DNA of 64,000 nt from Tetrahymena thermophila SB210 (lineage: Eukaryota > Ciliophora > Oligohymenophorea > Hymenostomatida > Tetrahymenidae), in contig NW_002476161.1 in assembly GCF_000189635.1 (NCBI RefSeq), forward strand, positions 186,001-250,000, written 5' to 3'. The translations under genes were made by a program, and so were the position numbers. The notes under the pieces were generated by a model. That model saw only the letters and a list, made by a program, of their open reading frames with translations. It had not been told where the DNA came from and made no database searches. Shown piece after piece: positions 1-64,000 of this stretch; position 1 is the first letter of the stretch; every line of letters begins with the position of its first letter.

Positions 1-1840
1 CATAGCAGCTTCTGATTAACTCATTGTTAGCCTTTACAAACATATGATAATAAACTTCAGACTTCAGAAAATCTCTATATACTATAGCTTCTTTAATTTC
101 TTCATGCTTTAAAATATACCTACTGTTTTAAATAAAATAAAATAAAATGAAAATATGTAATAATAAAGTTACTTATCAACAAGGGTGTTTTGTGGAATAA
201 CTTAAAAGGTGTCTGATGTTCTAAATTTATTTACAGCAATGATGCTTATTAAATTGTTAGGGTCTAAATAAAATATCAAATTTTCATTTAAGAATTCCAT
301 AAAAAGTATTTCTTTTTCACTGTAAAAGTAACTCTAAAAAGATATTTTTTTAATGATTTTTTGTGATGTATCTTCTTTAATGCTGTCAATTTAGTAAAAT
401 TTAATCAAAGTATCACAAGAAATAGCAAATTGAGGAGGAGTGTTTTGAATAATTGGAGTCCATGAGAAATAAATCATTTTATTATTTTATTCATTATCTA
501 TTCTTGTTATATTCACCACTTATGGTTCTATCATCACAATTAATATAAACTCAACTGAAACTAAAGCTGCAAGTAAACAAGCTTTTTACTATCCTTGCTA
601 GTTAAATATGGCTCTTCTTAACTTTATTTGATAAAAAGGTGACGAAGAATTCTAAATCAATACTTTATTTTCATTATTGTAAGCAAATAGGTTTTTTTTT
701 ATTTTAGTTATCATAATATTGCCGCTATTATCACTTGCTATTAACTATTCTGCATTTAAGAATTTAACTTATAAAATTGTACTATCAAAAAGGTTTGATA
801 TTATTTTTACACATTGCTTTTTAGAAATATCCCAATATCCTAAAGTACCATCAACAAAACCTGTTGCAACAAAATTCCCATTATATGAAACATCTATACA
901 AGAAATAGCTCCATGTACTTGCTGATTCAACTTAAAAAAGGTATAGTTTTCTTATCCTGAATTAGGATTTGCATCAAGTACTACAAACGATCCATCTTAA
1001 CATCCTAATAATAGTCTTTCTAAGCAATTATTTTCTTAGTATATCTTTTTATTTTTAACAATAATTTAAAATGTTAATAGTGTTTTTTATTTTTCTACAT
1101 GTCTAAAAAAACTAATAAAAGTAAAAACACATAAATGTAAAAGAGTAAATTGTATATCAATAAATATTTACTTAAAAGCAAGTAAACAAAAACTGGGGAT
1201 GTTTTTATGAAAATTTAAAAACAAGATTGTGCAAATAAAAGCTAATGTTATCGCCTTAAACAAAATTCTATTCCTAAATTTATGTGAAAATTTGAGGATA
1301 TTTTCTGTCTGCCTTCTACACATCTTGTGCTGAAATAATCAAATCATTTAATTCTTATCTTCCAACTTCATCAAACATATCGTCGTTTGTTTAATCTTTC
1401 AATATCTGTGAATTATCTAATGCTTGCGATGAATTATCTTCATCTTAATCACTTTCCCAAGCTAATTCTTAACTATTTAATTTATTCTTCTCATTCTTAT
1501 CAATAACTCTTAAAATGTTTTCAACTTCTCCCTATTCAAACCCATTCTTATTACTTTAAATACCACCTACCTTTCCTTCTCTTCCACTTAGAAGACTATT
1601 ACTAGAAATACTTTGTTCTTCGATTAAAGCTTGCTGTTTTTAAAAAGCAATATTTTTAAATATAGCCATTTGAGAATTTTAAAAAATATAAAATTAATAT
1701 TTTTATACAATATCAACTGAAGATTTCATAGAAGAATCATCGCCATCATCATAGGGCTCATTCATGTAATTTTCGCCTAGAACTTCACATAAAATCTAAT
1801 GAACAAGTTCTCTATCTTACTCTTATTCTTCTTCAAACAT
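1..1840 (-). CDS. VPS8-like CORVET tethering subunit, N-terminal part (partial)
   Basis: Read with TAA/TAG as Gln, the minus strand from about 1030 to 173 encodes a WD40/beta-propeller region. It contains ERLLLGCQDGSFVVLD, HGAISCIDVSYNGNF, GFVDGTLGYWDI, LQVKFLNAEQLIASDNSGN and ACLLAALVSVEFILIVMIEP. These match, in order, the N-terminal propeller of VPS8 (human GAISAL, AKGQITMWDL, LHIKF, NDSGGSV). VPS8 is the Rab5-linked subunit of the CORVET endosomal tether. A 50-bp intron (123..172, GTAACT...ACAG) interrupts the gene and coding continues off the left edge. The ATG at 1840 opens an acidic, Q-rich frame (MFEEEQEQDRELVHQILCEV) open to about 1165. I treat it as the N-terminus, but at least one intron between about 1030 and 1180 is unresolved. 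A separate upstream gene is possible. Family call is strong; start and first splice are weak. Confidence 0.68.
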
Positions 1841-4800
1841 CTTTCACTTTAAAATTATTAAATTATATCAAATAAATATTATTATCTAAGAAATAATCAG
1901 GCAAATCTTTAGCTATTAATGAGTCACTCCTATAAATTCTAACAGAAATTTAATTTATCATAAATATATTAATATTATATTCGTTGTGAATATAATTCAT
2001 AAAAATAAATTGGAAAATAAGTAAATAAAGGTATTGAATGACTAAATGATTTATTAATAAATTTAAATGCAAGCTACTTATCTGAAAATAGATTGCATAA
2101 TTTTTAGTCAATGAATAATTTGTTAAAAATTAAAAAATAATTTTTGTTTAATTCGTTTAATATTTTTTCATTTCATTTTTTAAACTAGTTTTTAATTGAG
2201 ATAAACTTGATACATTTTAAAAAGATTCATATTATAAAAATTTTTATTACTTTACGGATTTAAGTATCTTTGTTTTAACAATTTGCTCTTAGAATTAATA
2301 TTGAATATTTTAATCTTTTTAAATATTTTAAATTTATTCTTATTCGGTATTTCCTGTAAAAAACTAACTTCAACTTCATTAAAAGAAGATTATATCAATA
2401 AAAATATTTTTATTAAAAAGAAATGATTGTCAAATATGTAGGAAAATTAATCATCAATTAAATTAGTATTAATAATATGCTCTTTTGATTTTAATTTATG
2501 TTTTAAATAATTATTTCAAAATAATGTGAATTTTTAGTTTTAAAAACTTTTTTTTTGTTTCAAAAATTACAGTAAAATTTAAATTAAAATAAATAAAACG
2601 AGTAAGTAAATTAAATGATTAAATTTCAAAATAGATATTTGTATAAAATTTTTTTTAAATGATTTTTTTGTGCTAAATTTTTTTTTGAATAATTAAAAAT
2701 TTTTGAATTAAAATTATAAATTAATAAAAATATTAAAATTACTTTTAATTCATTAAATTAATATCTTTTTTTTTAATTTATTCAAATACTTTTAAATATT
2801 TTTATTTGAAAAAGATATTTTAAAATAAAAAATTCTTACATTAATATTTATTTGAGTTTTTATTTAAATATTTAGATTTCTTAATAGCTTTTTCTTATTA
2901 CTAAATTTAGAATAAAAGAGTTACCTTCAAATTAAATAAACTTTAGAATCAGTTTTAAATAATTTGGATTATTTAATATATTTTTAATTTTAGAATTTAA
3001 TTTGTCTTTATTCAATAAAAATTAAATGCTATTAAATAAATTTAATTTATTATCATAAAATAAATAAAAAGCTGAAATATTTTTGTTTAGATAAGAATTT
3101 ATTTTTAATGCTAATTTTTAATCATATTTATATTTTTAAGAATTAACAATTTTCTAAATTTAGATCATTTAATTCATATCTGTCTAGCAAAATAACTGAA
3201 TAATATTTAAATTTAACTTCATTTATTTTATTTAGAACACTTATTGAAATAACATTTACCGGTATCTTATATGTAAAATTTTAGTTAAAGATTTGTTAAA
3301 ATAACAAAACAAGTAATAAAATATCATTAACAATAAAGTTTGTAATTTTGATATTTAATTATATTTTAACTTCGTATGCTTAACTAATTAAAGATATTTT
3401 TTCATTTATGAGTTTGCCAATGTAAGTTAATAGGGCCACATCTTTGGTTACAAATGATAGCAATTATTTAATTTTAGTTAGTTTTAAAATCTAATGCAAT
3501 ATTATTTAAAACTTAGTATATATTTCATTGCCACGTGTAAAATAACTTCAATAAATAATAAATCGAAACTTTTAATGTTCTTATACTGATAAGTATAATT
3601 TGACGTCGAAATGATATTCAGAAAAACAAATAAAATTCAAAATAAGAAATAATCGGAAATAATTACTAAATAATTTATTGGAAATACCCACAGAAACATT
3701 TTTGTTACAATAAAATCATAAAGATATTATTTAAAAATTAGATTTTTTTAAATTTTTCTTAGATGTGATTTACACTTTTTTTTTTTGATTATTACGAATT
3801 ATTTCAAATATTTTGTCATTTATTTGTAAATCAAAATACTTTAAAAAAAGAAAGAATAAGTATAGAATTTAATTAATCTTAACATATTTTAGGATCTTTT
3901 TATAAGATATAGTTTTGTAATTAGAAATAAACAACTTTATATTCAAGTATAAATTTACAAATATATATATAAATAAGATTAATTATAAAATGAGAGGGAT
4001 TTTTTTTTACATTAAAATAATAAATTAAGTCAATTATGTGTGAGTTTTTTATAGTTTGTTTTCCAAATTATTAATTGCAGGGCAGTATATTTATTCAAAG
4101 AATTTTATTTCTAAAATATATCTTGGTTCTTATAATCATTCATTTACATTTTTACTTTTTATTTCACATGAAATCTTATTAACTTTTTAAGGTGTTTAAT
4201 TTAATCAATAGATAACTAGTACAAACTTATTATGTCTTATTATCCTTATGAAAACAAAATTTATTATTTTTTTTAGTATAATTTTAACAAACAAATCGAT
4301 AGGTGAAAAAGGGCTGTATTAAAATTATCACTACAATTTTTTAGATTGTTTGTTTTTTAGTGTGATTTCATTGTTCAGTTATTAGCTGGTTTTGATTTTC
4401 ATATACATCAAGGGTATGGAAAATAAAGGAAGGAAATATATAATTAATATGATTGGATTATAATTATGATGATGATGTTAGTGAGTTTAAATTAATATAT
4501 TCTATAACTAGGCGGAAATGAGAAGATAAATACAAAAAATGATGGGTTTTAGTAATTGCAATTGCTATAGCTAATTAGATTACTGTTTATTTTTATTTTT
4601 ATATAGATAGATAGAGAAAGATGGAATGAAAAGATTTATTGAAATAGGAGGAGAGGCTCTGAGTTATCATTGTTATAATCGATTTTTATTTCTCGTTTTA
4701 AGCTATTTTTACAAGATTTTTTATTAAAGAAAAAAAAAGATGAAAGGGGAGGTTCTTTTGTTTGTTTTGTTGATTTATAATTAGATGGATAAAATTATTA

Positions 4801-4854
4801 TTTAAATTATTTATTTGTTGTAGTTTTTCTTTGAGATTTTAAATTTTATATTTC
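1841..4854. other. AT-rich intergenic region
   Basis: About 3 kb with no convincing exon on either strand. It is made of long A/T runs. Frames stay open for stretches only because TGA is rare in such AT-rich sequence. It should contain the promoter of the VPS8-like gene (right after 1840) and the 3' untranslated region of the Q/N-rich gene ending at 4855. A more G-rich patch at about 4380-4760 includes purine-rich runs but shows no codon pattern. I see no tRNA, snRNA or repeat array in it. Confidence 0.5.
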
Positions 4855-7711
4855 TCATGAGAAGTGAGCTCTCTTCTTTTCGTGTCTTTTCAATTCTTCA
4901 AGCACACGATTATCTTAGAAGCATGCAAGGAAGAAACCAATCATTTTAATGTGAGCACCAAGATCAGCTACTTTAGAGTTATTGATCCACTTTTTAATTG
5001 GGTTTGTTAAGTAGTGTTTGAATATTGGTCCATAGTTAGGATGTAGGATGAGCAAGCGGACAGTGTAATGGTTTAAGCTTTTCTAGCTTATGTAACGCTT
5101 GAATTTTTTGCGAATTTCTTCTATTTAGTCTTCATCTTCTGTTGAACCCTCTTCTTTTCCTTGAGAGTAATACAGAGTAGGTATAGTTTCTTATTCTTAT
5201 TTGGTGTAAATCTTATTTTTACGGTCATTCATAAATGTCAAGAATGCACTCATTATATTTTTGACAACATTCTTTTTGTTGCAATGCTTAATAGACTCAG
5301 CTAGAATTGCAATTTCATCAGCCTTGGAATTCTTTTCAGAATCGCCTTCTTGATCGCAAGATAAATCGCATTTATTTTTACCTTCATCATTGCTATTGCT
5401 ATCATTAAGCTAAGATGAGTTTTAGATTCCACTGTGTAATAAATGGTTATGCTCATGTTAATCCATTTCTTCGTTTTAAATGCTGTCTTCACTATCGCTA
5501 TCGTCTTCTTCATGGCAGCAATGATGGTGATGGGGATGAGATTGCTCATTATAAGCTTCGTTGTAGTAAGCAGATTAATAAGAATTCTGATTGGTTAAAA
5601 CATTGTTAATTTGGTTTGAATTGCTATTATTAAACTAAACCGTTGTATAAGCTGTGCTGTTGCTACTTACTGCTTCAGTTGGCACATTATTATCAGTACT
5701 GCTATATTGAGAAGCGTTAATACTATCTACATTAGCTCCTTATCCATTATATTGAAGAGTTGTAGCAGAAGATGACAATTAATTTTTTTAATTTATAGAA
5801 TTAATAATTTATTGCTAAAGCTTCTAGGATTATTAAGCTTTTTGATATTTTTTTTCATATTTTTACTGTTGAGCTTCTTTTACTGAGGATTTCTTTGATA
5901 ACTAGCTTCCATTTGATTACTTAGATGTGCTTTTGCGCTTGCTCATTCTCATTTCTTTAAGGATAGGGACTTGGCCAATAACTGTTGCCTAACTCTGTTA
6001 TTATTAAACTGAGATATCTTGGACTTTGTAATTATCGTAGTATGGTTGTTATAACTGATTATTATATATTGGTTAACCATTAGAAATTTATTCATTGTAT
6101 GAATTTCTGTACATATTTTAATTCTGTTAAGGTGCGTAAAACTATTCAGTTTATTACTTATTCAAATCTTAATTCTAAGAATATTGTCTATTTTAATTAG
6201 AGTAATATTCTTGAGCACCATTCATGTTTATATTATTCTAGTTAGTATAATTACCCTATTATTAATAATTGTTATTTTAATTATATAATCCCTATTCATA
6301 TTGATTAGAATCAGCAGCTGCAACTTGTTCATGTTTTCCATAGTAGCGGTTGTTATTTTGTTCTTGATTTGTCAAATTAAAATAATTTCTATTTTCTCTT
6401 GGTATCTATTCGTTTGGGTAGTAATTGCTGTTTTGATATTCTTCATTATAAGGATTTGCAGGCTATTAGCTTGGTGAAGAAATTATATCATATTGCTGGT
6501 TTGGTTGTTACAAAGTTTACTGAGGAGACTATTAGTAATAAGGGTTACTTTATTAAGGAACAGGAGACCCAATACGATTATCATAACTTAAGCCTTATCC
6601 TTTGTTGATATTGATATCTGCTGGATAGTTGTTGTACTAATTACCATTTAAATGGGTTTATTGCATATATAAAGACTAGTTTAATGGATTATTATTATTT
6701 TCACTAATTCCGTTTTCAGCTTATTTAGGATAGTAATCAACCCCATTGTTAACTTAATTTCCATAATCAATATATCTAGAGTTTTCTTGACCATCTCTAA
6801 TATCATAACTCAAACCATTATATTTGGCAGCAGCATTTTCAATATTACTTTAGTTGCTGTTGTTGTTGTTAAGAGGATAACCATTACGATAATTGTCACC
6901 AACAGGTATATTGGTATTTTAAAATCTAGGATCATTGATATTGTTGCTATTTAATGTCATTTCAGTCAAATGTTAATTGATTTCTTCTTATTGCTTCTCA
7001 TACTCATTGATTTTGTGATTGTTGTACACACTATTCGTTGAAAAAGGATTCTTAATTAATAATAAAATAAAAAATTATCAGAATACATTTCCCTAGAGAT
7101 AAAAGTAGTATTTAATTTTGATAATATATGAAAATAAGTAAGTAAGTTGTAAACAAAGTAAGTAAACATATATGTATGTTTGTTTATATGTTTGATTGTT
7201 TATTTGTTTGTTAGGTGTATGTAAAATTTTTTATGGAATAGAAACTATTAAGTCAAATAATTTTTAAAAAAATTGAAATTGAGTTCTATTTTATCTTATA
7301 AATGACTTTCACAGTAATTGACTCAACCTATAAAAATATGTCATCTTTTTTTGGTTGACTTTCAGTCAAAATTTTGATGAAAAAAGGAAGATAAATTTCA
7401 AATAATAAGAATTTGAAACAAAGAAGAAAGAAAAAAATAATAGGATTGATTGATTTTAATTGGTTAATAAATGCACTATTAAAATTAATAAGTGTATAAA
7501 TTTAAAAAAGCGACAAAAAATAAAAAAATTATAAATGGCTTACATTTTCGGTTTCCAAAATCTAATCATTTTGATTATATAGCATGTTTTAGTCCATATT
7601 ATTATTGTTAGGCTGGTTTTGGCTCATGCCGCTGTTGAAAAAGTTAAAATCATCATCCTAATCATCAAAGAGAAGGTATCTGAGGTAGTCTTCTTGAGTA
7701 TCTCTAAACAT
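4855..7711 (-). CDS. Q/N-rich protein with folded C-terminal region, unknown function
   Basis: Two exons: 7544..7711 (56 codons, starting MFRDTQEDYLRYLLFDDQDD) and 4855..7050 (731 codons plus TGA). They are joined in phase 0 across a 493-bp intron (7051..7543, GTAAGC...TTAAG). The 787-residue product is dominated by Asn/Gln-rich sequence for its first ~500 residues. A His/Asp-rich patch near 5530 reads HPHHHHCCHEEDDSDSED. The last ~150 residues look folded and are not low-complexity: they include ILAESIKHCNKKNVVKNIMS, HYTVRLLILHPNYGPIFKHY and LGAHIKMIGFFLACFQDNRV, then a basic tail. I do not recognise the family. Long poly-Q/N leaders before a compact domain are common in ciliate proteins, so the C-terminal part probably carries the function. 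The intron is longer than most here and holds GTAAGT/TTTG-type simple repeats near 7135-7210. Confidence 0.72.
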
Positions 7712-10700
7712 GTTTGAGAATTAGCGGTATTAAAAGTATATTCTAAATTAAATTCAGGTTATTTACAGATAAAAATGAAAATTTTAATTCTATTCCTAAA
7801 TAGAGTAAAATGGCTACAGGGATAGAAAATGAGCAATTATAGGCTATTGATGTTGTTGGGTTGTTAGTATGGCACAAAAAAGTCTTTAGCGCTTAAGGGA
7901 AAAGATTTAATGTTTGTTAACTTGTTATTTAAATCGAGATATATTAATAAATGAATTTTAGTAAAAGGATGAGAGAGGGAAAGAGTCTCTTTTTTTGAGA
8001 CAAAAGGCTAATCTTTCTTTCTTTTTAAGAGATTTCTTTTTTGCAGTGATTTTGTATTTTAATTTTGTTTGAAGTGTTTAATTATTTATCTCAAAAGTCA
8101 TGGGGAAGACTAAGACTTTTGTCTTTCTTTCAAAAATCTGATAGTGCGTATTATTATCTATGACTTAAATGAATATCCAACGTATTATTTTTTTTCCATT
8201 TAATTAAATTATTTTGTTAGCTGCCTTTTTTTTCCCTTTTAACCTATTAGCACTTAATTGCCCCCTAAATAAAATTATGCATCACTTCACTTCTTTCTTT
8301 CTTTTATAGCAAAAATTAATTTGTTTAAACAGAAAATCAAATTCAGCTTGCTTGCTCTTTTCTCACCCTTCATGAGCTCTAACAAATATAAATTAAATCA
8401 GGTTTCATACTTATTGAATTACTATCCTACAAAAATATTTGGATTTTTAGTGTCTATTGCTTTAATTTAAATAGAAAACTTCTCAAAAAGAAAATGTTTT
8501 TCATTAAGCATTTATTTATAATATGATAAATTCAGTGATCTCGTTACTCATCTTTAATAAATTATAAAACTTATGAGATTGATAAATTTTTAATGTAATC
8601 ACTTTACGAAAGGTGTGTGTTGTCCTTTAAAAGTATATAATATTTGTCATGTAGGTAATTATGATACCTAAATTAAACAAGCAGTTGACTTTAATTGAAC
8701 TCCCTAGACATGTAAATCCCTCCTTTAAAAATTATTAATTAGATGCTTATTCGAAACAATAAAATTAGTAAAGCAGTTAAATTTATCTCACTCTTTCCTT
8801 CCATCCTTCCTTCCTGCATTACTTTTTATTTTTTGTTTTCCAAAAATTTAGATGCTTCATTTCCTGTAAACATTTTTGTAAAAACAAATTTTTTTTTTCA
8901 ACAAAATTAAGGTATTTTGTAGTTGTTTTTTGAAGTATTTCATAGATTCAAAACAAAACTAAGTAAAGGATTTATAGTGCTTACTTATTATCAGCTTATT
9001 TTTTGGCTTCTGCTTGAGTACTTTATTTATAATTATTGATTTAAGAGTCTTTCTTTATTTTTATTAGGCTGTTTTCAAATTCTATCAGAAAATATCTTAA
9101 TAGCCATTCGAGTTAATTTGAGCTTTGATCAATTCCGAAACAAATTTTAATCAAAGTCAATGTCTTTATGAGACTTCTAAATCTGAAAAATTAGAGCTTA
9201 TCAAGACAGATATCCAAAGAATTCTTGATCGAATACATAGACCAAAATTAATCCTCTGCAAACAAAAAAAACACATTTGATTAACTCATAAATCTTTTGG
9301 GTATCAATTCAGTAAAAGTTTTTTTTGATTAGTAGACTCATTTGAATGGGTTTCACCTTTTACATTTACTGAAATTTGTGCGAGTATGCTATCAAAAAAG
9401 TAAAATAAACATTTAAGCATCTTAACTTTAATTAAAACATAAGAATTACTACCTCGCAAAGAAGAGCAAATAAATATTTTTTAAAATACTTAACAACTTT
9501 TTTGCTTAGGGGAAATTAAAAAAATCAAATCAAATCAAATAATTCATTCATTTTTTTATTTGTAAACAACTTTTTATTATTAATATTAATAAATATTTTA
9601 ACAAATTTCCTTCTATTTTCTGTAATTTTTTTTTCAAAACTTCTACTCATTTTTTGAAAGTATCTTTTTATAGTGAAAATAGTTCAGTGAATAAAAAAAT
9701 ATCACTGCATCATAAATATTGAAAATTTCCCTAAATACTTTATTCACTTTTCTAAAACTTCACCAAAAGAATTCACACTGAGATCCAACTCTTTTCACTT
9801 TTGTTAAAATATATAAAATAACATTTTTGTATCATTAAAAAATTGCAAAACTTAAATAACTGAAATAAACTTATAATTTGAATTTGAGTTAATTCCAAGT
9901 CAAAAAATTTAATTCTCCACCATTTACCATGCAAGAAAATTGAGCTGTATGTGTTTTATATTTGTATTTTTGAATCATGTAAAAGAAAAAAAATGAAATG
10001 ATGGCTATTTTAGAAATAATTCTACATTTTTTTGAATTTATTATATTGAAAATCTGTAATTTAATTAATAATTTTTGATAAAAATCACTTAAAATGAACA
10101 TTCATGTGACTTATATAAAATATTTTTCTTATTTCAAAACAATTTGAAATTTAGTATTTTAAATTAAAAATATAATTAAATTTGCTTACTCTTTATTTGC
10201 TTAAAATATTTATTAATTAATTAGATATGCTATTTATTTGAGAGTAGTACGTATAATTTGTCATATCTAATTGATATCGATAAAGATTTCTGAGACCTTT
10301 TAAATGCTCACCTTCATATATATGTCCTTAATTTCTGTTTAAATTGAAAAATAAAGCTTATTATAGTAAATTAGATTACTGAGCATCACCTCAACTTATG
10401 TGAGTACAAATATTATTTTAAAAACTCAATTTTTTAATTTCTTTTTTTCTCTTTTGAAAATTTTTAAGCGCTACTTTTTTTTTAAACTCGAATTAAGTAG
10501 ATTGAGGAAAAATAGGCTAAAATAATTAAATCTATCTTTTAAAAAAATAATAGAAAATTACATAGACTCATTTTGATTTAAATATTTTTAAATTCTTAAT
10601 TGTTTTTTCTACTTTTCCCTCTTATTAAGATTTGAAAAAAAAATAAAAAAAATAAAGAGGATATTTTTATAAAAATTTAAGATCAAACTAAATTTTGTAG

Positions 10701-12159
10701 ATTTGAAATCATTAAAATTAAATTTTCAAAAAAGTAATCTTACATTATCAAAGCAAAATAATTTAATCTAATAGTATTTGCGATCAAAAAATTTAATAAA
10801 TTCTTTTTACACTTAAGATAGTTACCTAATTAAAAGTAATAAATTCAAAATCAAAATTTTTACTGTCTAATTTATAAAATTTTTATTTTTAGACCTAGTC
10901 TTTATTTCAAAGTATGTATTGAAGTATTTAATATTTATTTTTAAAAAAAGAAACTAATATTTTGAAGATATAATTTAGAATCATATCTCTTGAGCATAAC
11001 ATTTAAAATCAATTTAAATTTTATTCAGTACCATTAGAATGATAATAATTTAAATTATTTTTTGAAAATTATAAATTTCTCAAATTAAAAAACACTTATT
11101 ATTTGTTTAACTTCAAAAATTAATCTCAAAATTTAAAAAAATTTTTAATAGATTATTATTTTAAATTATCTCTTCTTCTTTATATTTTAATTTTCATCAT
11201 TTTTACTAGAAAAAAAAATAGATAAATTAATATATTTGAATGGAAATTAATTAAATTAATTAGTTATAATATAGACATCAAAAAGCTTTTATATTTATCA
11301 TCTTTTTGCTTATATATCATTTTTATGGCTTTTTTACCTACTTAAAATTAATTTTATAAAAATAGCTTATTTTTTTCAACTGCTTTAATGCTCAATGATT
11401 TAAAATGTTTATTAATCAGATAATATACTTAAATTACAAATTATTTTAAACCGTTTTTTTAAAGTAGATCAAAGTATATTAATTTTAGCCTACATTATTA
11501 ATTATCAAATAAATAAACTAAAAAACAAAAAAATTTACTTTATTAACAAAAAAAATAAAAATCTATGCTCTAACCATATTAAAATATGAATTTATTAATG
11601 TTAAATTATTTTATTTCTTTTTATTGATTTTTTTAATTCTTAAAAAATTTATTTCGCAAAAGAAGTTTTTTATTATTTATTAATTTAAAAACACATTTTT
11701 TAATACTTTCAAAGAAAATATATTCACTTTATTTAGATTTTTGATTAATAAATGACTTTATATTTTTTTATAAATAATTTAATTTACAAATAGTAAAATA
11801 ATGAACGACTTGAATTTAAAACGAAACATATAAATACTTAAATGGTTTAATTAATATATACATTTTTTATTATTTAACTTTAATATATTTTGATGCCTTG
11901 CACCTCATAAAAAGTAAATATAATTTATCCTAAAATTTATGTCAACTTTACCAAATTATTTTATTATTTTTTGTGATAAAAAATGACCAAGATTAATTAA
12001 TTTGACTTTATTAAATAGTAAAAATTGTTAATTTTGCCTATAATAAAATATAGAGAATTCTATTATATTATTTTATTATACCTTTAAGCTCTCTTTTTTA
12101 AGAATTATTTGTAAGCAAAGCTTAATAAACTGGAAAATGGAAGTTAGGTACACACATTT
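7712..12159. other. Long intergenic region, no gene resolved
   Basis: About 4.4 kb without a supportable gene. It is mostly A/T-rich. Pyrimidine-rich stretches near 7980-8060, 8280-8370 and 8790-8830 fit an upstream region of the gene starting at 7711. A short patch at about 9060-9270 has a slightly more balanced base mix and mixed dinucleotides, but all six frames contain TGA at short spacing. I could not build a spliced frame through it. The minus-strand frame at 9889-10101 has no recognisable protein features. Confidence 0.45.
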
Positions 12160-13362
12160 TCATCTCTTTTTGTTATTGTATTAATATTGTTAGTATTAAT
12201 TTGTAATGTCGTTAGGATCTTCATAGTACTAATTAGACTTTATTGAGGTTTTTGAAGGAAAGTTGTTTAAAGATTCGCGGTTTGCTTAAAAAATATTATT
12301 TTATGAATTCTAGTGATAATATTCATCTTATATATTCATATTTTAAGAAATTTGAGAATTTTAATAAATATTCCTGTATGGTTAAGAAGTCTATGGTTTC
12401 ATAGGAAGCACGTTAGTAACCTCTTGCATTTAGGCATCATTTAAATTACCTTTTGAAGATTGGATTCTATGAGGCATTTGATATAAAGTTTGTGGGGATT
12501 CTGCATATGTTTTTTCAGCATCTATTCCATCTATTTTTTTTTTACCTTTTTCTTACTCTAAAACCCACAAATCTTCATGCGGTATAATATCTTTTAGACT
12601 GCTTACTTTTTAATGCTTTTTAGATATATTTTAAACAACATCTGAAATAATGTCTTATCTCCAGAAATTATATGGATCATTTTCAATGTGAGGTTCAACT
12701 TATTTCTCCATTTTAGGAAGCTAAATTACATTTTTTTGCCTATTTTTTTCAATGAACTCTATGCGTCTTAAAGCATCGTTAGATTCTACTTAAAATTTAT
12801 TTAATTATTTTGCATTATCTTTAATTTGCTTTTCCTTGTTCATAATAACATCCTAGAAATACTTATCGTTTCTTTTGTAGAGTTTGATTTCTCTAATTAA
12901 GATTTATATTTGCTTATTTCTCAAAAGATATTTAATCTCGAATTGATTTCTTTCCTCATTTAATCTTTTATTTTCCTCCTATAACTTGAAAATGTATTCT
13001 TTAACATTTTCATTCAAATCTTGAGTAAGAAATCGTGACTTTTCTTGCTCTTTTTATTCAATAAGTTTCTCAATCCTAGTATTAAGTTCTTTTATTTATT
13101 TTAATTCAGTTTGGTCTTTTATGTTTCTATTATTAACTAAATTCTGAGTTTCTATAATCCTATTTTCTGTTTCTTATAACCTTTATTCTAAGTATGTCAA
13201 ATATTATTCTTCTTATTCATTAAGTTCATCCCTAAGGTCTTTTGATCTCTCTTCATCTATTTTCTCCTATAAAAGAAATTCATCTATTTGGTCATCTAAA
13301 TGCTTATCTTCCTTCAACTATGTGAAATGAGACGAATACTTTCTCTTATTTTTTGCACTCAT
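12160..13362 (-). CDS. Coiled-coil protein, unknown function
   Basis: Single exon of 401 codons ending at TGA (12160-12162), giving a 400-residue protein that starts MSAKNKRKYSSHFTQLKEDK. Residues ~15-260 are an almost continuous heptad-like run of Glu, Lys, Gln, Arg and Leu (for example LTYLEQRLQETENRIIETQN and FQDVIMNKEKQIKDN). This predicts a long parallel coiled coil. The C-terminal ~130 residues are polar and disordered, rich in Asn, Gln, Ser and Tyr, ending QYNNKKR. There is no signal peptide or membrane segment. Length and architecture resemble small ciliary or basal-body coiled-coil proteins of ciliates, but I see no family-defining motif. The gene stands alone, about 340 bp upstream of the first U2 promoter element and on the opposite strand. 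The frame is certain; the function is not known. Confidence 0.78.
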
Positions 13363-13703
13363 TTATCTTAAACTGATATTATTACCTTTTAATTGAAATC
13401 AGTAACTTTTATATTAATTAAGATAACTAACACCTTAACAAATAAATTGATCAAAAAATTTTCAAATAAAATAATAGCTTTATTTTATGATATTTTAATT
13501 TATTTAAAAAAATTAAAAAGAAGAGAAAAATCCATTATAATTAAAAAAAATGAATTTTGATATAAAAAATGTTATCAAATTTTGTGATAGAATTAGACAT
13601 TTTAATATAATTAAAAAATATCTTTCTACAAATTAAATTCACAATTTTTATAATTAATTAATTAAATAATGCATTTTGATTAATTATAATCTTTTTGGGG
13701 AAA

Positions 13704-13712
13704 ACCATAAAA
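13704..13712 (+). promoter_or_regulatory. PSE-like element of U2 copy 1
   Basis: ACCATAAAA, 62 bp before the RNA 5' end. The same element occurs 62 bp before U2 copy 2, and an ACCCATAAA form lies 64-65 bp before each divergent copy. A TATATAAAA box follows at 13731-13739 (-35). Fixed spacing in all seven genes marks this as the snRNA proximal sequence element. Confidence 0.75.
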
Positions 13713-13765
13713 TTTTATAATTAATTTTGCTATATAAAACATAAATCTTTCTTCGAGGAACTTTC

Positions 13766-13967
13766 ATACCTTCTCGGCCTTTTGGCTAAGATCAAGTGTA
13801 GTATCTGTTCTTATCAGTGTGAAAACTGATACTGTCCCTACTAGGGACATGTGGTTTCACATTAATTTTTCACAGGGGTCGGATTTACTAGTGGCTTGCC
13901 CTAGTCCCGACGCGGTTGCCCTTGGCATGCACGCTACTAAGGAGCGGCTACCCCTGACCACCTCCCC
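13766..13967 (+). ncRNA. U2 spliceosomal snRNA, canonical copy 1
   Basis: The 5' part matches eukaryotic U2 almost exactly: stem I (CTTCTCGGCCTTTTGGCTAA), then GATCAAG, then GTGTAGTATCTG with the branch-point-pairing GTAGTA, then the stem IIa region. Stem IIb is GTCCC/GGGAC. An Sm-like site ATTAATTTTTC follows. Stem III closes with GTCGG/CCGAC. Stem IV is CCTTGG/CTAAGG around the loop CATGCACGCTA, the expected U2B''/A' site. The RNA base-pairs with the intron branch point and with U6. Promoter: PSE at -62 and TATATAAAA at -35. A downstream AATCAAACAAAA element (13974-13985) is shared with the other U2 genes. Start is set by alignment to U2; the conserved GAGGAACTTTC just upstream leaves a few bases of uncertainty, as does the 3' end. 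Confidence 0.95.
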
Positions 13968-14647
13968 TTAATTAATCAAACAAAACATTCTTCTTTTTTT
14001 CTTTAAATAAATTAAATATTCATTACATCCATATCTAATTAGTTAAAAAATCAAAAGTATTTATTTACTAAACACATTAATAAATTGAAAATTCAAATAG
14101 ACGCTTATTTTATTGTTAAATATTTATACAAAAAGCAAATACAATAAAATAAATATATAATTCCAAATTAAAAATTTAAGAAAAGTAGTTTGCATGATAT
14201 TAATTAATTTAAATATGGAAAGAATATATTTTCAAATATTTAAAAAAATAAAATATAATTGTCAATAAAATAAAACATACTAATATTTTTGTTAAATTCA
14301 AGCTTTATTCAATTGATATAAAGTTATTGTTGGAGTATAATTTACTGATGACTTTGAAATATCATAATTTATTCATTTTTAACATAAATAATATAAGAAT
14401 AATTAACAGTATGTATTGTATGTAACTTTTAATTATAAAATGAGTTTTTTGAAATATTTAAGACTCTATAATAAAATATTATAACTTCTACAAAAGTAAG
14501 TAATTTTCTGGCATGTCTTTCTAAAGCATTTTTGTTAATTTTATTCATTCTAGTGGCTAGTGGTGAGACTTTAATTTTTAAGCAAATTGTTAATATTTAT
14601 TAAATTTGATTTTTCTTCTTATTTTTTTAATAATTAATTTGAAGAAA

Positions 14648-14656
14648 ACCATAAAA
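14648..14656 (+). promoter_or_regulatory. PSE-like element of U2 copy 2
   Basis: ACCATAAAA, again exactly 62 bp before the RNA, with TATATAAAA at 14675-14683 (-35). The sequence between and around these two elements has diverged from copy 1, so the conserved pieces stand out. Confidence 0.75.
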
Positions 14657-14709
14657 TAAAAAATTTGATTTTATTATATAAAAGGTTTGCTTTTCAGTGA
14701 GGAACTTTC

Positions 14710-14911
14710 ATACCTTCTCGGCCTTTTGGCTAAGATCAAGTGTAGTATCTGTTCTTATCAGTGTGAAAACTGATACTGTCCCTACTAGGGACATGTGGTT
14801 TCACATTAATTTTTCACAGGGGTCGGATTTACTAGTGGCTTGCCCTAGTCCCGACGCGGTTGCCCTTGGCCTGCACGCTACTAAGGAGCGGCTACCCCTG
14901 ACCACCTCCCC
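14710..14911 (+). ncRNA. U2 spliceosomal snRNA, canonical copy 2
   Basis: A 202-bp RNA region that I find identical to copy 1 except for one base: C at 14871 instead of A at the corresponding 13927. That position is the second base of the stem IV loop, so the loop is CCTGCACGCTA instead of CATGCACGCTA. All other functional elements are unchanged (stem I, GTAGTA, stem IIa/b, Sm-like site, stem III). Identity with copy 1 extends about 11 bp upstream (GAGGAACTTTC) and about 20 bp downstream, to the shared 3' element AATCAAACAAAA at 14918-14929. Flanks beyond that are unrelated. This argues for conversion or selection on the RNA rather than a very recent duplication. A standard-code open frame that overlaps this gene is incidental. 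Confidence 0.95.
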
Positions 14912-14929
14912 TTAATTAATCAAACAAAA

Positions 14930-15804
14930 TACCTTCTTTTTTTTTATAAACAAATTGATACAAAAAATATTTAAAAATAAATAATTAAAGTATCGTTAAA
15001 ACTAAACTTATATTATTTTCTACAAAATAATATTTATAATTCATTTGAAAAAAAGAAATAAAATCCTTAATTAAAAATATAAAAAACACTCTCTTTAAAA
15101 AGTATACTTTAAAATATAAAATAAATATTATTCTAAATAGACAGCAAATAATATTGTTTAGATATTATTTTGAAGCTTACACTTTTTGAAGGTTTTCTTA
15201 GTTTGTTTTGATTAAATTAGGAATATTCCTTTTAATTTTTAAATAAATAAAAAAATAATTGAATTAAACAAATAATTATATTTTTTTTAAATTTCATATA
15301 AAATACATACAAGTACTAACAAAAAAATTATCAAATTAAAATGGAAAATTTTAGATTTTTCTAGCTTTAAATGCATACAGTATCAAAAAAAATAATAAAG
15401 AAATTATCTTGATTCCCTAATAGTTTTATTAATATATATAAAATAATTTTGTAAAGAAGATATATTTTCATCAGTTTCTATAAGCCAAATGACAATCTGA
15501 GTTATATCTTTATTTATATATTGTTAAAGCTTTTATTGAATTATTTTTATTCAATATGTAACATTTCCAATTATTAAATGAGTAAGTTTTTTAACCTTTA
15601 CTGCGTTTTTTTTAAAGTCATGATGATAGCTATTTGTTATTAAAAAATATTTTAATACTTTATTAAATTAAAAAATAAGTACTTTAAATAAATATAAAGC
15701 TGCCTTAAACAAGTTTTGCTAACGCAAATCTTGCTTTTTTTTGGTAAAAGATAAGTTTTTAAAAAATTATTCCATTCCTGATTCAGTAATTTAATTTTCA
15801 CTAT
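14930..15804. other. AT-rich spacer between U2 copy 2 and LRR paralog A
   Basis: No gene seen. The minus strand may contain the 3' untranslated region, or a further small exon, of the LRR gene ending near 15805. A short patch near 15480-15530 is slightly less AT-rich but too short to assign. Confidence 0.4.
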
Positions 15805-18727
15805 TCATATCATAATATAAAGTCTTATGTTTTTATATTTTAATTAAGAAATTTACACCAAATGAAGATTTAAACTTTTTAAGAAACTGCAGTGTTATAT
15901 TCCTTCACTAATATAAATTAACCCTTCATCACGTATCTCATTTTTTCTAAAAAGTAAGTTTTAATAATAAAAAATACTTATTTATTTATTTACCTAACAT
16001 TAAGAAATAATATGGCCAAATTTGGTAGTTAAGCAATACAATTTCCAAGAGATTTTGCTCCTTATGGGCTTAAATTACTTTAACTAATTATAAAATAGAA
16101 TAATAAGTTAATTTTAAAAAAATAATTTATGAAAAAATTATCATTTTATTATTAATCAAATTAAATTTTAATATTTTAAGCTTACTCAAATTTCAACATG
16201 AGTTCTTTGATTTGTTTACAGTTTGATAAACCATTGCTTAAATAGTTTGCTCCTATTGAAGTCAAGATATTTCCACTAGTTAAAAAGAGAATTAATAAGC
16301 AATTAAAATAAAATATATATTTTATACTTAAAATCTATCATTAATTTATTCAATTTTGACAACTTAGAAATACAGACTCCAAAAGATTCAATATTTTGAT
16401 TATCATTTAAATCATTATTACTTTTTAAATACAATTTATGAGTAAATAGCAAACTCAGATTAAATATTACGCTAAAATTAGTATCAAAGAAGAAAGACTA
16501 GATAAATTCTGTAACCCTTTTGAAAGCTGAACTAATCCTTTTGAACTTAGTTTATTATTTCTTTATATTAGTTATTGTTTTATTATTATTATTTTTTTTT
16601 GAATTAGAAATAAATACAGTAAATTAAGACTTAAATTTTCAATTTTTTAACAATTCTGAATTGAATCTGCTATTGTCTGAGCCAACAAAATTCCTCCTTA
16701 AGCATCATTTCTAGATAATATAGTAAATAAATAATTGATTAAATTAATTAAATATAAATTATAAGATATTTACACAATCCTTTACAGATTCAAAGTGAGA
16801 TTTTTTAAATTTAAGCAACTTGATATGTAAAATTCTAAGTCTTTAAAACCTTGCTAGGAAATTTTGTTAAAACTAGATAATATAATAAAATAAATAAATA
16901 GAAAGCCTTAAAGTAAAATATACCCTAAACTAAAACACAATTCTTAGAAACTTAAAAAATCTAATTCGCTTTTGCCCTTTTATTTATTTTCTGTGTTATT
17001 GATTTTGAAATTGTTTTCACTATAGTTAAAAAATGCATTAATTAGTTTTTAAAAAAAATATTTTATTACTAAAAATTTAAATTTAAGCACTTAAGCTTGG
17101 AGCACTTTGAAAGGCACTCCATAATATTCTCATATGTTGAGTACTATAATTCAGTTTTTCTATTGACATAAAAATATATTTTTGAAAAATGAAATCCTAT
17201 TTATTATTTTACTCTAGGATTAAATCGATGGATTCAATATCTTTAAGTGACATAAATATTTATGCTAATTTAATTATCAACTAATTGTTCAATTTTTTTC
17301 TTTATTTTATAAATTTAATAATTATTCAAGTTAAAGTGATCTTTTCAAAATAAATTTTAATTTACTGAAAAGATAATTTAACCTATTTTAGATTTTACTA
17401 ATTCTGTACTAAAGATAAGATACCTTATAATTATTCATCATTACCCCTAATTTATTAAAAATTAAAAATTTTTAAGTTAATTCTTAAATTAAATTTTTTA
17501 ATTTATTTTTAATTTTCAAAGATGTATTTATGAAGGAGAAAGTAGGTTTGATACAAATTAATTTTAAAAAAATACAAGTCGGATATGCTAAGTCTTTTTA
17601 AAGATTTGATTTAACTCAAATTATTGTAAGCTTAACCAGTGTCTTATCTTTCAGAACTTTTATTTTAAAAATATAATATTCTATCAATTGTTATTTTTTA
17701 ATAATTTACCATTTTACAGATAAAGCTACAATATTTTTAAAGTTACATATAATTTTTGCTATTTCTTCAAATTCATACCCGATTTTATCACTATGATTAA
17801 AAAAAGATAATCACTTATTTTATTAGTACATTAATCAATAGTTAAATTTCATAGTTTATTACAATATAATTAACTTTAAGTTTTGTATCCTCGAAATTTA
17901 TTTAAGTTTTTAATTTATTTCAGCAAATTATAAATTATCATTGTAACATAAAACTAGCTATAAATTTCTAACATATTTTAATTCTTATTCCGAAAGTCTA
18001 AGCAGCTTTTTATTGAAAAATTATCATTCTAAATAAAAATGAATATTTTTAATTTTACTTCATTAGTACCAATAAGCTTTTCTGAATACGTGTCTGTTTT
18101 TTATGAATAAAATCATCAAAACTGAAAAAAAAAGTAAAATCTAATTACAGTCATAAAAATTATAAATCCTTATACAAGCTTAATCAAAATCAATTTGATG
18201 TAATAATTCTTTGGTTTACTCTTCGTTTTAAATCTCTGCTTTCTCAAAATCTATTATGACATGATAAAATAATTTAATTTGGTATAAATAAAATGAATTA
18301 TCATTTCATTAGAAATAACAATTTTTTAAAGTTTGTGTTATACATAATTACTTTTCAATAATTCTACAAATTAATATATGTTCATAAATGTTAATTAAAA
18401 CAATTTTTACAATTAGTAATCCATGAAAGTAGTTAAATCAAAATATAAATTTTATCAATTTAAGAAAAATTCAATAAGTTTGATGTTACCATTTGAAAAT
18501 TTGGAATTTGTTTAATCTAATAAGTAAAGTTTTATAGCTAAATTTTAACTATTTTAAGAATCAAATCCTTTCAGTGTTAGTGAGAAATCGCTATTTTCTA
18601 AATATTCTAACTACTAAATTTCAGGATGAGATGCTTATAAGTTAGTAATAAAGTTTTTAACATATTCTTTGCTAATTTAACACCAATATGTTAGATGATT
18701 GTATATTTCAATAGCTTTTAGATCCAT
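15805..18727 (-). CDS. Leucine-rich-repeat (RNI-like) protein, paralog A
   Basis: A multi-exon minus-strand gene in which each short exon encodes about one LRR of 22-26 residues. Exon 1 (about 18490..18727) starts MDLKAIEIYNHLTYWC and contains QQLEYLENSDFSLTLKG before a GTAACA donor. Downstream repeats, in order, include DKIGYEFEEIAKIICNFKN (~17770), YNNLSQIKSLKRLSIS (~17600), DEQLQGILSLVQNQQNLKQV (~17420), ENIMECLSKCSKLKCLNLNF (~17110), QGFKDLEFYISSCLNLKNL (~16810), DAQGGILLAQTIADSIQNCQ (~16680), KGLVQLSKGLQNLSSLSFFD (~16520), NIESFGVCISKLSKLNKLM (~16370), ANYLSNGLSNCKQIKELMLK (~16220), PQGAKSLGNCIAQLPNLAIL (~16040) and DEGLIYISEGIQHCSFLKSL (~15900). The pattern is the G-x-L-x-x-C-x-x-L-x-x-L-x-L type of ciliate LRR proteins. 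Exon borders and the TGA near 15805 are approximate. Its first exon aligns with that of paralog B (23310..26315). Confidence 0.65.
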
Positions 18728-19030
18728 TTTGAAAAAGGTCAGATCGTTTTTGGATTTATATCAAAATTAATTTAAAAACTTATCAAATTTAATTATATCT
18801 ATTCACAAATTATATTTGATATCCTAAAAGTAAATTCTATTAGAATAAAAATAAATTAAATTTAAAGAATAAATTATGAGTTATTTAAATATTTTTTAAT
18901 GTTAATGTTTAAGTTTAAAATAAATTATTAAATAAGTAAAAATTTTTATAAAATAGAGGAATTAAATTAAATAAAATAATTATGAAATAGATAATCCAAA
19001 TCATAAAATTTCAAAAAATTTATTTAGTAA
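18728..19030. other. Spacer between LRR paralog A and the divergent U2 array
   Basis: About 300 bp of AT-rich sequence. It must hold the promoter of LRR paralog A (minus strand) and anything upstream of the PSE of the first divergent U2. The two transcription units are divergent here. I see no other feature. Confidence 0.45.
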
Positions 19031-19039
19031 ACCCATAAA
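19031..19039 (+). promoter_or_regulatory. PSE-like element of divergent U2 copy 1
   Basis: ACCCATAAA, 65 bp before the RNA. The -35 position carries only a weak TTTAATG instead of a TATA box. Confidence 0.7.
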
Positions 19040-19095
19040 ATTTGTAATGACTAAAAAAAATTTAATGAAGTCCTCTTTTGCTAAACGAAGAACTT

Positions 19096-19290
19096 TGTCC
19101 TTCTCGGCGTAAAAGCTGAGATCGATTGTAGTATCTGTTCTTATCAGTGTGAAAACTGATAGTGTCTCATCCACAAGAGACATTTTCACATTAATTTCTC
19201 TGTGGGGTTGGATAAACTAGTGGCTAGCCCTAGTCCCAACAAAGTTGTGTTTGGTTTGCACTCTACCAAAATTCAACTATCCCATCCATT
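19096..19290 (+). ncRNA. Divergent U2 snRNA, copy 1
   Basis: Aligns to the canonical U2 genes along its length. Unchanged: TGTAGTATCTGTTCTTATCA (branch-point pairing and stem IIa start) and GTGAAAACTGATA. Changed: stem I is CTCGGC GTAAAA GCTGAG, stem IIb is GTCTC/GAGAC, stem III is GTTGG/CCAAC, and stem IV is TTTGG/CCAAA around loop TTTGCACTCTA. Each of these four stems differs from the canonical gene on both sides yet still pairs. The Sm-like site is ATTAATTTCTC. Compared with its siblings it has TTCAACTATCCC near the 3' end and a few extra bases after it. Its 3' element is degenerate (AATCAAAAAAAA, from 19302). Ends are set by alignment. U2-related origin is certain; whether it works in splicing is inference. 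Confidence 0.88.
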
Positions 19291-20008
19291 CATTCTTATC
19301 TAATCAAAAAAAAATATTTTTTTTCTCTTTATGAATAATAATACTTAATATGAAAATATGATCAATATATTTTTAATCATTTAAAAAATTTTTAAAAAAT
19401 CTAAAATAAAAGCAACGATATTTATTTAAGTTTCCATGTTTAATTAGTAAATTTGTTCCTTCATTTAAAATGGGTTGTATTTTAGAATTTCATATTAAAA
19501 ACTTTAAGGTTTTAATTAACTAAAAAATTAACTTCTTCTTCATATAAAATTTATTTTATCATCCAAAGTAATTCCCAAAAAGATAAAGAAAAAACAATAG
19601 CTATAATTAACTATCATATATATTTAATATACCTTTTAATGCTTTACCTTTCATATCTTTAAAATTCACATTTAAGTAATTTTAAATATTAAATTAATTA
19701 ATAAAATATATATTTATTATTCAAATAAAAATTCTTTTTTTACTATGAAATTATTTAAATTGCTCCTTCAATCGTTCTTGTATCAAAATTTATTTGTTTT
19801 TAAAGAATAATTTTACACTAAAGCTATAATCTAAATATTTGACATTAATTTAAAAAAAAACTAAACATTTTCTTCAAATAAAATAGACAATTTATCATTT
19901 ATAATAATCTAAAGTCGGGAAATAAATTTTGTTTTAATCTAAAAATTTTAATTGAAATAGACTAATCATAAGGTTATACTAATCTAATTTTAATTAGAAT
20001 TCCTTAAA

Positions 20009-20017
20009 ACCCATAAA
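20009..20017 (+). promoter_or_regulatory. PSE-like element of divergent U2 copy 2
   Basis: ACCCATAAA, 64 bp before the RNA, preceded by a CTAATTTTAATTAGAATT stretch also found upstream of copies 3 to 5. At -35 there is only TTTAAGG. Confidence 0.7.
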
Positions 20018-20072
20018 ATTTTCTAAAATCAAATAAAATTTAAGGATTGGATTAATTGCAAACGAAGAACTT

Positions 20073-20267
20073 TGTCCTTCTCGGCGTAAAAGCTGAGATC
20101 GATTGTAGTATCTGTTCTTATCAGTGTGAAAACTGATAGTGTCTCATCCACAAGAGACATTTTCACATTAATTTCTCTATGGGGTTGGATAAACTAGTGG
20201 CTAGCCCTAGTCCCAACAAAGTTGTGTTTGGTTTGCACTCTACCAAAATTCAGCTATCCCATTCATT
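20073..20267 (+). ncRNA. Divergent U2 snRNA, copy 2
   Basis: Same architecture as divergent copy 1: altered but paired stems I, IIb, III and IV, an intact GTAGTA branch-point region and loop IV TTTGCACTCTA. Individual differences: TCTCTATGGGG after the Sm-like site where the others have TCTCTGTGGGG, and TTCAGCTATCCC near the 3' end. A well-kept 3' element AATCAAACAAAA lies at 20275-20286. Confidence 0.88.
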
Positions 20268-21036
20268 CTCATCTAATCAAACAAAATAATATTTTTTTCT
20301 TCTCAAAATAATTAAATTTTTAATAAAATAAAAAAGAAAATAAGAAGGATAGATAAATTATTATTATTTAAAAATATTATAATTAAATAAAATAATAAAT
20401 AATACTTCTATGCACTTATATTTTTAATTAATAAATTTATTAATTTTAAAAGAGGTAATTATAGTGTTTTATCATCCAAAATTTTAGGATTTTATTTATT
20501 ATTTTTTTATTTTCTTGAATAATAATTTTTTTAAACTAATAAATTTTAAATTTCTGATTAAAAGTTATACTCAAAAATAAATAAAAATCAAAGAAGTAAT
20601 ATCAAATCCTCGTTTAAATATATAAATACTTTAAAATTATCTAATTGTACTATGTGAATAATAATCAAATCAAATCTTCAAGACTACAGATGAAAATAGA
20701 TTGACATGCTTTATTAATTAAAAAAAATTTAATTTAAATATGCAAAGAGGTTAATATCAAAACTAAAATTATTTTTTCAATTATTAAATATTTCATTCAG
20801 CGTTTTAAAGCTATAAAAATTAAAATTTATTTCTTTTTATAAGTAGTTTATAAAGTAAAATGAAATATTAAATATTAGAAAATACTATATTTCAAACAAA
20901 AGCTAAATATCTTATTCATTTAAATTAGATGATTTATCGCTTATAACAATCTAAGATAGAACTTGAATATTAAAATAAAATTGAAATAGATTAAATAATG
21001 GTTAAAGTAATCTAATTTTAATTAAAATTTCTTAAA

Positions 21037-21045
21037 ACCCATAAA
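21037..21045 (+). promoter_or_regulatory. PSE-like element of divergent U2 copy 3
   Basis: ACCCATAAA, 65 bp before the RNA. TATAAGG at 21067-21073 sits at -35, the same place as the TATA box of the canonical U2 genes. Confidence 0.72.
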
Positions 21046-21101
21046 ATTATAAGCAATTAAATAAAATATAAGGAAAGGACTAATTTGCAAACGAAGAACT
21101 T

Positions 21102-21296
21102 TGTCCTTCTCGGCGTAAAAGCTGAGATCGATTGTAGTATCTGTTCTTATCAGTGTGAAAACTGATAGTGTCTCATCCACAAGAGACATTTTCACATTAA
21201 TTTCTCTGTGGGGTTGGATAAACTAGTGGCTAGCCCTAGTCCCAACAAAGTTGTGTTTGGTTTGCACTCTACCAAAATTCAGCTATCCCATTCATT
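21102..21296 (+). ncRNA. Divergent U2 snRNA, copy 3
   Basis: By eye the RNA region is identical to copy 4, and near-identical to copies 1, 2 and 5. It keeps GTAGTA and stem IIa, and carries the alternative paired stems I (CTCGGC/GCTGAG), IIb (GTCTC/GAGAC), III (GTTGG/CCAAC) and IV (TTTGG/CCAAA). The 3' element AATCAAACAAAA is at 21304-21315. The leader from the PSE to the RNA is shared almost base for base with copies 4 and 5, and includes AAATATAAGGAAAGGACTAA. Confidence 0.9.
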
Positions 21297-21962
21297 CTCA
21301 TTTAATCAAACAAAATAGTTTTTTATTCTCTCCATTTTCTTTCTAAAAATATTAAATTATTTACAAAAAGACTAATAAAAAGAGATATGATTAATAGTTT
21401 CAATCATTAAAAATATAATAAACTAAAGATAGAAGCAAAAAAACATTAAGGAATAAAAAAAAGTATAATTAAAATTAATCACTTTTTTCATTTTATTGTA
21501 AAATAAATAAATAAATCAGTTCAAATTTTACTTTAGTCCATAAAAACAATAAAAAATATTCCAAAATATTATCAATTAACTTATTTTATGTGGTTATCAA
21601 TCATACCTTAAAAGCTTCTCACATTTAAGTTTTTTGAATGTTTAATCTATTTAAATATCTTAATTTCAACATATTAATTATAATAAATTCAAATAAAAAT
21701 TTTTTGTTCCACTAAGTAATTGTTTAAATTACAATTACTATACTTCAATAATCAAAATTCATTTATTTTTAAAAAAGACATTTTAGTTTTGCTGAAATTT
21801 AAATTTTTGACTATTTTTTTTAAAGAAACGAAATAATATAGACAGACAATTTATATAATCTAAAGTAAACAAACACATTTAGTTTCAAAGACTATTTATT
21901 ATTGAAATAGACTGAATAAACAAAAGATCTAAGTAATTGAATTTTAATTATTATTCCTTAAA

Positions 21963-21971
21963 ACCCATAAA
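21963..21971 (+). promoter_or_regulatory. PSE-like element of divergent U2 copy 4
   Basis: ACCCATAAA, 65 bp before the RNA, with TATAAGG at -35. Leader identical to that of copy 3. Confidence 0.72.
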
Positions 21972-22027
21972 ATTATAAGCAATTAAATAAAATATAAGGA
22001 AAGGACTAATTTGCAAACGAAGAACTT

Positions 22028-22222
22028 TGTCCTTCTCGGCGTAAAAGCTGAGATCGATTGTAGTATCTGTTCTTATCAGTGTGAAAACTGATAGTGTCTC
22101 ATCCACAAGAGACATTTTCACATTAATTTCTCTGTGGGGTTGGATAAACTAGTGGCTAGCCCTAGTCCCAACAAAGTTGTGTTTGGTTTGCACTCTACCA
22201 AAATTCAGCTATCCCATTCATT
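22028..22222 (+). ncRNA. Divergent U2 snRNA, copy 4
   Basis: Identical by eye to copy 3 across the RNA, the 65-bp leader and about 90 bp of 3' flank, including the 3' element AATCAAACAAAA at 22230-22241 and the following TTCTCTCCATTTTC tract. The pair is therefore the youngest duplication, or the latest conversion, in the array. Functional elements are as for copy 3. Confidence 0.9.
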
Positions 22223-22781
22223 CTCATTTAATCAAACAAAATAGTTTTTTATTCTCTCCATTTTCTTTCTAAAAATATTAAATTATTTACAAAAAGACTA
22301 ATAAAAAGAGATATGATGTATAGTTTTAATCATTAAAAATATAATAAACTAAAAATAGAATCAAAAAATATTTAAGGAATAAGTATTATCAATTATGTGG
22401 TAATCAATCATAACTTAAAAGCTACTTAAATTTAAGTTTTTTGAATGTTTAATTTATTGAAAAATCTTAATTTCAACATATTAATTATCATATATTCAAG
22501 TAAAAATTGTTTGTTTGACTATTGAATAATTTAAATTACAATTATAATACTTCAAAAACAAAAATTCATTTATTTTTTATAAAAGACTATTTTAGTTTTG
22601 CTGAAATTTAAATATTCGTCTATTTTTTTTAAAAAACTAAATAATTTGTTCTTTTAATATATTTTAATATAGACAATTTATCATATCTTAAGTAAACAAA
22701 CATATTTAGTTTCAAAGACTATTATTGAAATAGACTAATCATAAGGTTAAAGTAATCTAATTTTAATTAGAATTTCTTCAA

Positions 22782-22790
22782 ACCCATAAA
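22782..22790 (+). promoter_or_regulatory. PSE-like element of divergent U2 copy 5
   Basis: ACCCATAAA, 65 bp before the RNA, with TATAAGG at -35. Confidence 0.72.
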
Positions 22791-22846
22791 GTTATAATCA
22801 ATTAAATAAAATATAAGGAAAGGACTAATTTGCAAACGAAGAACTT

Positions 22847-23040
22847 TGTCCTTCTCGGCGTAAAAGCTGAGATCGATTGTAGTATCTGTTCTTATCAGTG
22901 TGAAAACTGATAGTGTCTCATCCACAAGAGACATTTTCACATTAATTTCTCTGTGGGGTTGGATAAACTAGTGGCTAGCCCTAGTCCCAACAAAGTTGTG
23001 TTTGGTTTGCACTCTACCAAAATTCAGCCATCCCACCCAA
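22847..23040 (+). ncRNA. Divergent U2 snRNA, copy 5
   Basis: Body identical in all functional elements to copies 3 and 4. It departs near the 3' end (TTCAGCCATCCCACCCAAAC) and has the weaker 3' element AACCAAATAAAA at 23049-23060. The 3' flank is unrelated to that of copies 3 and 4, marking the right edge of the array. LRR paralog B ends about 250 bp further on. Confidence 0.87.
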
Positions 23041-23309
23041 ACTTATTTAACCAAATAAAATACTTACTTTTTTCTTTATAAAAATTTTATACTTTTCAAA
23101 TAAAAATATTTTTGAATCTAAAATATATTTCATTTTATCTGAGTATTTTAAGTTATTAATTAATGGTAGAATATATTTATGAATAATAAAATTTAAAATC
23201 TAATAATTCTTAATCATATAATAATTTAATTATAATACCAAAATAATTTTTTTTAACACACATGAATAATTATGTATTTATTATTCAGAAAGTACAATAT
23301 AGTAAACAA

Positions 23310-26300
23310 TCAGTAATAGAGTTATCCCAAAATTAAACGAGGAAGCTTCTTTAAGCTTATTCTAAATATTTCAATATCTTTGTGAAAACTTTTTTTATTA
23401 AAAGTAAGCTAAATAAAATTTTTAAAAAATGTTTACTTAATAAATATAAATAGTTGTCTAATGTAGAGTAATTTAAATAGACTACTTTCCCTTCTATTAA
23501 ATAAAAGCTCGCTTTTATACTAGTTTTAACTTTTAAAGATTTAATAATTTTAAAATAAAAGTTGTAAAAATTTACATTAAGTTGAGACTAAGGTAATATA
23601 GATGTTTTAGAGATGACAAGTTGCTAAAAAAACTTTCTAATCCAAACTCCGAAATTTAGTTATCTCTTTTTGTGTAAAAATTTCATGAATAATAAAATTA
23701 TAAATAATTGAATTTTTTACAGTAAGTAAATGTTGAGAATTTTTAAGTTTTTTGTTTATTTTAAGCCTTAACCGAGAGAAATTAAACCGCTATCAGTTAC
23801 CTTATTTTTTCTGCATAATAATAAAATTTAAAAATTTAATATTATTATTAATTTACTAAATTTAAAGATTTAAGAATTAGAGATTCTGCAGCAATCCTAA
23901 ACTTTTTCCTATTGACTATGCACCTTCTACACCAATACAACTATGGCTATATATATTATAATATTCATTTAATATTGCTTTTTAGTAAAATATTTACTTG
24001 AATTTTAAAGAAAGCTCTTTTATTTAATACAAAAAAGAAAGACCTTCGCTTAAATGAGTCGTCTTAATGTGATTAAATTTGTTTCCACTTTTCAATTATG
24101 TTTAATTTTATTAATTAGTATTTTTTATTTAATAAATATACTTGAAATCTAAAACCAATTTTTCTATATTTATTAATTTAGAAATATTTTAACTGAATTC
24201 TTATAAACCCTCATTATCATCTATGTTATTATTCCTTTTGAAAAATGTTTATTAAATAAGAGAAAGAATCATTTACAAATAAAATTACCCTAAAATAAGT
24301 ATTAACACCTTTAGATTTTGACAATCTTTTAGACCTCTTGATAAGAGTTTAATTCCTTCAGATCGAATACCGTTATAACTAAATTTAAATTGAATTTACA
24401 CAAAATATTTTAAGAAAAATAACATACAGCAAATTAAGATTTAAATTTTCTAATAACGAACATTTCTAAATACTCTAACCTATTATTTAAGCTAATTAAA
24501 ATCCTGCTTCAAAAGTTAAGCAATCACCTACTCTTTTTTAAAATTAAATTTTAATGCTTAAATAAATGAAATAATAATTTACACAACTCTTTATAAATTT
24601 AATTTTAAACTTTTTAATTTTTTGCATTTAGAAATATTATCTGCTAAATCTTCAACTCCCAATTTATTGATTTTATTTAGTCTTTTATTTAAAAGCTAAT
24701 TTTAAACCAATATATATAAAATATTATTTATTATACCCAATATCTAAAGTAAGTTATTAAATTTCAGAAAACATTAATTTATTTTTTTCTCTACTTCTGT
24801 TCACTTGGTGATTTGGTGGGAATCCATTTCCGCTATATTTAGAAAAAAAACTAAACAAATTAATAATGCATATTATTACTAGAAATTGAGAGTTAAATCA
24901 TTAAGTTTTGTACAGCAACCAAGACTGTTAATAATATTTTCATATATTTCATAAGGTACTTTAGTATTTCTATTGATATTCAAGTTTCAAATTATTTAAT
25001 TACTTTATACTTATTAAATTACTCTAAATTCAAATTAAGGCTTTAAAGCTCCTCTAATTTTGACAAAACATGTCCTATTTATTTAGCTTATTCAATTTAT
25101 ATGATCCCTCTTATATTTTTAAAAAAATAAAAATAAAAATTTTTATAAATAATCTTTACTTAAAATTCAAAACAAGATTAAAGAGTCTGCTCTGACAACT
25201 GAGTAAATTCAGTATTCCTTCTACTTAATTCCCTCTACAACTTTGTTTGATAAAATTATTTAATGGTCTTTCCAAATATATTCTAAGTTTACTAGAAGCT
25301 TAGTTAAACTTTTTTTAGGTTTTTAAGCTTGCTCAAATGAGTGTAAAAGAACGAAAAATCTACTTAAAAATCTTATCTTTTTAATTTTAAATAAAAATAA
25401 AGAATTTATTTAAAAATTAATTTACATATCTAACATTAAATCATTCAATTTTGGAAAGTTAGAGATATTTTTTATCATTTTTATTAATTGACTGTTTTCA
25501 TTAAATATTGTAGAAACTCTTTTATTAATTTTTTAAAATTTTATGCACATTTTTAAAGATTTATTTTATTTAATTAACTACTATAATTTTAACTTTAATT
25601 TTTCTAAGTTGTAACAATGCGAAATATATTAACCTAACTATATTTTTTCTATTGATTCTTAGGGGATGTATGAAAGACTTAAGCTTCTAACGTATTTTAG
25701 ATTGCATTCCATCAAATTTATTAACTTTTTAAAAAAATTGAAACAAAGAAAATAGGATAATATTTACTTGTGTTTCATTTATCTCTTAATCAGCATAAAT
25801 GTCTATTTTTTTATAGAGTACCATTAAAATTAATGTTTTAATTTAATTATTTTTACAATCATACAAATTGAATATTCTAACTGTAGCATTCTTAAAATGA
25901 AATTAATAAAGACAATTTTTATCAGATTCTTGATTCATAATAGTAATTTTTTGTGATTCTAATTTATTTTTAAGTTTTTAACAATTTATTAATTTTGAAA
26001 CTAGAATTTAATTTTATCTTTATGTGTTAAATACAAACACATAATTATAATAAATTATTATATTTTATAAAATTAATAAATTAAAATGTTTAAGTAACCT
26101 TATTAGTCTGTATAATTAATTCTTATAGCTAGCTCTTCATTATTTAAACCATTTATTCCTCTCAAAGTCAATGAGAAATCTTTGCTTTCAAAATATTCCA
26201 GATTTAATAACTAAATAACTTTTGATAAGTTTTAATGTAACTATAAAATAACCTCTTTACTTATTAGAAACCCAAGTGATAATTAGTTTTATATTATAAT

Positions 26301-26315
26301 TTCTTAATAATCCAT
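23310..26315 (-). CDS. Leucine-rich-repeat (RNI-like) protein, paralog B
   Basis: Multi-exon minus-strand gene paralogous to 15805..18727. Exon 1 begins MDYQEIIIQNQLSLGFLISK and contains LLNLEYFESKDFSLTLRG, matching LEYLENSDFSLTLKG of paralog A at the same offset from the ATG. Later exons each encode about one LRR: NLMECNLKYVRSLSLS (~25690), QVEGILNLLSCQSRLFNLVL (~25210), AKQIGHVLSKLEELQSLNLN (~25060), ENIINSLGCCTKLNDLTLNF (~24930), GVEDLADNISKCKKLKSLKL (~24630), EAGFQLAQIIGQSIQKCSLL (~24490), SEGIKLLSRGLKDCQNLKVL (~24340), GVEGAQSIGKSLGLLQNLQF (~23920) and EFGLESFFSNLSSLKHLYYL (~23630). A last piece, LKKLPRLIL, precedes a TGA at 23310-23312. Splice sites were not traced one by one, so the exact exon set and 3' end are provisional. 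I found no obvious inactivating break, but a pseudogene cannot be excluded. Confidence 0.63.
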
Positions 26316-27057
26316 TTATTTTTTAAAATAGTAATTGTTTAATGAATAACAGGCTAAATCTAATTATTATCTGAATATTTTCTTCTTTTATCACACTAAA
26401 TTAAAAAAAAGTTAAGAGTTAAAAATCCTTTTGACAAAAAAAGATATAAGTTTAGTGATTTCATTCGCAAAAAATGTACAATTGAAGCTGAGGAAAATTT
26501 AAAAATATTACTTTATTTACTTAAAAAATATAAATTAATCAGTATAGTTAGATAAGGAATAAAAATATAATTATTATCCAAATAAATAAAATGCAGTGCT
26601 TCACTTTTTTTCCCATTATAAAAATATTAAAATAATGTAAATAAAGATTGTCTTTTTTAATAAATTTTCTTATTTTTGCTTTATATTTTGAAGGAATTTT
26701 TATGAAAATAAGGTAATATATATGATATAAGTAAAATATAATAATTTTAAATGAATAATTATAAATATTTGAAGATAGATAAAAACTCATTAGAAATTTT
26801 TAAATGAATTAAATTATTATAAATATTGGATATTCTAATACAGTTAATAAATATATAATAAATAAAAATATTATTAAAATTATTTTTTTAATATAAAGAA
26901 ATTAATTATAAGTATTATTTCATGTTTATTTTATTAATGAATTATATACTATATCTACTATTTTGGAAAGCTTGATATCTAATTATTATATTATTTATCG
27001 TTGGTTTAGCTAAACTTTTTTACTCAATCTTAACTTTTCTTCATAGTTTTTTAGTAA
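26316..27057. other. AT-rich intergenic region
   Basis: About 740 bp with no supportable gene. It lies upstream of LRR paralog B and downstream of the giant N/Q-rich gene, both on the minus strand. A standard-code frame at 26548-26790 is a chance product of the AT-rich sequence (Ile/Tyr/Phe/Lys only). Confidence 0.45.
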
Positions 27058-30000
27058 TCAAGAAAGCCTTTTAAATTAATTAGTTTTAGTTTAAATTTTA
27101 AAATAAAATGCAATAAAATTACTTATAATTTGTTATCTTTTATTTGGTATGACTGGCTTTGAAGATTTAAATAAGCTAGAACTTTTAGAACTTATTCCAT
27201 GCTCTGAGAATTGTGGAGTTTCTTTATTTTCTTGGTTATGTGACTCTATGTTTGATTATAAACAAATTATTAATAAATATATTTAATTGAATTATAAGTT
27301 TTACTTTGAACTTCATTGCATGCATCAATACTAAGCTCAAAATGTTTTTTCTTCTTGATATGGTTTGATTAGCTGCGTGCGTGTGTATCCTTATTTTGTG
27401 TGTTTTCAAAATGAGGCTATCTTTACTTTACAAATTTGGATTCAGTTGGAATTTCTGAAATAGGTCTTTGTCTTGAAACTCCTTAGCTTTTTTTGGAAGC
27501 AGTTAAATCAGTTTAGTTTTCACTTTTAGAAGCTTATAAGTCATCTTTTTGACTATCTATAGATTCTGTAGATTTATTTTACTCAAAGCTATTTTGATTA
27601 TTTTAATCTTATTGTGGCTTTTTTAATGGTGAATTGGAGTCTTAATTTTCATTTTATTGAACTTATTTCATATCTGTTTCAGAATTAAATTAATTTTAAT
27701 TAGGTATCAAAGTTTATACAGGCTACTAATTGGAAATAGGCTAGCTAGAAAGGTTGCTTATAGAAGAAGATGGGACTTGCTAAATAGAAATGAAATTATC
27801 AGAATGTGCAAATGAGGCTAATTGTACATGATCATATTAAGAAGATTGTTTTTCAGACTTTCTTCTATCCTCAATAAAAGGTGAATCTTAAAGCTTTTTG
27901 GAAGATTATTCTTCATTTTTAGTTTCTTAATTTTTTTTTTCAGATTGCTAATCCAACTATTAATTATTACTACTGTTGCTTTTTTCAATCTATAATGATT
28001 GTTTCAACTCTAACTCCTATTTTTATTATTAAATTTACTACATCTATTCTTAGTTAAATGATGCATGAGAGAAAGCAGGCTATTCATTGAATCTAATTGA
28101 AATTTCATCTACTTATTCATTACTTCTCCTTCTTTCATTAGTGGTTATGACAAAAGGAGAATCGTTACTAAGAGATTGATATTAATTTTTATCATTATTA
28201 TTTTAAACATGGCTTAGTCTGGCAGAGGATTATTATTGAATTCCTGTTTAGAATACAGAAGTTTAGGGTGCGTATGAACTATTGCTTTGATTATTTGTAT
28301 TGAATACAGTATTTGATTAGTAATCATTTTAATCAACTTGGGGCGATTTTAATAAATTTTCGTTTTTCTTTTCTTCTAATACTTCGTCTTCATTCTAATC
28401 TTTATGACAAATTACGTATTCACTCAAACGTTATTCATAATCTCTGGCATTTGTATATTCTTTTCTATTTGAGTTAGGTCCACCAGTAAGCATTGTATTT
28501 TGCATGATTGAGTTCTCATCTCCGTCACTTTAATTCTGAATATTGTTGTTACTAAAAATTTTTTCATTTTATTAGAAGCTCTTTTCATTTTAATAAAAGC
28601 TTTTTTCATTCAAATTTGAGCGATCTAAGATAAAGCTATTGCTTTATTGTATACGATGGCTAAGATCTAATAATCCTCTAGCACTTCTACCAGATATTTC
28701 GTTTAGCTCCTCAACAAAATTTTACAAACTAGTTCTTACTTTCTTCTTCTTTTAGTCAGCCTCAAATTCTTACAAGTTCTTCTTTTAGTCACCATGATTT
28801 CCCTCATTGTAATATCTTGCTGATTTGTTGAAGATTCTTCTTGAAATATTCTTCTTTTTAACATTTTCTGCAGATGCTACATATCTGCTGCTGTTTTATC
28901 TTTGAGATCCTTCTCTGTAGCTTAAATTTTCTTATGAATTCATTTCGTAATCTGTTCCTCTTTTCCCGTTTGATAGTTGATGATTTTCTTTTCTACCTGA
29001 TTCTAAATTTATATCTGCTAATATCCTGTTTTCATAAAAGCTTTCTTCTTAAGTCATTTATGTCTGTCCTTTGAATTCTATAATTAGATAAAATTATTTA
29101 TATTTTTTAAGAAATAATAAATATAAATAAATAAAATAATTAATTACATTATGCGTAAATTTGCTCTTGTTAATCGTTGAAGTTTTAAAATTCATTTTTG
29201 TTTGTAGGTTGAGAATATAATTCCAACTATTGCTCTGCATTTTGCTAGTTTTGATATGAAGGTTATTTGAATAAATTTACTTAACCAGCTTCAGCTCTTT
29301 GAGAAGCGTGGTCTTCAATTATTGCACTGCGTTTATTCATTTGGAGCAAGGCATTCACAGAAATATTTTCAGTTTAAGGGATGTTATAGTTGTTATTATA
29401 AACATAGTTTTTATTTTAGATAATTTGATCTCCTCCTTCATTTTGATTTGCATAAATATTTATTTAGTAATTATTGTTATTATCACAAGATCTATGAGAA
29501 AGCATTTACTATTCTTCATTATTATATTGGTATAAATTATTTTGATAAATATTTTCATCCTGTTGATAAATATTATTTTAATCACCTTCTTCATACACTT
29601 GCTATTACTCTTGATTTTCTAATTGGAGCTAAGAAGGTCTTAAAGGACTCTAACTAATCTAACTCAAGCTAGATTGGTCATCAGCTACTTCATCAACCAA
29701 TTCATTTCCTTATTGAAGGAAATATTTGTATTATTCTTAAAAGTAAGGATTTTAGTTATTCTAATCAAATTAGTTATTGAGATTTTAGGGTAATTTGTTT
29801 TAATATTAAGCTTATAATTAGGACTTGATTCTAGCTTGATCATTTATTTAAAGAGACTAGTACTGTTAGATAGGATATTGTTGTTTCTACCTTATTTATT
29901 AGAATCCATCACTTTAGTACATATTATCTACAGACAATGGTTGATCTGTTAACTTGAAATTGTTGTCACCTTCAAAATTAATCTTTTAATTATATAATCC

Positions 30001-33000
30001 ACTTTTTTTCTTTTTCACAGAACTCAAATTCTCCTCAAATCTCCTTGCTGGTATGCCGATACTCTGTTTTGAAGAGCGTAAGCTATTATTTTGCATGCTT
30101 TCACGTACTGAATTTCCATACTATTCAGAGATATTGTATTATTATATCTAATACTAATCAGGGTTAAATAAAGCAGGATCCTACATGTTATAATTTTATT
30201 ATTGTTAGAGCTACAAATTTTACTGTTATTGTTGGACATACATTTGTTCGTTTAGCTCATAATCCTCTTAATTTTAATCTTATATTTAATCTTAGTATTA
30301 TAAATTATTTTAATACTATTATCCATATCCATCTCCTTACATGTTGTTTTCATAATATTGTTCATCTTATTGTGTTAACTACTCTTCCATATTTTCACAG
30401 TTTTATTCTCCATATTCATCTAAACCATCATTTTAGATTTGATTTTATTACTAATAAGATATTTCGTCAGGGTTTTCTTCATCCTCCTCCTCTAAATTAT
30501 CGCTGTCTAAATCATCGTAGTATTCTTCCTATTGCTACTACTACTATTATTGTTATTGTTAGATTTAGTGCTATTCTAAAATCATGAGCTGCTCTTGAGT
30601 CATGTATTATTATTGTTTAGCTCCGCTTTGCTATACATAGATATTTTACTCGTTTTACATTTCATTTTCATCTTCTTCTTATATTCCTTCAGTTAATTCT
30701 CTATCTTCTAAAGTAATATACCTATTCATTTCATCTTCTTAATTTTGATTGTACTACTATTACATGTCAAATGATTTTCTATGAGAGTTTTGTTATGGAA
30801 TCTACTCACTGAATAACTATTTACCGTTGATAGCATAATTATAATTTTCAATAGAATTTTAATAAGACTTTAACTACTAAGGATTGAGAGAAGACAACAG
30901 CTTTTGTTGTTGCATCTTCATTGATTAATAGGATTATCCTGGTGTGTTTTAGTTATTAGGTCTGGAATTTTTCAAATTTAATCTATATTCCTAAGAACTA
31001 TTTATCAACTACTACTCTATTTAAGGAGATAACCTATTTTAACTTGAGCCTACTTAACTTAACGAGCTATTATTGCTGCTTTGATAATATAGCTATCTAT
31101 TTTTATATGGTTCAACATTGTTAATTGGTGGAGATTAGTCAGTAAATTGTATAGATCCTTGCTTTTAAATAGATTATTTTTAAATATTTTGTCTTTGTGA
31201 TTTCAATAAGCCTGAATTTTGAAGAGGAGGCTTAGAAAAGGCTGCGTTGTTTTCCTAACTTTAATTGAAATGCTTTGTTAAATGTTATGCATTAGGATCA
31301 GGTGTTTATAAAAAATGAATATTTGATTTTATTTCAAAGTTATTCATAGATTGCTATGACATTTTAAAAGGATTTTAGTAAGAATTTTAGATCTTTATTT
31401 GATTTTAATAAATTGAGGGAGCTGTTTCATAAAATTTATTTTAAGGAGTAGAATCAGTCGGAATAGGTTCACCTGCAAATGCGTCTAATTTTAAGTTTTA
31501 AGAAGTAGGTGTTTGAACATAAGAATACTGCTATTGAGCTTCAAACGCATAACTGCTTTGATTATTTCCTCCTCTTTTATCTTATGTTTAGTTAGTTAAT
31601 TAATTGCATGTATTATTCCAATATTCTGTCATGTTGCTACGTATGTTTTCTATTTCTTTCTATGAGACAGCTTAAATGCTTCCTTATCTATTATTCTTTT
31701 GACGCTCAATTTCGTCCATCATTTTTTGCTTTGTGGCTGTATTAATTAGTTTTTGAGGAGTAGAATTAGTGACTGAAAGCTCACTCATAATGCTTATTTG
31801 TCTTTATTTTTCATTAGGGTTTAGTGAATATCCTTTTGATTGATAGATTTCATTTTATGAAGAATTATAGCAACTGGAGTTTCTCTTTCTTTACTCAATT
31901 TGTTAGTTATCATCAGTGCTAGCAACATATTAATATTCGTTTTATATATTCATTTAATTGTTGTTATTTTCAAATAATTCTTTGAAGCTATTAGATTATT
32001 TGTATGAATGATTATAACTTTACTTGTTAGTGGGAGTAACTTGATATTCAACTTATTGTTATTGCTATTATTATTATTATTGCATCTCACCATTAGAATA
32101 AATAGATTCTCTTTTACTATTAGGAGTAGCATTTCTTTAGCTGCTAATTGAATTTTTGTTAAAGTGAATCTTTTAGATTGGGAAATGAGATTAAGAGCTT
32201 TAAACTTTCTCTGCTTCCTAGTTAAAGTTATTAGGATACTAATAACTATAACTCTTTTATTATATATCAGTTTAAATACTTTAATTATTATTGTTATTCT
32301 ATTTTTTAATAGTTATATCTCCATTTGTACCTAAGCAATACAAATAATTAAAAATATATAAAAATAAAAAAATATTTACCACTATAGCTTAATGTATTTA
32401 GTTGATAAGAATCTAGTTGGTTTTAATTCTTTGGGGTAGAATTCTCAATATTACTAGCTTAAGTGCTCTGAATTTATGTATTTAATCCTTACTTTATTCC
32501 ATTTATGATTTTCATTTGGTTGCTATTATTACCGTTCTAACGAGCAGAATAAATAAAATTATCTTATAAACTTGAATTTGTCATAACAAGATTTTATCTT
32601 TAGCTCTCTAAATTTTTGTAAGCAAAGCTATTTAAGTCATTGAAAGTACTAGCAATGCTTCCTCCGGCTTAGAAGATTTTAATTCCATAATTAATTTATT
32701 CTTGTCCAGCTGGTTTGTTAATTTCACTAATTTTAAGAGAAGAAGAGCATGGAGACTCATTTGAATCTTAAGAATTTCTTGCTTAAGTATTCTTATTATC
32801 TGCAATACTTTCATTTACATTTTATGGGTTATATCCAAAGTTTATTGAGCATGTTTTTTTAATTCCATTATCATCTTCTTCCTACTGAGAATTATTAAAT
32901 CTGTTACTTCCTTTTTTTTAAAAAATAAAAATATTTGTAAAAAGAAAAAAAAAATTTAGGAAAAATAATAAAAAATGTTTATTTTTATTAATTTATTTGA

Positions 33001-36000
33001 ATAAAATATAATTTGTTACTGTTTGAGTTGTAAGTGGGCATGTTTAGATTAGTAGAAACAATTTCTTATCCATTTTAAGTGAAAATGTTATTGACAGATT
33101 ATTGTGTCTAAAATGAATTCATAACATTATTTTTGTAAACAACTGCTGGTTGTCTTGAAGGGAGAGTTGAGATTCTTTCTTAGCTATTTAATTGCACACT
33201 TTGTTAATAAATTGGAGTCTAATTATTGTTTTAACTTCTTACCGACTCAAGTGTGTTTTAACGAATACAATTTTGTATTTCATTAATAGTTTAATTGACA
33301 AGTTCAGAGTTTTTAATGGATTATAATAACTAATTTTAGTCATCTTTTTAAACAAATTCCTAATAAATTCTTTACTTTTCTTATAATGTGTTTTAAGTTA
33401 CTATTTCAGTAATTTATTTTAAATTTTCAAATTCTCTAACAACTGTTCTTTGTATTATTTCATTCACTTATTCTTTTGCTTTTTCTTTTATTTCTTATTC
33501 TTGCTTTTAATAAAGCTCAATTTCATTAATTGGAGTAGTACATGCATTAGAATTGTTGAATTTAAATACTTTTGGTGTTTTTTCTTACTGTTCTCCTTAG
33601 GAAATCATTTGATTGTTAAATAAGTTATTGTTTCCTACTAAAGGTAGAGCCTCACATGCAAATGAACGAGAGTTATCTACCCCTTAGTTTGATTTTTAAA
33701 TTGGTGATAATCCTGGTAAAAATGCATTTTAAATTTTAAAAGCTGGGTTTCCTCCACCATTAATGTTGGATCTACTTTGATCCTCCTAAGTGTATAAAAT
33801 TTAGCTAATATTACTGAGAGAAGGTAGATTGCTTAAGTCTTTTTAACCTTTATTAGAATGAACTAACGTTCTACCTAAATAATAGGGAATTTAAGTAGGT
33901 TTTTACTATTATTAATCATTTTAAGATGAATCCTTTTACTAACTATATATGTTATTGCAGCTATAGTTTTTAGTGAGAGTCTTCTTACCAGAAGAATCTA
34001 AGATATTCTTTGAATAATTATCTTTGCTTTTTTCTCTATTGTCAGGATTCAAGAATTAATAAGGTATTTCTGAAATATTTCTTTAAACATCTTAATTTTA
34101 AGCTTCTTATCCATAAAGGTTGTTCAAATGCAAATTGCTTATGCTCTTTGATTTTTAAGCACTAAATTTTTTTTAGCTATTTGCTAATTATTGGCTGAAG
34201 TTAAAATTTGACTAAGAGTTAGTTTCTTATTCATTGGTTTTTTAATTTAAAGGTGAATGGGATAGTTCATTAGTCTTTCTTACTCCTGTCATTTTTCTTA
34301 ACTACTAGAATTTATTACGTACAGACTCATATGGGATAGAGCTTTGGGCTTCATTTTAAGGAATTTAATAAGAGGGTTATAGCAGGTTTTAATTTGTATG
34401 AATCTAAGGTTAAATTATAGATCCATTGATTGAATTTTTATTTGCAACTATGTTTGTGGAAGTACTTTAGAGGATACTGCCTAATGCTAAGCTGCTACAA
34501 CTTGGATTATTTTGAACAATTAAAGAACTAAAATGAGCTTATGAATTATTTTAGTTATTACTGTTTATAAGTTAATTATTGCTTAGAGATATTTGAGTTT
34601 AGTTGGATGGAGTATTTGTTTTATTAACACTTTGGTTAATGCTTTCTTAAATTTCTTTTTGATTAGTAGTCTCTAAATAAGGTTTAGGAGCTTAAATAGA
34701 ATTAACACCTGATACTATTTATTAAATAGATGAATTACTCCTTAATACTGGAGGAGGTGTTACTGATCTTTGACTTAAAAGCTATCCTATATTTATATTA
34801 GATCCTGTATTTTTTAAATTTTGAGGAAGGGTTTAAATTCCAGATGCATTTGACACAGCAGATGTAAAATTATAGTTAGTGTTTAAATGAGCTTAATTAT
34901 TATTCTAGTTAGGTGTATTACCGAGCATAGCTAAACTACTGCTCTAATTAGGAGTATTACCTAAACCATTCACATTATAACTGCTATTTGATCTAGTGAG
35001 GCTGTTATTTTGCTAATTACTTTAACCTTAATGCATTAGCTAGTTAATTGTAGCTGTGTTGTTAAAGTTAAAGAAGTTAGTCTTGCTAGAATTGCTGTTG
35101 GGAGTACTAAAGTTATTTTAATTTTGTGTATTTTAATCAAAGACATTTTAAGAGTAATTGGAAGGAGTTGTAGGTTGAATCTATAATACATTATTTGAAT
35201 TGGTAGATATTAGTATATTATTGTTGTTTTACTAACTACTTGAATAAGGTAAAGGAGTCATCGATCTTACTCTTTCAACAGTATTTGATGGATTATACTG
35301 TCCTATAACACTATTTAAATTTTAATTATTTGTAAGAGTTTGAGAAACTAGTGATGGTTTAATTGCAGATGTACCTGATATATTAGAGCAATTGACTTAG
35401 TTGACAGGAGTCATACTTAAGCGATTATTATTTGACAGTATATTACTTCCCCCAATAATTGAATTTAAAATTCCTGTTTGAGTTTATGTAGGCGTTTTAG
35501 GTACCTGGTATTAGTTTTATTAATCTTCTTTAGGTAAATCAAACATACTCTTACCAATAGGAGTTGAAGGTTAATTATTATCATGTTAGGCTTAAAAGTT
35601 AATGTAGGGAGTTTTCGATACTGTTTAACGATTAGATGGTGTGTATTATTACTCAGAAAGATAAGTAGGCTGAGGAGCACGAGTAGGAGTCACTGATCTA
35701 TTAGAATTATTTATCTAATGTATAGTTGTAATAGTTGTTGTTCCTCCTAAATAATTAGTTGGGTTTGTTGTTGTGCCAAGAGGAGTAATTTTGATCATTG
35801 GAGAAGATGAAATAACTGGGTGATTAAGGGTTTAACCTTTGTTTTTCAAAATGGAAACAGGAATTTAAGCAACTGACTTAGCATTTGAAACTGAGTTATT
35901 TCTTGTTAAGGTTTTCATTCCACTTTGATTGTTTTAGCTATTTGTAATTTCGTTTAATATATTTGGCTAAGCTTAAGTAGCATTGTCATTGCTGTTTGTA

Positions 36001-36334
36001 TAGCACCCAATATAATTAGAATTACTACGAGCTAAAGTATAGGGTTATGAAGTTTAAGGCTGTATATAGTTTGTAGATGAAACATTTTTCAGAGTGTTTC
36101 CTGATGTTAAGAAATCGCTTTATCTTTTAAAAATTCTACCTTCTTCTGTCTATAAGAAAGTAAATAGCAATTTTTCAGGGACAGTTGCCTAAATAGTGCT
36201 TGTGAGTACAGGATTACTTAGTCTTAATATAGGTAGAAGATTCTTTACATTTGCGCAATTATTAAAAATTATTTTATCCTTTAAATCACTCTTGCGTGCT
36301 TCATAGCAATCTCCATTCAATGTAAGTTTAATAT
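27058..36334 (-). CDS. Giant N/Q/S-rich disordered protein, unknown function
   Basis: One gene, not several. The frame stays open as Gln/Asn/Ser/Thr-rich protein for about 9 kb, across small introns whose phases agree: 32911..33019 (GTAACA...AAAAG), 32331..32379 (GTAAAT...GCTTAG), 29078..29147 (GTAATT...TTATAG) and 27246..27306 (GTAAAA...ACATAG). The last frame ends at TGA 27058-27060 (FKRLS). Total is about 3,000 residues. The 5' end is unresolved: an exon starts at 36334 after an acceptor (AAACTAG) and encodes GDCYEARKSDLKDKIIFNNC, the least repetitive part. The first exon(s) lie somewhere between 36345 and ~36790. A central region has many Ser/Thr-Pro sites (VSKTPYINF, QPSTPIGKS, RSMTPLPYS). 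A basic Lys/Arg-rich stretch lies near 28600-28900 (VKKKNISRRIFNKSARYY). No catalytic domain or membrane segment seen. Possibly a scaffold or cytoskeletal protein, but that is a guess. Confidence 0.62.
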
Positions 36335-38165
36335 CTAGTTTATAAAATAAAAAATTAGATTAAAAAATATCAAATCTATTTTAATAAAGAAAAATTTCAT
36401 TAATTCATTAGCCAAACAACAATTTTGAGCATTTTACATAAATTTAAATATTACTAATTATTATGTTTTAAAAAGTAAATAATTGTTTACATTCATCATT
36501 AAGAAAGCTGTTTTATAAAATATAAGTCACTGTCTGTTCAATATTGTAATTCTATTAATTATTTGAATATATTTAATAAATCCTTAGTTTGCAATTGAAG
36601 TCTTTTGTTAAATTTAAGTCCTAATTTTATTCTTAGCCAACATTGAATGAAAGTAATAAATGTTTTTCATATTTTTTATGATATATTTATTGCCTATTTT
36701 TCACTTTTGAATTAAATAACTTATTTATTTTACCATTCCTAAAGGAAAGATTGGCTGACTTGTTTAGTAAGACTGTGCTATTCCCATAACTAACCCTAAA
36801 TATATAATAATTGTAAAGTGTTTGTAGGGATTTGAAAATAAGGCTGCTGTATATTTAAATAATTGAAATTAAATTATCTTGAATTTTGTTTTCAAAAATT
36901 TTACTAACTATTAATGAGTATTAATGTATCAAATTGTATATCTTAATTCAATTTTTTTAATTGAATTTCTTCTATTCAATTTTAATGATAAAATATAGAT
37001 AAACAAATTAATTAATTAATTATTCGTCTCTACTCTCAGATTGCTATTTTTATTATTGCAAATTTAAAGATACTTTTTCAATTTCAAAATATTTAATTTT
37101 CAAAGTTTTCCTATTCATTTATTTCTTTTCACATTATAGCTTCTCTTTCAAGTGCTTAAAATTTCTATCAGATTTTATAACAAACATATTTTAAATTTTT
37201 TGATTTTAATCAGTACAAATTTTTGAATTTTTTTGGAGGTTTTCTTCAAAAAGTAATTAGCCCTTAAGTTTTTGTGGAATTTTAACAATATTCTTTCTTT
37301 TATAAAAATAATTTCCAAAAATAATTATTTAGAGAAATTTTAATAAAATAAATGTTAAAAATTTATTATTATTTTTTTATTTTTAAAAATAAATTATTAA
37401 TTTCTATTGTTTTATATAAAAATATGAAAAAAATAACAATAGAAATAAAAAAAATAAATTAAGATATAATTTATTTTCTATTTCATTAAAAAACATCTAA
37501 AATTAAAAATAACTCTAAAAAAATTAATAACTTAAATAAAAAAATTTTTTATTAAGTAATCTAAAAACCTTTATCAATCAATCTCTACATTCAATTAATA
37601 TCATAAAAAATTTAATGTTATTTCTTTTATCAAATACGCTAAAATTAAATCTGCATTTCCTAAAATTCATTTAAGTAAATAAAATAAACTTTTTGATTAA
37701 TATATTTTATATGACAGACTTAGTTTAGAAATTTGAAATAAAATCTATTTTAACAATAAATTATTAGTAATTAATAGTAATTTAATCTTAAGGAAATATT
37801 TGTTAGAGTTAAATTATAAATTCAACATTTCAGCTGATTTAAAATAGAATCTTCAATATTTTCATTATTTTGAATAGGATATGCTATTTTATTAGATATT
37901 TAAACAACTAAATATTACCAAAAGATTTCATTTTTAAATAATATTTTATTAAAAATTTGCAACTAACCATTAAATAGGTGGTGCTTACATATCTAAAATT
38001 GCATATTTATATATAAAAAATAATAAAATTTTTTAATTTTAAAACTTTACACACATAAAATAATATAAAAAATTGTATTTTGCAAAGTATTTGTAAAGTA
38101 ACAATTTTATTTTTCATCTGATTATTATTTAATTTATTAAATTTCATGGATATTAATTTTTAATT
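36335..38165. other. 5' exon(s) of the giant gene and intergenic AT-rich sequence
   Basis: The first exon(s) of the minus-strand gene that ends at 27058 should lie between 36345 and about 36790. One candidate is a small ATG exon at 36734..36787 (MGIAQSYQTSQPIFPLGM) followed by a GTAAAA donor, but its phase does not fit the acceptor at 36335, so I do not adopt it. From about 36800 to 38165 I see only AT-rich sequence that should include the 3' untranslated region of the LRRC40-like gene. Confidence 0.4.
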
Positions 38166-40607
38166 TCATTACAAATCTTATTAGAGCTTGCTTCTTTACA
38201 ATTTAAGAGCTTAAAGTTCTTTTCTTTTTTCATTAATTTAAAATTTATTTAGCGAGAAGTTTTCAGCAAGTTCATTCTCTAATTTCGATATAGATCCATT
38301 TATTAAATAAATCTGCTTCTCAATTTCAGCTTTATTTGCTCTTTTAATTTAACCTGCGTTAGGATTATTGTTGTAGGCTAAGTCTTCGACTTACATATTT
38401 CTATTAAATTATTGCTAATTATTATATCCTTGATTTACTTAATCAAAGCTTCTTTGTTGGTTTACTTGATTTTACTAAGAAGTGTATTACATTGAATAGT
38501 TTTCAACTTCCATATTTCCAACCTTTTAAAACCCTCCTCTTTCTTAATTATATGATTACTATTATTAGAATAGCAAATCATTTTAATTTTACTTAAACAA
38601 ATTCCCTCTACCGAACCCATAGTTGGGCTACTATTATTGAACAGGCTGCTATTAAAGTTAACCATATTAATGATTTTGTCTTCTATACTGATAATCATTA
38701 TTTCTTAAAATATTTGCCTGAGGTTGCTCTGGTTGTTCTTCTATTTCCTCTACAACTGGTCTCATGCAAGCTAAATCAGTTGGCGGATTACCAACATGGC
38801 GAGTCCTTAAATAATCTAAAATAGATACTGTACCCTTTTCAATTACAGCTCTCTTTATTAGTTTTAAAGGATTTCCATCAATTTTTAATGTTTTTAGTTT
38901 CATAAAACCTAATTCTGTTGGTATTTTTTATAAGTTATTATTTTCTAGGTTAAGATTTTGAAGCATTGGTAGAGTATATGCAATTTATTCACTCAATTCT
39001 TGTAGTGAATTATTGGAGACATCAATGACTTCTAATTTATTCAATTTTGCTGATGTAGAAAACAGAGGTGAAAGATCAGATATTTAATTGTATGCTAAAT
39101 TCAAAACTCTTAAGCTAGGCATAAAGCTTATAATTAAGCCACTAATACTCTTTAACTTATTAATACTTAAATCCAAGTGTTATAGATTGGGAAATACTTG
39201 CCAACATTACTTTAATTAAGAATTATTATCAAAAAAGTATTCTATGTTATTTTGTTTAAACTCTAAGCTTTAAAGTTATCTCAGCTGAAGAATAGATTAA
39301 GGAAGAGCTATTAAATTGTTATTATTGGCATGTAATTTACTCAATGATTTTTCATAATTGACTAACTATTCAGGTATAATTTAAATTTTGTTATTAGAAA
39401 TATCCAAATGGGTTAATCCCTTCAAGTTATAAAGACGCTCATCATCAAACTTAGTTAAATTTTAATTTGAAACAATAAACTCATTGTTTCTATAGAATTC
39501 TCTCAATAAAACTTCAATAGGATCCAGTTTTTTTTATATAAAATTCATCTTTGGATCCATAGCGCTTTCTACTTATGTGTAATCTCCTTAAATTCTATCA
39601 CGCAGATATTTTTTTATTGCTTCTGCTCCAGCATTCTTAATTGTATTTCTTATGCATTTAAGAGGATTTCCTTCAACTGTAAAACGAACTAATTTAGGTA
39701 ATAACCCTATTTCTGAGGGAATATCAGGTAAATCGTTATTAGTTAGGTCCAAAGTCTTGATATTCTTGCAGATAAGGATACTCTTATCTAAATTTTTTAG
39801 TTTATTATTGTTAATTACAAGCGCTGAGAGATTAGGAATATTTTCAAATTAAGTAAAACTTTCTATCCTGTTATACGATAGCACAAGCTAATCTAGTTTT
39901 TCACTTTATGGAACTTCTTAAAATTCAACTAGCCTATTTTAATCTAAATAGAGATTGACTAAAGACTTCAAATTTTAGAATGCTCCCTCATCAATTTGTT
40001 AAATTAAATTTTTAGAAAGAATGAGGTTTTCTAGAAGTAGGCATCCAGAAAAAGCAGGCTAAGGAATGTGAGATATTTTATTCTCGCTTAAATCCACTTT
40101 TTTCAAAGGAGTTTTCTCTAAAAATATAGGTACTGCTCTTAAGTTATTTTATGAAAGATTAAGTATTTCTAAGTTTTAAAGGTAGTGCATATTCATAGGA
40201 AGTTCTTCTATTTTATTTTCGCTCAAATTGATTTCAACTAAGCTAGGGCATTAAACTAATGAATAAGGGAGCTATTTAATTTAATTCTTACTAAAATCTA
40301 TCGATTTAAGCTAGGTGAGTTAAAAAAGAGAATTTGGAAGCGTAAAAAGTTTATTATTTAGCATTCTTACTAATTGAATTTCCTTCTCATGAGTAAAATC
40401 TTCAGGAATCTACTTAATTTCATTATTCGACAGATCAAGCTTTGTTAAAGGAGCTATTTCCCACCAGTTATCATCCAGCTACAAATCCTGATACTATGCT
40501 ATTTATTTAGGAAACTCTTTGAGTTCCAAACCTATTAATGTTAATTATCCTGTCCTGCGAGCTCTTTTTAAGCTTCCAATAATAGCTTTTTCGCCTGTTT
40601 CAATCAT
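38166..40607 (-). CDS. LRRC40-like leucine-rich-repeat protein
   Basis: Single exon, 814 codons, start MIETGEKAIIGSLKRARRTG, TGA at 38166-38168. Residues ~1-600 form about 20 LRRs of 22-24 residues with the L-x-x-L-x-L-S-x-N-x-I/L pattern (LTKLDLSNNEIKQIPEDF, LEILNLSQNNLRAVPIFL, LTHLDISNNKIQIIPEQL). The N-terminal 'GSLKRARRTGQLTLIG' opening and two 'KTLKIDGNPLK...YLRTR' type segments are typical of LRRC40: GNPLKCIRNTIKNAGAEAIK in the middle, and GNPLKLIKRAVIEKGT closing the LRR part. Eukaryotic LRRC40 proteins are about 600 residues. The extra ~190 residues here are a Gln/Asn-rich linker followed by a C-terminal coiled coil (AEIEKQIYLINGSISKLENE). LRRC40 has no well-defined biochemical role; it is a protein-interaction scaffold. 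Family call confident. Confidence 0.85.
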
Positions 40608-40800
40608 TTAAAGTTTAAGTTCAAAAATTTAATAATTAATAATTTAAAAAATATCTTTTAAATTTATAAAGTATTTCAAAGCTCATAAATACTGATTGAT
40701 AATTTAATTTATTTCTATATAAATAACATGTTTTATAAATAAATAAATATCATAAAAATTATTTTTTTTATTAAAATAATTTCATTTATTTAAATCAAAT

Positions 40801-42471
40801 TCAACTCTTGTTATCTAAAAAGTTTTTCTTTTTAAACCTAATTTGGTTATTCACTTATTTATTTTATTCATTTATTTATGAATGCTTATGTAAAATTATT
40901 TCATTTTACTTTTATGTCGTATCTAAGAAATTCATATTTTTATACAATTCTTATGTTTATTTTTGTAAAATAGGTTATTGTTTTGTCACATTCTATTTGT
41001 GGTTTTAAGTGTGAGATTAGTTCTAATCATTAACTCCTTTCTTTTATATATCCAAGTAGTAGCCTTCTAAATAGAAAAGCTTTTAAAGTAATTCTGTAAA
41101 TAAATATTATGTATTATTATTAGATAAATGGTTATCCTAATTAACTGTTTTATTTTTATCATTTATATTGTCATCTGTTTTTACTTTAGGAAATTATGTA
41201 GTAATGTTTGATTTTATTGTTATTGTATAATTCTTTTATTTAGTATCTTTTTTGTTTTATATTTCTATTTTAGTATTGTTCTTAGGTAGGTAGTAAGTGT
41301 TATTTTTTAAATCTGTTTTATTTTTTTCATTAGGATGAGTGGAATTATCATTTTTTGGAGGTATTGGTGTAGGTTTTGTGTCATTCTTAGGCTTATGATC
41401 AGGAGTAGTATTATTATTCTTTGGTATTGGCTGGGGTAATGGAGAAGTACTATTTGGCTTTGCAGGAAAGGGATGAGATACTTTTTATTAATGAAGAAGC
41501 TATGGCAGGTAGTAAGTTATACAAAAAAGCAAAGAAAAGAAGAAAACCAGATTAATATAATAAATGAAAACATAATGAGAAATCAATTTGTTTTCCTATT
41601 TTATTTCACCGTTCTATTAAACCATGTTTAATTCTTGAAGGTTTAGCTATATCATTTAAGAATAAGAAAATCTAAATAAAATATAATTAATTTGCTAAAG
41701 ACATCCAATAGTCAAAATAGGAATCAAGTTTATTTTGTAATCTAGTTTATAAGAAATCCAAATTGTTAATATTAACAAGCATATTTATAAAATTAATTAA
41801 AGAACTTCTACCAATATTTTTTTAAAATAACCTTTACAAAAAGAGCTTTATTACGAGTTTAAATCAGATGATTAATTTTTTAGATTTATTAAAACCCATT
41901 CAAAAAGCCAAGAAAGTAGATTACTTTGCAAAAATAATAAAGTCCCTGTCAAAAACAGTTACGAATCTAATTTATTTTTTAAAAGTTCCAAGCACGCTAC
42001 AGTTAGACCTCCAATTATTATATAGGAAAGAGGATTTATTAAAATATTTTTAATTTTTCTTAACACTATGATGTGAAAGTAGAAAGCGCTAACAATAAAA
42101 AAGACAACACTAATAAAAGGAAAGAAATGTAGGAAAAATATCTTCGTTGAGTGGTTTTTTACAAGAAGAAGTGTGAGGACAAAGCCTATAATATTAATTG
42201 ACCACAAAAAAACATTAATATCAAATGGTAAATATTTTAGAAATGTAAGATTAGTTTCTATTTTTTGGATCAAGATAGATTCTTTAGAGTTCATGTGAAC
42301 TAGGTACCAAAAAAGAATAATTTAAATGAATAAAGAGCCTTGAGAAATGAAATCTGAATAAATCTTGAATGAAACATTTTAGCTTTTGTATTCTTTTGAA
42401 AAATTTTTATCTTTTGTAGCAATATTTTCAGCTGTTTCTTCATTATTTTTTTATTATTCTTATTCAATCAT
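40801..42471 (-). CDS. Multi-pass membrane protein with long polar C-terminal tail
   Basis: Single exon, 557 codons, from ATG at 42471 to TGA at 40801. It starts MIEQEQQKNNEETAENIATK. About eight hydrophobic helices follow in residues ~45-300, including SLFIQIILFWYLVHM, FLWSINIIGFVLTLLLV, FPFISVVFFIVSAFYFHIIV, PLSYIIIGGLTVACLELL, ILVEVLQLILQICLLILTIW and YINLVFFFSLLFCITYYL. The remaining ~250 residues are hydrophilic. First comes a Pro/Asn/Thr segment (SPLPQPIPKNNNTTPDHKPK), then many N-x-S/T sequons (NNNT, NDNST, NKT, NYT), then a basic Gln/Lys-rich end. The sequons would matter only if the tail is lumenal. I do not recognise the family. It is 190 bp downstream of the LRRC40-like start, same strand, without sign of shared function. 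Confidence 0.75.
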
Positions 42472-43000
42472 TTTAAATAGTTATTCTTTTTTATTATCTA
42501 TTAAACACACACTAAAAAATTAACGAAATTATATTCTCTTTTCACATTTATTTAAGTCAAAAATTTATTAATAATTTGTAAATTTTAATGTTGATTTGAA
42601 GCATTTTAATTGAAATTAGTATTTTTAAATTTATAATTCATTTATTGAAAGACTACTACTAGCTAGTATTTGAGATGTAACAATATTTTATTTTTATAAA
42701 TTTTAACAGAAATATCGAAAAAATATTGTGTTAAAATTTTATTTTCTTTAATGAAAAAGATTATTCAGATAATTACAATTTTCATTGTAGATTACAGAAA
42801 ATAAAATACAATTATTTTTTATTTAGTAATAAAACTTTAAAATAAAAATTTAAAGAATTAAAAATTTTTAAAGAGATTCGTTAATGTTTGTTAGAAAGCA
42901 AAGTTTTTAAAAATTAATATTATTTAAGAAATAAAGAAATTTTAATAGCAAAAATAATGGAAATTTAAAACAAAAAAGCATTGTAAATATGGATAGAATT
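42472..43000. other. AT-rich intergenic region
   Basis: About 530 bp between two minus-strand genes. Nothing recognisable beyond expected promoter and 3' untranslated sequence. Confidence 0.45.
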
Positions 43001-46000
43001 TCACTACTTATAAAGAGGTTTTAAATGATAAATTTACTAACCATCGATTCCTTCGATGCTATTTTTTAAAGGATTGTCTTTGAAGTTGTCATTTAATGTT
43101 GCATTTTATTTCTTAAAGACAGAAGTATATGAAATTATATTAATTTTAGAATTATCATTAGAAATTGAAGGACTGATAGTAGATTAGATATTAGACACAT
43201 ATGTCTACTTATTTCTTATATCTAAACTATTTGCTATTTTTTTCCTTTTTCCTCTTGATTGAGTAGTTAAAATACTTGTGAGTCTGTATTCGCTTTAATT
43301 AGATTAATTTTATTATGCAACTCTTTTATCATATTAGTGTATTGTTTATTCAGCTGTTTACTTCAGTTGTGTGGGCGTTGGAGTTACTGAAATTTGATTA
43401 ATAAGTGTATTTTATTTAGATTTTATTTCTTTTTAATCATCAGTAATGTATTAAATAGAAGACTGTGATTGTATCATAAAATTTAAATTTTCATTTTTGT
43501 TTTAATTAATTTTTGAAGGAGATAGACTATATTCTCTTTAAGATTGAGCATTTCTTCTTCTCTCTGTATTAATTTGTAACTTTTATTTCCATAAATTTTA
43601 TACTTTATTTTTTGCTGCACTGCCTCTATAGCTGTTCTATTCTTTAAATAGTTCTTCTTATTCTTTTGTTTTTTTGTTTATTATCTTATTCAAGTCTAAT
43701 TTTGAAAGAAAAAATAAAATTCTTTGTTAAAAATTTAATAAAACTTACTTTTCAAATTTAAATTTTGTTGCTTTTCCTTGTTTTCCTTGGTAGGATTAAT
43801 TATTTAAGTGCATACATAATCTTATATCAATGGAGTTTGTTTTTGATTGTTTTTATTCTCTTTATTTTACTAATTTATTAAAAGCATGGCTAGAGGAGAT
43901 TTAGTTCTAGGATATGAAAGTTATTAAAGTATCATGTTTTACTCTGTTTCTAAACAAGATTGGTTCAATGCACTCTCTGATACATCTTTATGGTTAATGC
44001 TTGAATTAACTGATTGACTTTACAGGTGAGGACTTTCAATGTTATTCATCTTCGTGTTTTAATGGTTTTGTCTATAAGTATTTTAAGCGCTTTAGACGTG
44101 ATAAAAAGAGGACAATAAACCATTTTAATTTAACTCATCAATTTTCAACTTATTATCTTCGATGTCCTACAAAAAAGCAGCTTCTTTAATTGCCTTAACT
44201 TATTTGCTTGAAATAAATTCTTTTTTTTAAGAAATCTCTTAGTAATCAGTTCTTGAACTTTAAATAGGAGATGGGCTCTTCTTCCAATCATGGATGTAGT
44301 TTTTATACTTTTGTTTTCTAACTATTACCTTTTATCTTTATTTTTCGTCAAGCTCAAATGTATAAACTTGTTTAATCTCTTTAGGCTTATCTTTTAATTA
44401 CCTTTCATAATTTTTTTATAAGTTTAGTCTCCCAAAATTATTTAAATCTTTAGGTTGGCAGGTTTATATTTCATTTTTAACATGGCTTGATGTTATAATT
44501 TTTTACAAATCTTATATATTGTCAACACCAAATGAGGCATCGTTTTCTAAGCGAACCTTTTTGGTATGGTTATTAGGTACAGACTTCTTTTTACTGTGAT
44601 TTATTTCATCAATTTGATTTTCTGTTGAAAAAGAAGAAGATCTGTTTTAGTTAGAATATCTTCTGAAATGAAGCTTTAATTACATTTTTTTTAGCAAATG
44701 TTTTTTTATGCCATTTGTTTCCATAAATTACAATTCATTTTCATCATATTAGCTCTATACATCTTCATTTTGTTTGATTTTATAATTAATTTCTTAAACA
44801 CTTATTTAAGGGCTAAGAAAATAATCTTATTTTTTGTTTGATTCTTCATGAATATCATTAATTGAACCCATTTAACTAGATTAAGGCTATATATTAGCTT
44901 TGTTGTAAAATTAGGTCATGCTTGTATTGGAAGGGGCAACGCTAATTTTAGGGAATTTTTCAAAATTTTTTTTTTAATCGTCATTCATTATTAAAGAAAA
45001 GCTCATTTCTTTTTTTTCTTTTGCAATTGGACTCTTTTCAAAGCTTTCATTTACTGGCTACAAAGTATAAAAATATTTAAATAAGTTGAATATTTTAAAT
45101 GAAATTTTACTGATTTTCTGTGGGGTTACTGTAGCATAGGAAAGTCTATTGATTGCTATTTCTATTTATTTTTTTATTATTTTAAATATACCTAAATATC
45201 AAATTTGTAAATCAAAAACTATTTTACCAGATTATCTTGTTGCATCCTAGAAGGAGAAAGATCTTGAAATTTCTTTTCTTCGAAATAAAAGCTTTTATAA
45301 TTTTTTATAGATACTTTATTTCCTTAATCTTGCTGCACATTAGATATTTCTTTTTGGTTTTATAATTGAGCAAAAGTTGTTCTAGTGCTTTATAAATCAA
45401 TAACCTTTTATATAAACAAATTGGCACTAATTTATAAGCATTCACCTTTCCTGCTTTCACATATGACAGTATGATTCCTATTTATTAAAACGTAAAGTTG
45501 AAAACTTAATCCTTGGATATTTTATTCTTAACCTTGTTTCTATTCCTTTAATGATATCTTCTTCTCCAAAAGTTTCAAATTGAGTCATAATTTTCAGCTT
45601 TTAAATTAGAATTCAGATTAAACTAGAATGCTAAATAATATATTTTAATTTTACTTTTAGATCCTTTTTTCCTTTTGGTGATCCCAAAAAAAGAGGTCCT
45701 CCCTATTGCTAAATGTTGTCTTAAATGATCCTTTCAATAGGAGAAGTAATGGCTTAATTTCTATCATACTTTTTTAGAATCTATTTGAAATTAGTTTGAA
45801 AAAAATCAAAGATGTTTATAAATCTAAGAATAAACAACCAACAGCATATTCTCCTTATTTTATAAAGTAGACGCTATCAGAACTTTGTCCTTCATTATAT
45901 ATTGTGTCACCTCTCAAATTTATTAAAAGATTAGAATTAACAGCTATATCTCTTAAGTAACCAAAAGATTAGTTAGAAAAGTGAGGTATCGAAGAGAGAA

Positions 46001-46857
46001 ATTAAATCGTTTTCATCATATTTTTGTGCTCATAATTCTTTAGATACTTTTAAAAATCGCTTTGAGACAACGTAAATAACACACACTCAGTCTAGCATAT
46101 AGCCGTTGATTGGTAGTTTCGCTTATAAATGAGATCAATCATACCTAAACTGTCACCTCTTGCTTTTGTCTGTAGTAAACTGAGTTTTAAACCATTATAA
46201 AGAAGATCTTCTTTCAAGTTAGAAAGTTTATTATTTTCATCGCTCTATTGTTCTTCTAAATTAACTGGCAATTACAGTTTTTGATAAACATTTATCCTTC
46301 CTTCAACCAATATAAAATACTTTTGAGGCTTAGCATCTTATTTTAAATGCATTAAAAAATAAATAGATATTAAATAATTTGATAGTAAGTTACAAATATC
46401 AAACAAATGTTCATTTTTTTTATTTTGCTAGACTTTCATATATTTCAGAGCCATTAGGCAAGCTTCTTATTCTTCTTAGCTTTCTTAATAAAAATTTTCA
46501 AAATAGGATAAGCTATGACAAAAAGATTTTAATATTTATAAATGATCAGGAGTGCGCAACTCTGGTTGCAGTTGTAAAATCTATATTACTTCCTAAATAT
46601 AAATATGGTAGGTTATTCATTAAAATGCTAAAATTGAATGATTACATCACTTAGCACTTTTTATAGCATTCTTTGAAATTATAATCTAATTTAAAAATGT
46701 AATTCCTTTGATTTTTGTAGATCCACTTACACTGATTACCTAAATTTTTCTAAAGGATCTTGATTGTTTATATAGAGTATAATTAAATCTTATGCAACAA
46801 TGAGAAATTAAATTTATGATTTGATACTACTTTATCTTAGTTAACAAGATCGATCAT
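43001..46857 (-). CDS. Protein with two cyclic-nucleotide-binding-type domains and long polar tail
   Basis: Starts MIDLVNQDKVVSN (ATG at 46857). A helical N-terminal region follows (~46580-46400: TPDHLQILKSFCHSLSYFEN, CLMALKYMKVQQNKKNEHLF). CNBD-1 (~46350-45990) has KYFILVEGRINVYQKL, RGDSLGMIDLIYKRNYQSTA and VLFTLSQSDFQKYL. CNBD-2 (~45980-45400) has RGDTIYNEGQSSDSVYFIKQ, FETFGEEDIIKGIETR and NHTVICESRKGECLQISAN. The phosphate-binding cassette of CNBD-2 keeps the FGE glutamate and an Arg before x-x-T-V. CNBD-1 has Met and Tyr at the aligned Glu and Arg. The rest, down to TGA at 43001 (end GIDGQQIYHLKPLYKQ), is Ser/Asn/Gln-rich and disordered. Introns include 45497..45553 approximately (GTTAAG...AATAG). 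Others near 46690, 46380, 45620-45850 and in the tail were not fully traced. No kinase, GEF or channel domain seen. Confidence 0.72.
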
Positions 46858-47486
46858 AATTTTTTACTTCATAGTATTAATAAAAAAAAAATATATGGTT
46901 ATTTCTTATTTCGAAATAATCTTGTAAGTAATTATCATATTTATATTAAGTAAACATATTTTCATAAAAGCAAAATAATTAATAACAAGAATTGCTTCAA
47001 TAATATTTGGTAGTTCATTACTATTAAAAAAACTCATACAGAAAAATATATTTTAATTCTAAGCTTGAAAAAATTTGAAGAAATGCTGAAAAATTAACTG
47101 TCTTATTTAAGAATTCTACTTTAATCATAAAAAAATCTAAATATCATTTTATAGAATTTGTTATGAAAATTAAAACTTCATTCAAATAATGAATGAATTA
47201 CTGCTGCAATTTTATATTTGTAAAGCTAGTTATTCTTTATCTCTTTATTGCAGTAAACAACAAATTAATTCAAATCAAAACAAAATCTCAATAAATGTAT
47301 TTAATTCAGTTAAGAAGAAATAGTTTTATTTTTAAATAAGTAAAGAAGAAAGGAGAAAACAGCAACAAAGTAGAAGATTTGATAAATGATAATGACGACA
47401 AATATACTTATAAGTATAGTAGATATATGAATGCATAATTCAGCTTTTCCAAATATTTAGAAGTGTTTAAATAAAATTTAATTGTT
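46858..47486. other. AT-rich intergenic region
   Basis: About 630 bp between two minus-strand genes. No feature recognised. Confidence 0.45.
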
Positions 47487-48392
47487 TCAATCGTTTTCAC
47501 CTAACTTATCTTCAGCCAATTTTTGCAATCTTTGAGATACCTTAAGCTTAGTTAAGTGTTCTTCATCGAACATTCTAGCGATTTGTTCAAAGTACCTTGT
47601 AGATGTTACAAAAAATAATTAGAAAAATATGATTCATTTATTTAAGAATAAATTTAAATAAGAAAATAATAAATAAATAATATTACAAAATATAAGGACT
47701 ATTAGAATCAGTGTTGAAATTATATATCTTATCTTTAGGCATTTTAGTTATTTCTTCATAGATATTAAAGGGAAGAGTTTCTATTTCTTTATTAATTTAA
47801 TCAATTACTTGATTATTCTTTTCATTAATGATTTATTCGGTTCTCATTCTGTAATACTTTTTTATTTAAAATATTTTAATTTAATAAAAGAGTTCCTTCA
47901 TCAATTTTTTTATGTTATTTTTTATTTTTTAGAAGCAATTTTCTTTCAATTTATCACATATTTTTCTGAAAACTAATCTTTGCAAAATGAATTAAATTTA
48001 TCATTATATTTTCGCAATTTAAAAACAATAAATGATGATGTCTTAAATAAACTAATTGCTAAATGGCTTACTTCGTGTGCTCCGATTTCTTCAAACTATT
48101 TTTTCATCTCGACAGCATCTTTTTTATCAACTTTAATGTTAAGTCTGTTTTTATTTGCGAAAACCTAATACTAAGTCATAATTGATCTAAGTCTCTTTGC
48201 ACTCAACCAAGGATGAGGTGGTCTTTCACCAGTGTAATCACCTGTAAATTGGTTGGTTTCTTTCAATCTTTTTTTTTCTTTTCTTGCTTGAACGGTAGCT
48301 TCATTAACCTTACCTTTCTTATTCCATCTAAGTGTTTAAGAACACAATTAGGTTAAATCACTACGAACGGCTTTTGCTAAAAATTGAGACAT
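47487..48392 (-). CDS. Small basic protein, possibly mitochondrial, unknown function
   Basis: Three exons in consistent phase: 48072..48392, 47687..47856 and 47487..47595, with introns of 215 bp (GTAAGC...AAAAG) and 91 bp (GTAATA...ACAAG). Total 600 nt, giving 199 residues ending KLAEDKLGEND. The N-terminus MSQFLAKAVRSDLTQLCSQT, followed by LRWNKKGK, is basic and hydroxyl-rich with no acidic residue before position 12, like a mitochondrial presequence. Next come a Lys/Arg-rich helix (QARKEKKRLKETNQ), a Trp-containing motif (GERPPHPWLSAKRLRSIM) and an amphipathic C-terminal half (FEQIARMFDEEHLTKLKVSQ). Codon use is less AT-biased at third positions than in neighbouring genes, which in ciliates often marks well-expressed genes. 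A mitoribosomal or respiratory-complex subunit would fit, but I recognise no family. Exon 2 has short alternative acceptors. Confidence 0.7.
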
Positions 48393-50230
48393 TCTTAATA
48401 CTTCTTTTATTTATCAATCTTTTTAACTTAAATTAAACAATAATGCCTAATTTATTTGTATCTTTTATAAAAATATTCAAGATTCTTCATTCAAAAATCA
48501 ATTAAAGTGTGCATTTAAATCAATCAATCATTCCAATTATTTATTTATTATCTGAATAGTTAATCTCAAACTAAATTTTACTTATTAATGATAATTTTAA
48601 CACCCTAAATTAAATTTTAAAGTTAAATCTAAAACATTTCAAAAACCCTTTTTCAATCTTTAATATAAAATTTTGATTTTAAAAAAAAGCTTTCCACTAA
48701 AATAGGCTTAATAAATAAAAGTTAAAGCAATTAACATAAAACATTTTGTTATTAAAGTTTAAATTTGATTATTTTTATTATTATGATTTTAACATCTAAA
48801 GAATTAATATTATCTTAGTAAAAAAAATTTAATATAAATAAAACTTGAAGATAATATCAAACTAATAAAATAAAATTTTAATAATATCTTCTAAAGCTAT
48901 GTCCTTAAATTGATAATTTAAATTTATTAAATAATTTAATAAATATTACAAGTTTTTAATTTTATTAAATTAAAATATTTATTTTACTTATATGTATTTA
49001 TAATATAATTTTTATTTTTTAATGAATGTTTTGATTTTATTAACTTTAATTAATTAATGATATAGGCTTATTAACATTTTTTTAACAATTTGATTTTTAA
49101 AATGAACAAATATTTTTGTTAAAGTATTCAATAAACTTTTTGATAGGAAATAAATATAATTTACGATTTAAATTGAACGATTGTTAAGACTACATTTTCA
49201 TAATGAAATTATTATTATTTTACTTCTTTATTTAATTTAAATACATATAAAAACATTTGCTTGATTATTTTTAATCTATAAGAAATTTTAAATATTTGAA
49301 CTTAAGTATACTTATCAATTTTTAAAGAATCATTTTAATATTTATATCTGAATTTTTAAAAACAATTTTAGATTCATTTCTATCAATATTTAAAAGATTT
49401 TATTAGTTATTTTAATTTGAATAAAAGGCTTGAAAAATTTGGTAAGCTATCAAATGATTATTCATTTTTTATCATGAAAGAAAATATTTCTTCTTAGCTT
49501 AACAAGCTATTGTAGGCTTATTGATAAATTAAATACCTTAGGCTCAAAATAAATTTTAAGACTACATCTAATTCATTAAATTGTTATCATTTTAATTAAT
49601 AACGTTTTAGTTTCTTTATTAAATTAAACTTATTATTATTTTATATGCAAATGTTTGATTTCAGTTTGTTAAAATAATTTTAGATTTTTTTAACATATTC
49701 TTAATTTTTTTAAACATTATTTATAATTTTAATTTGAATGAGAGATTTAAAAATGATAGACAAAATCCAATTTAATTTTAATTAACTTTTTTATAAAATA
49801 TTTTGTTTTCTTTGTTTAATACAAAATTTGATTAATTAAAAGTTATTTATAAGAAAGATTATGAAGATAATTAACTTCTAAAAATGAAATAATATTCAGA
49901 AAATACATTTTAGATTCTAAATAAATCCATTTTGAACTTGCTTTTCAAAATGCAATTTTTAAAATTCTTACTTTTTCTGTATATTTTCTTAAAAATGTTT
50001 AATTATACATATAATTTTTGATTCACTCTAATGTTTTTTTATGTTGATAATATTGAGATTAAGCAATCTTAAGATTCTATTTATTCATTGATTATCCTAA
50101 TATTAAATCAAATAAAGGCATCAAAATAATTCGGTATTATAGCTCATTGATAATATTATACTAAAACGACTCTACTTCTAACAAAATGAAAGCAAATTAA
50201 GAAAACCAATTTTTTATTTAAAAATTTGTT
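48393..50230. other. Intergenic region between divergent genes
   Basis: About 1.8 kb of AT-rich sequence separating the minus-strand gene ending at 48392 from the plus-strand PXMP4-like gene. It must contain both promoters. No exon, RNA gene or repeat recognised. Confidence 0.45.
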
Positions 50231-50905
50231 ATGGAAACATTTGTCTCTAAAGCTCCTTGTAACCACCAGTCTTGTGTTGTATCTTCTGTAAGAGGTTTGA
50301 GAAATGGCTTATACTATGGAGCTAAAATTCGCTTTATGCATGCTTTGGTTATGACAATACTATTTAAAAAAGGATCACTTAAAAGTAAAATTACACATAT
50401 TGTTACACTTACTTTAGAGCATGCTAGAAACTTGGGTACATACGTCTTTTCATACAAGTCTCTTGTATGTTTACTTAATAGATTAAGAGGAGTATAATCT
50501 CCTTTTCATTCTCTAATTGCAGGTGCTATTTGCGGAGGACTGATTTTTGGAGAAAAGAGCGGAGTTAATACCTAAATAGTTTTATATTTATTTTCTCGTG
50601 TCATACAAGGTAGCGCTGAATTACTAATTAAAAAAGGGTTACTACCTAATTGGAGTTTTTACCCTCATTTAGCAATGATATGTTGGGCAGTCGTCATGTA
50701 TTTGTTTGAAGATAATGAAAGTACTCTTTAACCTTCATTATCTACTTCTATGAAATTCCTTTATAAAGAATCTGATCACAAAGTGAAGTACCTAACTCAA
50801 TTTTTGCCTTTTACACTTCCTACTAAGTATTCAAAGAAATTCAGGTTTAGACCAGAGGACAGATAGCGTCATCCTAGTATATCATAATAATTCCCTAATT
50901 AATGA
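50231..50905 (+). CDS. PXMP4: PXMP4/PMP24-type peroxisomal membrane protein
   Basis: Single exon of 225 codons (TGA 50903-50905), 224 residues, against about 212 for animal PXMP4. Conserved blocks appear in order: GLRNGLYYGAKIRFMHALVM (animal GFRNGAVYGAKIRAPHALVM), ILFKKGSLKSKI, HARNLGTYVFSYKSLVCLL, GGLIFGEKSGVNTQIVLYLF (animal GGILVFGENNNINSQINMYL), SRVIQGSAELLIKKGLLP, WAVVMYLFEDNESTLQPSL and SSM/TSMKFLYKESD. PXMP4 is a multi-span protein of the Tim17/Tim22/Tim23/PMP24 superfamily in the peroxisomal membrane; its transport role is not settled. In-frame TAA/TAG codons read as Gln at conserved positions (NTQIVLYL, TLQPSL) support the ciliate code. The last ~25 residues are basic and lineage-specific. 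This gene and RPL8 are the only plus-strand protein genes here. Confidence 0.93.
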
Positions 50906-52020
50906 AAAAACAAAATAATAAATTTAATATAAAAAAATGTTTTATTCTAGTATTCAGAAAAATCATCTTATGTTTGTTTATTTTTATCACAATTTCTTTA
51001 TAATCTAAAATTTAGCTAAGCTCAGCCATAAAATGAAATCTACCCTAAAGTTATTTGATTAAAATATAGTAAAGAAATAAAAATTATTTCATGTAGTTTT
51101 ATTTTTTATTCAAATTTTATTAAATATCTTAAATTAAAATTCATTCAAAATTCTTTTTTATATTAAAATTATTATTAATAAATTAAATATTTTTTTTGTG
51201 TGATTTAAAAATTATTTTGAAATATTTATTTCCTTATATTTCATGTTATTAATCATTAAAAATATTTTTAAATTATTTAAGTGATGGACTAAGTAAGCTG
51301 ATTGGAAATCATTTATATTTTTATCAAAAATCTACATCAAAAATTTAAAGTTAAAATGTTAAATGAAGTTATTTTAACTAATCTAAAAACTCAAAAATAA
51401 AATAATTTCTTATTTACTTTCCCATTATCTATTTTTGATAGATAAAATATATTTTACAAATTATCAAACAGATTTTCGATTAAAAAAAAAATTATTCACT
51501 TCAGGGTTCAAATTAAAGGTAAGTAAAATGAATTTATTCTTAATTGAATATTTTTTTATTTTTTTGAAAAAGAAATCCTAAATCTAAAATAATTCTATTT
51601 TTGAGAATTTATAATTTATTATGTTTTAATTCAAAAGTTTTTTAAACTTTAAAACAAAAAAAGTTTTTATAATTGAAAAAAATTTATGTAAATTTTGTAC
51701 TCTTTATATTTTACACTAATTAAATAATTTAAAATATAATTAAAATATAAATTAAGCTAATTTGAGGAAATTTATTTTGTTAAAATCACAAAATTTAAAT
51801 TATTTTTAAATAGAAAAATAGTAGATTAAATTGAGAAAAGTGATGCAATATTTGATAACTAAATAAGAAATAAATATATATTTACAGGTTTTACATACTT
51901 ACTTAGATAGGTAGAATATAATTTTTGATAAATTTGGTTGAAAATAATTTGATACTAGTATTCTTATTTTTATTATTTGTTAATTGAACAAATAGTTGAA
52001 AAAAAATAAAATTAATTTTT
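50906..52020. other. AT-rich region between convergent genes
   Basis: About 1.1 kb where the PXMP4-like gene (plus) and the carboxypeptidase gene (minus) end towards each other. It should hold both 3' untranslated regions. No other feature recognised. Confidence 0.45.
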
Positions 52021-55000
52021 TCAAATAAAATTTAGTTTTCTTATTCTTATATTGTTTTATGCAAAAGGCTAATATTATTGGTTGGAAAAATTTTTAAATG
52101 CTACAAAATTATTTCCATTATCAAATTGATACATTTACAGCTTTTGTTCATCTGTTGAAAAATTTAATTTTTCTTATTAAGAAGTTTATGTATTAAAATT
52201 GTTATTTATCAATTGTTATTAAATTTATAGTTATGCTTTTGTTTCTTGGATTGACCTAGCTCTGTGCTTTTTGATTTTATGTTTATTCTAAGCGAGAGAG
52301 TAGTTTGTGCTATTAAAATTTCTAGTTGTGTTATTTAATGAAATGGCAGCTAACCTCTCTTGATTTAAATACTTGTTATTTAAAATTTATTAACCAAACA
52401 TATTGTTGCTGGCATGTTTATCACTTTGCTGGTTAGAATTAAAACTACTTATCTAGCTAATATTGTCAGTATTTAAAAATTGTCTTAAAGGAGCTTATGC
52501 TCTTATCTTTCTATCAAAGTTAGAAGCATTTTTAGCAATTTATTTAGTAGTTTATTCCTTATTGGTTAATTATAAATCATCTGTAATATTAATTATATCT
52601 GAGTTTGAGCTACTTTAATTGTAATTATTTGTTTAATTGTATTAAATATTATTGCTATTTGAATTTGAACCACTAGATTAAGCTTATTCATCAGCATAAA
52701 ATTGTTAAATCCCTTTTTTACTACTTGAAAAACTTACAAAGTTGTGTGGTATTTCAAGAAAGTTATTATTACTTCTATTGTCACTTTAAGCGTTTTTCTA
52801 CTTAAAATTAGATATACTGTCATTAAAATTTTTATTAAGTAAGTTACTTGTTTGTAACATATTCTCTTAATTAATCATATTATTCTTTTAGTTTAATATT
52901 TAGACTTCTATTTAATTTATTTCTTATTCATCTTACACACCAACTGAGCATGCTTATATCTTTTCCAACTTTAAACGAGATTGAACCATAATTTAATTTT
53001 TTTTATCTTCAAAGATAGCTGTATCTGGTGGTAATTATTCAAAGCTTTTAATTTAACTATGTACATTTTTTGGAGTTCTTTAAGCTTTTCCCATGTAATC
53101 TATGCTATTCTTAAATTTGGTTTCAAATTAAGATTGCTCTTCATCTTACTCATCATCATCGTCTACAATAAATGCTTTTTAACTACTTTCTGTAATATTT
53201 TGGTTAGTTAATTTGTGTTTTCTTTCTAAAATGCCATTTTTAGTGCTTCCTTGGCTTTTTATTATTAAACTTTGTTTTTCTTAATTTTCTTCAAATTGCT
53301 GATTATCTTCTTAATTTTATTTCTATTGAAATTAACTTGATCTTCTGACTGCAAATGTATTTTATTAGGCTAAATTAGAAGAATTAGTGCTATTAGAAGT
53401 AGATTATTTGCCATAATTCCTACTAGAGTTATTGCTAATAGGAATATTTTAATTTTCATATAATCTAGATTAAATATCAGATGTATTCAATCTGAATGCA
53501 GGATTGGCTTCACTATTAGATGAGGATATTCCTCTTGTGTTTGTATTTTATCTGTTATCTTCAAAAGGAACCATAACACTATTTCTTTATTTATATTATG
53601 CTAAATTTTAGTATATTGTAGATTAAGAATTTCTACTTTAATTATATTAGTATGACTAATTTAGCTAAACTTATTAAAGTTCAATCAGTTTTTTTTCTAA
53701 GTAAGTTCCATTAACAGAATTTTTGGCATATGCATTAGTTGGATACTGGTTGAATGCCTGTGCAGCAGGTGGGTACTAATTTTTATATGTTTGTTGTGGT
53801 GAACTTTATTAACTTGTTGCTTGTGAGGGTTGATTATTTGCAGAATTTTGAATTTCTTGGTTTGTTTAGTTTTAAGTTTAGTAGGCAGATGCAAAATTTT
53901 ATCCAACTTTTGCTATAGGATAAGATTATTTTTTTAATTACTGTTTTTTCATTTCCAGTTGCTGCTTATAATTTTATATGATAGGAGAAGGGTTCCATCT
54001 ATTTCTTTCCTAACTTTAAGAATATACTGTTAAGGGTTTCTTTTTGTTATTCTAATCCTAGTTGGAGTTATTAGTATTGTTATCACCTTGATTATTGATC
54101 TTGACTTCTACAAGATTATTACCATTTTTTTCTTTTTCTTTAATAGTCTGTTGCTTTTTCTTCTTAGATTTTTTTCTATTTTTAGCTTCATTTGATAGTT
54201 GAAGCTCTTTATCTTTGAATATGTCAACCTCTGCTTCGCTATCTGAACCACTTGCACTCTCTTAGTCATTAGGATCTTCTCCCTTATCTATTTTTTTAAA
54301 AGCCTTTTCTAGCTCATCTTTTCCAAAATAATCTCTCCAGTCTACTTTCATATCAGGACATAACTGAAGGAGCAATTCTTGCTTACTATCTAAGTCGTTG
54401 CTTTTCAGTAATTCATCTTATTTTTTTTTATTATAAAATAAAAATTATTCTAATTGCATTATTTTTACCTGCACAGTCTGGAGAATTCAAAAAGTTAGTA
54501 TCCTTTTTTGTGTTCCCATTTATCAGTGAAGGTGTAAGACATCTTTTTTCTTTTTGCTTTATCTATTGCTATAAATTATTTAGATTCTTTTCTTTTTCCT
54601 GCTGAATGTTTAGCAAATTATTTTCAATTCTTTTTTGCTTTTCAATTTTCTTTTGCTCTTTCATATTTCGAAGTATTTTATTTTAAGCACTCTCTCCTGT
54701 GAGCTGAAACAACCTAAAAGGTTTGAGCCAGCCTCTTGTCTCTACTAACTCAGCCATCAGAATGTCCATAACAAGAGTGTATTCTACTATACTTTCACAA
54801 AGACTTTTTCCAAGATTAGAAAGGTCTTATGTAGTAAAATGAGTTGGTTTGCCATCGTTTTGCAAGTCATCATAGCTTAAATTATATTCACATAAATAAT
54901 TAGACATTAATGAATAAAAAATAAAATTTTAAAAGAATTTTACCCAAAAAATGAAGTTTCTAATGTAAAAGAATTAGAAATCTTTAATTCGTTCCAGCAA

Positions 55001-57666
55001 ATGACTCTAGCTGTATTCTTTTTGTCATCAGTTACTCTAAATTTGCAATCCTTAATACTAAATAAGTGGTTTTTTTTAGAAAGTATTCTAGGTATTAGCC
55101 TTACTTGAGTCCAAGTGCTAGCACCTCCATCACTAGTTTTGTTGCATCCATAAAAAAAAGCATGCTTCTTCATTGAATGTCCATGGAGGTCACAGAAAAT
55201 AGCAACTTCTCTTTTCAGATGCGATTTTTTTATCTCCTTTTTTACTTCAAATACTTCAGGATGAAGGACAGGATCAGGATTATCCCATTTTCTATTCAAA
55301 TCTGATCCTGATAAATTGCACCTACTATTTCCTACAACAACTCCATCAGGATTCATCATCGGAACTATCTATTAATTTTTTATTTATTTATTAATAGTTA
55401 TATTTTTAATAGTATAAACATAAAAGTAAATATTTTAATATAAATTTACTTTAAATATATAATTATCTAAAAGATATTTAGCTTGTATAGTGTCAGTCAA
55501 CAGATAAGAAATAAATCCTTCACAGACAAAGCTAGATGGAGTCTCTCCTGGATGCTAGCGAGCTATTATAAAAATAACTTTTTTCTTCTTTTTATTTTTC
55601 GTTAACTTAGGGTTTTTGCTTGAAGTTATTTTGAGAAGAATTATAGGTAGGCCTATCCTTGAAGTAGCAATGGTTCTTTTTTTATACAATACTTTGCTTG
55701 TTTTAATTATTAACTGCTTCTTTTATTAATCTAAGTTCTAATATTCTAAAAAGGAATATATGAGCTTTTGCTCTTACTATTCTAAGTAGGACATTAAATC
55801 AGATAAAGTGTAGGGATAGCAGTAAGCAAAGGTGACTCTTTATCCATTCTCTGTAAAGGTAAAGCTAAAATCCATAGTTTAGAATCCTCTTTTGCTGTTT
55901 GGTTAAATTTGAGGCTAAATCAAAGTTGACTGGAGCTATTAATTTAAATTAGAATATAGATTAGTATTACTATTTAATGCATCAGTTTAATTACTATTAT
56001 TATAACTACCATTTTATATATTTTGATTTAAGTTTGCTGTATTTCCATTTATATTATTATTTCCTAAAATAGAATTCCTTTATTGATTTTTACTTTCGTT
56101 ATTAGCTTAGAAAAATTAGTGATCTACATTGCTTCTATAGTAAAAAATATTTTCTCCTCCTCTGTGCCAGCCTTTATCTGGTTTAGAAGAATCAAATATA
56201 GCTATTTACATCCCCTCTTTATATAAATATCCATTTCTTTTATTATTTAAAATACTAAAAGTAATTGTCTTTGATTAATTTTCTTCTATTTCTTTTTTAT
56301 CTTCTACATCCTAATCATCATCTTCAATTACTATCCATTTCTTGTCAAAGCTCTAATCATTTTAATTAACAACATCTTAGTTTATAGTTTAGTTTTTTTC
56401 TTCCTATTCTATGGTTATACTTTCTTTGTTATCTATTTATTCTGTTTGTTTTTTTGTTTTGAATAAATTATTTATTTTAACAGTAAACATAAACCAATGC
56501 AAGCAGCCTTTAGTATTTGTATCACTTCTCAATAAAATTTAACATTTAGACTCCTTCTTATCAACTGTGCAGAAATTTATATTTGAACTTTCAAAATTAC
56601 CAAGCACAGTAAAAGTATCAAAGCCAAAGGTAATTTCTTGATTACTTTAATTTGTACTTTCATTGTATTACTGAATCTCTCTAAAATCTGTTTAATTAGT
56701 TAACACCTAAGAATTGTGTAGAGATAAAGATCTCTGATTCTTTGATTTTATGCATTCAAATTTGAATTAGGGCAGCTACTATTTTAAAGAGAATGGGATT
56801 CTCTATGACATAATAAACTTACTCATGAATTGGGCTGCAGACTAAGAATGCTGAATTGACTTATTTATATTTTAACCTTCGCTTTAATCAACTGGTTGCT
56901 GATTTTTAATTGAAAAAGTAGTGGAGGAAGAATCTAAGATGCTAAACTTTTATTCATAAATATATTCTTCTAATCCGTAATATTTTTGCCTGTCTAAAAC
57001 ATAGTAAGCCCATTCTTTCATATACGGAAGATAATTGATAATTAGAAATTATTTCTATTTAAACTTTGGAAGAGTATGGCATTCTAATTTTCTTGAGAAA
57101 GTCTTATGATAATCAACATAATATATGGAAAAAGGTTTTTACAGCAATTAATCCCCACTATGATAAAAATATTTCATAACACTACCACAAATTTTGCATC
57201 TATTTGTTTCAGAGTCTAGCTGGCAATCATGATTTTTTTAATAATCTTATTCTCCCCATTATAACTCCTCCAAATTTGAGCTGCTGTCCACTAAAATATT
57301 TTTTTCTTTCTTCTTGGTTTCTTATTAGGGTTAATTTTAAATAGAGCTATTTTGAGTTCTCCCAGCTAGTGATTTCCCAGTTCTTGATTGTCTTTTTGCT
57401 TGTCTTTGTAAATAATTTTATTGGATTCCCCTTTAATTTTAATTCTAACTTTTAGAATTTGGTATAACAGAAGAAGTATTTTCAATTGTAAAATTCATTA
57501 AAGATAAATTCCTATTATTGTTTTAGTTCCCTCTCATAAATTTATCATGCGCAGTCTTATGATGCAAGAGAAATTCTTGTTCATTTTTTACATATTTTAG
57601 TCTAGGTTTTTCTTAAATATCTATAACTCGCTGTTTATCCATTATAGGAAGAGGTTCATCTAACAT
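52021..57666 (-). CDS. Cytosolic carboxypeptidase (CCP/AGBL family, M14) with long disordered tail
   Basis: Four phase-consistent exons: 55450..57666, 54944..55368, 54469..54875 and 52021..54416. Introns are 81, 68 and 52 bp. The product has 1,814 residues. Residues ~1-330 are low-complexity. The CCP N-terminal beta domain follows (CLHWFMFTVKINNLF, GWHRGGENIFYYRS). Then comes the M14 domain: YPYTLSDLMSYLEQQEQK, ARQHPGETPSSFVCEGFISY (zinc His and Glu), MMNPDGVVVGNSRCNLSGSD, LNRKWDNPDPVLHPE, FCDLHGHSMKKHAFFYGCN (third zinc ligand) and ETSFFG (catalytic Glu). All catalytic residues are present, so an active enzyme is expected. The family removes glutamates or terminal residues from tubulin tails, which fits a ciliate with many microtubule systems. 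After ~residue 960 a basic coiled coil (EQKKIEKQKRIENNLL) and about 800 residues of Q/N/S-rich disorder follow, which is unusual in length. Ends LNFI at TGA 52021-52023. Confidence 0.9.
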
Positions 57667-58728
57667 TTTTTACAGTATTAATTAGAATTTTTTTTTTCAG
57701 TTAAACAAAAGACAAAATCACTATCTCAAAATTGAACAAGCAAGTAAGAGCAGCTGATAATCACGATTCAAAAAAATGAAGAAAAGACGTGAGTGAATAC
57801 TATTTGAATAAAATATTTCACCAAAAATACTATGCTATTAAATAAGTAGATATCAATTATGGTAGTCTAAGACTTTTTAGTTTTTGAAAATTACTCCCTA
57901 CCTACTTTCTTATAGACTATGATAGCGAATCAATCAATATCTAAATTTTACTGAAAAATCACCCTTCAATTAAATTAATGATTTTTAACTCAAGCCACTT
58001 ACTTACATAAAATTTTTTGATTATTTTTCATTTGTAAAAAGATTAATCCATATTATCAAAAATAACCAAAAGCCATATATTAAATAGCAAAAATTGAATA
58101 ATTTCCTAATATTTTCTTTGCAGATACTATCATTAATATTACTTAATTAGCTTTTACTACTCTAATATTTATTAGCACTCTTCATTTCTTTCTGGTTGTA
58201 AATTTTTTTTGCATATAATTTTAAAATATTTTTAAAATAATTAAAAAGTTTTAAACTAATAATTTAAATTATTTAAAAATATAAAATAAAGTTAAAAAGA
58301 ATTCATAACAAGTAACTTTAATTCTTCTAATTTTAAATTATTTATGATTTACTTTTTTATATTTATTTTACTTATATTAAAAATATTTTAGCTGCAATAA
58401 AATTGTCTGTAATAATTTTAAATAAATTATTTTTACATTATATAAAAATAAAGCAAAATAAAATTAAACTTTTAAAATATAATTTTATTAAGTGATTTAT
58501 TTAAATAAAAATGTATTTAATATTTATGAAAAATTATTAAGAAAATTTATTAAAATAATGCTTCAAATTTAATTCTTTCTACCAAAAATTGTTTTTGTTA
58601 TTTTATTTAAAAAAAATAAAATTATTTAATAGTTTTTAATTTAAATTTAAAAGTATCTAATTAATTAATGCCATATAAAAATATTTGATAGTGAATATCA
58701 AATTAATTCTCAATATCTAAAAATTAAA

Positions 58729-58763
<35 letters not shown>

Positions 58764-59389
58764 TATTTATTTATTGATTGATTATAAAATAGAAAAATAA
58801 AATAAATTTTAAAGATAAAAGATTGATTATATTCTTACATTGAGATGATTCAAAAGAATTAATTATATAAATAATTTATTAATATTTTATATTAACTTAT
58901 AAACACCTAAGTAAAATTTTTCTTTTTTTTATGCTATTGAGATAAAAATGATAGTAGGATATATTATAGAGTCTCGCAAATTATTTTTCGCAAAGCAAAT
59001 GTTTATAAAAACTCATTTTGAGATAGCTATTAATTAAATGAAGGGAAGACTATGAAAATGCAGTAAAAATGAATAGAATAAGTAAAGAAATAATGAATGA
59101 ATGAATTTACTAAGCAGTAATAAATGGCTTATCAGTTAAAAGAAATATTATAAAATGAATAACATTTAGTGAGGCTTATATGGAGAAATGAAAAAAATGA
59201 TAAGAGCAAAAAAGGAATAGTGAAATATATTTATACTGGGAGATGAAAGAATTAGGGTGAAATTAAGGGCAATTGCTTTGGGGGGAAAAAAGATATTTGA
59301 TAAGAAGGTTTTAATATCAAAGGAATTTTTAAAATAAAAAAAGGCTAAAAAACAAAGATAAATAAAAGAAACCAAAGAAATAATAAGAA
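57667..59389. other. Intergenic region between divergent genes
   Basis: About 1.7 kb containing the promoters of the carboxypeptidase gene (minus) and RPL8 (plus). It includes a short tandem repeat (58731-58784). The region from about 59030 to 59389, just before RPL8, is purine-rich (A/G runs), which fits a 5' leader. A standard-code frame on the minus strand at 59166-59375 lies in this purine tract and is not credible. Confidence 0.5.
58731..58784 (+). repeat. TGAT/TTAT tetranucleotide microsatellite
   Basis: About eight tandem TGAT units, then three TTAT units, then two more TGAT units. A simple-sequence repeat in non-coding DNA; probably length-variable between strains. Confidence 0.9.
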
Positions 59390-61749
59390 ATGGGTAGAGT
59401 TATCAGAGGTACTATAAACTTAAAGACAACGATTGTCAATTTTAATGAGGGAGCAAGAAGGATAGCAAGCTGAAAGCAAATGACTAATGATTTGGCTAAT
59501 TCAATTTAATTTAATTGGTTTAAATGCAAAAAAATGCCATCCATCAATCACTAAAATCATTAGAAATAAATAATACTTTTCTTTTGTTAATTATCAATCA
59601 GTCAAACATCTTTCTCTTCAAACTTCTTGCTCTCTCATTTCTCATATTTATAATCATTCCTATCTAAACAATTCTCTTATTTAAAATAATATAGCTCAAA
59701 GAAAGGGTCGTGCTAATGGTGTCTACAAATCTCACAAGAGTGGTAGAATCGCCCCCGCTCAATACAGAGTTTACGACTTCGCTGAAAGATAAGGGTAATT
59801 AACATAACTTTGATAATGTACAAACAAATAATATATTTTCTCACTCTCATAATACAAACAATCCTTTGTCAAAAACCTAATCTAACATATTTTCTTCTCA
59901 ATACTCCCATTCGATTAACAAACAACTGCAATAGGAATTCTTGCAAGTTTGTCTTCACAAGCAAGGAGTAATAAAAAGGAAATTAGAAATGTTTATTAGC
60001 AATTCATTAAAAATAGCTAAACTCTCTCTTCTACACAAAGTGAAAGTAGAAAATAAATCCCACAATAAATCAATCAACAATTAAATTTAGAAAAGATAGC
60101 CTTTAAATTATTTCTAAACCCCGTTTAAGTAAGATGTAATAAGATAAAAGAGGTTTAAGGTTTCAAAAGAAAAGTTATAATGCATTTAATGAATGAATAA
60201 ATGAAGTTAGGTTTTATTTGAAGTCAAAATCACAAATATGGTACAAGAATAATTTTATTTAGCTTTTAGGTTCTGTCTGATAAAAAAGGAAATAAAGAGA
60301 TAAAACATTTAAATTATTTCGTCATTGTTCATTTAGTGGGATTTGCGTACCATAACATATATAAATGTATTGTACAAGTAAATATATGAGCTATTTTCAC
60401 ACTGAAAGATATAAAAGCCTTTCGCTAAGAAATCAACTAAGTTAGAAAGAAAGAATGATAGAAAGAGAGAGAGAGTTAAAGAATTATATTTAGAATTAAT
60501 CAGTAGAAGAATTTTTTTTTATTAATCATCTCAAGAAAAAATTTAGAAAACAACAGAATGAGCAAAAAAAGTATATTTAGCAGCAAAGATAAACTAATAA
60601 GTCAATAAGGGAATAAGCTCCTCAATTGAACAAACAAACAAATTCATTAAGCAAATAAGTTTTTATTTAGATAAATATTTTGAGGCTTATTTCTTTCTTA
60701 CAAGAGATTATGAGCAAGCTTAAATTTATTTAGATATAATGAAAAAATGAATTTAAAGTAAAATCAACAAGTAGAATTTATCAAACAATTATTATGAATA
60801 ATAAATAATCAATGAAGGTGGTTAAGAGTGTTTGTATAGAAAATTTTGCAAATAAATAAATAAATAAAGAAATTAATTTTAGAGAGGAATGATGAGAAAT
60901 TTGTTATCTGTTTACATACATACTTTGATATAAAAACTCATTATTTATTTATTAAATATTTTTAACCTTTTGTTGAATTTATAAAAAATAGTTACATCAG
61001 AGGTTGCATCAGAGACATCGTCCACGAACCTGGTAGAGGTGCTCCCTTAGCTGAAGTTGCTTTCAGAGATCCCTACAGATACAAGACTAACAAAGAACAC
61101 TTCATCGCCGCTGAAGGTTAATATTCCGGTTAATACGTTTACTGCGGTTTGAAGGCTCAAATCGCCGTCGGTAACGTTCTTCCCATCAACAGAATCCCCG
61201 AAGGTACTGTTGTTTGCAACGTCGAAGAAAAGGTTGGTGACAGAGGTACTTTCTCTAGAGCCTCCGGTTGTTATGCCACCATTATTGGTCACTCCGAAGA
61301 TGGTGACAAGACCAGAATCAGATTACCCTCTGGTGCCAGAAAGACCATTCCTGGTTCTTGCAGAGCTACTGTTGGTATCGTCGCTGGTGGTGGTAGAACT
61401 GATAAGCCCATCCTCAAGGCCGGTAACCAATTCCACAAATACGCTAGAAAGAGAAAGTCATGGCCCAGAGTTAGAGGTGTTGCTATGAACCCCGTCGACC
61501 ATCCTCACGGTGGTGGTAACCATTAACACATCGGTCACCCCGCTACTGTTTCCAAGTGGGCTTCTGCTGGTCAAAAGGTAATTTGCTTATTCTCTATAAT
61601 TAATTCAATTTTAGTATTTTTTCTAATTAACATTTCCTAATCTTTTTTTAATAATTCAGGTCGGTCTCAGAGCTGCCAGAAGAACTGGTCTCGTTAGAGG
61701 TGGTCAAAAGGAAAAGATGGCTATGAAGGCTGCTGCTGCTGGTGTTTGA
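59390..61749 (+). CDS. RPL8: 60S ribosomal protein uL2 (RPL8)
   Basis: Four exons with consistent phases: 59390..59408, 59695..59794, 60992..61577 and 61660..61749. They give 795 nt and 264 residues (human about 257). Starts [20 protein letters not shown]. Universal uL2 blocks are present: [80 protein letters not shown] and [20 protein letters not shown]. The last contains the conserved His region near the peptidyl-transferase centre. Introns are 286, 1197 and 82 bp. The first splits the coding region after 19 nt, a common layout in ribosomal protein genes. Codons are distinctly GC-richer than elsewhere in the window (AAG, ATC, GTC, TTC), as expected for high expression. In-frame TAA codons at 61131 and 61524 encode Gln at positions conserved in other eukaryotes (GQFVYCG, NHQHIG in human). 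Stop is TGA. Confidence 0.97.
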
Positions 61750-63637
61750 GATTATGTGTATTATTTATTAACGACTTAATATATATATAAAAAACTAATA
61801 CATAAAAATCTTAAATTTTTTATTGTAAATTGCACTAAAAAACTATTTGTATTATTTAAACAATATTAAAACAAATTAACAATCTTGATATCTCAAATCC
61901 TCAAAAACTCACTTATTATATAAATTTATTTGTTTTTATGTATCTTGCTTCAAAGCAATTACTTACTATCTACTATCTAATAATAAAATTACGATGATAT
62001 AGTTGTAGATATGTTTATAATTATAACTCTCTATTTGGTTATTTAATAGATATCTGTGTTTGATTAAATAGGCATTTGCAGCAAAAATCAAAAAAATTTA
62101 TCATGTTTTTTTTTACCTTTTATTTTATTTTAATGTTTAGAAATAAAACTTATGAAGCCACTGCAAAAGCAAATGGAAGATAGTATACAAATTTATTTAA
62201 ATTTTAATATATTTGATCATCTAATATTTTATATTTACTCAAATACTAAAAAGAGAATTTTAACAATTAATTAAATTTAAAAAATTAAATAAAAATATAA
62301 GAATATCTCAATAAATAATCAGTAAAAATGCTATTTTTATTTGATTAAAATATTATAGATTAAGATAGAATAAAACCTAATTAAATATGCTTACATATAA
62401 AAATAATCTATTTTATTTGCTCTAATTATAGGAAATATGCGAAAAATATTAAAACAAATGCCATGTTTATTTTAATTTTTTTTTGTTTTGTTTTAAAGTT
62501 TAACTTAATAAACTTGATCTAAACCAAATTAAAATAAGATTAAAAAAATTAATAATTACAAATATTATTTAAATTAAAAAAAGTTATTAATTTCTTTTAT
62601 TTTTAACTTTAAAAATGAAGAATATATATGTCAAATAAATATAAATACAAAAACCATAATTAATCTAGTTATTTTTATTTAAACTAAGTGGTTGAAAGTA
62701 TTATCAATTCAACTAGAGGAAACTCAAATTAAAATTAAATTATTTAAAATTTAACTAAAATTACAAATATCGCTTAAAATAAATTTATATTTATAATATG
62801 CTTTATTTATAATATGATATATTAGAATATATGATGTATTAATTAATTTAAGGGAAAAAAATTTAAAAACTTTATCGAAAATTAGCTGCAAATAATCTAT
62901 TTAAAGTAAATTTGAAAATAAAATAATATATCTAATAAAAATCAATACAAATATCATATTTTTTAATTTTATTATATTATATTGTTTGAAAGAATAATTT
63001 AGCTAAAATTATGAATGTAATAAAATAGTTTTTTTATTTTTAACATTAAGTGAATTAGCTTTTAAATTAAAAAATATGAATAGGTCTACAGAAAATCTAT
63101 TCAATTTTCTCAAGTTAATTTTACCTTTTATATAAATTAAATGAAATTTAATTTCATTAATAATTATGCTTTTGCAAAATCTAATCGAATTCCAATTTTC
63201 TTCTAGACTTAAATATTAACTATCTTTGAATAATTAACTTTTATGATTGATATAATTAATATTATTTATTTATTTATTATTTGAAAGATAATTTTAAGTA
63301 AAATGATTTAAAATATAATCAAAATAAATTGATGAAAGGATAAATTGATTATTTTATTGCTAATTTTATATTTAATTTTCTTTATTTTTTACTTACAAAA
63401 TATATAATTGAAATATCAATTTTTTAACTAATAAAAAATAAATATGAAAAAAATTGAATAATTTTTGAAAACTATCTTTCAAAATCAATAAAAAACAAAT
63501 ATAAAAAATATTTTAACTTTATTAATAAATAATTTTTGTTGTTAAAGATTTTTTATTTTTAAATTTATCATGAAATATTTCTTATATATATCCCTCACAA
63601 AAATTAAACTAAATTCTAAATTTATTTTATCTTGTGC
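61750..63637. other. AT-rich region between convergent genes
   Basis: About 1.9 kb between the end of RPL8 (plus) and the end of the dynein light chain gene (minus). The first ~300 bp should be RPL8 3' untranslated region. No exon, RNA gene or repeat recognised in the rest. Confidence 0.45.
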
Positions 63638-64000
63638 TCAACTCTTAAAAATCAAAACAGCCAAATTTCCGTTGTAAAACATAAATAGTAAAGTATTATT
63701 TTACACTGTAACATCATAAGCATATCCTTCTCCTATTTTTATAAGTAAATAAATAAATATTTATGTTTTCCTTTCTAAGAAATGAGCAAATAAATAAATA
63801 ACTTAATAAGCTTTGTAATATGTAAATATTATACAAAAAATATGATAAAATTTAAGAATAATAATTTACCAATAATGCATTACCAAGTTGGACCAAATTT
63901 TTTATCAAGATTTTCTTTAATATATTTGCATGCAGCCTTTATGTATTTTAAATAATATATTAGAGATTATTCAAAATTGTTAAATAGTTGGTTTAAAGCT
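63638..64000 (-). CDS. Divergent LC8-type dynein light chain (partial, 3' end of gene)
   Basis: Two exons visible. One (63870 to about 63950 or beyond) encodes AACKYIKENLDKKFGPTWQC then IIG. A 137-bp intron follows (63733..63869, GTAAAT...AATAG). The last exon (63638..63732) encodes GEGYAYDVTVQNNTLLFMFY and NGNLAVLIFKS, then TGA. Aligned to animal LC8/DYNLL (IAAHIKKEFDKKYNPTWHC, IVGRNFGSYVTHE, HFIYFYLGQVAILLFKSG), the K-F/Y-x-PTW-x-CI-x-G and the final LxFKS match well. The motif-binding groove is altered: LC8's NFGSYVTHETKHFIYFYLG is replaced by a much less similar sequence. This suggests one of the divergent LC8 paralogs of ciliates (axonemal or cytoplasmic dynein complex) rather than LC8 itself. 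The 5' part lies beyond the right edge. The reading upstream of the AAG/GCT boundary is uncertain because an acceptor may lie there. Confidence 0.78.

Follow-up and report, generated by a model that had tools for sequence, protein, structure and literature searches.

Two classes of U2 gene in the window

Five U2-like genes, here called U2v, lie on the plus strand of the 64-kb window (the whole stretch of DNA that was analysed) from a ciliate resembling Tetrahymena thermophila, with starts at 19096, 20073, 21102, 22028, and 22847 and spacings of 977, 1029, 926, and 819 bases. Each matches the Rfam U2 family (RF00004) across the whole model (positions 1–192) at 99.3 to 104.2 bits, above the gathering score of 46 bits, which bears out the five plus-strand genes about 1 kb apart described in the first-pass annotation. 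The canonical U2 genes that it had placed at 13766 and 14710 were likewise recovered (149.4 bits each), and two further canonical genes were found outside the window, on contig C3 (150.2 and 146.4 bits). Genome-wide, at least nine U2 matches exceed the cut-off, four canonical and five variant; this total is a lower bound, since the whole-genome search scores best candidates only. The genes of the window are listed below with their PSE and 3′ box elements.

13702 to 13712, plus strand: PSE of canonical U2 gene 1, AAACCATAAAA
13766 to 13956, plus strand: canonical U2 snRNA gene 1 (RF00004, 149.4 bits)
13974 to 13985, plus strand: 3′ box of canonical U2 gene 1
14646 to 14656, plus strand: PSE of canonical U2 gene 2, AAACCATAAAA
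14710 to 14900, plus strand: canonical U2 snRNA gene 2 (RF00004, 149.4 bits)
14918 to 14929, plus strand: 3′ box of canonical U2 gene 2
19030 to 19040, plus strand: PSE of U2v gene 1, AACCCATAAAA
19096 to 19285, plus strand: U2v gene 1, ends per Rfam match (RF00004, 102.6 bits)
19302 to 19313, plus strand: 3′ box of U2v gene 1, one mismatch
20008 to 20018, plus strand: PSE of U2v gene 2
20073 to 20262, plus strand: U2v gene 2 (RF00004, 104.2 bits)
20275 to 20286, plus strand: 3′ box of U2v gene 2, exact
21036 to 21046, plus strand: PSE of U2v gene 3
21102 to 21291, plus strand: U2v gene 3 (RF00004, 102.2 bits)
21304 to 21315, plus strand: 3′ box of U2v gene 3, exact
21962 to 21972, plus strand: PSE of U2v gene 4
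22028 to 22217, plus strand: U2v gene 4, 190/190 identical to gene 3 (RF00004, 102.2 bits)
22230 to 22241, plus strand: 3′ box of U2v gene 4, exact
22781 to 22791, plus strand: PSE of U2v gene 5, one mismatch
22847 to 23036, plus strand: U2v gene 5 (RF00004, 99.3 bits)
23049 to 23060, plus strand: 3′ box of U2v gene 5, two mismatches

The array had also been described as nearly invariant yet far from canonical U2, and the alignment agrees on both counts: the U2v genes are 98.4 to 100% identical to one another, with four columns varying among the five, but 69.1 to 72.3% identical to the canonical genes. Fifty of the 193 alignment columns have no letter common to both classes, a count to which the poorly aligned stem-loop IIb contributes. 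The 400-base flanks of the U2v genes are 41 to 78% alike by global alignment. Local homology (BLAST) gave 97% over 452 bases for units 3 and 4 and 87% over 693 bases for units 4 and 5, and unit 1 shares with the other units only about 300 to 330 bases, running from the PSE to slightly beyond the 3′ box. The same pattern of genes far more alike than their flanks is seen in the five canonical U1 genes (99.4–100% identical, flanks 45–85%). No sign of conversion between the adjacent canonical U2 and U2v classes was seen in the sequence comparison; within the array, gene conversion may be as possible a source of the homogeneity as selection.

Conserved and altered parts of the U2v RNA

Stem IIa, GUAGUA, GCU, AUC, and CUUCUCG are invariant in all nine U2 genes (four canonical, five U2v), so that the earlier claim of a retained branch-pairing GUAGUA, stem IIa, GCU, and AUC stands; AUC, GCU, and CUUCUCG are presumably the U2 sequences that pair with U6 (helices Ia, Ib, and II). 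The predicted helix II duplex with the U6 tail is −16.7 kcal/mol for U2v versus −14.0 kcal/mol for canonical U2, with U2v gaining two pairs. An Sm-like site, which had also been reported as kept, is recognizable by eye as AAUUUCUCU in U2v and as AAUUUUUCA in canonical U2. The PSE and 3′ element said to be retained are each present in 5/5 U2v genes with at most two mismatches: the PSE has one mismatch in unit 5, and the 3′ box is exact in units 2 to 4, with one mismatch in unit 1 and two in unit 5.

Relative to canonical U2, the altered parts of U2v are stem I including its loop, bases 29 and 31, stem-loop IIb including its loop, stem IV, and the 5′ end. The changes at bases 29 and 31 (A to G and G to U), absent from the first-pass annotation, lie immediately 5′ of GUAGUA at positions that the Rfam consensus marks as conserved by upper case. 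In the counted U2 stems, 94.7% of 342 cells pair, and several of the U2v stem changes are compensated. Stem cells changed on both sides numbered 18, against a shuffled mean of 7.8, and the covariation score was 0.174 versus 0.112 for shuffled alignments, with 0 of 500 shuffles as high in either measure; two of the five structure measures were not above shuffles, namely double-change pairs (5 versus 4.3) and further pair types (14 versus 15.5). The seven pairs of stem IIa never vary. Three of the four columns that are variable within the array (108, 183, and 192) keep their pairs, and the fourth, column 185, disrupts one in unit 5. U2v has also lost three base pairs of the canonical fold, one in stem I and two in stem IV. 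A dedicated U2 isoform had been proposed at the outset; the conservation, the compensated stems, and the intact promoter and 3′ elements are good sequence evidence for taking U2v to be a functional isoform of U2.

Second forms of U1 and U4 and the predicted introns

Outside the window, two genes encode a diverged U1 (U1v) that is 62 to 66% identical to canonical U1. Both copies have an identical 5′ end, AAAUUACAAU, which has lost the match to GUAAGU; the two genes are 90.7% alike, with flanks 85% and 67% alike, and are less conserved than canonical U1. U4, also outside the window, occurs in two forms that are 67 to 71% alike, of which the A+T-rich form has three genes, one of them (L016) without a clear 3′ box. 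U5 has two genes, 96.5% alike (two matches in the Rfam U5 search), and differences among the U6 genes are confined to the 5′ stem and its vicinity. A pattern search for a diverged U5 (CCATAA N80–110 GCCTTTTAC) returned five matches, of which two are the known U5 genes and three are unrelated sequence; a U5 that has changed further would not be detected. A pattern for PSE-driven RNAs of U1/U2 length returned 12 matches, eight of which are known U1, U1v, or U2v genes; the remaining four match no Rfam family up to E 0.5, resemble plain A+T-rich sequence by eye, and may be chance matches, although the reversed-pattern control gave 0. The search for U1 proteins gave one match to the U1-70K N-terminal domain and one to the U1C zinc finger.

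Introns were predicted with a purpose-built hidden Markov gene finder, whose training used 224 kb (the 64-kb window plus 160 kb more) and no transcripts; 117 of 162 were kept after removal of 45 that were shorter than 35 bases or too close to an end. For comparison of scale, a published figure is 106,937 GT-AG splice sites (PMC3274533). No clear separate class of U1v-type 5′ splice sites emerged among these 117 predicted introns, in a survey that is rough, underpowered, and partly circular because the predictions themselves served to train its 5′ site model. A dedicated second spliceosome, in which U1v, U2v, and the second U4 would splice separate introns with a 5′ site like T/GTAATTT (complementary to the 5′ end of U1v), is hard to credit. 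The shared U1v 5′ end would suit it, as would GTAATT being the second commonest 5′ hexamer (17/117), an association of +5T with +6T (32/47 versus 33/70; p = 0.036 without correction for the four tests made), and the 45/117 introns for which U1v is a better pairing partner than U1 by more than 1 kcal/mol. However, 51/117 pair better with U1, and 55% of 1718 intergenic GT[AG] control sites prefer U1v. Relative to background, the predicted introns show the signature of canonical U1 (−2A 0.615/0.406, −1G 0.308/0.143, +5G 0.137/0.070) and are depleted in −2T and −1T, the link of −1T with +5T was not significant among them (p = 0.12), and the single matches to U1C and U1-70K also argue against a dedicated machine.

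Possible role of the U2v array

A pseudogene array was rejected because the PSE and 3′ box persist in 5/5 genes within two mismatches, the stems are largely kept, and the genes are as homogeneous as those of canonical U1; a likely relic, the U4-like stretch at C172:339457, is by contrast changed throughout and has no recognizable PSE or 3′ box. The same observations make it most improbable that the array is a relic with little or no transcription, or with an unstable RNA destroyed by quality control as for human variant snRNAs, although the changed bases 29 and 31 and the three lost pairs would fit such decay, and instability has been described for snRNA variants encoded in the human genome (PMC7328512). 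U2v might instead be expressed and spliceosomal but redundant, a drifted duplicate, constrained in structure, that adds dosage without a special stage or substrate. This is possible but doubtful: function-critical U2 segments are retained, U5 and U6 are nearly uniform, and many organisms have multi-copy snRNA isoforms whose role in splicing is called unclear (PMC4291461), but a divergence of about 30% together with near-perfect array homogeneity and no inter-class conversion is much for redundant copies, and U1 and U4 have parallel second forms.

Overall, the array is probably a second functional U2 class, most likely employed in an alternative snRNP set of restricted stage or substrates. Judged by gene anatomy, U2v would be transcribed from the same PSE/3′-box gene type as other snRNAs and would bind Sm proteins at AAUUUCUCU. 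Its unchanged GUAGUA would base-pair to the branch site, and GCU, AUC, and the 5′ CUUCUCG to U6, so that its role in catalysis would be the ordinary one of U2. Accessory contacts may differ because of the altered stem I, 5′ end, bases 29 and 31, and stem-loops IIb and IV. The alternative set would comprise U2v, the diverged U1, and the second U4 form, with U5 and U6 common to both sets, and its use would be limited to a stage or to certain substrates. That U2v, U1v, and one U4 form most likely work together we infer solely from their similar divergence and A+T-richness; the existence of second U1 and U4 classes makes stage- or intron-class-specific use of U2v, a possibility raised in the first-pass annotation, more plausible. 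A stronger version, unlikely at present, is that duplication produced U1v, U2v, and the second U4 as a partial second spliceosome sharing U5 and U6, in which the 5′ splice sites recognized by U1v would differ, U2v would take the branch site, and U6 would be chaperoned by the second U4, serving special introns or a stage such as conjugation.

U2v resembles the canonical U2 of the same genome in having stem-loops I, IIa, IIb, III, and IV, GUAGUA, GCU, AUC, the Sm-like site, the PSE, and the 3′ box, and differs from it in the 69 to 72% identity and the 50 columns without a common letter. A second U1-, U2-, and U4-like set sharing U5 would match the layout of the minor (U12) spliceosome, which has second U1-, U2-, and U4-like RNAs and U5 in common; here, however, U6 would be common to both sets as well. 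A U12-type origin of U2v was rejected, as U2v has the U2-type GUAGUA and the U12 family (RF00007) had 0 matches in the genome, a result that does not prove absence, no control genome having given a match either. Developmentally regulated U2 and U1 isoform classes differ by a few per cent, as against about 30% for U2v, and some human variant U1 snRNAs carry a changed 5′ end. The former are multi-copy paralogue classes in one organism, as here (Dictyostelium, sea urchin, silk moth, Drosophila, and Xenopus; PMC4291461), and the latter are U1 paralogues beside ordinary U1, again as here (PMC5159530, PMC13172311), whereas U1v is accompanied by diverged U2 and U4 forms.

No U2, U1, or U4 variants in Tetrahymena are described among the literature matches listed; an earlier description is possible, and the claim of novelty is weak. 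A U2v 23-mer had 0 matches in prokaryote contigs and 0 in viral contigs, records whose scope means that the negative says nothing about ciliates. Even if the second forms are no more than isoforms, their divergence is well beyond that known of the usual snRNA variants. If the second U1, U2, and U4 do work together, this would be a spliceosome duplication separate from the ancient U2/U12 divergence, in a unicellular organism open to transformation and crossing. Such a system would permit tests of whether two U2-type machines that prefer different splice sites can operate in one cell, and of what separates them.

Two classes of U2 gene

The first-pass annotation had described five plus-strand U2-like genes beside canonical U2, and a search with Rfam U2 (cut-off 46 bits) found seven U2 genes in the window, with all five members of this second class (U2v) well above cut-off. 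The window covers bases 186001–250000 of contig C329. A telomerase exon of this genome agrees with telomerase chains in the PDB, which come from Tetrahymena thermophila, at 101 of 102 aligned residues, only the first aligned residue being different; the organism is taken as T. thermophila or a very close relative.

Features in the window (coordinates or start, strand, description; open frames by ciliate-code reading)
4855–6960, minus, DUF4441 open frame
13766 and 14710, plus, canonical U2 genes (149.4 bits each)
19096, 20073, 21102, 22028 and 22847, plus, U2v units 1–5 (99.3–104.2 bits)
38166–40607, minus, leucine-rich repeats open frame
54757–57666, minus, M14 carboxypeptidase open frame

Both canonical genes of the annotation are present, but its count holds for the window alone: among the matches listed, the whole genome (101 Mb, 445 contigs) contains at least nine U2 genes, including two more canonical genes on contig C3. 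The claim that the array differs at many positions yet is nearly invariant inside was borne out, as the two classes are 69.1–72.3% identical, with 50 of 193 alignment columns having no common letter, versus 98.4–100% identity among the five U2v genes, which vary at four columns. Identity among the four canonical genes is 92.2–99.5%.

The 400-base flanks of the U2v genes are 41–78% identical in global alignment. By BLAST, local homology reaches 97% across 452 bases between units 3 and 4 and 87% across 693 bases between units 4 and 5; longer homology between some neighbors fits a tandem array with recent copying, as expected. Unit 1 shares just ∼300–330 bases with the others, approximately from the upstream promoter element (PSE) to slightly beyond the downstream element (3′ box), and the transcription unit is thus the part kept longest, for which selection and gene conversion could each account. 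The five canonical U1 genes present the same picture, being 99.4–100% identical with 300-base flanks only 45–85% alike.

Every U2v gene retains both elements within two mismatches, in agreement with the first-pass annotation. The PSE-like sequence AACCCATAAAA lies 65 to 66 bases upstream of each start (one mismatch in unit 5), and the box AATCAAACAAAA is found downstream of every gene; the match is perfect in three genes, while the first has one mismatch and the last has two. A pattern combining the PSE and the 3′ box at the spacing seen in U1 and U2 genes, built from the snRNA genes described here, occurred at 12 places genome-wide (three U1, two diverged U1, three U2v, and four others), while the reversed control pattern occurred at none. 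Because the pattern was exact, it missed the canonical U2 genes as well as two U1 and two U2v genes. The four other places (C13:1019286, C17:658635, C129:1187582, and C428:328664; loci L047, L048, L054, and L058) were without any Rfam match.

Conserved and changed parts of the predicted U2v RNA

Stem IIa, GUAGUA, GCU, and AUC are invariant across all nine U2 genes, so that their retention in U2v, as annotated, is complete. Base pairing was counted on one alignment (A1) over stems I, IIa, III, and IV and the closing stem, with structure from the canonical fold; stem IIb was omitted because the aligner mis-set its loop. Of 342 cells, 94.7% were paired. Cells changed on both sides numbered 18 (shuffled mean 7.8) and the covariation score was 0.174 (shuffled 0.112), values reached in none of 500 shuffles. 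Pairs with a double change (5 versus 4.3; equaled or exceeded in 220 of 500 shuffles) and further pair types (14 versus 15.5) were not above shuffles. Since the shuffles disregard relatedness and the comparison takes in only a few lineages, this covariation is supporting rather than decisive.

Inspection of predicted folds by eye indicated that a C-G pair of stem IIb becomes U-A in U2v (GUCCC/GGGAC to GUCUC/GAGAC). Stem I has C-G in place of the canonical C10/A23 mismatch and no longer pairs columns 14 and 19, and two pairs are missing from stem IV. Among the array-variable columns, 108, 183, and 192 preserve their pairs and 185 breaks its pair in unit 5. Bases 29 and 31 adjoining GUAGUA, upper case in the Rfam U2 consensus, are A and G in canonical U2 versus G and U in U2v. 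The predicted duplex of U2v with the U6 tail has two extra bases compared with canonical U2 (−16.7 versus −14.0 kcal/mol), assuming that the Rfam start is the 5′ end of U2v, from which the true end may differ.

Second forms of U1 and U4

Loci on other contigs (contig coordinates; locus; description)
C129:374314–374474; L024:1501–1661; diverged U1 (U1v) gene, Rfam U1 61.1 bits, below cut-off 69.5
C129:345457–345617; L031:3457–3617; U1v gene found via PSE and 3′ box, Rfam U1 35.9 bits
C172:335958–339056; L013–L016; two U4 forms, with one gene and three genes, respectively
C172:339457; L036:3457–3592; U4-like degenerate stretch, changed throughout
C424:90278–93186; L009–L012; four U6 genes, two 5′-stem forms (three genes and one)

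The matches listed for Rfam U1 across the whole genome comprise six genes, all on C129; the U1v at 374314 is among them and the U1v at 345457 is not. Both U1v genes retain PSE and 3′ box. A DNA search with the 374314 gene listed only the two U1v genes; having failed to recover canonical U1, it would miss more distant forms. The U1v genes are 90.7% identical to each other and 62–66% identical to the two of five U1 genes compared. With a structure derived from the very alignment tested, these four genes showed both-side changes in nine pairs versus 6.6 shuffled (17 of 500 as high) and covariation of 0.385 versus 0.225 (0 of 500). G+C content is 32% in U1v versus 50% in U1, and 41% in U2v versus 49% in canonical U2. 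The U1 genes lie amid repeated blocks of several kb (C129:322001–382000), mostly 85–93% alike and offset by ∼14–15 kb; the U1v pair falls within one such block, 85.6% alike.

One G+C-rich U4 gene (47%) and three A+T-rich genes (36%) are 67–71% identical between forms. Pair counts for the U4 genes are supporting, although the structure used came from the alignment being tested, and predicted U6 pairing is about equal for the two forms. The last A+T-rich gene (L016) is without a clear 3′ box. In the U4-like stretch at C172:339457, PSE and 3′ box were not recognizable; it is likely a pseudogene and exemplifies decay in this genome, in contrast to the signals kept by U2v genes. Genome searches found no second class of U5 or U6: the two U5 genes found are 96.5% alike, and within the matched region the U6 genes differ solely in or beside the 5′ stem, with an identical downstream core. 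Second classes thus exist for U1, U2, and U4, and their divergence is roughly similar.

Splice-site signatures and the possible role of the second classes

The 5′ end of U1v reads AAAUUACAAU versus ACUUACCUGG in U1, which alters the in-register complement at the 5′ splice site (AUU/GUAAUUUA versus CAG/GUAAGUAA). Introns were predicted with a custom hidden Markov gene finder, for which 224 kb served as training sequence; of 162 predictions, 117 were kept. These were enriched for the U1 signature (−2A 1.5-fold, −1G 2.2-fold, +5G 2.0-fold) and depleted of that of U1v (−2T 0.38-fold, −1T 0.51-fold). Predicted pairing was better by >1 kcal/mol with U1v in 45 of the 117 and with U1 in 51; at 1718 intergenic GT[AG] sites, U1v was favored in 55% and U1 in 20%. 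On these signature and pairing results, U1v does not look like a general 5′ splice-site reader. No small special U1v-type class was evident among the 117 introns, where links of −1T with +5T (11/19 versus 36/98, p = 0.12), −1G with +5G (p = 0.14), and −1G with +5T (p = 0.84) were not significant and that of +5T with +6T was weak (p = 0.036, uncorrected, one of four tests). The U1-70K N-terminal domain and the U1C zinc finger each gave one match with no duplicate found, leaving a separate particle without support from a duplicated U1 protein.

Regulated U2 isoforms are known in Dictyostelium, sea urchin, and silk moth (PMC4291461). Of ciliates, Paramecium bursaria has reported U1, U2, U4, U5, and U6 and no U11 or U12 (PMC12862383), and all snRNAs were found in Stentor (PMC9505925); the available portions of these two reports mention no second snRNA classes. 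Among the papers listed by literature searches, none describes such classes in Tetrahymena; an earlier report is possible, for instance in the founding papers on Tetrahymena non-coding RNAs and snRNAs.

Anatomy, copy number, conservation, and the existence of the second forms are direct observations, whereas the expression, assembly, cooperation, and purpose of U2v, U1v, and the second U4 are inferred. Most likely, U2v would enter a U2-type snRNP and pair as usual with the branch site and the shared U6, being set apart by accessory contacts. It may join U1v and the second U4 in an alternative set that serves one stage or a small number of substrates.
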